Below, one piece after another: positions 1 to 44,963 of a stretch of 44,963 nucleotides of DNA. The notes beneath the pieces were generated by a model that was not told the origin of the DNA, searched no databases, and saw nothing but the letters and a program-made list of their open reading frames with translations. The translations under genes and the position numbers were made by a program. Positions within the stretch are counted from its first letter, which is position 1; every line of letters starts with the position of its first letter. The stretch is from Clostridiales bacterium. Lineage in GTDB: Bacteria > Bacillota > Clostridia > Lachnospirales > Lachnospiraceae. The stretch is from the NCBI GenBank assembly GCA_012839295.1, contig DUNO01000006.1, positions 1 through 44,963 on the forward strand, written 5' to 3'.

Positions 1-266
1 ACCGCTTTGTTACAATTCTTAAGAATTGCAAGCTGTTCTGTCTTTACTGTTTTTGTGGTGTATCCGTTAAACGGATACGGTTCGTGATGCCTTTCGGCAT
101 CAATGAAAATCTATTTCTGGATCCCATGTGGGAGACCCATATTTTTAGAATTTTCAGGGTTGTTTTACTGTTCAATTATCAAGGTTCATATTACTCGCAT
201 TCCTTTATTTTCAAGGCTTGCAGGCTTTTTTCTTTTCCGCTGACCTGGCAGCTCGCCGCGTCAGCA
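1..266 (-). other. Probable rRNA operon leader (16S gene beyond the left edge)
   Basis: This stretch has no convincing gene. Read on the minus strand it follows a very strong promoter and has the look of a pre-rRNA leader. It contains ACCTTGATAATTGAACAG (complement of 170-187), which resembles the antitermination and processing sequences found before rRNA genes in Firmicutes. It also has several compact hairpins: GTATCCGT/ACGGATAC near 60-78, GATGCC/GGCATC near 86-101, and a perfect 16-bp palindrome at 13-28. The mature 16S sequence is not reached. Another stable RNA operon, such as a tRNA cluster, remains possible. Confidence 0.6.
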
Positions 267-272
267 AAAAGA

Positions 273-301
273 AGTATATCATCTCCCAAAGAGAATGTCA
301 A
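273..301 (-). promoter_or_regulatory. Strong rRNA-type sigma-A promoter
   Basis: On the minus strand a perfect -35 TTGACA (296-301) is separated by exactly 17 bp from a -10 TATACT (273-278). The 30 bp upstream (302-330) are A/T tracts like an UP element. The predicted start lies near 266. This perfect spacing with an A-rich upstream region is typical of rRNA operon promoters in Clostridia. Confidence 0.75.
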
Positions 302-537
302 CAACTTTTTTAAACTTTTTTTCTAACACAAATTTTCTGAGCTTTTTCCAAGCGATTCCAAGCGATTCTTAGATAAAGTGCTTCTCCAGTGAAGTGCACT
401 GTGTCTATGTCGGCTGTATGGTAAAACCTTCAATTTCCACATAAAGATTATCGGCACTTTATCATACCAGATGGGTATGCCCTTTGCAAGGCATACCCAC
501 CCCTTCCGTATCGATATGACAACAAACCTAATTGCTC
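302..537. other. Intergenic region with a 10-bp hairpin
   Basis: No credible gene is seen between the sulfatase stop codon and the rRNA-type promoter. A perfect 10-bp hairpin, TGGGTATGCC/GGCATACCCA (472-481 and 490-499), follows the sulfatase gene and may end or stabilise its mRNA, but there is no T tract. A short duplicated word, CCAAGCGATT, occurs near 348-368. The A/T-rich part at 302-330 belongs to the promoter upstream element. Confidence 0.5.
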
Positions 538-1989
538 TTACCAGTCCGATATTCTCTCCTCCATGGGATCCACAGTAAATGCCATTGCGTTGCAAAGCTT
601 CATCAACATTTCTGCCTTGAGTCCAACCTCTTTTGGGGAGCTCCACAAATTATTCCGCTCCTCCGGATCCTTCTTCATATCATACAATTCTCCTTCATTA
701 GTACTGTGAACTGCCACAAGCTTATAACGCCCGTCATACACCATTGTACACTGTGCAGTCGGATTTTTGTGCCAGGGCATAGAATTATAATACTCTGAAT
801 AGACGTAATCCTTGTGGACATTAAGCGCAGCCTTTCCTGTCAACAGGCTCCAGATGGACTTTCCCTGCATCTGCGGCTGTGGAGGAAATGAGCAAGCCTC
901 CACCAACGTCGGTGCAATATCCATTAGCTCCACCAATGCATGGCTCCTTTTCCCTTTCAGTATTGTTCCTGGGCATGACAGAATGAGCGGCACCCTGACA
1001 GCTCCCTCATAAAAATACGGTCCTTTTAAATACAAACCGTGGTCTCCCAGCATTTCCCCATGATCAGATGTAAAAATCACAATTGTATTTTCCAACTGAT
1101 TTAGCCGTTTTAAGGTATCCATTAGCCGCCCAACCTGATGGTCAATCAGTTCAATCATTGCATAATAGGATGCTTTCATCAGCCGATGCTCATATGGGCT
1201 CATATTATCATATACAATGGCCGCATTATTGGAGTCATGATTGTTGTATGCGGCTTTATGATCGACCTTCTGAAAATATGGTTTCTGTTCCAGCTCTCCT
1301 TCATGGTAATTTGGAAGAGGCAGGGAATCCAGACGCTCCAAATAGGGCTCCAGATATGCCCGCGGAGGATCAAAGGGATGATGAGGGTCATAGATATTCA
1401 TGGAAAACATCCATTGGTTCCCATATTCCGCGTTAGCCTCTATAAAGTTGATTGCCTTTTCCGTACACCAGGTAGTCTGATGGTATTCCTCATCCATCCC
1501 GTATTGGACGAGTTTGGAGCCTTCTACATTGCTTGAATGAAAACGCTGCCCCCTTTCCCTCAGCCACTGGAAATATTCGTGAGTCGCCCACCCATCATGT
1601 CCTCCATGGGACCAATGAAACACGGAGTAACCGTCATCTCCCCTCTCTTCCATTGCCTTACACACAGTCGGAGCACAGGGATTTAAATGCAGCTTCCCTG
1701 ATAACCCGCATACATAACCGTTTTCATTAAAAATACGGCTGATCAGTTTTTCATCTGTTTTGAATCTCTGTCCGTTCTGACGACACCTGGTTGTTCGGGG
1801 ATATCTCCCGGTCAGGAAGCTTGCCCTGCTGGGAGTACAGGTAGGATTCTGGCAGTAGGCCTGTTCAAACAGCACTCCATTTTCGGCTAAGCGATCCAGA
1901 TTCGGCGTATGAATATATTGGTTTCCATAACACCCCAACGTGTCTCCTCTTTGCTGATCCGTACAAATCCATAATACATTATATGGCAT
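538..1989 (-). CDS. Cysteine-type sulfatase (alkaline phosphatase superfamily)
   Basis: Predicted sulfate-ester hydrolase of 483 residues. The sulfatase signature CTPSRASFLTGR starts at Cys51; in this family the cysteine is converted to formylglycine, which attacks the sulfate ester. Other expected elements are the metal-binding TDQ near residue 10, GKLH (98-101), and SDHGEMLGDHG (308-318) followed by Lys322. There is no signal peptide, so it should act in the cytoplasm on imported substrate. It is the last gene of the operon, 12 bp after the second ATPase, with AAAGGAG in front of the ATG. No maturase (anSME) is present in the window, although an anaerobe needs one for this type. Choline-sulfatase or arylsulfatase specificity cannot be decided from sequence alone. 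Confidence 0.9.
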   Translation of the reverse strand: MPYNVLWICTDQQRGDTLGCYGNQYIHTPNLDRLAENGVLFEQAYCQNPTCTPSRASFLTGRYPRTTRCRQNGQRFKTDEKLISRIFNENGYVCGLSGKLHLNPCAPTVCKAMEERGDDGYSVFHWSHGGHDGWATHEYFQWLRERGQRFHSSNVEGSKLVQYGMDEEYHQTTWCTEKAINFIEANAEYGNQWMFSMNIYDPHHPFDPPRAYLEPYLERLDSLPLPNYHEGELEQKPYFQKVDHKAAYNNHDSNNAAIVYDNMSPYEHRLMKASYYAMIELIDHQVGRLMDTLKRLNQLENTIVIFTSDHGEMLGDHGLYLKGPYFYEGAVRVPLILSCPGTILKGKRSHALVELMDIAPTLVEACSFPPQPQMQGKSIWSLLTGKAALNVHKDYVYSEYYNSMPWHKNPTAQCTMVYDGRYKLVAVHSTNEGELYDMKKDPEERNNLWSSPKEVGLKAEMLMKLCNAMAFTVDPMEERISDW

Positions 1990-2001
1990 TTTTTCTCCTT
2001 T

Positions 2002-2742
2002 CTACCACCATTTGATCAAATCCGTAATTCTGTTTCTAAGCTTAACAAATTCCGGATCTGCAATATCTCTCGGGCGTTCAAAATCATCTATCACACATTC
2101 CTTGATTGAGGTTGGTTTATTCGTCAATACCAGGATTCTGTCTCCCAGATAAACCGCTTCTTCAATATTGTGTGTAATAAAGATTACCGTAGTGTTCGTC
2201 TGCTTGCAGAGTCTGATTACTTCATCCTCAAGCTTAAACCTTAGGTTGATATCCAGCTGTCCATATGGCTCATCCATGAGAAGCAGCTCCGGCTGTGTAG
2301 CAAATGCCCTTGCAATTACCACTCTTTGCAGCATACTGGCGGACAACTGTTTAGGATAATAGTCCTCAAAGCCTTTGAGCCCTACCAGCTCAATTGCATC
2401 ATTTACCTTTTTGTCCATATCAATTCTGTCTTTTTTTATCTCCAAGCCAAACTTGACGTTTTGCCTTACCGTCAGCCATTCCATGGCTGAATATTCCTGG
2501 AAAATATAAGTGATATTATGTTTTTTTAAATCAATCGTCTCTCCGTTAAACAAAATACTGCCCGATGTCGGTTCATAGAGCTTTGTCAGGCTATTCAAAA
2601 ATGTAGTTTTACCGCATCCTGTAGGTCCCACAATGCACAGGAATTCTCCGCTATATACGTCAAACGATATGTCATCCAGCACCAGAAGATCTCCAAACTT
2701 CTTCGTAAGATTCTTAACCTGGATTTTGACTGGTCTCTCCAT
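2002..2742 (-). CDS. ABC importer ATPase 1 (SsuB/TauB type), degenerate signature motif
   Basis: ATP-binding subunit of 246 residues of the nitrate/sulfonate/taurine importer class. Walker A GPTGCGKT (39-46), Walker B LLLMDEP (about 153-159) and the switch histidine in FITH (191) are intact. The ABC signature reads LSASM (133-137) instead of LSGGM, losing both glycines. The start is placed at MERPVK because AGGAGGAG lies 7 bp in front of it; a longer frame to 2769 has no such site and would overlap the previous gene. It pairs logically with ATPase 2, which has a normal signature but lacks the switch histidine. Confidence 0.9.
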   Translation of the reverse strand: MERPVKIQVKNLTKKFGDLLVLDDISFDVYSGEFLCIVGPTGCGKTTFLNSLTKLYEPTSGSILFNGETIDLKKHNITYIFQEYSAMEWLTVRQNVKFGLEIKKDRIDMDKKVNDAIELVGLKGFEDYYPKQLSASMLQRVVIARAFATQPELLLMDEPYGQLDINLRFKLEDEVIRLCKQTNTTVIFITHNIEEAVYLGDRILVLTNKPTSIKECVIDDFERPRDIADPEFVKLRNRITDLIKWW

Positions 2743-2755
2743 ATATCCACTCCTC

Positions 2756-3529
2756 CTATGCATTTTCATCCATATATTTCGTGATTTCTTTCCTCAGCTT
2801 CAAAAACTCCGGATCCATAATATTCCTTGGCCGTGGAAGAGAAATCCTATATTCTGCCGTAATTTTCCCTGGACAACTGGAGAGCAGTATAATCCGGTCT
2901 GCAAGGTATAAGGCCTCTTCAATATTATTTGTCACAAATACTACGGTTCTCTTCTGCTGATTCCATATCTGTTCCAGTGATTCCTGCATCATATACCTTG
3001 TCTGTGCATCCAGATGTCCGAAAGGTTCGTCCATCAGGAGCACATCCGGGTTACTGCAATAGGCTCTCGCAATTCCAACTCTCTGCTTCATGCCTCCTGA
3101 AAGCTGGACCGGATAGCTCTTTTCAAAACCATTCAGTCCCACCAGGTCAACAAAATGCTGCACTTGCTTCCTGCGTTCTTTTATGCCCTCATTGCGTACC
3201 TTTAAGCCAAATTCCACATTGCCCCATACCGTAAGCCATGGAAACAGCGCCATCGTCTGATATACTACCGCCCGACTGTGATCCGGCTTTGTAATTTCCT
3301 TTTCATTATGTACGATCTTACCGTCCGTACATGGTTCAATGCCTGCAAGCATGTACAACAGTGTCGTTTTTCCGCATTGGCCTGGGCCGAATATTACCAG
3401 AAATTCATTTTCTTCTACCTCAAACGATAAATCCTCCAAAACCTGAAACTCAGATTTTTTTATTGCAAAAGATTTTGACACATGCCTGCAGGAAAGCTTA
3501 GGAGCCTTCATCTTCCCTGATTGTTCCAT
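2756..3529 (-). CDS. ABC importer ATPase 2 (SsuB/TauB type), switch histidine replaced by Asn
   Basis: Second ATP-binding subunit, 257 residues. Walker A GPGQCGKT (48-55), the signature LSGGM (143-147) and Walker B VLLMDEP (163-169) are canonical. The H-loop reads FVTNN, with Asn at 201 where the partner protein has the usual histidine. The codon there is AAT on the minus strand, so this is not a translation slip. The start ATG overlaps the end of the permease gene by 22 bp and has GAGGAGG 8 bp upstream. Together with ATPase 1 it is expected to form an asymmetric heterodimer on the cytoplasmic face of the two permeases. Confidence 0.9.
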   Translation of the reverse strand: MEQSGKMKAPKLSCRHVSKSFAIKKSEFQVLEDLSFEVEENEFLVIFGPGQCGKTTLLYMLAGIEPCTDGKIVHNEKEITKPDHSRAVVYQTMALFPWLTVWGNVEFGLKVRNEGIKERRKQVQHFVDLVGLNGFEKSYPVQLSGGMKQRVGIARAYCSNPDVLLMDEPFGHLDAQTRYMMQESLEQIWNQQKRTVVFVTNNIEEALYLADRIILLSSCPGKITAEYRISLPRPRNIMDPEFLKLRKEITKYMDENA

Positions 3530-4275
3530 ACCAAAAGCCTCCTCTCCATCAGCCTCATTCCTGTGGCCAGAAGAAATCCAACCATACCGATTGCTATCAT
3601 GCCCGAAATCATCTGAGGCATATCATTTACTTGCTGCCCGGCGATAATCACCCAGCCAATCCCATAAGAGGAGCGAATCATTTCCGCTGCCAGCATGGTC
3701 ATCCACGCATTCGACAGGGCAACCTGCGCTCCGGAGAATATCTGGGGAACAGCAGACGGAATTACAATTTTAAAAAATATTTGGGTATCATTGGCTCCCA
3801 GCATCTTAGCAGCCCCAATCAGCTGCCTGTTCGTTTTTACCGCTCCCGCATATGCATTCAATGTAAAAGGTACAAAGGAAGCAATGAATATCAGAAAATA
3901 TTTAGATTTCTCTTCAATTCCCAGCCATAGAATTGCTAACGGAATCCATGCCAGGGGAGCAATCGGTCTGAGCAGATCAAAAAGTGGTTTAAAAATTGCC
4001 CGTACCGTATCAAACCATCCCATAGTCAGTCCCAGGATAATTCCAAGAGCAGCTGCCGTGCAAAATCCTACCATTACCCTTGATAAGCTCCAAAGCACAT
4101 GTCCCCACAGCCGGTATGGCCCCATTGGTTCAATCATGGAGCGGAAGAAGCGGACAATGACTGCCGCCGGTGTCGGAAACCGGGTGCTCCCCGTCAGTGT
4201 AATGGCCAGCTGCCACAAAAGCAGCAGCACACCAAATGAAATCACACCATACAGGGCACTTTTTAGTTTTTTCAT
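3508..4275 (-). CDS. ABC importer permease 2 (SsuC/TauC type)
   Basis: Membrane subunit of about 255 residues with the BPD_transp_1 layout: an N-terminal segment near 12-28, then about five more hydrophobic segments. The cytoplasmic EAA loop that docks on the ATPase reads AAKMLGANDTQIFFKIVIP. The start is set at the ATG at 4275, whose A is shared with the last base of the upstream permease stop codon (TGATG); GGGGGAG lies 7 bp ahead. A GTG three bases earlier is less well placed. This is a distinct paralogue of permease 1, so the membrane core is probably a heterodimer. Confidence 0.9.
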   Translation of the reverse strand: MKKLKSALYGVISFGVLLLLWQLAITLTGSTRFPTPAAVIVRFFRSMIEPMGPYRLWGHVLWSLSRVMVGFCTAAALGIILGLTMGWFDTVRAIFKPLFDLLRPIAPLAWIPLAILWLGIEEKSKYFLIFIASFVPFTLNAYAGAVKTNRQLIGAAKMLGANDTQIFFKIVIPSAVPQIFSGAQVALSNAWMTMLAAEMIRSSYGIGWVIIAGQQVNDMPQMISGMIAIGMVGFLLATGMRLMERRLLVWNNQGR

Positions 4276-5057
4276 CACTGTACTCCCCCTTTTACAAATC
4301 TGTCTTCAAGAAGATCCAGGCCTGCCGAAAGGATAAATCCGATCAAACCAATTGTAATCATACCTACGACCACCACATCTGCCCTGATTAACAGCCGTCC
4401 CATCTGGATCATGAAGCCCAGTCCTTTGGATGATCCCAGCATCTCTGCTGCCAGCAGGGAGGTCCAGGAAGCATTTAAGGAAACCTTCATACCGGTAAAA
4501 ATATAGGGCAGGGCAGTGGGAATTGCAACCTTCCCCAAAATCGCAGACCATGATGCCCCAAAGGTCTGTGCCACCCATATATGCACGTTTTTTGTTGCCT
4601 TAATCCCTGTATAAGAGTTGATGACACAGGGTATAAATGCTGAAAGAAAAACAATTGCTGCCTTTGCAAAAATTCCAATTCCCAGTATAATTATCATAAT
4701 TGGAATCCATGCAATTGACGGAATGGTACGCACAAAATCAAATACCGGTTTCGCAAATAAATCAAACTTTTTATACCAGGCCATCAAGATCCCTAAAGGA
4801 ATTCCTATGATACATCCCAGCAGGAAGCCCAACAGGGATACCTGCAAACTGACTATAATATGACTGCCCAGTGTGGCACCGTCCGGAGCAGCCTCTGTCA
4901 GCTTGGCTCCGAATGTTTCCAGTACCTTTCCTGGTGACGGAAGGGAGGTCGGCGGCACCAACCTCAAAACCTGTGTGCACAGCTGCCAAACCGCCAGAAA
5001 GGTCAGTATGGATACTATAGACAGGATTTTCAAACGCACTTTTTTGTTAATCTTCAT
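4275..5057 (-). CDS. ABC importer permease 1 (SsuC/TauC type)
   Basis: Membrane subunit of 260 residues, same family as its downstream neighbour but clearly diverged. It has a transmembrane segment at about 9-28 and the usual set of later segments, with an EAA loop reading VAQTFGASWSAILGKVAIP. The pattern PSIAWIPIMIIILGIG is typical for permeases of the nitrate, sulfonate and taurine class. It lies 62 bp after the binding protein gene and is translationally coupled to permease 2. Importers of this class usually need one permease gene; two different ones here imply a heterodimeric pore. Confidence 0.9.
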   Translation of the reverse strand: MKINKKVRLKILSIVSILTFLAVWQLCTQVLRLVPPTSLPSPGKVLETFGAKLTEAAPDGATLGSHIIVSLQVSLLGFLLGCIIGIPLGILMAWYKKFDLFAKPVFDFVRTIPSIAWIPIMIIILGIGIFAKAAIVFLSAFIPCVINSYTGIKATKNVHIWVAQTFGASWSAILGKVAIPTALPYIFTGMKVSLNASWTSLLAAEMLGSSKGLGFMIQMGRLLIRADVVVVGMITIGLIGFILSAGLDLLEDRFVKGGVQ

Positions 5058-5119
5058 GTGGGCTTACCCTCTTTCCAAAGTTCGAGAGTGCTGCATAATA
5101 CGCGCACTCTCAATCTTTA

Positions 5120-6226
5120 TTACTTGTTATACGCTTCAATTGCCTTGTTTAATAAATCAGGTTTAATATTTCCGAATACCTTAGTCAGATCATCCTCGGA
5201 AATTTTCTCGATTGATGCAAAAAATTCAGCCATACGTTTAAAGGGAGCCGTTGTATCCGCACCTGTAAAATCTGATACTGTGAGAAACGGCCGTTCCAAA
5301 ACCTGATTACGGACGCTCTCCGGATCCACCTCCTGTCCATTAACTTCATACCAGTCCACCATAGCATTTAACAACGTCTCGTCATCCTGAAACGCATCGG
5401 CACACCGCAGCATTTGAGTCAGAAGCGCTACCAGGGTTTCTTCATTTTCTGCCTTTTCATAGAATTTCCGGTTGACAATCATATTGTCATAGTAGGGGCA
5501 TTTTGCGGAAATCATATTAACCGCAGATACATAGCCCTCCTTCAGATAATCATCAGTGGTCGGATATGCAGTTGCTGAAAAATCTCCTTGGCCGGATACA
5601 AATGCCTGGTATCCTTCTGCATGGTTCATATTGACCATATTGATATCCGACTCTTTCAAACCCATGGCGTTAAGGTATTCACCCAACAGCAGATGATGAC
5701 CGCTTCCAATGGGAAACATGAAGGTTTTTCCCTTGATTGTCTCTGGACTTCCATATACATCCGGATAATCCGGCAAATATCCTTTAACCTGCGCAATGTC
5801 ACTGTCTGCTCTTACCATAAAATCCAATCCCGCCGAGCTGTCCTCGTGTGAGATAATATGCACTGCATCATAAACACTGCAGGACAATACACCAGCCGCC
5901 CCAATTGTCGCCACATCCCATAAATCAGCCCCTAACGCCTCATTCATGGGTGCCCCGCTTTGAAATGTTGTAAGCTCCAGCTTAAACCCGTTTTCTACAT
6001 CCCATCCTTGCTGGCTGATGTAGTATAACGGCAGGCTTAACTGCTGGGGCATGACCGCTGCACGTATCACAACCGGCTTGTCTGCTCCCTCTGTCGCCTC
6101 TGCTTGTACTTGATCTCCTCCTGCTTCAGTATCCGGCTTACCCGCCCCATTCTGTGAATTACCGCATCCACTCAGCACAAAAACAACGAGACCTACTGCC
6201 AACGCAAAGCTTAATAATCTTTTCAT
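5120..6226 (-). CDS. NMT1/TauA-type substrate-binding lipoprotein
   Basis: Extracellular solute-binding protein of 368 residues that delivers substrate to the two-permease importer. The chosen start MKRLLSFALA gives a clean lipoprotein signal ending LSGC with Cys21; a longer frame to 6367 would bury this signal and has no Shine-Dalgarno site, while AAGGAAGGGG precedes the chosen ATG. After the lipobox comes a short low-complexity linker, then a periplasmic-binding fold that resembles the NMT1/TauA/SsuA group (pattern PQQLSLPLYYISQQGW, later TFMFPIGSGHH). It is the first gene of the operon. The ligand is unknown; the sulfatase in the operon suggests a sulfated or sulfonated compound. Confidence 0.85.
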   Translation of the reverse strand: MKRLLSFALAVGLVVFVLSGCGNSQNGAGKPDTEAGGDQVQAEATEGADKPVVIRAAVMPQQLSLPLYYISQQGWDVENGFKLELTTFQSGAPMNEALGADLWDVATIGAAGVLSCSVYDAVHIISHEDSSAGLDFMVRADSDIAQVKGYLPDYPDVYGSPETIKGKTFMFPIGSGHHLLLGEYLNAMGLKESDINMVNMNHAEGYQAFVSGQGDFSATAYPTTDDYLKEGYVSAVNMISAKCPYYDNMIVNRKFYEKAENEETLVALLTQMLRCADAFQDDETLLNAMVDWYEVNGQEVDPESVRNQVLERPFLTVSDFTGADTTAPFKRMAEFFASIEKISEDDLTKVFGNIKPDLLNKAIEAYNK

Positions 6227-6266
6227 TTGAAATCCCCTTCCTTGTATTTGAATTATTGACACTGCT

Positions 6267-6272
6267 ATCATA
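6267..6272 (-). promoter_or_regulatory. Candidate -10 box for the importer-sulfatase operon
   Basis: TATGAT on the minus strand lies about 40 bp before the binding-protein start. The -35 position at proper distance (TGGAGA) is poor, which fits a promoter that needs an activator. The nearest 16-bp repeat (6316-6331) would sit about 55-70 bp upstream of the expected start. Confidence 0.35.
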
Positions 6273-6315
6273 GCGAATTCTTGTCTGTATTCTCCATGAT
6301 TATTCTTACCTCTTC

Positions 6316-6392
6316 TATCAAGTTTTTGACTTTCTTCTTTCCATCCTTTCCCCCGCCATATCAACATTTTGACTTATATCAATTTTTTGACT
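6316..6392. repeat. Three copies of a 16-bp direct repeat, likely regulator sites
   Basis: TATCAANNTTTTGACT occurs at 6316-6331, 6359-6374 and 6377-6392, the two variable bases being GT, CA and TT. Offsets are 43 and 18 bp. Each copy contains an inner inverted pair TCAA/TTGA. The repeats lie between the importer-sulfatase operon and the divergent sensor kinase gene, where a DNA-binding response regulator would be expected to act. The response regulator two genes away is the natural candidate (inference). Confidence 0.65.
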
Positions 6393-6395
6393 ACT

Positions 6396-6423
6396 TTGCT
6401 TTTTGTGGTACGGATGATATAAT
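6396..6423 (+). promoter_or_regulatory. Probable promoter of the sensor kinase gene
   Basis: A -35 like TTGCTT (6396-6401) and a perfect -10 TATAAT (6418-6423) are 16 bp apart. The predicted start near 6430 leaves a leader of about 43 bp to the ATG at 6473. The third copy of the 16-bp repeat ends just before the -35 box. Confidence 0.55.
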
Positions 6424-6472
6424 TTTTATGATATATCATTCCAGCAGACCATCATAGGAAAGGAACCGGTTT

Positions 6473-8242
6473 ATGTTCAGCATTAAGAAAATTTTAATTT
6501 TCACACAATCCACCATCATGATTATTCTGACGATTCTCCTCTCCATCTCCTGCTATAAATACTATGGGAATACTACTCTGGAAATTATCAGCAACAACAA
6601 ACAGCAAAGTCTTCGCCTGATTTCCCAGAAATTAGATTCTGTTGTCAGCTCAGCCGGTACCATCTCCGATTTAATTTCAGAAGATGATGAGATTATGGGA
6701 ACCCTGTATTCCGACACCCTTGATATCATTAATATTCCACAGGTCAAATCCAATATCGACAACATTTATATGAAATATTTTCGTTCTTTTCAGCAGATTG
6801 GTATCTCTTTCTATATCATCTGCATGGGTGAAAACGGATTTGAGTATTGCTCTAAAAGCGGCTACAGCCATGAGAATTTTCAGAATATCCGTGCCTACTC
6901 CTGGTTTACAAAAAATATTGCCAATCAGACCTCTTATTATCTGATTCCCAATTTTGTGGATTCTGCTGCCGGAACCTCTTCCGATGCCAATAACCTGGCC
7001 ATTATTCGGAATATTTATAATGGGCAACAGGAATACATCGGCTCCGTATTGGTATGCATCCCTGAGGCTACCCTTGAAAGCTCTTACATTGCAATGGCAA
7101 CCTCCGATGCTGACCTCTATATTATTGACGATCTCTCCCGCGTAATCAGCAGTACTAATAAGGACACCATCGGTAAAATACCTTTTCTGCTTTCTGACTA
7201 CACATTTACAAGAAATTCAAATAACTACTATATTTACGACAGGGACTCCCAAAAATACTACGGGGCAAAATATAAATCCGTCAACACCGGGTGGACCGTT
7301 TATGAGCAGACTCCCTTAAGTGTGATTCTGGCACCGTTAACAGGACTCCTGCGGGGAACAATTCTATTGGCCTGCCTGGGTTGTCTTTTTTGCATCTTTG
7401 TTTCTACTATAATTGCTGATAAGATCAGCAAGCCGATCTACGAATTTTCCCAAAAAATCCAAAATGCCACAGCCAATGGCCTTCGCTCCACCAGAACTCC
7501 CTCAAGGCTAAAGGAGCTTGATTCCCTGGATCGCTGTTTTGACTCCATGCAACTTGAATTGGCCGAATGGATGCTGCGTACCCGCCAGCGGGAAAAGGAC
7601 ATTAACACTGCCAAATATAATTTCCTGCGGGCGCAGATAAATCCACATTTTTTATATAACACCCTATTCTCCATTAAGTGCATGGTTTCCATGGGTCATA
7701 GGGAACAGGCCTGTGAGATGATAGAAATTTTAATTTCTCTTCTGCGATATTCGATCAGTAACAATAACTCCCATATTTCACTCCTGGATGAATGCACTTA
7801 CCTCTCACAATACGTCAAGCTACAGAATCTACGCTACAACGGAAAAATACAGCTAATTCTCGATATCCCGGATGCCCTGTTGGATGCAGTAATTCCCAGA
7901 TTTATTCTTCAGCCCATTGTGGAAAACTCCATCCTTCATGGAATGCCGGATAATGATGAAATCAATGTCATCCATCTGAATTTTACAAAGCAGGAGGAGA
8001 ACCTTCTCATAACCATCACGGACGACGGCCCCGGCATTGATAGCACTACCTTCCAAAACCTTATGAATAACAGCTTAAATAACACTACCATACAAGATTC
8101 TTCTCATATTGGTCTAAACAATATAAAAGATCGTATCGTTTTAAGTTATGGAGAAGAATATGGCTTATCCTTGAAGCCGGACTCAAGTGGTAGAAATCAT
8201 TTGTCCATCCTGCTTCCTATAATTAAAAAAGCAAATGAATAA
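6473..8242 (+). CDS. YesM-type membrane sensor histidine kinase
   Basis: Sensor kinase of 589 residues. Transmembrane segment 1 is at about 7-27, followed by an extracellular sensing region of some 260 residues (dCache-like), transmembrane segment 2 at about 288-315, and a HAMP linker. The His_kinase domain contains QINPHFLYNTLFS with the phospho-accepting His392. The ATPase part shows the N-box PIVENSILHG and the G-box TDDGPGID. GGAAAGGAA precedes the ATG. The response regulator follows 44 bp downstream. Kinases of this type often control nearby carbohydrate or solute uptake genes, here the divergent importer-sulfatase operon. Confidence 0.92.
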   Translation: MFSIKKILIFTQSTIMIILTILLSISCYKYYGNTTLEIISNNKQQSLRLISQKLDSVVSSAGTISDLISEDDEIMGTLYSDTLDIINIPQVKSNIDNIYMKYFRSFQQIGISFYIICMGENGFEYCSKSGYSHENFQNIRAYSWFTKNIANQTSYYLIPNFVDSAAGTSSDANNLAIIRNIYNGQQEYIGSVLVCIPEATLESSYIAMATSDADLYIIDDLSRVISSTNKDTIGKIPFLLSDYTFTRNSNNYYIYDRDSQKYYGAKYKSVNTGWTVYEQTPLSVILAPLTGLLRGTILLACLGCLFCIFVSTIIADKISKPIYEFSQKIQNATANGLRSTRTPSRLKELDSLDRCFDSMQLELAEWMLRTRQREKDINTAKYNFLRAQINPHFLYNTLFSIKCMVSMGHREQACEMIEILISLLRYSISNNNSHISLLDECTYLSQYVKLQNLRYNGKIQLILDIPDALLDAVIPRFILQPIVENSILHGMPDNDEINVIHLNFTKQEENLLITITDDGPGIDSTTFQNLMNNSLNNTTIQDSSHIGLNNIKDRIVLSYGEEYGLSLKPDSSGRNHLSILLPIIKKANE

Positions 8243-8286
8243 TTACACTACAAGCATATAAAACTGAAAAGTAAAGGGGAATAATA

Positions 8287-9765
8287 ATGATTAGTTACCT
8301 GATTGTAGATGATGAATATCCAATTCGTGAATGGCTTGTTTTTACTATTAAGCAAAACTGTCCGGATGTCCTGGTCGAGTCAGCGGATAATGGGGCAGAG
8401 GCGCTTATAAAGCTTCAATCAAAGCAATATGACTTTCTGTTTACCGATATCCGGATGCCAAAACTAAATGGACTGGAATTGCTGCAAAGTGTTCAGACCA
8501 TCAGTCCATCCACCAAAGTAATCGTGTTGAGCAGCTATGACGATTATAATTATGTACGTCATGCATTTAAACATTTTGCCCTGGATTATCTTTTGAAAGC
8601 TGAGATTACAGAAGATCAGTTGGTTCAGATGATTACACAGCAGCAGAACCTGCTTAAAAATACCAATACAAAGCAGGATATCCAGAATCTTATTATTAAA
8701 TATATCAACAATGAAGCTATGTCCTTTGCAGATTTTGACCAGGAGTTGCGCAGATACGGCGTCACACTCCCGGAATCTGATTTTTTCTGTTATTTTATCA
8801 AAGCATCCGGGTCAGTTTCCTCAGAAGATATGATGATACGCATACCATCTATAAAAAATACGGAATGTGTACTCTTTTGTAATCTGTCAGAACAAAGTCA
8901 GCTTGGTATCATCCATATGAAACAGAAAAGCCGTCTTATGCAGCTTCAGGAACGAAACCTCTTTTTTAATGAGTTAAAGCAGTTCAATACGTATTCTTTG
9001 ATTCTAGCCAGTGATATATATAGGACAAAGCCCGGCCATCTTAAAATCCTGCGCCTCACCGCGGCCTATCGGGATACAGAGTTTTACGGCATCAGCTTTC
9101 ATGCTATTACGGAGGCCTCATCCTCTTGGAACGTATCATTTGACCAGGAATATTTAAAAATACTTAAAAATATAAAATTTCAGAATTGGGAGGATATTAA
9201 GGGAAGCCTGCTTCAATTTTTAAATTATATTGGATCGGTACGTTATCCTGATATCAAGCGCTTAAAGGACTCCCTTGAAAAGCTGTATGAAATCAGCTAT
9301 GTCTATAAGACCCCAAAGCATGACAGGAGATACAGCGAAAAACTGCGTGATGCCAGCAGTAAAATTGCCGGCGCCCCGCAGTTTATGGATTTGCAACGGA
9401 TAGCTCTCGCAGAGTTTGAAGCCCTTTATTCCACTCCCACTAAGACTATGCTGTCACCTAATATTCTCTGTTGCATTGATTACATTGAAAGCCACTATAT
9501 GCAGGAAATCAGCCTAAATGACCTTGCCAATCATGTCCATCTGAATCCTGAATATTTGTCCCGGCATTTTAAAAAACAGACCGGATCCAATTTCAGCAGT
9601 TATCTGACCAGCTACAGGCTGAGCAAAGCGGCCATCCTGATAAAAGACACAAATGAAAAGATATCTGAAATCTCTTTACAGGTAGGATTTAATAACTTCG
9701 CATATTTCTCCAAATGTTTTAAAGATATCTATGGATGTTCGCCGATGGAATGGCGAAACCAATAA
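8287..9765 (+). CDS. YesN-type response regulator with AraC DNA-binding domain
   Basis: Response regulator of 492 residues. The receiver domain has the acidic pair Asp8/Asp9, phospho-acceptor Asp54 in FTDIRMPKLNG, and the conserved lysine in DYLLKAE. A middle region of about 250 residues has no obvious family. The C-terminal 100 residues are two AraC helix-turn-helix units ending in the typical FNNFAYFSKCFKDIYGCSPMEW pattern (quoted only as the family hallmark around 9690-9755). It pairs with the kinase directly upstream and probably binds the 16-bp repeats at 6316-6392. Confidence 0.92.
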   Translation: MISYLIVDDEYPIREWLVFTIKQNCPDVLVESADNGAEALIKLQSKQYDFLFTDIRMPKLNGLELLQSVQTISPSTKVIVLSSYDDYNYVRHAFKHFALDYLLKAEITEDQLVQMITQQQNLLKNTNTKQDIQNLIIKYINNEAMSFADFDQELRRYGVTLPESDFFCYFIKASGSVSSEDMMIRIPSIKNTECVLFCNLSEQSQLGIIHMKQKSRLMQLQERNLFFNELKQFNTYSLILASDIYRTKPGHLKILRLTAAYRDTEFYGISFHAITEASSSWNVSFDQEYLKILKNIKFQNWEDIKGSLLQFLNYIGSVRYPDIKRLKDSLEKLYEISYVYKTPKHDRRYSEKLRDASSKIAGAPQFMDLQRIALAEFEALYSTPTKTMLSPNILCCIDYIESHYMQEISLNDLANHVHLNPEYLSRHFKKQTGSNFSSYLTSYRLSKAAILIKDTNEKISEISLQVGFNNFAYFSKCFKDIYGCSPMEWRNQ

Positions 9766-9776
9766 TAGGCCATTCC
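9747..9776. terminator. Weak convergent hairpin
   Basis: GGAATGGC (9747-9754) and GCCATTCC (9769-9776) form an 8-bp stem across the end of the response regulator gene and the 21-bp gap before the convergent cvpA-like gene. No T tract is present, so terminator function is uncertain. Confidence 0.3.
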
Positions 9777-9786
9777 CAAATCAATC

Positions 9787-10482
9787 CTAAAAAATAATCT
9801 TCGTGATATTGGTGATAAATTTTAAAAGATAATTATTATTATAGATAAAGCTTAAAATCTGATCCTGCCCAATCATCTCAAGAGCTTTTTGGCCGGCTTC
9901 CGTGCTTCCAAACACTGTCACCAGTATAAAGAAAATCCAGACCACCACCAGCCCATGAATCAATCCGGCGACCAGCCCTGCCTTCTTGTTAATCTGATTC
10001 AGCAGCGGCAATTTACTTATGAGGTCAAGGGCAAAGCATATCACCCAAAGCAGGATCAGGACAACTACAAAGGTAATGCTGAAGGCCATTGCATTAATGA
10101 TAACACCTGTCAGGTAGCTGCTCACATAATCCTTAAAGCTGTTAATTGCCATTTCTTTATATACTTCAACATTATTATTCTCTATCAGGGAATTTTTAAT
10201 TGACTGGGGTAAGGACAGCCCGTTGATCAATGTATCCTGATCCTTGCCCTCCGCTTCTTCCTCCGAGAATGGCAGCATTTTCTCAATTCCCGTGGAAATT
10301 CCTCCATGGATTTTATCGTTGTTTCTCATAAAATGATTGACATAGGGACTTAGCCATATGGTCAAAACCACTGCAATTATCATGGAAAACAGTGAAAATA
10401 CCGTCTTAATTAAGCCAGCCTTCATGCCAATCAACCCATTTACGATTAAAATTGCCAGTACGATTATTAGTAATATATTCAT
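9787..10482 (-). CDS. CvpA family membrane protein
   Basis: Integral membrane protein of 231 residues. It has hydrophobic segments at about 3-20, 26-46, 121-153 and 165-190, with the family opening NGLIGMKAGLIKTVFSL. Residues 60-115 form a charged loop. CvpA proteins are linked to colicin V production in E. coli, but their role in Firmicutes is poorly defined. The gene lies 41 bp after the DUF5711 gene on the same strand and is probably cotranscribed with it, suggesting a shared envelope function (inference). Confidence 0.75.
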   Translation of the reverse strand: MNILLIIVLAILIVNGLIGMKAGLIKTVFSLFSMIIAVVLTIWLSPYVNHFMRNNDKIHGGISTGIEKMLPFSEEEAEGKDQDTLINGLSLPQSIKNSLIENNNVEVYKEMAINSFKDYVSSYLTGVIINAMAFSITFVVVLILLWVICFALDLISKLPLLNQINKKAGLVAGLIHGLVVVWIFFILVTVFGSTEAGQKALEMIGQDQILSFIYNNNYLLKFITNITKIIF

Positions 10483-10523
10483 CCTCTTTCCCTTCCTGCA
10501 ACACTCCTATAAACCTGCTTCTG

Positions 10524-11696
10524 CTATTTTAACTGGATCTCCATGATATCCTTGCCGTTCATTAAATAATAGCGGTCAAGGTTATTAATCGGATATATTC
10601 CTTCCACACTTCCTTCAAAGGTATATTTAAATTTCACCACGCCATTTAGCTTCATAATTATGCAGGCAGTGTTGTTATACATAATAAGCTCCTTATCCGT
10701 GAGGTATATCTTTTCATAATTGAAATCCAGATTTTTCTCCATGACCTTCTTTCCCTTCAGGTCATAGAGCAGCAGCTGCCTGTCGGTGGAGCCTTCCTGC
10801 TGGAGCACAATTCCGGTATACTTCCCATTATAAAGTATGCTTTGTATCTCGCCTTCAACATTTTCTGCATGGACATCCCTTGGCAGTTCCTCCATGGAAT
10901 AGATGACGAAGCCGTTATCCTTATACACACATATGGTATCATTATTCACAAATTCGACCCTGGGGACGATGATGCCTTCGTCAAATTTGAAGCCGCCGGC
11001 AAAGCGGTCCGTCCTGTTCTTTCCGACCTCGCCAAAATTGTAGCAGGATACCATGTTGGTTACGCTTCCCTCCGTATAGGAAAGGTAGCTGGTCACTAAT
11101 TTCCTCCCGTCATCAGACAGGGAAATATCCAGGGGATACCCTTGCGTGCTGGTGGTGGTCTCAATCACGGATAGCTCCGTTCCATCTTTATCATATAAAA
11201 TGATCTGGTTCCCCTTGCCAGCTTCCATTAAGGCTGCCACAACACCCTGGTTGGCCACCTCTACGGCTAGTATGTCATTGACTGTCGCTATATTGCCAGC
11301 CTCGCCTTTCTCATTGTAGATATGGATTGACTTCCCGCCCCTATCTGCAATTACGACATATTTTCCGCAGGAATCCGCTACGGGATCCGACATTTCATAA
11401 GAGTTGTTCCACAACGGTGTTCCCTTCCTGCCCAAGGCTACCGCACCATCCTTGCTGTATTTCACAATACCCTCAGTGAACTCTATGTAACCGACTGCAT
11501 TTGTTCCTGTTACTTCTGTCGTTTTTATTAATTCATAATCCGTATATTTCTTCAAACCAATAAAAATATAGGCTGCTACCCCTGCCGCTGCAAGGATTAG
11601 GAGCAGAAAGCCTATGATGATCCTTCTTCGCCTCTTTAACCGTTTTTTCCGGTTACCATACTCCCGTAAGGCCTGTCCTTCTTTTTCGTTCGCCAT
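10524..11696 (-). CDS. DUF5711-like membrane-anchored beta-propeller protein
   Basis: Protein of 390 residues with a basic N-terminus (RKKRLKRRRR), one transmembrane segment at about 26-47, and a long outside domain. The outer domain shows repeated short beta-strand blocks with turns such as DKDG, SDDGRKL and YDLKGKKV, as in PQQ/WD40-like propellers. This matches the DUF5711 proteins of Clostridia by general look. The start has AGGAG 8 bp ahead. No enzyme motif is visible. The neighbours are a CvpA protein and a LysM protein, hinting at a cell-envelope task. Confidence 0.65.
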   Translation of the reverse strand: MANEKEGQALREYGNRKKRLKRRRRIIIGFLLLILAAAGVAAYIFIGLKKYTDYELIKTTEVTGTNAVGYIEFTEGIVKYSKDGAVALGRKGTPLWNNSYEMSDPVADSCGKYVVIADRGGKSIHIYNEKGEAGNIATVNDILAVEVANQGVVAALMEAGKGNQIILYDKDGTELSVIETTTSTQGYPLDISLSDDGRKLVTSYLSYTEGSVTNMVSCYNFGEVGKNRTDRFAGGFKFDEGIIVPRVEFVNNDTICVYKDNGFVIYSMEELPRDVHAENVEGEIQSILYNGKYTGIVLQQEGSTDRQLLLYDLKGKKVMEKNLDFNYEKIYLTDKELIMYNNTACIIMKLNGVVKFKYTFEGSVEGIYPINNLDRYYLMNGKDIMEIQLK

Positions 11697-12039
11697 AAAC
11701 CTACTCCTGTTGTTATCCGCAACTGGACAATTACTTCTTTACATATTATTTTGCCTTTTACATATTATTTTGCAGATCATAGGAAGCCTTGGCTTCCTAT
11801 GATTGCCATGCATAGCGCAAGTACAGCGCCTTTTAAGAAAAGTTAAATTATAACAATGAGATTATAACTCATTTTCCGTCACTTGGCACCTATTATTTTT
11901 TAAGCCGGGCGGAAAACGAGACCTATTTGCTAAAAAAGGTGCTTTGAAGGCTGTTATTTCCTTCATAAGCACCTTGGGTCCGCTTATTTTAGGTGGCCGT
12001 GTCTGATAATATTTGGGACGTCCACTTTTATATTGTAGA
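11697..12039. other. Intergenic region: direct repeats, palindrome and terminator
   Basis: No gene is supported. TTTACATATTATTTTGC occurs twice as a perfect 17-bp direct repeat (11738-11754 and 11757-11773), 40-80 bp upstream of the DUF5711 gene. Directly beside it is a 13-bp inverted repeat with a 2-base centre, ATCATAGGAAGCC/GGCTTCCTATGAT (11776-11803). The right half holds the terminator of the LysM gene. A 62-codon frame across this terminator is not believable. Confidence 0.6.
11932..11975 (-). terminator. Rho-independent terminator of the MPN-LysM gene
   Basis: On the minus strand AAGGTGCTT and GAAGG pair with CCTTC and AAGCACCTT, with small internal bulges, followed by a run of six T. 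It lies 65 bp past the stop codon of the LysM gene. Confidence 0.8.
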
Positions 12040-13479
12040 TCAGGGGACAATCAGCTTCTGTCCCTCGTAAATCAGGTCCGCATTTTCAAGATTGTTTAGT
12101 TGCATTATTGTTTTTGTCTTTGTATACGTACCGTAAAGCTTATGGCTGATATCTGCCAGGGTATCACCCTTTTTAACCACATAATAATTGACCTGTTTTT
12201 GTGTCCCACTACTTTTAGCCGTACTGGTTCCTGTACTGGACTTCTTCTGTTCCTTCGGGGTAGGGGTGGCCGTGTTGGTATCGCCGGCTTTTTTACTGCT
12301 GTTTTTATCGCTTCCGGCCGCTTCTTTCGCCGTTTTATCCGCCACAGCAGGCGTTTGGTCTGACGTTTTATCTACCGTCTTGTCCGAGGCCTTGTCCACC
12401 GTTTTATCTGACGCTTTATCAGCCGTCTCATCCGAGGCCTTGTCCGCTGTCTTATCGCCAGCTTCTTCTGTCTCGCCCTTAGTTTTTACCCCGCCTGAGA
12501 TAACCTCAACCTCCAGGCTCTGCTCCCCTGAGCTGCCTTCCTTTGTGGCTTCTTCCGCAGTTTTGCTTCCTGTTCCATCTACCTCCGCATTTTTTACACC
12601 GGAGGAATCCTCAGCATCGGATGGATCAGCTTCCCCTGAGAAGGCCTGCTGCATTTGCTCCATACTTGTGGTGAGGTACTTCATGGTTTCCTGCATGCTT
12701 TTCATTTGGTCATAATTATTTAGGATCGCCGCCCCGACAACTAAAATAATGGCTGCCAGCAGGGTTCCTGCAGCATACATCAGGCGGGTAGTATTCTGTC
12801 CTTCCTCCAGGGGTAATTTCTTATTCTGGAGCACCGCCCGGATATCCCGGGATATCTTATCATCGTAGTCAGCCTCGCTGCTGGGAGTGTCTCTATAATT
12901 AACCATATAGTTTTGCATTTCTTCATTTTTTTCGTAATATATGTAATAGCCTTCCTGCTTTGTCAGCTTTCCGCTCTCATAGCAATAGAAGGTTTCTTCC
13001 CTTTCCATATTTTCAAAGGTCAGCAACACCTTGTCCTGTCCGGCAAAATTGTCCAGATGGATTTTTAAGATCTTTTCCTCATCCTCCAAAAGATAGCCCG
13101 GTCCCCCAATAAACCAGCCTACAATCTCTGCCTCAGCAAAATATTCTTTGATATCCTCGTATATGCCTGTCCACACTTCATTGGAAAATACGATCTCCTC
13201 CGTGCTCAGCCCCTTAACCTCCAGGGCACCTGAGACAAAGATATTGCGGACATTATCCAAGCGTATACTTTGTCCGACTAAAACGGCGAGCTTACAGCCT
13301 GAATAGTCACCCCCAGCCAATTGCTTGACGAAAGTCATTACGTAGTCTTCGACGTAGATGTCTTTACCGGTATTACCCTTTCCAATCTGGCGAATATTCT
13401 TAGGCATTTTAAAGGCCGGCTGCACTTTGTTCATCTTCCCCGACTCTCCACTTTCGTTGCTGTATATGGTTTCTATCAC
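12040..13479 (-). CDS. MPN-like domain, transmembrane, LysM protein
   Basis: Membrane protein of about 479 residues. The start is set at the GTG at 13479, 8 bp after GAGGAG; a GTG three codons earlier touches that site. Residues 40-192 look like an MPN (JAB1/Rpn8) fold: a predicted strand-helix pattern and the block IVGWFIGGPGY followed by an acidic helix, equivalent to VGWYHTGP of Rpn8. The HxH zinc ligands of active JAMM peptidases are absent, so it would be a non-catalytic member (inference). A transmembrane segment (233-254), a coiled coil (255-280), a low-complexity linker with four 8-residue repeats (342-373), and a C-terminal LysM domain (432-479) that binds peptidoglycan follow. It has no signal peptide, so the MPN-like part should be cytoplasmic and LysM outside. 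Confidence 0.75.
   Translation of the reverse strand: MIETIYSNESGESGKMNKVQPAFKMPKNIRQIGKGNTGKDIYVEDYVMTFVKQLAGGDYSGCKLAVLVGQSIRLDNVRNIFVSGALEVKGLSTEEIVFSNEVWTGIYEDIKEYFAEAEIVGWFIGGPGYLLEDEEKILKIHLDNFAGQDKVLLTFENMEREETFYCYESGKLTKQEGYYIYYEKNEEMQNYMVNYRDTPSSEADYDDKISRDIRAVLQNKKLPLEEGQNTTRLMYAAGTLLAAIILVVGAAILNNYDQMKSMQETMKYLTTSMEQMQQAFSGEADPSDAEDSSGVKNAEVDGTGSKTAEEATKEGSSGEQSLEVEVISGGVKTKGETEEAGDKTADKASDETADKASDKTVDKASDKTVDKTSDQTPAVADKTAKEAAGSDKNSSKKAGDTNTATPTPKEQKKSSTGTSTAKSSGTQKQVNYYVVKKGDTLADISHKLYGTYTKTKTIMQLNNLENADLIYEGQKLIVP
12361..12456 (-). repeat. Four tandem 24-bp coding repeats
   Basis: These encode DKTADKAS, DETADKAS, DKTVDKAS and DKTVDKTS in the linker of the LysM protein. Low-complexity, charged spacers of this kind usually cross the cell wall. 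Copy number may vary between strains by slippage. Confidence 0.75.
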
Positions 13480-13851
13480 GCTACTCACTCCTCTTTTTTC
13501 TGCTTAATATCCTCGGAACCAGGCCAATGCCCCTCTAAAGCTAAAGCCACGGCACAAAATTATACCTTTTACGCCCTTTATCCTACCATAGTTTGGACAG
13601 GCTTTTTGTCACAATTAGTTTTGATTTTCCCAGAAGTTTTCCACAGATTTCTGCTTTATCATCCCGTTATCGCCGGTCTTTGGCACCATCTTTGTCCCTG
13701 CTGGGCGGTTTTTTCCCGAAAAAGACGGGAAATGCCCTGATTTCCTTACAATTTTAAGTATTTTGCATGTCTATTTTTTTCTTGAATTGGTAATACTTTT
13801 GCTAAGACATGTCCTGGGACACGCCAGGACCAATTCCAATGGAGGTTATTG
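13480..13851. other. Divergent intergenic region between the LysM gene and yyaC
   Basis: No gene is supported. The right part holds the candidate sporulation promoter of yyaC and a folded leader: an outer pair GAATTGGT/ACCAATTC (13784-13791, 13829-13836) encloses GTCCTGG/CCAGGAC (13811-13817, 13824-13830), just before the GGAGG ribosome site. A small hairpin TCCCG/CGGGA lies near 13716-13732. Confidence 0.45.
13769..13798 (+). promoter_or_regulatory. Candidate sigma-F-like promoter of yyaC
   Basis: GTCTA (13769-13773) and GGTAATACTT (13789-13798) are 15 bp apart. The -10 element fits the forespore sigma-F pattern GGnRAnAnTn as I recall it, and the -35 fits GYnTA in four of five positions. 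YyaC-type genes are forespore-linked, which supports the reading, but the call rests on pattern similarity only. Confidence 0.4.
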
Positions 13852-14436
13852 ATGAGCATTTTTTTTAAAAATACCAGCAGGGTATCCTACTTTAATTCCT
13901 GTGAAAAGAGCTCTGCTTATGAGCTTGGCTGTACGTTAACGGACTTGATTAAGGAGCAGGTGCTATTAGGCCGTACTATTATCTTTCTATGCATCGGTTC
14001 TGACCGGGCTACCGGTGACTGCCTGGGTCCTATCATCGGATATAAATTATCGAAATATAAAAAGTATAACAACTACCATGTGTATGGCACCCTTGAAGAA
14101 CCCGTGCATGCAAAAAACCTGAAGGATACCATCGACCGGATTTACCAGACCCACGAGGACGCCTTTGTCATTGCCATTGACGCGTCCCTGGGCAAATCAA
14201 GCCACGTTGGCTATATTACACTGGGAGAAGGCCCCTTGAAGCCGGGTGCCGGAGTGGATAAGGAGCTGCCGGAGGTCGGGGATATTTTTATCACCGGTAT
14301 CGTTAATTTCTCCGGTTTCCTGGACCATATGCTCCTGCAGACTACCCGTTTAAATGTCGTAATGGCTATGGCCGACCAGATCTGCCTGGGAATTAATTAT
14401 AGCATCAACCGTCTGAGGGCATTAACCCTGCAATGA
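13852..14436 (+). CDS. yyaC: YyaC-type spore protease homologue
   Basis: Protein of 194 residues of the YyaC family, related to the germination protease GPR that degrades small acid-soluble spore proteins. The diagnostic block is CIGSDRATGDCLGPIIGYKL, followed by VIAIDASLG and later GVDKELPEVGDIFITGIVN. The start is taken at the ATG six bases after GGAGG; a TTG one codon earlier lies too close to that site. It stands alone on the plus strand between two minus-strand operons, consistent with its own sporulation promoter. Confidence 0.88.
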   Translation: MSIFFKNTSRVSYFNSCEKSSAYELGCTLTDLIKEQVLLGRTIIFLCIGSDRATGDCLGPIIGYKLSKYKKYNNYHVYGTLEEPVHAKNLKDTIDRIYQTHEDAFVIAIDASLGKSSHVGYITLGEGPLKPGAGVDKELPEVGDIFITGIVNFSGFLDHMLLQTTRLNVVMAMADQICLGINYSINRLRALTLQ

Positions 14437-14524
14437 TCCGCAGACATTATCAGAATTTCCACAAGGAACCCACACTATCCACCAAATTCCATGAGCCCTC
14501 CGGGTCTATATGCCCACTGAGCCA

Positions 14525-14543
14525 ATGTGCCCTCCGGGCACAT
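14525..14543 (+). terminator. Small hairpin after yyaC
   Basis: ATGTGCCC and GGGCACAT form a perfect 8-bp stem with a 3-base loop, 89 bp past the yyaC stop codon. No T tract follows, so it may only protect the RNA or act with the larger stem beside it. Confidence 0.3.
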
Positions 14544-14546
14544 GAA

Positions 14547-14590
14547 AAACCGGCGTACTATCCACATCTTCCTGGATAATACGCCGGTTT
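14547..14590. terminator. Terminator between yyaC and secF
   Basis: An 18-bp stem AAACCGGCGTACTATCCA with TGGATAATACGCCGGTTT has one G-U pair and an 8-base loop. On the minus strand five T follow, ending secDF; on the plus strand it can also end yyaC. Confidence 0.85.
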
Positions 14591-14627
14591 AAAATTAATA
14601 AGGGATGTTTTTACAAGCCCTATTGTA

Positions 14628-15608
14628 TTAATATTTGTAGTTTGATGTCACTCTTGCCTTTTCCGGCTCCTTTTCCTTGAAGAGGATCACATCGCCCTTC
14701 CTCTTCTTCCACATTACCCAAAGGGGACCCGCGATGCAGATCGTGGAATAGCAGCCGCTAATGGAGCCAATGGCCATTGGAAGCGCAAAGCTTTGGATCG
14801 CTTCAATGCTATGTGCTGCAGCAATAAAATATACCAGAGAAACACTGATCATTACTGCAACGTTCGTATTGATAGAACGCATCATGGACTGTGTAATTGA
14901 TAAATCTGAAACCTGATCTACTGCATAGCCCTGATATATCTTAGCATTTTCCCTGATACGGTCATAGATAACAATGGTATCGTTAATGGAATAGCCTATG
15001 ATACTAAGCGCCACTGCAACAAAATTGTCACCAATTGGCAACTTAAAGATAACACAGACGAAGAAGACCACCAATACGTCGTGGGTCAGCGCAATGACCG
15101 CCATCACACCTGCGGACAAACCGCCCATTAAGTTAAAGCGGATCCATACATAGCCAAGTACCAGTACCGTTGAGAGAACCAATGCGATAATACCATTGCG
15201 CAGGAACTTGTCCCCAAAATATTTTTCGACCATCTGGGACTCAGACAGCTGGAGCTCTGCACCCGGGAAAGCACTCTTTAATGCATTGTCAAAATTTTTC
15301 TGATCAGCTGCATCCACACCGTATTCTCCGGCAATGTTTAATACTAGTTTCTTCTCGCCGGTTGCAAGATCTGAGGTCAACTGCGCCGTTACAGGCCTGT
15401 TCAGCTGTTCCGAAGCAATGGAAGCCGCCTTATCCTCATCCAGCTCACCGACATAGGTATACTTTAACAGCGCACCACCCTTGAACTGGATGTCCAGGGT
15501 TACTCCATTGATAAATACTGAAATAATACCAATGACCATAATTACCAATGATATTCCGAAAAAGATGAAACGCTTCTTATAAAATCCAATTATTTTGTTC
15601 TCACTCAT
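14628..15608 (-). CDS. secF: Protein translocase subunit SecF
   Basis: Membrane protein of 326 residues that, with SecD, uses the proton or sodium gradient to help pull secreted proteins out of the SecYEG channel. It has a first transmembrane segment at about 15-33, an outside domain (about 34-140) opening with the family block DIQFKGGALLKYTY, and five further segments with NDTIVIYDRIREN. The start is MSENK: its ATG overlaps the secD stop codon as ATGA and GGAGGG lies 8 bp ahead. A longer frame to 15653 runs into secD and is unlikely. Confidence 0.93.
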   Translation of the reverse strand: MSENKIIGFYKKRFIFFGISLVIMVIGIISVFINGVTLDIQFKGGALLKYTYVGELDEDKAASIASEQLNRPVTAQLTSDLATGEKKLVLNIAGEYGVDAADQKNFDNALKSAFPGAELQLSESQMVEKYFGDKFLRNGIIALVLSTVLVLGYVWIRFNLMGGLSAGVMAVIALTHDVLVVFFVCVIFKLPIGDNFVAVALSIIGYSINDTIVIYDRIRENAKIYQGYAVDQVSDLSITQSMMRSINTNVAVMISVSLVYFIAAAHSIEAIQSFALPMAIGSISGCYSTICIAGPLWVMWKKRKGDVILFKEKEPEKARVTSNYKY

Positions 15609-16870
15609 AGTGTCACCCTCCTTGATAAGCAGGCATAAAGCTTCGGCTTGCATAAGAATTTATAGGAGCTTAATGAGAAGATCATTAAGCGGGAGGCTGC
15701 AACACCGGCCACAAAGTTAAATACAATTCCTGTAAACAAGGAATATGCAAAGGAGAGCATGGCTCCTGAACCAAAGATCATCAATACAAATGATACAATT
15801 AATACCGTAACATTTCCGTCAAATACAGAGGCAAATGAGCTTGAGAATCCGGAAGCAATCGCAGATGGCACACTTTTGCCGGATTTAATCTCTTCACTGA
15901 TACGTTCTGCGGAAATAACATTCGCATCAACACCCATACCCATGGACAGAATGATACCTGCTATACCGCTTAAGGTGAGCGTCATCTGAGGAATGGAGAT
16001 CGAAAGGATCTGGCCTGCCACCTGGATGGTAAGTGCAATACATGCCACAAAGCCAGGTATACGGTAGTAAAAAATCAGCAATGCACAAATGATAATAAAT
16101 GCAATTCCGCCTGCCTGGAGCATAATGCTCAGGGAGCCAGTACCTAAGGTAGGGCTGATGGTCGAATAATTCTTGGTTACCATGGAGAAAGGAAGGGCAC
16201 CGGAATTAATCTTATCCGCCAAGCTCTTGGCCTCCTCGTAGTTGCTCATACCCGTAATCTGAGCCTCACCGCTGTCAATATGGGACTGTACGGTAGCCGT
16301 CTGGATATTTTGATCATCCATGAAGATACTGATTGTCTTACCAATCATATCCTTTGTCACATCGCTAAAGATCTTACTTCCCTGCTCATCAAAGGTCAGG
16401 GCAACCACATACTGGTTCTCCTGGTTCCTTGCAGGCTTTGCATTCTTAACATGGGAGCCCTCCAGCAGCACCTTGCCTTCTGAATTCTGGAAGGTCAGCT
16501 GTGCCGTCTCTCCTAATTCCGCAATCGCATCTTCCGGATTAAAGTCTGTTTCATCTGATTTCCAGGGGAAGCGTACAATTACATATCCGCCCTGTGTATC
16601 GATAGTAACATCACGGTCCATGATATTAAGGTTATCCAGTCTTAATTCAATAACCTCACGGGCTGCCTCCAATTCCTCCTTTGTAGGCTTACGGTCCATA
16701 CCCACCGGCTGGAAGGTTGCTTCCACGCCGCCGCGGATATCCGTACCGAAACGGATCTCAGGAGCACCCGGAATTACGTTGTCGGGTGAAAATTTAATAC
16801 CAAATGCTGCTGTATAGGCCATTAAAAGAGCCACGGCCAGCACAATAAAAAACGTAACCTTGCTTTTCAT
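15605..16870 (-). CDS. secD: Protein translocase subunit SecD
   Basis: Membrane protein of 421 residues, partner of SecF. A first transmembrane segment (about 4-23) is followed by the hallmark RFGTDIRGGVEATF, an outside domain of about 200 residues, and five segments at the C-terminus with GMGVDANVISAERI. GAAAGGAAAAC precedes the ATG. It lies 32 bp after a small membrane protein gene on the same strand and is translationally coupled to secF. Confidence 0.93.
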   Translation of the reverse strand: MKSKVTFFIVLAVALLMAYTAAFGIKFSPDNVIPGAPEIRFGTDIRGGVEATFQPVGMDRKPTKEELEAAREVIELRLDNLNIMDRDVTIDTQGGYVIVRFPWKSDETDFNPEDAIAELGETAQLTFQNSEGKVLLEGSHVKNAKPARNQENQYVVALTFDEQGSKIFSDVTKDMIGKTISIFMDDQNIQTATVQSHIDSGEAQITGMSNYEEAKSLADKINSGALPFSMVTKNYSTISPTLGTGSLSIMLQAGGIAFIIICALLIFYYRIPGFVACIALTIQVAGQILSISIPQMTLTLSGIAGIILSMGMGVDANVISAERISEEIKSGKSVPSAIASGFSSSFASVFDGNVTVLIVSFVLMIFGSGAMLSFAYSLFTGIVFNFVAGVAASRLMIFSLSSYKFLCKPKLYACLSRRVTL

Positions 16871-16902
16871 TTAATGTTTTCCTTTCTAATGTATTTATTA
16901 TT

Positions 16903-17313
16903 TTAAGCGGTTATGAAATACCCTGGCGGTGCATGTCCACCAAGAAAGCTTGATAAAATTGACCTATCCTGCTGTTTCTTTCTAATAACATATCCAAAAC
17001 GGTATGTGAATACACCAAGACCAATTAATAGTAATAAAAACGGGTTGACTTTATAAATCATATTGGGAAGATTCTGAATATTACGGTTGATAATCAGATG
17101 TGTCTCCACACTCTTCAACATCTCATTTCCAGAAAATTCACTGATGAAATGGGACCGTCCTGTCCGGGATAACGGCTTCTGGGCATGAACCAGGCTCTTG
17201 GGTGAAGCAGTATAGGATACCCTGTGCTCATTTAGCCCGGTAACCGACGGTGATGTTATAAAGCTGACTGTAAATACCACACTGATTAACACCGCTATGG
17301 AATAACGCTTCAT
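16903..17313 (-). CDS. Small two-segment membrane protein of unknown function
   Basis: I do not recognise this 136-residue protein. It begins with a signal-like hydrophobic segment (about 4-24), has an extracellular middle of some 65 residues, a second segment (VNPFLLLLIGLGVFTYRFGY, near 87-107) and a basic tail RKKQQD. The start MKRYSIAVL is preferred over a frame start 51 bp upstream because GGGAG lies 9 bp before it. It sits directly upstream of secDF on the same strand with a 32-bp gap, so it is probably cotranscribed and may relate to secretion (inference). Confidence 0.6.
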   Translation of the reverse strand: MKRYSIAVLISVVFTVSFITSPSVTGLNEHRVSYTASPKSLVHAQKPLSRTGRSHFISEFSGNEMLKSVETHLIINRNIQNLPNMIYKVNPFLLLLIGLGVFTYRFGYVIRKKQQDRSILSSFLGGHAPPGYFITA

Positions 17314-17381
17314 ATGCCCAGTCTCCCTCTCTACTAAATCCTGCTTGTAAGACTCCCGTCCCATCTGCGGAATTTTTTCAT

Positions 17382-17503
17382 ACTAACGGTCATTTGGCCG
17401 TCAGGCCACTTAATGTTGGATGTGAATTATTCTGTATTTCAAACTAACATTCTTTTGACCGTCAGATCACTCAATGTCGTATGTGAATGACCTTCATTTC
17501 ACA
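17382..17503. repeat. Two imperfect 61-bp tandem repeats upstream of the secDF group
   Basis: Copy 1 (17382-17442) and copy 2 (17443-17503) agree at roughly three quarters of positions, sharing ACTAAC, CCGTCAG, CACT.AATGT, ATGTGAAT and ATTTCA. Copy 1 carries the palindrome TGGCCGTCAGGCCA (17395-17408), which is degraded in copy 2. A fragment TTTTTCATACTAAC at 17374 suggests the end of a third copy. The repeats lie in the 281-bp gap before the small membrane protein and may be a regulatory array. Confidence 0.55.
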
Positions 17504-17594
17504 CACTATATTAAAGTACCATAAAGTGATTCTTTTGTATATAAATATCGTAATTTTTTCTTAATTTCCAGCTCTACTTATGGTTATACCTCTC

Positions 17595-17777
17595 CTAAGC
17601 CTGCTTCCTTACTATTTTGTATTCATCATTTAATTGGAAATAGGGACAGTATGTCGTAGAGCCTCTCAAAAACCGCTGCAGTTCGTCTTCATCCAGATTG
17701 ACCAAACATACATAGCAGTCATATTCCTCATCGTAGCTGTAATGGCCACAGCTTTCACAATTTGCTGCTTCTTTCAT
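17595..17777 (-). CDS. DUF6472-like small cysteine protein
   Basis: A 60-residue acidic protein with CxxC pairs at Cys7/Cys10 and Cys21/Cys24 and a further Cys44 in TTYCPYF. The pattern resembles DUF6472 proteins of Clostridia and suggests a small zinc-binding protein. It follows the histidine phosphatase gene with a 42-bp gap and has AGGAGG 8 bp before the ATG, so it is likely real and cotranscribed. Function is unknown. Confidence 0.7.
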   Translation of the reverse strand: MKEAANCESCGHYSYDEEYDCYVCLVNLDEDELQRFLRGSTTYCPYFQLNDEYKIVRKQA

Positions 17778-17819
17778 AAATAGCCTCCTCTGTTCCTCAG
17801 CCTGACAGGCCTGCCATGA

Positions 17820-18437
17820 TTAAACCATTCCTTCTATATTAAGATGCGAATAATCATTAAAGGTATGTAAAAAGTATTTTTTATTCATGTATTGTACTAC
17901 GCTAACGGATGCATGCATCAGGGATTCCCCGAAGCAATACCTCCCCTCCTGGGGTATGTTCAGCATTCCGCATACCATTATTTCAATCGTACCCTGGTGT
18001 GTTACGATCGCAATCCTCCCGTAGTCGGAGGCAGTGATCCGGTCTAGCTCCTTCTTGCAACGCTCCCATACATCGGCTCCATTTTCACCCCCTGGATAGG
18101 GTATGTCTTCCTGAAAAAGTGACCACTTCGCAAATAATTCAGGATATTCACCCCAGGACTTCTTATAAATCTCACCCATATGGATCTCACGAAAGCCTGC
18201 CAGGAACTCAACCTCCGTATTTAATGCATGATTCACAATCTCAGTTGTTTGAACGGCACTCTTTAAATCGCTGCTGTATATTTTATCAAATCCAAGCTTC
18301 TCCAAGCGAACTGCCAGCCGCTCTGCCTGTTCCCTGCCTTTGGGCGTTAACTCCGGATTCGTCATTCCTTTGTCTTCGTCATATTGGTCAGGGGTACATT
18401 CATAACTCGCCCCATGCCTAATCAAGTAAATCTCCAT
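17820..18437 (-). CDS. Histidine phosphatase family protein
   Basis: Protein of 205 residues of the phosphoglycerate-mutase-like superfamily. The catalytic RHG (7-9) follows a first beta strand, YSSDLKSAVQTTEIV provides the conserved arginine-site region, Glu in FREIHMGEIY is the likely proton donor, and the second histidine is in VTHQGT. Such enzymes remove phosphate from small molecules; alpha-ribazole phosphatase or a broad phosphatase are possible, and the substrate cannot be read. GGAGG lies 6 bp before the ATG. Confidence 0.85.
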   Translation of the reverse strand: MEIYLIRHGASYECTPDQYDEDKGMTNPELTPKGREQAERLAVRLEKLGFDKIYSSDLKSAVQTTEIVNHALNTEVEFLAGFREIHMGEIYKKSWGEYPELFAKWSLFQEDIPYPGGENGADVWERCKKELDRITASDYGRIAIVTHQGTIEIMVCGMLNIPQEGRYCFGESLMHASVSVVQYMNKKYFLHTFNDYSHLNIEGMV

Positions 18438-18604
18438 CCCAGTCCTCCACTGTTCCTCTTTTGTAACTTACAGGATATTGTAACATCTTTTGGAAAATTT
18501 CACAATTATTTCTAATGACAATTTATTTCCATTTAAAGCTGAACAGTGGATTTACTGGTGCTGTTGGTAAATTTAATGCTAGCAAAATTTTATGCCATAC
18601 GGCC

Positions 18605-19435
18605 TTAGCCCCTATATCTACGCTTTAAGTATCCATAGCTAAATATAACTATTGAAAAAAAGAGCAGTACAGAATATGAGATAATATCCCAAATATCTAT
18701 GATCGGCCCACCGATCTGTTTCGATATAATGTAATTTATACTAACCGATATAGGCAGTCCGGCTGCCAGCGCTGCCGCAGCAGTCATATATTTCGGCCAT
18801 TTTGTTCTGGTTATCATCAAATAAACTGCCCACAGATATAATATAGAAGCAATAAAAACAGGAATGCCTATTGGCATGATGAGCCCCTCCGTACCGATAA
18901 CCCTCTCCAATACATACAGAAAGGGAAGAGTGAGAAGGCTCAACAAAATAAGGGTTGTACGGATTCCCCTCTTGCTCCATTCAATCAAAGGCATGACAAC
19001 CAGCCAAAAATAAACAATGGAGCTGATTGGGAACCAGGCCCAGGTTACTTTTCCTGTGATAGCAAAATTACAAATCAGGCAGGTGAGAATTCCGAGAAAG
19101 GAAAGTGCGGATATTACAGCTCCAATTATAAAACGGATATTTTTTGATTTGTTTTTTGTGACGGCATCAGCATATTGGAATGTGGCCTCGATCACGGCTT
19201 CAACATCCTCATTACCCGGAAGCTCTGCTTTTTCACCGTTTAACAGTTCGCCGGTGGTTACCCCGAAGATACCGGAAAGCGCGGCTAATAATGATATATC
19301 AGGACAGCTTAGCCCCCTCTCCCATTTTGAAACCGCCTTATCTGTTATTCCCAACTGAGCTGCTAATTCCTTTTGCGTCATTCCCTTTGCCCTTCGCTGT
19401 TGGGCAATAAAACGGGCTATCTTTTCATTTTCCAT
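18605..19435 (-). CDS. XRE-type regulator with C-terminal membrane segments
   Basis: Protein of 276 residues. Residues 5-62 are a helix-turn-helix of the XRE/Cro type with the Firmicutes pattern QLGITDKAVSKWERGLSCPD. From about residue 100 there are five or six hydrophobic segments, so the DNA-binding head would be tied to the membrane. It starts 296 bp from the divergent lipoprotein gene and could regulate it. The role is unknown; AGGAAGGAG precedes the ATG. Confidence 0.8.
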   Translation of the reverse strand: MENEKIARFIAQQRRAKGMTQKELAAQLGITDKAVSKWERGLSCPDISLLAALSGIFGVTTGELLNGEKAELPGNEDVEAVIEATFQYADAVTKNKSKNIRFIIGAVISALSFLGILTCLICNFAITGKVTWAWFPISSIVYFWLVVMPLIEWSKRGIRTTLILLSLLTLPFLYVLERVIGTEGLIMPIGIPVFIASILYLWAVYLMITRTKWPKYMTAAAALAAGLPISVSINYIISKQIGGPIIDIWDIISYSVLLFFSIVIFSYGYLKRRYRG

Positions 19436-19731
19436 TCTAACTACTCCTTCCTAATTGGCTTACGTAGTCATCATACTTGAAGTTATCTCCACATTGCAAC
19501 CGACTAAGGGTTGAATATAGGAAAATAAACTGATGGTAGAATTGCCTGCCGGGTTAAGTATAGCATATGTACGGCCTGCAATCAATGCGGTCCATGCAGA
19601 AGAAGCCCCATAACCGGCCCTTTATCTTTTTCTAGGATTTACCGATATTATATCCAGAGAAAACAGAAGCAGGCACCACCCCGGCTTCTCGGATCTGAAT
19701 AAAACCAAAATAATATGGAGGTATAGACCCA

Positions 19732-20727
19732 ATGAAACGAAAACTAGTATTAATGATACTTCCCTTCTTCCTTCTTGCCGCACTAAGTGCCTGCCAAGGA
19801 GAAGCAGAGACCAATAAAACAGTGATAAAAATGACAAACCCACCCCAGTCCACGGATATACCGATGGCTCCTGACCAGCCTACTGCCGAACAACCTACAG
19901 AAGAGCCAAAAGCAACAACCACACCTGCTGCACCATCTGAAACTGGGGATACCGGTGTGCCCGTATCTGATGCCAGCCCTATTCTTATGCCGGTTCCTCC
20001 TTTTTCCTACTATATATCTGATGCTGCCAGAGCTGCTGCCGCCGACCAGGCAGAGACTTCTGCGTTTAAGTTAACCATGACCTTCAGTGAGCCGAACAAA
20101 ATTACGGACACAGACGAATGGTTTACTAACAATCAGCTATCCTTAAATCCAACCGGAGAAACTTCCCCGGGTGAAATAAATTCATTCACTACTGCCTACG
20201 GGGACGGCACTTATTTTTATCAAATTAATGGGATAGATTACAGCGGCGGTACTTTTTTAAATATTTATGGCACTGATTCAGATAAGCTTTTATACTCCTT
20301 AGATTTTTCGAATTATTTATACTCTCCGGAATACAAGGAAGAGGATTATAATTTTATACAGCAGAAAATCAAATGTGCTGCTATTCAGGATAATATTTTG
20401 TATGTCTCCCACAGCCACAGCACCTACGCGGAAAGCTCCAACAATATGAATGCCTATATCACCGCCATTGACTTATCCGATATGAGCATATTATGGAAAT
20501 CGGATGCCTTGGTGTGTAATTCTATGAGCTTTGTAATTGTTAATGATGTGATTATCTGTGGATACGGGTTTACCGCGGAGCCTGATTACCTGTATCAGAT
20601 TGACTGCAATACCGGAAAGGTGCTTGATAAAACTCCGCTAAAGACTGCCCCTGAGTACATCATTAAGAAGGATTCCGTACTATATGTGCGTACCTATGAT
20701 ATGGATTATCAATTCCTGCTCCAGTAA
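19732..20727 (+). CDS. Putative lipoprotein with beta-rich outer domain
   Basis: A 331-residue secreted lipoprotein. The signal ends LAALSAC with Cys21, then a Thr/Pro/Ala-rich spacer of about 60 residues reaches across the wall. The rest is rich in predicted beta strands with phrases such as NILYVSHSH, AIDLSDMSILWKS and LYQIDCNTGKVLDKTPL, typical of PQQ-like propeller repeats. I do not recognise a named family. TATGGAGGTATAG precedes the ATG. It is divergent from the membrane XRE regulator. Confidence 0.75.
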   Translation: MKRKLVLMILPFFLLAALSACQGEAETNKTVIKMTNPPQSTDIPMAPDQPTAEQPTEEPKATTTPAAPSETGDTGVPVSDASPILMPVPPFSYYISDAARAAAADQAETSAFKLTMTFSEPNKITDTDEWFTNNQLSLNPTGETSPGEINSFTTAYGDGTYFYQINGIDYSGGTFLNIYGTDSDKLLYSLDFSNYLYSPEYKEEDYNFIQQKIKCAAIQDNILYVSHSHSTYAESSNNMNAYITAIDLSDMSILWKSDALVCNSMSFVIVNDVIICGYGFTAEPDYLYQIDCNTGKVLDKTPLKTAPEYIIKKDSVLYVRTYDMDYQFLLQ

Positions 20728-20799
20728 AGCCAAGTCATCCATCTTTCCATGAACGTTTTATTTATTATAGTTTGTCAGTACATGCATAGGGAGATTCTT

Positions 20800-21390
20800 A
20801 TGAAAGTATTAGTATTTTTAGCAAAAGGCTTTGAAACAATGGAATTTAGTGTCTTCATTGATATTATGGGATGGGCAAGAAATGATTATGGTATTGATAT
20901 TTCCGTTGTTACCTGCGGATTTCAAAAAAAAGTCATAAGTACCTTCAATATTTCTGTAATTGTGGAAAAAACAATTAATGAGATAGACGTGAATGATTTT
21001 GATGCATTGGCCATTCCAGGGGGCTTTGAAGAATACGGCTTCTACGAAGAAGCATATGATGAGCGATTCCTAAGCCTTATCCGGGAATTCAATAAACAGG
21101 GTAAAATAATTGCGACAATATGTGTTGCCGCACTTCCAGTTGGAAAAAGCGGTGTACTTAACGGAAGACGGGCTACGACATATTATCTAAGGGATGCATA
21201 CCGCCAAAAGCAATTGAAAGAATTTGGGGTGAATATCGTAAATGAACCAATTGTTATAGATAAGAACATTATCACATCCTGCTGCCCTGAAACTGCACCA
21301 AGAGTGGCCTTTCAGCTCTTGGAAAAATTAACATCTGCGGAACAAATGGAAACTGTTAGAAAAGCTATGGGCTTTAGCGATAAAATCTAA
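20800..21390 (+). CDS. DJ-1/PfpI family protein
   Basis: Protein of 196 residues of the DJ-1/PfpI superfamily, which includes glyoxalase-like, chaperone and protease-like members. It opens MKVLVFLAKGFETMEFS, has the glycine-rich LAIPGGFEEYGFYEE, and the nucleophile elbow ATICVAALPVGKSGVL with the usual cysteine. The start is chosen at MKVLVF with AGGGAG 6 bp upstream; a frame start 51 bp earlier adds an unlikely hydrophobic extension. It ends before a strong bidirectional terminator. Confidence 0.85.
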   Translation: MKVLVFLAKGFETMEFSVFIDIMGWARNDYGIDISVVTCGFQKKVISTFNISVIVEKTINEIDVNDFDALAIPGGFEEYGFYEEAYDERFLSLIREFNKQGKIIATICVAALPVGKSGVLNGRRATTYYLRDAYRQKQLKEFGVNIVNEPIVIDKNIITSCCPETAPRVAFQLLEKLTSAEQMETVRKAMGFSDKI

Positions 21391-21456
21391 AACATATCCA
21401 TAAAGACTATCCAACAAATGTATTCTTCTCCAACATCAACTCCGTTAACACACAAA

Positions 21457-21495
21457 AAAGTAGGTGGATCTCCCAAAACATGATCCGCCTACTTT
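21457..21495. terminator. Terminator after the DJ-1/PfpI gene
   Basis: A 14-bp stem AAAGTAGGTGGATC with GATCCGCCTACTTT (one mismatch, which pairs as G-U on one strand) and an 11-base loop. A-rich on the left and T-rich on the right, it can work in both directions. Confidence 0.8.
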
Positions 21496-21545
21496 CTTCT
21501 ATAATTATAGGATTCGCCCGGCAAAAGGCTCCTCTATACTAACGC

Positions 21546-21668
21546 GGTGAATAGGAGTGTATCTATATCCACCTGGGCGCAGACCGGGCCTCCCGTGCTT
21601 GCCTGCACTTGGCAAGCATGGGATGTTAAAGGCAAGCCAAGGTGGATACAGATACACTCCTATTCACC
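21546..21668. repeat. 123-bp nested inverted-repeat element
   Basis: Outer arms of 29 bp (21546-21574 and 21640-21668) match at 28 of 29 positions; they begin GGTGAATAGGAGTGTATC. Inside is a second stem TCCCGTGCTTGCC/GGCAAGCATGGGA (21591-21603, 21611-21623). No T tract adjoins, so it is not a typical terminator. It lies in the gap between two convergent genes, 44 bp past the ahpF-like stop codon. No open frame fills it. It could be a small non-autonomous mobile element (MITE-like), or a structured RNA or 3' end. Confidence 0.65.
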
Positions 21669-21711
21669 TCACAGCCTAAACCGCTCCCATTTGACAGCCA
21701 AATCGTTATAG

Positions 21712-23241
21712 TTAATTCCGTATCAGATAGTCAAAGGCGCTTAATGCGGCATTGGCTCCAGAGCCCATGGATATAATAATCTGCTTATAGGGGCTGTTCG
21801 TGCAGTCTCCCGCCGCAAATACTCCCGGAATACTGGTCGCATTATGGCCGTCAACAATAATCTCGCCTATCCGGTTGCGTTCCACGGTACCGTCCAGCCA
21901 TTCCGTATTAGCGATCAGCCCAATCTGGACAAATACCCCCTCCAGCTCAATATGGTTCTCAACCTGGGTATCCCGTTCCACATAGGTGATACCGTTCACC
22001 TTATCGGTACCGGTAATCTCCTTTGTCTGGACATTCTTCAGCACGGTAGTATTAGGCAGGCTGTTTAAGCGCTGCTGCAGAACCGCATCCGCCTTTAGCT
22101 CCGGCATGAATTCCAGAACCGTAACATGGGCTGCAACCCCCGCAAGGTCGATAGCCGCCTCCACACCGGAATTGCCTCCTCCGATGACAGCTACATGCTT
22201 TCCTTTAAATAAGGGGCCGTCACAGTGAGGACAATAGGCCACTCCTTTATTCTTAAACTCTATCTCTCCAGGTGCACCCACATTCCTCCAACGTGCACCT
22301 GTTGACAGAATCACTGTCTTGCTCCTTAGTACCGCTCCGTTATCCAATTCAACCTCAATCAGATCCTTCTTCTCAAGCCTTACTGCACGGCGCAGCTTCA
22401 TGATATCAACATCATAATCTTTTACGTGTTCCTCCAGGCTGTCAGCCAGCTTGGGGCCTTCCGTATATTTAACGCTGATAAAATTCTCGATTCCCAGGGT
22501 ATCCCGGACCTGGCCGCCGAAGCGCTCGGCAACAATTCCCGTTCGGATTCCCTTACGCGCAGCATAAATAGCCGCACTGGCTCCTGAGGGGCCGCCTCCA
22601 ACCACAAGAACGTCAAAGGGCTCCTTATCAGAAAATTCGGAAGCATCCGCAGAAACATCCAACCTTTCCAGGATCTGTTCCAGCTCCATCCGTCCGCTTT
22701 CAAAAAATTCCCCGTTCAGATAAACCGACGGAACCGCCATAATGTCCTTACTCTCAACCTCTTCCCGGTATGCGCCTCCCTCAACCATTGTGTGGGTAAT
22801 ATTAGGATTTAGCACACTCATGATATTTAAGGCCTGCACCACCTCGGGACAATTGTGGCAAGTCAGGCTGACATAGGTTTCAAAGCTGTAATTGCCCTTA
22901 ATATTCCTGATCTTTTGCGCCAATTGGCTGTCAATCTTGGGAGCACGGCCGCTCACCTGAAGCAGGGCCAGCACAAAGGATGTAAATTCATGTCCCAAAG
23001 GGATTCCGGCGAACACAATACCCGTATCCTCCCCAGGGCGGTTCAGGCTAAAGCTTGGTGTCCTTGCCAGGGATGCCTCTTCTACCTTTATCTTCGGTGA
23101 CATTGAAATCAGTTCCTTCATCAGATCCGCCATGTCCCTTGACACATCGTCATTTCCCAGGCTGACCCGGATCAGGACCTCATTCTCCATCAGCTTAAGG
23201 TACTCCTCCAGTTGTCCTTTGATTTCAGTATCCAGTATCAT
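21712..23241 (-). CDS. ahpF: AhpF-type peroxiredoxin reductase
   Basis: Flavoprotein of 509 residues that passes electrons from NADH to AhpC. The N-terminal 200 residues form the doubled thioredoxin fold with CHNC (Cys128, Cys131). The reductase part has the FAD site [10 protein letters not shown] (about 215-224), active-site CPHC (Cys337, Cys340), the NAD(P)H site [11 protein letters not shown], and the closing FAD block [16 protein letters not shown]. Length and domain order match full AhpF rather than a plain thioredoxin reductase. It lies 150 bp after ahpC on the same strand. Confidence 0.93.
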
Positions 23242-23391
23242 ACATTAACCTCCGTCATGGCACCACGCGCCATTCTAAATTCTGCTTAAGGCTTTCCAGA
23301 GCTTCCGCTCAGATCCTTCCCGGATCCTCTGCAGTCCCGGATCCTCCTCAGAGCTTTTCAAACCTTCATAAGCCCTTTCATAAATTTTTTC

Positions 23392-23955
23392 TTAGATCTT
23401 TCCTACAAGATCCAAGCTGGGCTTTAAGGTAGCAGCTCCTTCTTTCCATTTTGCAGGGCAAACCTCGCCCGGATGATTCCTGACATATTGGGCTGCCTTG
23501 ATTTTACTGAGCAGAATGCTGGCATCACGTCCGATATTTCCCGCATTGATTTCCACTGACTGGATAATGCCGTCCGGATCAATAATGAAGGTTCCGCGGT
23601 CTGCAAGTCCATCGGCTTCAATTAAAACATCAAAATTACGGGAAATTGTATGGGAAGGGTCACCAATCATGATGTAGGTTAATTTTTTGATGGCTTCCGA
23701 GGTATCATGCCATGCCTTGTGGGTGAAATGCGTATCTGTAGATACGGAATACACCTCAGCCCCAAGCTTCTTCAACTCCTCATAGTTGTTCTGCAGATCC
23801 TCAAGCTCTGTAGGGCAAACAAAGGTAAAATCTGCTGGATAAAAGCAAACAACGCTCCATTTACCTTTAAAATTATCCTCTGTTACAGTAATAAACTGGC
23901 CGTTCTGGTACGCCTGCGCCTTAAATGGTTTCACTTCTGTTCCTACTAATGACAT
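23392..23955 (-). CDS. ahpC: Alkyl hydroperoxide reductase AhpC (2-Cys peroxiredoxin)
   Basis: Peroxiredoxin of 187 residues that reduces hydrogen peroxide and organic peroxides. The peroxidatic Cys47 is in FTFVCPTE and the resolving Cys166 in EVCPAKW, the exact typical 2-Cys AhpC arrangement and length. AGGAGG precedes the ATG. The promoter region carries a near-perfect PerR box, so peroxide induction is expected. AhpF follows downstream as its electron donor. Confidence 0.96.
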
Positions 23956-23979
23956 AAGATATTACCTCCTGTTTTTAAA

Positions 23980-23994
23980 TTATAATAATGATAA
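23980..23994. promoter_or_regulatory. PerR box of ahpC
   Basis: TTATAATAATGATAA matches the 7-1-7 Per box TTATAATnATTATAA at 13 of 14 defined positions. It lies just downstream of the predicted transcription start, where a bound PerR would block transcription. Confidence 0.75.
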
Positions 23995-24008
23995 CTATTA
24001 CTATTTAT

Positions 24009-24037
24009 AAGATAGAATACTTTCCACCATTTGTCAA
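24009..24037 (-). promoter_or_regulatory. Promoter of ahpC
   Basis: On the minus strand a perfect TTGACA (24032-24037) and TATCTT (24009-24014) are 17 bp apart. The start is expected near 24002, giving a leader of about 47 bases with the PerR box inside it. Confidence 0.7.
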
Positions 24038-24195
24038 GAGGAATTTTTATCTTTTTTCATATTACTCCCAACTATTTTTATTGCGGCCCTTCTCATCAAA
24101 ACCCCGCTCTTAATTACATAACTCCACCGGAATCTCTATGCGGCTTTTTCCGGCCAGCTCCGGGGTCTTTTATCCGGCTGTTCCCCTAAACGTTT

Positions 24196-24241
24196 AATTA
24201 CCCCTTGCAGGCGGGAGTGCTTCTTCCTGAAAGGGGTAATT
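24196..24241 (-). terminator. Hairpin directly after the DUF512 gene
   Basis: AATTACCCCTTGCAGG and CCTGAAAGGGGTAATT form a 16-bp stem with one mismatch and a 14-base loop, abutting the stop codon of the DUF512 gene. The following bases have only a short T stretch, so it may be a weak terminator or an mRNA end stabiliser. The rest of the gap to the ahpC promoter (24038-24195) shows nothing further. Confidence 0.55.
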
Positions 24242-24242
24242 G

Positions 24243-25670
24243 TTATTCTTCCTCTTGTTGATAGGCCTGAATATAAACAAAATTTTCATTGTTCCTCTCC
24301 ATCCTATAATCCTGCATTATGACCGCATCGATGAATTCCTTTCCGCCGGGTTCTATGGCAACCACCTTCAATCCAAGGGCTTCTTCCACATCACTTACCG
24401 TGACATTGTCTAAAAACATCTGCTCTCCCGTCCTCAGCATATTGGAAGGTATCTGCAGGGTTTCACCCAGGTTTTCTCCATCCTCTTTTCGCTCCTGCAG
24501 CTGTTTGATCAGATCCTGACCAGTAATAAGCCCTGATACGGTTATTGTCTCTCCGAAGAATTCGTTCCGGATACAGCAGACATTTATTTTTATTCCCGGA
24601 AAGACCTCCATAATCCTGGAGGCAAAGCCTTTTATGGTCGGGTAAGCAAGCTTCGCTGTGGCAAGGGTAAGGGATCTTGATATATTCTTATCCCGCTTTT
24701 TGTCTTTTATATCTCTTTCTACCTGCTCCAGGGCCTCATTAAATTCCTCAATGAACATTCTCATCATGCCGACGCCATTCTCCAACTGGATATATCCGTC
24801 GTATCTTTCCTCCTCCGGAAAATCCCTTTCGGCAGTGATATACCATTCGTCACTGGCATGGATAAAATGGAGGCCATATTTTTCATAGAATTCCTTCTGC
24901 CTGCCTTCGATCAGGCCGATGACCGCCTCCGCCTCCTGCTTATTGAATAATTCCAGCGGATACAGCCCGTCCCGGTATTTCGTAATTCCGGCGGGAACGA
25001 TGGATACACTCCGCATGAAGGGGAGAAATTTTGACAGGTCATCAATTGACCTTTCCAGCTCACTGCCGTCATTTACATTCTTGCATAATACGATCTGCCC
25101 GTTCATCTCAATATGATTTTCATACAGAGCTTCCAGGAATTTAAGCTTGTCCCCCGCAAACCTGTTATGGAGCATTCTACTGCGCAGCTCCGGGTTCGTG
25201 GTCTGTATTGATATATTGATGGGGGCAAGGTGCATCCGTATAATCCTGTCCACATCCTTTTGCTGCATGTTCGTCAGGGTAATATAGTTGCCCTGCAGGT
25301 AGGACAGGCGGGAATCATCATCCTTAAAATAGAGGGTTTCCCTCATTCCCGGCGGCATTTGGTCAATAAAGCAGAAGATGCATTTATTTCGGCAGGAGCG
25401 GTAGCAGCTCATCAGGCTGTTGTCAAATTCGATCCCTAAATCGTCATCATACTCCTTATCAATCTCCAACAGCCATTCCTCTCCATTTTGCTTTCTTATC
25501 AATACCTCTATAAATTCATCCTTGATCAGATATCTATAGTCAAATACATCCTCTATCTCTTCCCCATTGACCGTCAGCAGGGTATCGCCCGCTTCAATTT
25601 CCATTTCTTCCGCAATAGAGCCCGGATATACTTCCTTGATCAGGTGTCCCTGATTCTTATCTTTTTTCAA
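24243..25670 (-). CDS. DUF512 protein with PDZ and radical-SAM-like centre
   Basis: Protein of 475 residues. A PDZ-like domain opens it (about 6-60, with PGSIAEEMEIEAGDTLLTVNG), then a cysteine cluster with C-x3-C-x3-C-x2-C spacing at residues 89, 93, 97 and 100 (CRNKCIFCF) of radical-SAM look, and DUF512 at the C-terminus. Function is not established for the family. A TTG start at 25670 is chosen: GAAAGGACG lies 7 bp ahead. The ATG at 25721 has no ribosome site and overlaps a likely -10 box (TATAAT, 25710-25715), so transcripts would begin after it. Confidence 0.85.
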   Translation of the reverse strand: MKKDKNQGHLIKEVYPGSIAEEMEIEAGDTLLTVNGEEIEDVFDYRYLIKDEFIEVLIRKQNGEEWLLEIDKEYDDDLGIEFDNSLMSCYRSCRNKCIFCFIDQMPPGMRETLYFKDDDSRLSYLQGNYITLTNMQQKDVDRIIRMHLAPINISIQTTNPELRSRMLHNRFAGDKLKFLEALYENHIEMNGQIVLCKNVNDGSELERSIDDLSKFLPFMRSVSIVPAGITKYRDGLYPLELFNKQEAEAVIGLIEGRQKEFYEKYGLHFIHASDEWYITAERDFPEEERYDGYIQLENGVGMMRMFIEEFNEALEQVERDIKDKKRDKNISRSLTLATAKLAYPTIKGFASRIMEVFPGIKINVCCIRNEFFGETITVSGLITGQDLIKQLQERKEDGENLGETLQIPSNMLRTGEQMFLDNVTVSDVEEALGLKVVAIEPGGKEFIDAVIMQDYRMERNNENFVYIQAYQQEEE

Positions 25671-25709
25671 ATATAATCGTCCTTTCAAAGCATAGTTCAA
25701 CGCAAAATC

Positions 25710-25715
25710 ATTATA
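25710..25715 (-). promoter_or_regulatory. Candidate -10 box of the DUF512 gene
   Basis: TATAAT with an upstream TG-rich stretch (TTGTGT) lies 40 bp before the TTG start. The -35 region is poor. The position excludes the ATG at 25721 as start. Confidence 0.45.
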
Positions 25716-25799
25716 ACACAAATATTTTAGTTTTGTTTTATAAATTATTTTACCCTTCTTATGCTTTTTTTGTACACAAAAGTACAGGACTTTAAACTC

Positions 25800-26813
25800 C
25801 TACACGATTACATTTACTTTTAAATAGTTTCCGGGATTTTTTTCAATATCCTTGATTACTTCTACCGCTTCATCAATGGTAACTGTTTTTGTTAATATCC
25901 CTCTTGCATTTACTTTATTCTTATAAATAATATCAATGGCCTCATCAAATTCGCCCGCACTGGTTCTTGCACCCATGATATCCACTTCTTTTTTTGTGAT
26001 TAAATCCGTTGGAAATAAGGTAGCCGCCTTAGGCCATCCGGTAAGTATAATTCTACCTGCATTGGCAACCAGATCTAAGGTCATAAGCACCGCCGGGTTT
26101 GCACCGCTTGCCTCCATCACTACCTCTGCCTTCCGTCCATCGGTATAATCAATTACTTTTTTCTGTGCGTTTTCCTTTGCCGAGTTAATGGTCAAATGGA
26201 TCCCAAGTTCCTTTGCTTTTCTTAGCCGTTCGTCAACCACATCAATCATAATTGGAATGGCACCATAGTAAATAGCTGTCATTGCTGCCAGCAGTCCAAT
26301 TGTTCCTGCGCCAATTATAACAATGTGTTCCCCTTTTGTTAACCGGGCACGGTGTAATCCGTGTAATGCAATCGTTAATGGTTCTGCTAATGGCACTACA
26401 TCCCATTCCATATCCTCCGGAACCTTTACCAGCATATCTGCCGGATGGCAAATATATTCCGCCATTCCTCCTTCACAGTGGACACCTAAAACCTGCAGGT
26501 CTTCACAACAATTTGTTCTTCCCAAGCTGCAGGGATAGCATTTCGAGCAATACAGATAGGGATCCAGTATTACTTTATTTCCCTGCTTTATTCCTTTTTT
26601 ATTTTCACCGATTGTTACTACTTCTCCCGCAATTTCATGCCCTATTGTCCTAGGGTAAGTAACCAGGGGGTTCGTTCCCCGAAAGGCTCCTATATCAGAT
26701 CCGCATATTCCTACTGATTTTACCTTAATTAGCGCTTCTCCCTCTTTAGGTCGGGGAATCTCCTTTTCAACCAGCTCCACCTGAAAAGCGTCTTTCAAAT
26801 TTATTGATTTCAT
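25800..26813 (-). CDS. Zinc-dependent medium-chain alcohol dehydrogenase
   Basis: Oxidoreductase of 337 residues. The catalytic zinc residues are in GICGSD and GHE, the structural zinc is held by four cysteines in CSKCYPCSLGRTNC, and the nucleotide fold has IIGAGTIGLLAA followed by an acidic residue (IMIDVVDE), favouring NAD over NADP. It resembles sorbitol, threonine or galactonate-type sugar dehydrogenases; the substrate is not readable. As last gene of the sugar operon, 64 bp after the glycosidase, it likely oxidises a sugar or sugar acid released there. Confidence 0.9.
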   Translation of the reverse strand: MKSINLKDAFQVELVEKEIPRPKEGEALIKVKSVGICGSDIGAFRGTNPLVTYPRTIGHEIAGEVVTIGENKKGIKQGNKVILDPYLYCSKCYPCSLGRTNCCEDLQVLGVHCEGGMAEYICHPADMLVKVPEDMEWDVVPLAEPLTIALHGLHRARLTKGEHIVIIGAGTIGLLAAMTAIYYGAIPIMIDVVDERLRKAKELGIHLTINSAKENAQKKVIDYTDGRKAEVVMEASGANPAVLMTLDLVANAGRIILTGWPKAATLFPTDLITKKEVDIMGARTSAGEFDEAIDIIYKNKVNARGILTKTVTIDEAVEVIKDIEKNPGNYLKVNVIV

Positions 26814-26877
26814 GCTTGATCCTTCCTTTTAGTCCGCGTTTTCACTCTAATTTTATTGTCCGCCATGCACTGCCCAT

Positions 26878-29800
26878 TTAATGCTCCAGCCGTCTGATCA
26901 CCGGGGCTTTTAAAATCCCTGTTTTTTTCAGTTGATATTCATATGCCCAGCTGTCTTTTTGTGTCCGCCATGCATTGGGATCAAAATAGATTTCATTTTC
27001 ATCACAATCATGGAGCGTTCCAAAGGTATTTATTCTATTTCCATAGCATGTAACAGTAACTATGTGTTTTCCACCCCTGATGATTTCAAAGGGTAATCTA
27101 TATGGAGCGCACATGATATCACCGATTGCTTCACCATCCAGGAAAACGCTCAATAACGCGCCTCTATACTTGGATATCTCTATTTCATAACTGCCTTGGC
27201 CCAAATCACATTCCAGGACGTAATCAACATTGCCGCCATAGAATGGCATTCCCTGCCCCGTAAGGCTGCCAAAATAATACCCGCAAGCTTCGTCCTGTCC
27301 CATTACGGCATGGTCACCCAGCACATCAATTGAAAACTCACCTAATAAATATATACTCTCTACATTCGTTTTTTGTCCAAAGGGTATGCTAACCTGTAAA
27401 ATATGTCTTCCCTTTGTCAATGGAGGAAGCTTTGCTTTTTGAATACAGGGATCTATGTAATATCCGTCCATTTCCAATAATATTTGTTTTTCATCCAGCT
27501 GAAAGCTTGCTTTGTCCAGCCCCTCCATGCCTAATTGGCACTCTCCTATGTCTTCCCTACAGCTTATCTGATAACGTAATTCCAGCAAATGCCCATCCCC
27601 TGCCTCATTCCCAATAACCCAGGGCTGGGCTAAGGCCGCTTTTCTTTGAGGATATTTTGCCTTGTCCCTGCATATGTTATCAATCCGCAAAATCTCTTCC
27701 CTTTCTTCCCACTGGCCATGGTCAAAGGAATATTCCGCCATATCAAGAACCAATACATTAGGTTCCTTTCTTTTTATATTAAGCAGGCTTCCATTGCAAT
27801 TTTTTTCCCAAATAACTTTAGGTGCCTTCATCTGTAATTTCTTTTCACTCCTGCCGGGTGTCAAATGTAAAAGCAAGCTGTCATATTCAAATAAGACAGG
27901 ATAAATGATGGTGGTTCCTTCTTTATAGTCCGCTTCTATTTCCTGGATTTCCCCATTCATTGAATTAAGGAGGGTTGGCTGCCATTCTCCCTGTATCGTG
28001 ACCTGTAATTTATCATCAAATATTAAGTCCGGATTTTCTACCGGCTTTCCATTCGCAATAAATAACCATCTTTCACCCTTTTCTTCCCTCATCTGATAAA
28101 TATATTTTTGGGTGCGCTCACCATCCCAGTTCTTTTTATGCTTTGGTTTCTTAAATATTTTTGTCCCCCGGTAGTGGATATCCAACACCCGGAAAGGTTC
28201 CAATATTTGCTGCAGCGCATGTCTGGAGTATGGAATTCTGGTGCATTCCATAGCTAATTTGCCCGGATTCCCATCCTCAAGTGCATCCATATGGGTTGGT
28301 AGCTCCCCCACGAAAACAATATGCTTTCCACGTTCCTTTTCTCTTTTTAAGTATGCCACCGTAGTACCTCTTAAGGTTTTACAGCCCGGCACAAGAATCA
28401 CGTCATAGTCCATCTCCCCGAGCTTATTTTCTTTATATAAATCAGGAATAAGAGCCTCAGAAATGTAGTCATAATCTAACAAATCAAACAATAACCATTC
28501 TGTAATATTAGTGAAATTCTGCTCCAATTCTGCTCTGATGCCACAGGTTTGCTGATTTGGGCCAAAATATAACCAATAGGATTCAACCGGATGAATGATC
28601 CCTATGCGCACAAGGGCTTTTCCCCTTGTCATTGCAGTATTAACCCTTGCAAAATGATCCTCAATGCTTGGATATTTCTCATACCAGGGCGACTGAAAAC
28701 CAATGGAAGCCGGATAATCCCTTTTTGCTTCACCCCCCATACTCATCCATGTCAGGTGATGTATCCGGCTAGTCACTCCCAATGCCGCCATCCAGTCTCC
28801 CTGCAGCTTATGCCTTCTTAAATCAAAATCCCAATTTGTCACACCATACAGCTCACTGGCTACGCCTTCCCTGCCATACTGGTGGGAAACACTCTGCGCC
28901 TGCTTTACGGTAGAATACTCCCTCAGATCACACAGCATATCAATTCCTGGCAGGGCAAAGCCCCTCAAATTGCGCATAACCTCCCCTAATGCCCTTGTTT
29001 GTGAGTATAGGGTAGGCTCTTCCATCATATGCCCGCATAATTTTATTCCATGCTCATCGCACCACTGCCCTACTTGGTCGCTATATGCCCTTGCGAACCG
29101 TTCCGCCAGATGATCATGGTAGTTATAACGTGTTTTTGAAATAGCTCCACCCGGAAGTTCCCACATTATTTCAGGTAATTTATCTAAAAAGCTTTCACCG
29201 TATTGCTTCTGATAGCTTATTTCAAAGTCATCGGTAAAAGGCAGAATAATTTCAGACTTTGACCGTGCAAACCCTAAAAGCTGCTTATGCGGAAATTGGG
29301 GTTCATCCGTAAATATTGCCGGAATAGTCCTGCCAAACTCCTTTCCCAGCTCTTGATAATACTTTTCATGGGTTAAATCCAAAAACCTCCTGACCGCCTC
29401 AGGATTCAGAGTATCTACATAGGCTTGGTTATTAAACCATGGACTATCCTGTGCTATTTCAAGGTATACATACCATAGGTCAAATCCGCTTTTAGCCTTT
29501 TCTTCTTCCCCGCATTTTTCATATTGTACCAGCTCACCTTTCTCATTTAATTTAACCTGAAAGGCTACTAAAAAATCCCCTGTTCCGGCTACAGATGCGG
29601 ATGCACAGGAATCAAACTCCGCAGCCCTATCCACTTCTAAGTTCTGCTTATATGGAGTTACGGCTAAATATCTGCTCCTATATTTTTTCTCTTTTGTCAC
29701 ATACCCTCCGCCATAACCGGAAGGCCATCTGTCTTCATCATACAGCCAGCAAAACAGATCTTTCTCTTTTGCCTTTTGGACACAGGCTTTAACAATATCC

Positions 29801-30009
29801 ATAAATTCTGCTCCCATGTAGTCTGTATCCAATCCGACTCTGGTATGAATCATGAATCCGCCCATCCCCATTTTGGCAAACTGGTCAACCTGTCCTAATA
29901 CCTTATCCTTTTCCAGCTTTGTATTCCACGCCCAGAACGGAGCACCCCGAAATTCTTTTCCCGGATTCTTAAATAGCTCTTTTGTAAATAACTGCTCTTG
30001 ATATAGCAT
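26878..30009 (-). CDS. Large cytoplasmic GH106-like glycosidase
   Basis: Protein of 1043 residues without signal peptide. The N-terminal region carries FRGAPFWAWNTKL, GMGGFMIHTRVGL and LYDEDRWPSGYGGG, the pattern of the alpha-L-rhamnosidase (GH106)-like group with a TIM-barrel start. A beta-rich middle and a C-terminal galactose-binding-like domain (about 900-1010) follow. Acid residues in DEDRW and in FTDEPQFPHKQ are candidate catalytic residues. It lies between the sugar permease genes and the dehydrogenase, so it should cleave an imported glycoside inside the cell. Assignment to GH106 proper, and to rhamnose, is not certain. Confidence 0.75.
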   Translation of the reverse strand: MLYQEQLFTKELFKNPGKEFRGAPFWAWNTKLEKDKVLGQVDQFAKMGMGGFMIHTRVGLDTDYMGAEFMDIVKACVQKAKEKDLFCWLYDEDRWPSGYGGGYVTKEKKYRSRYLAVTPYKQNLEVDRAAEFDSCASASVAGTGDFLVAFQVKLNEKGELVQYEKCGEEEKAKSGFDLWYVYLEIAQDSPWFNNQAYVDTLNPEAVRRFLDLTHEKYYQELGKEFGRTIPAIFTDEPQFPHKQLLGFARSKSEIILPFTDDFEISYQKQYGESFLDKLPEIMWELPGGAISKTRYNYHDHLAERFARAYSDQVGQWCDEHGIKLCGHMMEEPTLYSQTRALGEVMRNLRGFALPGIDMLCDLREYSTVKQAQSVSHQYGREGVASELYGVTNWDFDLRRHKLQGDWMAALGVTSRIHHLTWMSMGGEAKRDYPASIGFQSPWYEKYPSIEDHFARVNTAMTRGKALVRIGIIHPVESYWLYFGPNQQTCGIRAELEQNFTNITEWLLFDLLDYDYISEALIPDLYKENKLGEMDYDVILVPGCKTLRGTTVAYLKREKERGKHIVFVGELPTHMDALEDGNPGKLAMECTRIPYSRHALQQILEPFRVLDIHYRGTKIFKKPKHKKNWDGERTQKYIYQMREEKGERWLFIANGKPVENPDLIFDDKLQVTIQGEWQPTLLNSMNGEIQEIEADYKEGTTIIYPVLFEYDSLLLHLTPGRSEKKLQMKAPKVIWEKNCNGSLLNIKRKEPNVLVLDMAEYSFDHGQWEEREEILRIDNICRDKAKYPQRKAALAQPWVIGNEAGDGHLLELRYQISCREDIGECQLGMEGLDKASFQLDEKQILLEMDGYYIDPCIQKAKLPPLTKGRHILQVSIPFGQKTNVESIYLLGEFSIDVLGDHAVMGQDEACGYYFGSLTGQGMPFYGGNVDYVLECDLGQGSYEIEISKYRGALLSVFLDGEAIGDIMCAPYRLPFEIIRGGKHIVTVTCYGNRINTFGTLHDCDENEIYFDPNAWRTQKDSWAYEYQLKKTGILKAPVIRRLEH

Positions 30010-30019
30010 CCTCTTCCCC

Positions 30020-30856
30020 CTATCCCTTTACCGCACCGGCTGTAATTGAACGTACAAATGACTTTTGTGCAACCAAATATAAAATAACAAAAAGCATCGC
30101 ACTAATTGTCAGGGCTGCAAAGACTGGTGTATATCCAATCGAAGATGTCTTATCACGCAAAACTGCCAGCCCGACAGACAATGTGTATTTTTTTGTATTG
30201 CTAATTGAAACCAATGCCCATAAATACTCATTCCACGCGCTCATTCCCCCTAAAATAGCAAGCGTTACAAGCATCGGCTTTATTAAAGGCACGATTATTC
30301 CAGCCAAAATTCTGAGCGTATTACAGCCGTCAATTTTAGCTGCTTCTATAATTTCATTTGGAATATTATCCATATAATTTTTTATCAGTATTAAGCCCAG
30401 TGGGGCAAACCCCTGAAAATATGGGAAAATAATTGCCCAAATTGTGTTTTGTATGTTTAAGTTAAGGATTTGCAAATACATCGGCAGCAATATAATCGGT
30501 GTAGGAATGAGCATATTAATTAAGATTAAATAGAAGAATACCTTCTTAAATTTCATCTTCATTTTCGAAAATGCGAATCCTGCCAGCGTAACTAAAACTA
30601 ATTCCAGGGCAACGGTTGCCAAAGTATTAAATACGGTGTTTTTATAATAAAGGGCCAAATTGCCTTTTGTTAAGGCAATGACATAATTTTTAATACCCAA
30701 TGAGGATGGGAAGGTCCATATGCTGCTTAAAAATTCTTTTTCCGTTTTAAATGATTGCAATACTACCCACAGCAATGGATAAAGCGAAATACAGGCATAT
30801 AAAAAGACGAAAATGAAGATCACTGCCGCTATAAATCTTTTTTGTATTTTTATCAT
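30020..30856 (-). CDS. Sugar ABC importer permease (MalG/UgpE type)
   Basis: Inner-membrane permease of 278 residues of the carbohydrate uptake family 1. Six hydrophobic segments are visible, starting FIAAVIFIFVFLYACISLYPL, and the EAA loop reads EIIEAAKIDGCNTLRILAGIIVP. The start MIKIQKRF overlaps the stop codon of the partner permease as ATGA; a longer frame to 31042 lies inside that gene and is rejected. No ATPase gene is present in the operon, so the importer likely shares a general MsmK-type ATPase encoded elsewhere. Confidence 0.92.
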   Translation of the reverse strand: MIKIQKRFIAAVIFIFVFLYACISLYPLLWVVLQSFKTEKEFLSSIWTFPSSLGIKNYVIALTKGNLALYYKNTVFNTLATVALELVLVTLAGFAFSKMKMKFKKVFFYLILINMLIPTPIILLPMYLQILNLNIQNTIWAIIFPYFQGFAPLGLILIKNYMDNIPNEIIEAAKIDGCNTLRILAGIIVPLIKPMLVTLAILGGMSAWNEYLWALVSISNTKKYTLSVGLAVLRDKTSSIGYTPVFAALTISAMLFVILYLVAQKSFVRSITAGAVKG

Positions 30857-31764
30857 TTCTTCTTTGCCTCTCCCTTTCTTTGAATTAATTGTAAGGCAAT
30901 TGTAATTGCTATCATCACTGCCATCATCAAAATAGATGCTGCTGAGGCTGTACCAAATCTTTGGGAAGAAAATGCTTTTCGATATACATAGGATGTAATT
31001 ACTTCCGTTGCGCCACCTGGGCCTCCCTGTGTCATGACCCATACTATATCAAATGCCCTCAAATCATTGGTAACAGTGAGGATTCCAAGAGTAACAAAGG
31101 TAGGGATCATATGGGGCAAAATGATGTATCTTAATTTCTGGAAGGAAGTCGCCCCGTCAATATCGGCAGCCTCCAGGTATTCATTGGAAAGGGTCATAAT
31201 ATTTGCATAAGAGATTAACATATTAAAGGGTATCGTTCTCCATATCCAGGTAATGATTATGGCTCCTAATGCCGTGGGTAACTGTGACAGCCATGGCTGT
31301 GCCAGGTTTTCCAGGCCTATCAGGTTTAAAAACTGGTTAATTGGCCCGATCGTAGGATCGTAAATTATTTTCCAGATACATCCTACCACTACCATTGAAA
31401 TCAGATACGGAATAAATAATGAGGTATTAAAAAATCTCTTTAATTTAATCCCCTTAAAAAGCAGATAGGAGAGTAAAAATCCAATTGTGATGGAAAAGAT
31501 CAAATCACATCCGATCAGGGCAAAAGAGTGAAGAAACGATTCAAAAAACTTTTTATCCTGTAAAACAGTTATGTAATTTTTAAGTCCTACAAAATCCGTC
31601 ATATCCCCATAACCTTTATAATTATAGAGGCTGATCCTAAATGCATTAAAAAAAGGGATGTATAAAAAAATGCAAAATGCAGCAATCGTTGGAAGTATTA
31701 ACAAATAAGCCGGTATACTCTCTTTTATATCTTTCATAAAACCTTTGTTTGATGCCTGTTTCAA
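30853..31764 (-). CDS. Sugar ABC importer permease (MalF/UgpA type), TTG start
   Basis: Permease of 303 residues, partner of the MalG-type protein. Six hydrophobic segments are seen, with the EAA loop EYLEAADIDGATSFQKLRYIILP and the family phrase WVMTQGGPGGATEV near the end. The start codon is TTG at 31764, with AAGGAGGAG five bases before it; no ATG lies close by. Translationally coupled to the next gene. Confidence 0.92.
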   Translation of the reverse strand: MKQASNKGFMKDIKESIPAYLLILPTIAAFCIFLYIPFFNAFRISLYNYKGYGDMTDFVGLKNYITVLQDKKFFESFLHSFALIGCDLIFSITIGFLLSYLLFKGIKLKRFFNTSLFIPYLISMVVVGCIWKIIYDPTIGPINQFLNLIGLENLAQPWLSQLPTALGAIIITWIWRTIPFNMLISYANIMTLSNEYLEAADIDGATSFQKLRYIILPHMIPTFVTLGILTVTNDLRAFDIVWVMTQGGPGGATEVITSYVYRKAFSSQRFGTASAASILMMAVMIAITIALQLIQRKGEAKKK

Positions 31765-31786
31765 AATATCTCCTCCTTCTGGACAT

Positions 31787-31852
31787 AAAAACGATTGCTT
31801 CTATCGTTTTTAGAAGAATAGCGGTTAGTAACTTTCAACTAACCGCTATTCT
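31787..31852. terminator. Double intercistronic hairpin between binding protein and permease genes
   Basis: Two perfect stems stand side by side: AAAAACGAT/ATCGTTTTT (31787-31795, 31803-31811) and AGAATAGCGGTTAGT/ACTAACCGCTATTCT (31815-31829, 31838-31852). Such structures after a binding-protein gene usually end part of the transcripts or protect the upstream mRNA, giving more binding protein than permease. Confidence 0.7.
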
Positions 31853-31870
31853 ATTTAATTTAATAGCATT

Positions 31871-33244
31871 TTATTTTAAGCTTGCGAGATAGTCATTATA
31901 TAGGGACTGTAATATAGCGCTAACATCAGATAAGCTATAAACGTCCATCAAATAGTTCGGAATGACATCGGATTTAAATGCCGTTTTAATCTCCGTACTT
32001 ATTGTTGTCGGCACATAGATATCGGGACAGAATCCGCCTGCCGCCGCATCTGCAAAACCAGATAACACCCCGTCTAATTCTGATCCCCTCTCAACACCTA
32101 CCAATCCGGAGTTCGAATATTGGAGCCCTTCATCTGTTTCAAAATTAGTTCTTGAGGTTATGTATTTCAACAGGCGGATTGCTGCCTCCGGCTTCTCTGT
32201 TGTGGAGCTGATTGCAAAAATATTACTTGAACCGCCAAGTGACCTGGAGGTTTCCCCTGCAATTCCCGGAAGCGCAAAGGTCGCATATTCAGCGCCATCC
32301 GCTGCATTTTCCATTAAATACTGAATTTTATCAGGTGCAATTAAAACTTGCACTAATTTACCTTGAATAAACATTTGCTGTGTTGTCTCTAAATTCGCCG
32401 TAATAAAATTTTCCGGCAAATAGCCTTTATCCCATAATTCCTTAAAGCTTTCCATGCCCTTCTTTACAGATTCTGTTTCAAAAGTCATGGTTCCATCTGA
32501 AAATGATAACCCTTTGTTCTCAATCTCATCCCTGCAGAACTGATCCCAGAATAATCTCGGAAACCAGTCTATACAGGTATCGTTTTGTACAGAAACTGCA
32601 GTATATCCGGCATTTTTTATTGCTTCGTTATTAGACATGAATTCAGTCCAGGTCGTAGGTACTTTCAGCCCAAGCTCATTATAGATTGTTTTATTATACA
32701 TAACTGCGACTGTAGTCATGGTAAATGGAATGCCATAGTCATAAGAATCCAGCTCTCCACATCCGGCTAAAGCGATCTTTTCAAAGTTCTCCAGGAGTGT
32801 GGGGATGAACGTATCCCTCCAGGTTACATCGCCCTCGTAAGCTTTATTGTCCAATTCCTTTGACAAATCCATCAGCAGCCCTTCATTGATTTGGTCCGTA
32901 TAATATCCCGCCTGCGTCCAAAAAACATCCGGAATCTCATTCGAGGCAGCTAAAGCAGAAAATTTTGCAGAATAATCCCCGCTCGCTATATATTCATATT
33001 CCACTTTAATATCCGGATTTTCCGACATAAATGTGTCCATCATCTCTTCATCAACAAGTTCCATCGCTGATAAGATCTTAATGGTTGTTGTTCCGCCATT
33101 TGCGGCGCCTCCTGTTGTGTCATTGACAGCGTCCCCTGTTGTTCCTTTTGTTGACTTGGTTTCATCAGACGCTGATGAGCAGCCCGTGAGAACAGCAATT
33201 CCCATCGTGAGGGCCAGGACTAATGCTATTACCTTTCTTTTCAT
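31871..33244 (-). CDS. Sugar-binding lipoprotein (extracellular solute-binding family 1)
   Basis: Binding protein of 457 residues for the sugar importer. The lipoprotein signal ends VLTGC with Cys22, followed by a Gly/Thr/Ala-rich linker to about residue 53 and a family 1 binding fold (pattern DVFWTQAGYYTDQINEGLLMDLS, later PFTMTTVAVMYNKTIYNELG). AAGGAGAAGG precedes the ATG. It opens the sugar operon, 102 bp after the GntR gene, and two palindromic operators lie just upstream. Confidence 0.92.
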   Translation of the reverse strand: MKRKVIALVLALTMGIAVLTGCSSASDETKSTKGTTGDAVNDTTGGAANGGTTTIKILSAMELVDEEMMDTFMSENPDIKVEYEYIASGDYSAKFSALAASNEIPDVFWTQAGYYTDQINEGLLMDLSKELDNKAYEGDVTWRDTFIPTLLENFEKIALAGCGELDSYDYGIPFTMTTVAVMYNKTIYNELGLKVPTTWTEFMSNNEAIKNAGYTAVSVQNDTCIDWFPRLFWDQFCRDEIENKGLSFSDGTMTFETESVKKGMESFKELWDKGYLPENFITANLETTQQMFIQGKLVQVLIAPDKIQYLMENAADGAEYATFALPGIAGETSRSLGGSSNIFAISSTTEKPEAAIRLLKYITSRTNFETDEGLQYSNSGLVGVERGSELDGVLSGFADAAAGGFCPDIYVPTTISTEIKTAFKSDVIPNYLMDVYSLSDVSAILQSLYNDYLASLK

Positions 33245-33302
33245 AATACCTTCTCCTTTTTCTTTTTATTTATAATATCCGGCGCTCAATATTTATTGCT
33301 TG

Positions 33303-33328
33303 TCATACTTGTATGACTTGTATACAAG
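33303..33328. promoter_or_regulatory. GntR-type operator pair before the sugar operon
   Basis: TCATACTTGTATGA (33303-33316) and the perfect 12-bp palindrome CTTGTATACAAG (33317-33328) are directly adjacent; ACTTGTAT is repeated in both. A near copy, CTTGTATACTAG, lies at 34072-34083 before the GntR gene. This is the expected size and symmetry for a FadR-subfamily GntR dimer. Confidence 0.7.
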
Positions 33329-33345
33329 CTGCGCCGAAAAATTAT

Positions 33346-34053
33346 TTACCCTGCAAACCATTCTTTATATTTTTCTCTTACTTTTTCTGCATCTTCATAC
33401 AATTTTCCAACATGCTTAGCCATTAATTCAGACACTAACTTTTTATCCCTTTGTTTAATGCCCTCCGCAATTTCCCAGTGCTCCTTTAGTGTCTCCTCCC
33501 ACCGGAAATGGTTGCTTAGCTTTAAGTAGCGGACTCTTTCGGAATCATAGCTAATTGTCTGTATTGCATTCCAGATTCTTAATAAGGATACCGATTCAAA
33601 AATCAGTTTATGGAAATCATTATCCAACTCCATAACCTCTATCAATTTATTTTGTCCATAATAAAATTGCTGTGCATTTAAATTCGCTTCCAGTTGGTAT
33701 ACTCTTTCCTCTGTAATTTCTTCACACGATCTTTGGCAGGCTTCTACCTCTAATAACTGCCTTAATATCGTTGCTTCTTTTACTCTCTTCATATCAATAT
33801 GGGAAACATAGGTACCTTTCTGTGGATATACCTCTAAAAGCTCATCATTAACTAGATGTGCTGTGGCTTCCCTGATTGGCGTTCTGCTTACATGAAATAC
33901 CTCTGCTAAATAGTTTTCACTGATAACGTCCCCTGGTGATAGATAACCATAAATAATATTTGTTCGAATCACCCGGTACAAATATTCCTTTATTGATTCC
34001 GATTTTTCTTTTTCGCTGATCATCAAGCCTTTTGAAGAAATTATATTTTCCAT
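33346..34053 (-). CDS. GntR/FadR-family regulator of the sugar operon
   Basis: Transcription regulator of 235 residues. Residues 15-78 are the winged helix of GntR type (GYLSPGDVISENYLAEVFHV then SRTPIREA), and the rest is an all-helical FCD ligand domain of the FadR subfamily. The start MENIISS is chosen because GGGGGA lies 7 bp ahead; a frame start at 34086 would include the operator sequence. Located directly upstream of the sugar operon on the same strand, it probably represses both, by the palindromes at 33303-33328 and 34072-34083. Confidence 0.88.
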   Translation of the reverse strand: MENIISSKGLMISEKEKSESIKEYLYRVIRTNIIYGYLSPGDVISENYLAEVFHVSRTPIREATAHLVNDELLEVYPQKGTYVSHIDMKRVKEATILRQLLEVEACQRSCEEITEERVYQLEANLNAQQFYYGQNKLIEVMELDNDFHKLIFESVSLLRIWNAIQTISYDSERVRYLKLSNHFRWEETLKEHWEIAEGIKQRDKKLVSELMAKHVGKLYEDAEKVREKYKEWFAG

Positions 34054-34071
34054 GCATCTATCCCCCATCAA

Positions 34072-34083
34072 CTTGTATACTAG
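34072..34083. promoter_or_regulatory. Candidate autoregulatory GntR operator
   Basis: CTTGTATACTAG differs at one base from the palindrome CTTGTATACAAG in front of the sugar operon. It ends 19 bp before the GntR start codon and would allow autorepression. Confidence 0.6.
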
Positions 34084-34418
34084 CACCGCAGAAATAAAAA
34101 GTCAATTATTTTATATTTTTCTGTAATTTTATACAAACTTTATTTATAAAATATGTTGATATTTTTATAGGGCCAGTTTTATTCACACTGAAGTGGGGGA
34201 CTTGCCCAAGCTGCATGAAATGGGCAAACCTCGCCTCTTTTCAATTGGCATTTTAGTTTTTTCAGGAGCATAGCATAAAGTGAAATGCTTTTGTTCCATT
34301 CCCGAAACTGAAATTCCTCAAAGACACCTTTGCGTATTATTTTACGTTCCATAAAGTGTCATCATCACTTTATGGAACGTAAAAGTGTGATGTATTCCTA
34401 ATATAAGCATAAATATTA
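34084..34418. other. Intergenic region with a 19-bp perfect inverted repeat
   Basis: No gene is supported. Arms of 19 bp, TTTTACGTTCCATAAAGTG and its exact complement (34340-34358, 34366-34384), flank a 7-base loop. A smaller stem TTGCCCA/TGGGCAA is at 34202-34208 and 34221-34227. The large stem sits between divergent genes, upstream of both, so it is not explained as an ordinary terminator. Confidence 0.55.
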
Positions 34419-34448
34419 TTGTATTTTATGAAGATAGTGGTGTAGAAT
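34419..34448 (+). promoter_or_regulatory. Probable promoter of the MATE gene
   Basis: TTGTAT (34419-34424) and TAGAAT (34443-34448) are 18 bp apart. The predicted start near 34455 gives a 165-base leader that begins right before the first folded element. Confidence 0.5.
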
Positions 34449-34458
34449 AGAGGTATAT

Positions 34459-34577
34459 TCCAAGACCATCCGCCATAGCCCCCACCCAGCGCAGCTTCCG
34501 GGGAGTATTGGCGGATGAGTGTTGCTTGGAGACAAACCTACCGGTGGCCTCCCTGTGGACGGGCCTTTGTAGGCTGT
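34459..34577 (+). promoter_or_regulatory. Structured leader RNA of the MATE gene, class unknown
   Basis: The leader can fold into two domains. Domain 1: TCCAAG/CTTGGA (34459-34464, 34525-34530) closes over CATCCGCCA/TGGCGGATG (34467-34475, 34509-34517). Domain 2: GAC plus CCTAC pairs with GTAGG plus GTC (about 34531-34577). Such order directly before an efflux gene suggests a riboswitch or attenuator. I could not match it to a known class. Confidence 0.45.
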
Positions 34578-34619
34578 CTATATTTTAAGAAAAGAACATG
34601 AAAGAAAGGAACATGAATT

Positions 34620-35981
34620 TTGAATGCAACGAAGGATCTCGAATCAAAAAGCATAGGCAGTCTCCTCCTCCAGCTCTCGGTACCGGCGGTAATCGGAATG
34701 CTCGTTAATGCTTTATATAGTGTTGTCGATAGGATATTTATCGGGAGGGGCGTTGGTTCCCTGGCCCTGTCGGGAGTTGCCGTCACCTTCCCCATCACTA
34801 ACATTATTATGGCCGTGGGCATGCTCATCGGAATCGGAGCCGCAAGCGTCGTATCCATTAAGCTGGGCCAGAGGAAGCTTGAGGATGCGGAGCACATCGT
34901 GGGCAACGCCCTGTTGCTTACCATTATACTCTCCCTTATCATTACGGCATTGGGACTGATTTTTCTCCATCCGCTATTAAAGGTACTGGGTGCAAGCCCT
35001 GAGACCATGCCCTATGCAAAGACCTTTGCGACCCTGCTGCTTTCCGGCGCGGTATTGCAAAATGTAGGCTTCGGCCTCAACCCGATTATCCGTTCCCAGG
35101 GTGATGCCAAGACGGCGATGAAAACCATGTTAATCGGAGCTATCTTAAATACTATTTTAAACCCTGTATTTATTTTCATATTTAAGCTCGGCGTTGCCGG
35201 CTCCGCCCTTGCTACGCTGATTTCACAGGCGGTTTGCTCTGTATGGGTTGTCTATTACCTTTCCTCCAAGAGCATTATAAAGCTGAAGAGGAAGTACATG
35301 AGGCTGCATTTAAATACAATTGCAGAAATCACGTCAATCGGGGTCTCCCCTTTCTTCATGCAGGTATCTGCCAGCTTTGTGACGATTGTGATTAATACCA
35401 GCCTGGTAAAATACGGCGGGGATCTTGCGGTCGGAGCTTATTCCCTGGTCTCCTCCATCGCCATGCTGATACTTATGCCTGCTTTCGGTGTCAATCAGGG
35501 TGCCCAACCGATTATCGGCTACAACTTCGGGGCAAAGAATGCTGCCCGCGTCAAGAAAGCGCTGCTGTATTCCATTATTGTCAATACCTGTATCACAGCC
35601 TTTGGCTGGCTTATGGTCCAGCTCTTCCCTGTTCCGATTATTAAAATCTTTAATGGTGAGGACACGGAACTGATCCGCCTCGCATCTAACGGTCTGCGCC
35701 TTTATCTTCTGGCGATTTTCACCGTGGGTGCCCAGTCAGCCTGTATCAACTATTTCCAATCCATTGGAAAGGCGCTTGTCTCCATGGTACTTAGCCTGCT
35801 GCGCCAGGTTATCATACTGATACCGCTGGTGCTGATCCTTCCCCACTACCTTGCCCTGAACGGGATCTGGATCGCGGGATCGATTTCCGATATTTCGGCT
35901 GTCGTCATATCAGCGGCAATGCTGGTCCTGGAGCTCAGGAAGCTGAAAGCTTCTTCCCTAGCCTTGGCTGAGCAGGGCTAA
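34620..35981 (+). CDS. MATE family efflux transporter, TTG start
   Basis: Multidrug and toxin extrusion protein of 453 residues with about 12 hydrophobic segments in two similar halves. Family phrases are LSVPAVIGMLVNALYSVVDRIFIG at the start of half 1, GFGLNPIIRSQGDAKTAM, and FGVNQGAQPIIGYNFGAKN in half 2. It expels cationic compounds using a sodium or proton gradient. The start is TTG at 34620: an in-frame TGA lies two codons before, the nearby ATGs are out of frame, and GAAAGGA lies about 9 bp ahead. It is a single-gene unit with a folded leader. Confidence 0.92.
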   Translation: MNATKDLESKSIGSLLLQLSVPAVIGMLVNALYSVVDRIFIGRGVGSLALSGVAVTFPITNIIMAVGMLIGIGAASVVSIKLGQRKLEDAEHIVGNALLLTIILSLIITALGLIFLHPLLKVLGASPETMPYAKTFATLLLSGAVLQNVGFGLNPIIRSQGDAKTAMKTMLIGAILNTILNPVFIFIFKLGVAGSALATLISQAVCSVWVVYYLSSKSIIKLKRKYMRLHLNTIAEITSIGVSPFFMQVSASFVTIVINTSLVKYGGDLAVGAYSLVSSIAMLILMPAFGVNQGAQPIIGYNFGAKNAARVKKALLYSIIVNTCITAFGWLMVQLFPVPIIKIFNGEDTELIRLASNGLRLYLLAIFTVGAQSACINYFQSIGKALVSMVLSLLRQVIILIPLVLILPHYLALNGIWIAGSISDISAVVISAAMLVLELRKLKASSLALAEQG

Positions 35982-36026
35982 CTATGTATAACAGAGGGTG
36001 GCAGCCTATCAATTTCCGGGCTATAT

Positions 36027-36120
36027 AAAAAAGACCATTGTCTATTGAACCGGCCCCCAAAAGTTAGACCTAAAATCTAACAATTGGAGGTCACCTCATA
36101 TAAAGACTTTGGTCTTTTTT
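36027..36120. terminator. Wide terminator stem enclosing an IS3-like end fragment
   Basis: AAAAAAGACCA (36027-36037) and TGGTCTTTTTT (36110-36120), extended by GTCT/AGAC, could end both convergent genes. The loop is unusually long (about 60 bases) and holds its own stem CCAAAAGTTAGA/TCTAACAATTGG. From 36046 the text TGAACCGGCCCCCAAAAGTT and a following GGAGGT resemble the left end of IS3-family elements, suggesting a remnant that landed in a former short terminator. Confidence 0.5.
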
Positions 36121-36145
36121 CTCCCCTAAAATATTCCCTTATCTC

Positions 36146-37318
36146 TTATGGTCTATCGGCTCCCGCCTGCATCATCACTTCTTTGAGCTTCATAATATAA
36201 TACCGGTAATCTTCAAGTGAGGCCGAAGGTGCCACTTGGTGGTCACAACCAGGCACATAGCCGCCCTGCCTGATGACAGGCAGGATACGGTTAAACTCTT
36301 TGTCAATCGCCTCTTTTCCCTCTGCTATCTTTAGTTTATTGAAGCCACCGATAAATTTAAGCTGGGGATACTTTTTACGCACCTCCACAATATCCATACC
36401 CCCATTGACATCCATTGGCAGAAAACCATCCACGCCCGCTTCCATAAACTTAGGGATGAGCAGATTGAAATCCCCGTCCGTGTCTACAAAAATATTTTTT
36501 ACCCCTTTGCTTTTCAAAAAGGGGAAGAGTTGCTTATAATAAGCAGACACGAAGGTTTCAAAGGCATCAGGGGACAGCATTGGGCCGTTGCTGCCACTTA
36601 AGTCCTCTTCTAACAGGATGACCTCGGGCTGAATAATGTCAAAGATTTTATCCAGGTAGTGAATATAGGTATCTAGTATAAATTGGTTGATCTCATGGAG
36701 TAATTCCGGCTGGTCATAAAAAGCCATCATATGTTCCTCAATCCCCAGCATGGTTCTGGGTGTCCAAAAGAAGCCGCTTATCCTAAAACGGATTGAGTAG
36801 TCCCCTGCCCTATGCCCTTCCTGAAACTGGCCATATATCAGCCGGATGCTGTCATCCGTACAGTATCTTTTCAGCTCTGAAACAGCCTGCTTCTTTAGGA
36901 CTTCCCAATCCTCCATATCCCTGACCACCGGTTGGACTTCCTGGACAAGGGATCTGTTTTTATAATAACGGCGGATCCACCCGTCCGTATCCTGCTTGAG
37001 ACAATCATTTTCTGTTTCCTCAATAACCTTTTCTTCAAAGCTCTGGAACGGAATCCTAAAAGCCAGCCTTTTGACCCCATTAAAACCCAGGTATTGCTCA
37101 TATTCATAGACGGGCTCAGCCATACAATCATATAAATACACATGCTCCCGGCTCTTAGCGGGCGGATATAAATAACTTGCATGGAATTTTTCCGGGAGTC
37201 CTTCCCCGCACCACTTATTAACCGTTAAATCCCAGGGGAAAAATGTTTCCAATACAGCTCCCCCCTCCGTCATCCTTTCAAAATTAAGGGTACTTAACAA
37301 CCGTTCTGAATGTGTCAT
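36146..37318 (-). CDS. Uroporphyrinogen decarboxylase (URO-D) family protein
   Basis: Protein of 390 residues with the URO-D barrel pattern: FVDTDGDFNLLIPKFMEAG, then a GFLPMDVNGGMD block, KFIGGFNKL, and the C-terminal GGYVPGCDHQVAPSASLEDY. In anaerobes most members of this family are not heme enzymes but corrinoid-linked methyl- or demethylases, or unknown enzymes. No corrinoid protein gene is beside it. GGGAGG lies before the ATG. It is divergent from an AraC regulator that probably controls it. Confidence 0.82.
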   Translation of the reverse strand: MTHSERLLSTLNFERMTEGGAVLETFFPWDLTVNKWCGEGLPEKFHASYLYPPAKSREHVYLYDCMAEPVYEYEQYLGFNGVKRLAFRIPFQSFEEKVIEETENDCLKQDTDGWIRRYYKNRSLVQEVQPVVRDMEDWEVLKKQAVSELKRYCTDDSIRLIYGQFQEGHRAGDYSIRFRISGFFWTPRTMLGIEEHMMAFYDQPELLHEINQFILDTYIHYLDKIFDIIQPEVILLEEDLSGSNGPMLSPDAFETFVSAYYKQLFPFLKSKGVKNIFVDTDGDFNLLIPKFMEAGVDGFLPMDVNGGMDIVEVRKKYPQLKFIGGFNKLKIAEGKEAIDKEFNRILPVIRQGGYVPGCDHQVAPSASLEDYRYYIMKLKEVMMQAGADRP

Positions 37319-37445
37319 TTCCTTACCTCCCCAAATCAGCTTTTTTCGTGTATTAAAACAACCGGTTTTGTTTTATATTACTGCAAACTTTTGTAATTTC
37401 CTTGTACTATATAAATTCATTCGTGTAAAATACGGATAAATCACC

Positions 37446-37474
37446 TTGTTTATTTTGGAAGCTTCCTGTATAAT
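37446..37474 (+). promoter_or_regulatory. Promoter of the AraC gene, predicting a leaderless mRNA
   Basis: TTGTTT (37446-37451) and a perfect TATAAT (37469-37474) are 17 bp apart. Only six bases separate the -10 box from the ATG at 37481, so transcription should begin at or within a base of the start codon. No ribosome site is present. Confidence 0.65.
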
Positions 37475-37480
37475 ATTTGT

Positions 37481-38362
37481 ATGAAAACAGAGCCTATTAT
37501 AAAAAATACCCATATACAAGCCAAAACAAAGGCACCCCTTTATACTGAGGCGTACTCCATTACAAAAGCTATGGAGGACGACTTCCATTCCCATGAGTTT
37601 TTTGAAATCGGAATCACCCTGGAGGGTGAGGCAATCCATAAAACCATGGAGGAGGAGCAATTTTTACAGCGGTGCCATGTGTACCTCATCCCCATTGGCC
37701 AAAGCCATTCCATTACAGTCCCCACCCTTTGGCGTGTCCAAAACCTTTACTTTTTACCACGGCTAATTTTCCAAAGCCTGGATAGCACCATCAGTGCGAC
37801 CCCCCTCCTCCACAGCTTTCTCTTAAAACTGGTACAAAAGGCTTCTGCCTCTACCGTACATTTCTGCCTTTCAGAGGCTGCCACGCTGGATATTGAATGC
37901 CTGCTTCAGGCACAAAAAAGCACCAGGATATCCAATCAGCAGCTCCTCGAACATTACCGGAGCAACTGTTTACTGAATATCCTGATGGTACTTTGTGATG
38001 CTTATTTTGAAGCGTATCCTGGTGAATTACAAAAAACAGATGGGCGGATCCCCAGGCTGTTATCCATCCTCCATTCAACCATCGGGCTTCCTACCGCTGA
38101 AATTATCCACGAGATAAGCCTTGAGCTTGCTTTAAATCCACAATATCTTAATAAGCTGGTTAATAAAACCTTCCATACCTCACTCTCAAATTTGATCCTG
38201 GAAACAAAGCTTGAGAAGAGCTGCCAATATCTGCTGGGCAAGGATACGATTACTGAGACAGCCCAGGCCTTGGGATTTTATGACCATTCCCATTATAACA
38301 AGTATTTTGTAAGGTATTTTGGAATTAGCCCTTCCCAGTATAGAGAAAAGCATTTGATTTAA
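37481..38362 (+). CDS. AraC family transcription regulator
   Basis: Regulator of 293 residues. The N-terminal half is a cupin-like sensing domain (about 20-100, with DFHSHEFFEIGITLEGEA), and the last 100 residues hold two AraC helix-turn-helix units ending GFYDHSHYNKYFVRYFGISP. It is divergent from the URO-D family gene across 162 bp, which contains an imperfect palindrome, AAAACAACCGGTTTTGTTTT, at 37356-37375. The start codon lies where the promoter would begin transcription. Confidence 0.9.
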   Translation: MKTEPIIKNTHIQAKTKAPLYTEAYSITKAMEDDFHSHEFFEIGITLEGEAIHKTMEEEQFLQRCHVYLIPIGQSHSITVPTLWRVQNLYFLPRLIFQSLDSTISATPLLHSFLLKLVQKASASTVHFCLSEAATLDIECLLQAQKSTRISNQQLLEHYRSNCLLNILMVLCDAYFEAYPGELQKTDGRIPRLLSILHSTIGLPTAEIIHEISLELALNPQYLNKLVNKTFHTSLSNLILETKLEKSCQYLLGKDTITETAQALGFYDHSHYNKYFVRYFGISPSQYREKHLI

Positions 38363-38413
38363 TCTCCGGAGCCAAGAAATGCCCGCTATTTCTTTAGGCT
38401 GAACATATTCCTC

Positions 38414-38463
38414 AAAAAAGGCTCAGATTGGATAGCACTTAATATCCAATCTGAGCCTTTTTT
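38414..38463. terminator. Bidirectional terminator between araC-type gene and eut operon
   Basis: Perfect 21-bp arms (38414-38434 and 38443-38463) with an 8-base loop; the stem core is GGCTCAGATTGGATA, flanked by six A on one side and six T on the other. It can end both the AraC gene and the eut operon. Confidence 0.92.
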
Positions 38464-38567
38464 GTGGCAGATCCATTCCATATAAATCATATTACCTTTG
38501 GAACTTATGGTTCCTCGCTCCGGCCTGACACATTCTCCCGTCTCCTGCCGTGATTTGATTTGCCGCA

Positions 38568-39014
38568 TTATTCCTTCTTCTGCTGCCAGTCAGCCGGATA
38601 TACAAAGTACGCAAATCTTGCTTTGGATGGCGTCTGGAAATGAATATGGCTGTTCTTGGGTATGTAGATAATATCTCCGGGATATCCGGTGATAATTCTT
38701 CCATTGATCTCTATCTCCAATATTCCGTCAATGACCATATCATACTCATCATAGGTCAGGGTCCATTCAAAGCTTGTATTATCCAGTTCCATAATACCGG
38801 CACCCATCCTTGGTGCCTCCTCCAATGTAACAATATCCTGCAGAGACACACCGGGCTGTCCTCCGAAGGGCACGGTTTTCACCGTTTCGGTTTTAATCCG
38901 CAGAATTCCGCTGGGATCCTTTTCTTTATCAAAGCTTTTCTCACCCTTAGACCTAAGGGTCTCACGGAGAACCTTTTCAACAATCTCCCGAATAATTTCT
39001 TCGCTTATATTCAT
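38568..39014 (-). CDS. eutQ: EutQ-like cupin (ethanolamine microcompartment)
   Basis: Protein of 148 residues, last gene of the eut operon. The C-terminal 100 residues form a cupin typical of EutQ (EYDMVIDGILEIEING, then PGDIIYIPKNSHIHF). The N-terminus has an amphipathic helix (ISEEIIREIVEKVLRETL) that resembles microcompartment targeting helices. EutQ has been linked to acetate kinase activity and shell assembly in Salmonella; the truncated N-terminus here is shorter than in that protein. It follows eutH by 24 bp. Confidence 0.85.
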   Translation of the reverse strand: MNISEEIIREIVEKVLRETLRSKGEKSFDKEKDPSGILRIKTETVKTVPFGGQPGVSLQDIVTLEEAPRMGAGIMELDNTSFEWTLTYDEYDMVIDGILEIEINGRIITGYPGDIIYIPKNSHIHFQTPSKARFAYFVYPADWQQKKE

Positions 39015-39038
39015 ATGTTATCCTGCCTTTCCTTTATT

Positions 39039-40277
39039 TCAGGCTGTTTTCTTTTCCTCTGAAACAGAAGTCTTCATCTTGGAGAGAAGCATCGGCGCAA
39101 GGATATTCGCCAGAATTAACGCTGTAATACCTGCAACCAGCTTACCGAGAATTACAGGAAAGATCATTTCCGAATTAACACCTGCCGTAAAGCCCAGATG
39201 GTCACCGAATACAAAGGCTGCCGATACTGCAAACGCAACATTCAGAAGTTTACCCTTGGCATTCATATCTCCCATAATATTAAACATGGCGATATTGTTG
39301 GCAAGGTTGGCTACCAGGCCGGCGGAGCCGTTTTCATCCATACCAAAGGCTTTACCCATCTTCTTTAAGGGCTTTTCAAAGGTCTTGGTAATCCATTTTA
39401 CCATGGGGAAGGCACCGATTAATACGATGGCAATCTGCCCGCAGACCAGCAGACCTGAGAGCAAGGGAACAGTCCCGGTTTCATCCGGCTCAACCATGAT
39501 ATTAAGCAGAGGGAACTTGATTCCGGTCTGATACTCGAATACTGCGATGGCGGTAAAGATTGTGATCAATATGGTAACGCCGGTTCCGAACTTATTGAAA
39601 CCGTTGATCATCTTGGCCGGAATGAACCAAAGGCCGAGAATAATCAGCGCTGCAATGATAATTACGGGAATCAGATTTACTAATATGGTACCCATATTGA
39701 TTTTATAGGGTGTCATATTCATTGCCAGACCGCCCACAATACATCCGATGGGAATGGTAATGAGACCTGCCAAAATACCTGCTCCAAGGAACGGTCTGTC
39801 ATCCTTCTTAATAATGGACAGAGCCACCGGAATGGTAAATACGATGGTGGGTCCCATCATGGTACCGAGTATTAATCCGGAGAAATTACCGATGGCATCA
39901 TTTTCTGCCAATTGCATGGCGAGAGGGTAGCCTCCCATATCGCAGGCAAGCAGTGTAGTTGCAAACATGGATGCGTCTGCGCCTACCAGATTGTAGATCG
40001 GAACAATGATCGGCTTAAGTATAATAGCAAGCACCGGTGCTGCGGCAACTACGCCTGCCATGGCAATTGCCAGGGGTCCCATGGCATTAAAGCCTTCGTC
40101 AAACTTCTCGCCATAGCCTAATTTATTGCCCCTGATTTTGTCGAAAGCTCCGACGAGCATAAAAATCATCATGATAAAGATAATCACCGAGTTAATGGAT
40201 AAATTGGAAAACCATGCACTGATGCTATCCGTAAATACACCCACGTTGGTAACATTATCAATTAATTCCTGAAACAT
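39039..40277 (-). CDS. eutH: Ethanolamine transporter EutH
   Basis: Membrane protein of 412 residues with about ten hydrophobic segments. The family phrases are DKIRGNKLGYGEKFDEGFNAMG, MFATTLLACDMGGYPLAMQLA, GLILGTMMGPTIVFTIPVAL and GDHLGFTAGVN. EutH brings ethanolamine into the cell when the outside level or pH is low. AGGAGG lies 8 bp before the ATG. It lies between the BMC-T shell gene and eutQ. Confidence 0.94.
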   Translation of the reverse strand: MFQELIDNVTNVGVFTDSISAWFSNLSINSVIIFIMMIFMLVGAFDKIRGNKLGYGEKFDEGFNAMGPLAIAMAGVVAAAPVLAIILKPIIVPIYNLVGADASMFATTLLACDMGGYPLAMQLAENDAIGNFSGLILGTMMGPTIVFTIPVALSIIKKDDRPFLGAGILAGLITIPIGCIVGGLAMNMTPYKINMGTILVNLIPVIIIAALIILGLWFIPAKMINGFNKFGTGVTILITIFTAIAVFEYQTGIKFPLLNIMVEPDETGTVPLLSGLLVCGQIAIVLIGAFPMVKWITKTFEKPLKKMGKAFGMDENGSAGLVANLANNIAMFNIMGDMNAKGKLLNVAFAVSAAFVFGDHLGFTAGVNSEMIFPVILGKLVAGITALILANILAPMLLSKMKTSVSEEKKTA

Positions 40278-40310
40278 ACTATTTCCTCCTATACTTTTGG
40301 TGATGGTAGC

Positions 40311-40850
40311 TTATAACAAGGTATCATATAATGCCGGTGACGGCTTCGGAATTACTGTGCTCTGGAGATATAATTCACTGCTTTTCTGTGCTGCGGCAAT
40401 GGCTGCCCGTACCGCTCCAACCTCACCTGTCAGGGATACAAAGCCTTTTCCTCCGATTGCATAGCCAATCCGGACCTCGATTAAGGTAACTTGTGCCGCC
40501 TTGGCAGCAACATCGGCAGCATTAATTGCAGATGCCACTGAATAAAACTCGATTACTCCTACCGCTCCTGATCTGGGTACCTGGTTCACAGCAGTCAGCG
40601 CCGGAATTAGCTGCGGATGAACATTGGGGATGAGTAGGGTATCTACCAGATATTCTCCGCTGCGCTTCATGCCCTCGGCCATCGATGCCTTTACCTCTCC
40701 CGTGTTCCCGGAAATGATAATCATATATTTTCCCGGACATACGGTTGAGGCCCGGTTTAGCTTCACCTGTGCCGCCTTTAGCATGAAATCACCCGCCTCG
40801 ATGCCCCGTGCTATGCTTGACAGTTCGATCATACCAATCGCATTTCCCAT
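40311..40850 (-). CDS. pduT: PduT-like tandem BMC shell protein
   Basis: Shell protein of 179 residues with two BMC domains (about 3-85 and 95-175; AIGMIELSSIARGIEAGD and AVGVIEFYSVASAINAAD). Cys38 in TVCPGK is at the same place as the cysteine that holds an iron-sulfur cluster at the trimer centre in PduT. It should form trimers in the shell and move electrons between lumen and cytosol. It sits 5 bp after the PduS-like gene, its probable electron partner. Confidence 0.88.
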   Translation of the reverse strand: MGNAIGMIELSSIARGIEAGDFMLKAAQVKLNRASTVCPGKYMIIISGNTGEVKASMAEGMKRSGEYLVDTLLIPNVHPQLIPALTAVNQVPRSGAVGVIEFYSVASAINAADVAAKAAQVTLIEVRIGYAIGGKGFVSLTGEVGAVRAAIAAAQKSSELYLQSTVIPKPSPALYDTLL

Positions 40851-40855
40851 ACCCT

Positions 40856-42208
40856 CTAAGCCTCCTTTCTACTGATTCTGGTACCAAGCTCAGTAATCTC
40901 TGTTACAATTCCGTCGATGCTGGAGTGAATATTGGCAGACAATCCCTTGTCATTGGCGGCAGCAATCAGGTCTCCCTGCTTCACCCTGTCTCCTATGCCT
41001 ACAACAGGTATGGCAGGCATGCCTATATGCTGCCGGAATGGCAGGAATACCTCACCCGGATGAACTTCCTGGCATTCCTGCACATGCCGCCCGTTATAGC
41101 TGCTTAAGCCCAATCTGGCAATCAGCCGGTCCGTCGGCACCTTGCTGGAATCCACTCCTTCTCTTGCTGCTGGATTAAGGTTTCGTCCCACCTGGATTCC
41201 CTTCTCCCTCAAGCGCCGTTTTATATTCTTGTTGACCCTGCAGGGGGAAAGGCTCATGGGACAGGAGAACATCTCGCAGATACCGCATTCACAGCAGTTA
41301 GCCGCACTTCCAAAGGCCTTAAGATATTCCTCTTCATCCATAATCATAGCTTCCTTCCAGATATTGCGCATTACGATATGAGGATGCACCTCATGTCCGA
41401 TCTGATACCTGGGACACAGATCCGTGCACATCCGGCACTGGATACATGCACTTCTGGCCTGCAGAGCCATACGGTCAAAGGGCAGACAGCTGTGTTTGAT
41501 CAGGTAATGATCCGGTGCAAGTATCATAATATTTCCTGTTGTTTTGGTTATCACTGCATTTTCCCTGTCCGCCTCTTTCTCTATTATCTCACCCATCATC
41601 GGTCCGCCGAGGATGACTGCGTAGGAGGGAAGCTTTACCCTGGCTCTGGCAATGCACTCACTGATTCTCGTTCCTATAGGTACCTTGATCATAATGGGGT
41701 CTTCCACCTCACCTACGACAGAGAGATATTTTTCTGTTACCGGTATGCCCTCTATTGCATCCACAATACCTAAGATGGTTCCCACGTTACTCACCACAGC
41801 CCCTACATCAATGGGTATTCCCCGCTCCGGAACCGATTTTTGGCAGACCTGCTGTACGATTACCTGTTCATCCCCCGCCGGATAGAAGGTTTTCATCTCA
41901 AAAAGCTCAATATCCGCACCGGCTCTTGCGATGGCCTCCTTCAAGCAGGAGATCTCTTCTATGTATTTATGCTTGAGTGCAATTACTTTTTTTCTTGCTT
42001 CCAAGTGCCTGGCTATTGCCTGAATTCCCGTTACCAGCTTATCTGCGTAATTACGGCACAGAAACTTGTCGGTTTCAATCAGTGGTTCACATTCAGCAGC
42101 ATTGACAATAAAGTATTCGGCTCTGGTATTCAATTTTACATGTGTCGGGAAACCGGCTCCGCCGGCCCCGACAACACCGGCCGCCTTAACCGCTTCTGTT
42201 AGATTCAT
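40856..42208 (-). CDS. pduS: PduS/RnfC-like flavo iron-sulfur protein
   Basis: Protein of 450 residues. The N-terminus has GVVGAGGAGFPTHVKL and NAAECEPLIETDK, the nucleotide/FMN region shared with RnfC and complex I 51-kDa proteins. Two 4Fe-4S sites follow: C255, C258, C261, C265 and C306, C308, C311, C316. PduS reduces cobalamin for the adenosyltransferase; here the matching enzyme would be EutT. It lies between eutN and the PduT-like gene. Confidence 0.88.
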   Translation of the reverse strand: MNLTEAVKAAGVVGAGGAGFPTHVKLNTRAEYFIVNAAECEPLIETDKFLCRNYADKLVTGIQAIARHLEARKKVIALKHKYIEEISCLKEAIARAGADIELFEMKTFYPAGDEQVIVQQVCQKSVPERGIPIDVGAVVSNVGTILGIVDAIEGIPVTEKYLSVVGEVEDPIMIKVPIGTRISECIARARVKLPSYAVILGGPMMGEIIEKEADRENAVITKTTGNIMILAPDHYLIKHSCLPFDRMALQARSACIQCRMCTDLCPRYQIGHEVHPHIVMRNIWKEAMIMDEEEYLKAFGSAANCCECGICEMFSCPMSLSPCRVNKNIKRRLREKGIQVGRNLNPAAREGVDSSKVPTDRLIARLGLSSYNGRHVQECQEVHPGEVFLPFRQHIGMPAIPVVGIGDRVKQGDLIAAANDKGLSANIHSSIDGIVTEITELGTRISRKEA

Positions 42209-42224
42209 AAACTCACCGCTTTCC

Positions 42225-42506
42225 TTAGATTAAGTTCTGATCAATCTCCTTATCATCCACAATTCCTACAACCGTTGCATCCACCGGAATCTCCATACCA
42301 CCCGCTGCTCCTCTTGCCGAGCTTCCGCCTACCAGGATTACTGTCTCTCCGACTCCGGCACCAATAATGTCTGCTGCTATGATCGGTACCTTGTCGTTTG
42401 TCCCGTCGATGATATTAATGGGCTGAACAATAAGCAGCTTCAGACCTGCGAGTCTCTCCTCTTTTCTGGTTGCCCAGATATTCCCGATCACTCTGCCAAT
42501 CTTCAT
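42225..42506 (-). CDS. eutN: BMC vertex protein EutN/CcmL
   Basis: Pentamer-forming shell protein of 93 residues that closes the corners of the microcompartment. The family opening MKIGRVIGNIWATRK and the central DIIGAGVGETVILVGGSSAR are typical. Spacing to both neighbours is short. Confidence 0.94.
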   Translation of the reverse strand: MKIGRVIGNIWATRKEERLAGLKLLIVQPINIIDGTNDKVPIIAADIIGAGVGETVILVGGSSARGAAGGMEIPVDATVVGIVDDKEIDQNLI

Positions 42507-42512
42507 ATGTTT

Positions 42513-43271
42513 TTACCCCTGCTTTCTTTCGACGGATGTTTCCCGTTCAATATCAATTTTTCTGTTATGCAGATATTCTTTTGCCAGATCCGTAAGAATG
42601 GCATTCTTATTAATGGAGATACAGCTTATGTCATCACTAGCAAGTTTTCTGATATCACCTTCTGTGATTATTTTTTTATCAAGCCTAAGCTTCCGCTTCC
42701 TGCCAGCCTGCTCCGAATTCCCCGGAATATATGCTTTCCCGCACCCGGCTTCTACCGGAATGCATCCGCAGCACCGGGAAGAGTCTGACAGAACCTTCTC
42801 CAAATCCCCGTAACTACAGAAAAGAACCCCGTAGGTCCTAAGCTGATTCAGCTTTTCCTCCAGCATGGAATAATAGGCTTCCGGCGCAGTCCGCCTATAC
42901 CGGTATAATTCAATCTCATCCTCCACCAACAGAACCTGCTTTCCTAGCAGGATTGCCTTGGACGCCAGGGAAAGAAAAGGTGAATCACAGCTTCCTCCTG
43001 CCAGCTTGCCAATGGCATCCACAGACAGCTGATAGATGACAACCGTATCATAATCTTCTATCTTCACATTATATTCTTTCAAGAATGCACAATCCAGCCT
43101 GCAACACCCCTGCAGCTCCTTGTTCTCCAGCAGTTCATGGCACTTCATGTCATGGTGTTCGGTCAGTATCAATACCTTTCTTTGATTGGCAGAGGATCCA
43201 TCACGCTCAGATTCGGCAAGCTTTGCTGCCACCCTGGCGAGAATTTCTTCTACCAATTGGTTTTTATCCAT
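42513..43271 (-). CDS. BMC-associated protein of the eut type (TIGR02536-like)
   Basis: Protein of 252 residues of a family seen only in microcompartment operons and of unknown function. It begins with a short helix MDKNQLVEEILARVAAKL that could target the shell lumen, then has a Rossmann-like middle (KVLILTEHH, YDTVVIYQLS, KQVLLVEDEIELYRYRR) and a cysteine-rich part SRCCGCIPVEAGC. The start is set at MDKNQL with GGGAG 7 bp ahead; a frame start at 43301 would overlap eutJ. Confidence 0.75.
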   Translation of the reverse strand: MDKNQLVEEILARVAAKLAESERDGSSANQRKVLILTEHHDMKCHELLENKELQGCCRLDCAFLKEYNVKIEDYDTVVIYQLSVDAIGKLAGGSCDSPFLSLASKAILLGKQVLLVEDEIELYRYRRTAPEAYYSMLEEKLNQLRTYGVLFCSYGDLEKVLSDSSRCCGCIPVEAGCGKAYIPGNSEQAGRKRKLRLDKKIITEGDIRKLASDDISCISINKNAILTDLAKEYLHNRKIDIERETSVERKQG

Positions 43272-43288
43272 ATGCTCACTCCCTTCGA

Positions 43289-44107
43289 TCAAATGATACA
43301 ATTCATGGCGATGCCGGCCGGAGTCACAAGAAATGGATTGTTGGGCTTTACTGTAGGAATTCCGGTCTCACGCTCAATAATCTTTTCGATACCGGTAAGG
43401 CAGCAGGTTCCTCCGCATAGATAGATCATATCTGTCTGCTGCTTATCAATGTATTTATTAATGATGGAGGCCATCTTTTCCACAACAGCCTTGACTACCG
43501 GAAGTATCTCCCTGTGCCTGGAATAATCCTGCTTTATCCTCTCCGCCTCTGCAAATTGGATATGGTAATTCCCAGCCAGAACCAGGGACAGATGGGTTCC
43601 TCCCGTCGGCTCATCCTCCGTCCGAATTACATTCCCCTCTTGAAAGATGGCGAGACCGGTGGTTCCTCCTCCGATATCCACTACTACTCCATCCCTAATC
43701 TGATAGATGGAATTTGCGGCTGTCGGTTCATCCAGGATATTCACAACCTCAAAGCCGGCTCCCTCCGCAACATACTGATGTGTCTTCGTACTGCTATCCG
43801 TCCCTGCCGGCATGGCAATAGCACAATAAAGCAATTCACAGCCGATTCGCTTTTCCAACTTTTCCTTCAGCTCCCTGACAATGATCAAGGCACCGCGGTA
43901 ATCCACGACCACACCGTCCCTGAGGACGTCCGCAGCCCGCTTCTCACAGGCAACCGGGTTATTCTCCTCATCCAAAACGACCAACACAATATATGCTGTT
44001 CCAAGATCCAGTCCGACCTTTAATTTTTTTCCTACCGGCTGAAAGGTAACCGCTTCCGACTGTTCAACCCGGTCCATATACAGATTCACCCGTTCCAAAT
44101 CCATCAT
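43289..44107 (-). CDS. eutJ: EutJ, actin/Hsp70-like chaperone of the eut operon
   Basis: Protein of 272 residues with the actin/Hsp70 ATPase motifs: phosphate 1 GLDLGTAYIVLVVLD, phosphate 2 VVDIGGGTTGLAIF, and adenosine YLCGGTCCLTGIEKII. EutJ is thought to help fold or reactivate eut enzymes. The ATG overlaps the pduL stop codon, and two successive ATGs (44107, 44104) are possible; GGGGGG just upstream serves both. Confidence 0.92.
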   Translation of the reverse strand: MMDLERVNLYMDRVEQSEAVTFQPVGKKLKVGLDLGTAYIVLVVLDEENNPVACEKRAADVLRDGVVVDYRGALIIVRELKEKLEKRIGCELLYCAIAMPAGTDSSTKTHQYVAEGAGFEVVNILDEPTAANSIYQIRDGVVVDIGGGTTGLAIFQEGNVIRTEDEPTGGTHLSLVLAGNYHIQFAEAERIKQDYSRHREILPVVKAVVEKMASIINKYIDKQQTDMIYLCGGTCCLTGIEKIIERETGIPTVKPNNPFLVTPAGIAMNCII

Positions 44108-44733
44108 AACCCCCCATTCGTATTTTTTATGATTTTGCCGAATACAAATCCGCTGACTGACGCTGCATTTGCCTCATCAAAATCGATATGCATCCGGAAT
44201 CTGAAGTTATCGCTGACCCGGATAATCACATTCCGAAAGATTACGGGGCGCTCGCTGAATACATGTACACTAACCCGTTCCTTATCCATAAGTCCAAGAC
44301 TCTTTGCAAGATTACCGGGTACATGGATATGGTTATGTGCTACAATGACACCCTGGCGGATTTGAAGACTGCCGCAGGAGCCCTCAATGGTAATACTTCC
44401 GGATCCCTCTACATCTCCCGATTCCCGGATCGGAGCCTGGATTCCCAACTCAACACAATCACTTTTTGATAATTCTACCTGAGTCTCTTTTCTGACTGGC
44501 CCCAGCACTGCAACATTACTTTTCTTTGAACGGCTGCCAACCAGATTCACACGCTCCTCTGCCAGGAACTGCCCCAACTGGGACAATTCCCTCTTGGGAG
44601 TGAGCTTCGCGCCCGGGCCAAAGAGTATTTCCAGATCTGCCTGGGACAAATGTACATGCCTTGCCGAAACCTCCACCTGTACCAAACCCGCCATGGAGAT
44701 ACTCTTTGTAATGGCTTCTACCAATTGTTCCAT
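44104..44733 (-). CDS. pduL: Phosphotransacylase PduL (EutD role)
   Basis: Enzyme of 209 residues that converts acetyl-CoA to acetyl-phosphate, recycling CoA inside the microcompartment. The two metal-binding histidine blocks are VSARHVHLS (His26, His28) and VAHNHIHVPG (His133, His135, His137). The opening helix MEQLVEAITKSIS resembles an encapsulation peptide. AAAGGAGGG precedes the ATG. In this operon it takes the place of the Pta-type EutD of enterobacteria. Confidence 0.93.
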   Translation of the reverse strand: MEQLVEAITKSISMAGLVQVEVSARHVHLSQADLEILFGPGAKLTPKRELSQLGQFLAEERVNLVGSRSKKSNVAVLGPVRKETQVELSKSDCVELGIQAPIRESGDVEGSGSITIEGSCGSLQIRQGVIVAHNHIHVPGNLAKSLGLMDKERVSVHVFSERPVIFRNVIIRVSDNFRFRMHIDFDEANAASVSGFVFGKIIKNTNGGL

Positions 44734-44747
44734 AACTATGCCCTCCT

Positions 44748-44963
44748 TTAGCTATACTGCCCGGCCAGATACATGCACATCATGATATGAAGTGCGCTGG
44801 AGAGTCGGTTTAATTCCTCTATAATATCCGGTTTTGTGCACTTGGTTCCGGTACGGTAAGCCTCCGAGGCAGCCGTCTCCGTCTCTCTGACTGCGGCACG
44901 GAGATGGTTTAATATTGCATAGGTTCTGCCCAGGGTATAGTCCGGCAATACCATCTGCTTTAC
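44748..44963 (-). CDS. eutT: EutT, cobalamin adenosyltransferase (C-terminal fragment)
   Basis: Only the last 71 residues lie in the window; the frame is open through the right edge. The part visible, LVPE-like VLPDYTLGRTYAILNHLR, AVRETETAA and IIEELNRLSSALHIMM, matches the C-terminus of E. coli EutT closely. EutT adds the adenosyl group to cobalamin, the cofactor of ethanolamine ammonia-lyase. An internal ATG at 44954 is not the true start. Confidence 0.88.
   Translation of the reverse strand, partial: VKQMVLPDYTLGRTYAILNHLRAAVRETETAASEAYRTGTKCTKPDIIEELNRLSSALHIMMCMYLAGQYS

Follow-up and report, generated by a model that had tools for sequence, protein, structure and literature searches.

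Complementary motif defects in a conserved pair of ABC ATPases from a predicted NitT/TauT-class importer operon

In type I importers, for example the maltose transporter, a single ATPase gene supplies both ATP sites, which are equal and hard to alter singly. By profile, the operon described here matches TauABC and SsuABC in the kinds of permease, ATPase, and binding protein that it encodes; each of those two systems has one ATPase gene. The cyanobacterial nitrate and bicarbonate importers NrtBCD and CmpBCD belong to the same class, and their structure entries hold two different ATPase chains; presumably, each has one kind of permease, with an extra domain on NrtC or CmpC. However, CmpC, CmpD, and NrtD have a canonical Walker A, signature, and switch histidine in the alignments displayed, which covered these three chains, and asymmetry is therefore not general among two-ATPase members of the class. 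In ABC transporters, each ATP site pairs the Walker A/B, Q-loop, and H-loop of one subunit with the signature of its partner (accessible part of PMC7756269). The heterodimeric exporters TM287/288 and TmrAB have one consensus and one degenerate site (PMC7756269 and PMC7756565, as far as accessible), as do the heterodimeric exporters BmrCD and PatAB. Two importers of Bacillus subtilis with fused ATPases, RbsA and NupO, also have one degenerate ATP site, but in these type II importers a single chain contains both ATPase domains, and the lysine is absent from the second Walker A (accessible part of PMC11466899). The mycobacterial siderophore importer IrtAB is a heterodimer that binds nucleotide unequally at its two sites, but it has an exporter fold, and the accessible text contrasts it with degenerate-site transporters (PMC10246721). 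Among a partial set of open-licence papers, we found no degenerate-site importer of the NitT/TauT class, which is weak evidence of absence; the part of PMC12136057 that was available held no degenerate-site result. The new element here is a conserved, unfused, and apparently obligate ATPase pair with a single predicted hydrolytic site in an importer of this class.

The operon lies on the minus strand of the window, by which we mean the whole stretch of 44,963 nucleotides that was analysed. It encodes a substrate-binding protein of the SsuA/NMT1 kind (5120..6367), permease 1 (4275..5057), permease 2 (3508..4278), and two ATPases, A2 (2756..3529) and A1 (2002..2769), whose genes overlap. Directly downstream of A1, on the same strand, is a sulfatase gene (538..1989); by eye, its product has no signal peptide. 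On the plus strand are two divergent genes that by eye look like a sensor kinase (6473..8242) and an AraC-type response regulator (8287..9765), with relatives in 14 and 13 of the 42 other loci described below. The A1-type C terminus (2005-2010 in the window) ends I-[KR]-W-W, and both tryptophans are invariant in 17 aligned A1-type proteins. Elsewhere in the window, an open reading frame of 1043 residues (26878-30009, minus strand) had no Pfam match at E 1e-8.

We then compared the products with curated families. Pfam ABC_tran, BPD_transp_1 (both permeases), and NMT1 (the binding protein) all scored above cut-off, as in a NitT/TauT-type importer. The nearest NCBIfam models were SaoA, ntrCD, TauB/TauC, and SsuA, and all fell below their cut-offs: TauB gave 168.8 and 219.5 bits against 357, TauC gave 158.9 and 155.4 bits against 342, and the binding protein reached 70.5 of the 163.5 bits set for TIGR01728. 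The best curated relative of permease 1 was TauC and those of permease 2 were SaoP and TauC, again below cut-off. Unlike TauABC and SsuABC proper, then, the window proteins miss every listed curated cut-off. Among solved structures, CmpBCD and NrtBCD were nearest to A2 by both sequence and fold (the fold search was for A2 alone), and CmpD was the best sequence match of A1. The operon shares two ATPases with these systems but not canonical motifs in both. Single-chain structure models of A2 (pLDDT 90.8) and A1 (pLDDT 86.8) predicted only the ATPase-domain fold for both.

The sequence-only reading of this locus had given A1 an intact switch histidine with a broken signature and A2 an intact signature with asparagine at the switch position. 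Both ATPase open reading frames were found at the coordinates given above, and translation bore out these assignments. In A1, the Walker A GPTGCGKTT (2602-2628) and the switch histidine (2170-2172) are intact, and the signature LSASM (2332-2346) is degenerate. In A2, the signature LSGGM (3089-3103) is intact, and asparagine replaces the switch histidine (2927-2929). We also found a third defect that the reading had lacked: the fourth residue of the A2 P-loop, GPGQCGKTT (3362-3388), is glutamine instead of glycine. Because each composite site takes its signature from the partner subunit, the three defects would fall into one site of an A1/A2 dimer and leave the other site canonical.

By similarity to A2, we gathered 43 pairs, taken as distinct by the final 180 residues of each ATPase: 31 from 22 genomes and 12 from named metagenome bins. 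A family survey gave 17 of them, and surveys of the order and the phylum contributed 7 and 7 further pairs; the genome sets were samples of larger groups, and motifs were read in the fetched loci. The remaining 12 (L050-L061) came from a scan of named contigs, in which, of the best 80 loci among the matches listed, these 12 had the pair and 68 had a canonical ATPase. All 12 are metagenome-assembled bins, named [Clostridium] symbiosum, Merdimonas, Avilachnospira, Mediterraneibacter, Oscillibacter, Fournierella, Clostridia, Spirochaetales, Brachyspira, Desulfobacteraceae, and Deltaproteobacteria (two). Deduplication had split four pairs across two loci of one genome place; these were rejoined, and L192-L195 show both genes. 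The 43 pairs are not independent events: on the tree, the pattern arose once.

In every pair, one ATPase of each type was encoded at a single locus, and the defects were divided between the two in the same way. All 43 A1-type proteins had the P-loop glycine and the switch histidine, and their signature glycines were replaced by Ala, Val, Ser, or Thr (position 145) and by Ser (position 146). All 43 A2-type proteins had both signature glycines; position 51 in the P-loop was Gln in 30, Tyr in 5, His in 3, Arg in 3, and Leu in 2, and the switch position (201) was Asn in 42 and Ser in one. Canonical relatives on the same alignment carried Gly, Gly, Gly, and His at those positions in 102 of 102 cases. 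Thus, neither motif was restored in any related operon, and, given a heterodimer, the claim that the defects share one composite site with the other canonical held by sequence in every pair. The A1 D-loop had Gln in 43/43, compared with Ala in 97 of the 102 canonical relatives. Identical states recurring in 43 pairs rule out sequencing error. The P-loop of the A2 type began with GPG in 41 proteins and GAG in 2. The sole pair with serine at the A2 switch (TSN), at L195:7664-8449 (G567), has the P-loop GPGQAGKTT. Further members can be sought with the signature GPG-x-[CSA]-GK plus T[NS]N in one ATPase and S-[AVST]-S plus THN in the other.

Our first sorting into A1 and A2 types was done partly by motif, but a motif-blind sorting by profile score alone gave the same 43 + 43 proteins. 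On the A2 profile, A2-type and canonical proteins were widely separated in the order set (389.9 versus 315.5 bits) and the phylum set (365.7 versus 326.4 bits). Among the best 80 contig loci listed, the gap was narrow (357.6 bits in L059 versus 350.5 bits in L062), and on the A1 profile the corresponding values were 403.8 versus 270.4 bits. The 350.5-bit protein, compared with 357.6 for the lowest A2-type protein, comes from a Methanomassiliicoccus bin (L062:7719-8753); it is canonical, stands as the only ATPase of its kind at the locus, and may be the nearest canonical relative of the A2 type. Only one of the 139 other ATPases was noncanonical in its motifs, a sugar-type protein in L197. Across the 68 control loci (of the best 80 listed), the 70 ATPases above 150 bits were all canonical; this count left out, at the 150-bit limit, L083 (an ATPase of another kind with an unusual signature) and also L124 (2.9 kb away on the other strand). 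The asymmetry had been described as unusual for importers of the SsuB/TauB class, which normally use one ATPase gene. The gene count agrees, as none of the 68 canonical loci, several of which are cut by contig ends, had a second ABC ATPase within 2.5 kb; among importers at large, the asymmetry itself has precedents in RbsA and NupO.

We think it likely that the operon specifies a type I importer in the nitrate/taurine/sulfonate class, in which A1 and A2 work as a heterodimer with one hydrolytic site and one silent site. Site I, made of the Walker A, Walker B, Q-loop, and switch histidine of A1 with the LSGGM of A2, would be canonical and would hydrolyse ATP. Site II would combine the altered P-loop and asparagine switch of A2 with the LSAS of A1. 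Since site II keeps the Walker A lysine and the Walker B aspartate and glutamate, it probably still binds ATP, with hydrolysis poor or nil. We infer that site II would act as a fixed strut throughout the opening and closing of site I and that the importer would spend one ATP per cycle. If this is true, two separate genes let each ATP site be altered alone, and an importer with such separable subunits could be used to test one versus two ATP per cycle.

A second reading of the same heterodimer, which we regard as unlikely, is that site II still hydrolyses ATP usefully and that its changes tune rather than silence it. The Walker A lysine, Walker B aspartate and glutamate, and Q-loop glutamine were present in 43/43 A2-type proteins. 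The Walker B glutamate is kept in both subunit types, whereas in human degenerate sites it is often aspartate (accessible part of PMC7756269). In addition, ABCC1 with asparagine for the switch histidine of its hydrolytic site showed wild-type-like transport (same source, same part). The retained glutamate and the ABCC1 result together mean that the asparagine alone need not silence site II. However, three motifs of this one site are altered together, and they stay altered in all 43 pairs, which argues against this reading.

The two types also occurred together across genomes. The family survey found 17 A2-type and 17 A1-type proteins in the same 10 of 150 genomes, the order survey 10 of each type, all in a shared set of 8 among 344, and the phylum survey 9 of each, all in a shared set of 7 among 398, at neighbouring places within the genome in every survey; the window's genome was in all three sets and one other genome (G088) was in two. 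With 6 to 18 candidates per genome scored (7 for A2 in the order, 6 for A2 in the phylum, and up to 18 in the family and A1-type surveys), the three surveys turned up no orphan A1-type or A2-type protein. A fused A2-A1 chain, as in the RbsA type, was likewise absent from the 43 loci, all of which had separate open reading frames. The two different permeases noted in the window proved general, with one permease 1 and one permease 2 in 42/43 loci. The exception was L055, a metagenome contig that lacks permease 1; at L055:3096-4748, what looks by eye like a binding protein runs in one frame into permease 2. We propose that the ATPase pair would be held in a fixed orientation on the permease 1/permease 2 pair.

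It is improbable, on this evidence, that A1 and A2 form separate homodimers or serve different permeases and that their defects are unrelated. Canonical relatives are mostly single ATPase genes, which implies homodimers in those systems. However, in an A1 homodimer both signatures would be broken, and in an A2 homodimer both switches would be asparagine and both P-loops altered; moreover, the types were not found apart in the surveys, and each locus has one permease set.

Next, we examined the history of the pair. The A1 type and the A2 type each formed a clade in a FastTree tree with 102 of the 139 canonical sequences (>200 bits, <300 residues; support 1.0 each) and in a second tree with 49 canonical sequences (UFBoot 100 each). 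Their placement as sisters had weaker support (UFBoot 89), and FastTree put one canonical sequence inside the joint A1/A2 group at a node with support of 0.28. One duplication followed by complementary loss fits these trees best. On the IQ-TREE tree, we counted no changes at the site I residues (the A1 histidine, the A1 P-loop glycine, and both A2 signature glycines) and none at the Walker B glutamate of A1 or A2. At the positions of the putative silent site, there were none at A1 146 (Ser), one at A2 201 (N to S), six at A1 145, and four at A2 51; the last two were glycine in none of the 43 proteins. The median for sampled columns was 5 changes in A1 and 8 in A2. The silent-site residues therefore look like a maintained state rather than decay. 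It is very improbable that the second site persists as a relic without selection, for although the residue varies at A2 position 51 and A1 position 145, the near fixation of A1 146 (Ser in 43/43), A2 201 (Asn in 42/43), and the D-loop glutamine of A1 contrasts with the medians of the sampled columns. Plain decay of a second copy was likewise rejected, since no type stood alone among the candidates scored and there is little variation at the changed residues that are close to fixation. Distances on the A1 and A2 trees were correlated (r = 0.87; 1000 permutations gave no value above 0.19), a value that includes the shared ancestry of linked genes. We also tabulated single-residue covariation between A1 and A2; it follows the groups, and so we claim nothing from it.

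In most loci, the gene order was binding protein, permease 1, permease 2, A2, A1. In eight loci (L057-L059 and L191-L195), A1 came first and A2 last, and these loci were a clade with support of 100 on both sides. The Spirochaetales copy (L050) was closest to one from the window's own family (L011) and may have been acquired by transfer or misbinned; as either would give this placement, we dropped the idea that the family predates the divergence of its phyla. On balance, we favour a broader picture in which this is an importer family of anaerobes, with organosulfur genes adjoining many members, whose obligate ATPase pair goes back to a single duplication and hydrolyses ATP at one site; the family would then be the type I importer counterpart of TM287/288.

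Finally, we looked at neighbouring genes for the cargo. Sulfatase relatives of several kinds were present in 18 of the 43 loci (E 1e-12) and absent from 25; L055 had a partial relative at a weaker cut-off, outside the 18. Seventeen of the 18 fell among 21 loci that resemble the window in motif and gene order; these loci do not form a clade. The window sulfatase has CTPSR at residues 51-55 (1825-1839), which we take to be the formylglycine motif. In the eight-locus clade, 5 of 8 loci had an Xsc relative, and all three candidates scanned (L191-L193) scored above the curated sulfoacetaldehyde acetyltransferase cut-off. Alanine dehydrogenase was above cut-off in L192 and class III aminotransferase in L192 and L193; together with the acetyltransferase, these presumably represent the anaerobic taurine route. 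These sulfatase and acetyltransferase neighbours hint at organosulfur cargo, which is a fair guess for many members. The likely cargo would be a small organosulfur anion, in the window perhaps a sulfate ester that is cleaved inside by the neighbouring sulfatase.

Other neighbourhoods differed. Adjoining the pair in L058, which is in the same eight-locus clade, is a relative of (R)-1-hydroxy-2-aminoethylphosphonate ammonia-lyase above cut-off (L058:2048-3481), and the cargo there may therefore be a phosphonate. Within a third group of 13 loci (clade support of 88 and 99), one locus (L199) had a sulfatase, 5 had both halves of transketolase, and a further one had the C-terminal half, with sugar-type isomerase, aldolase, or dehydrogenase genes beside some. 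The window's genome also has a second, diverged pair (G000:C7:112915-114433), with GPGHCGKTV/TNN in one ATPase and LSVST/THN in the other, and this pair adjoins split transketolase halves and an RpiB-like isomerase.
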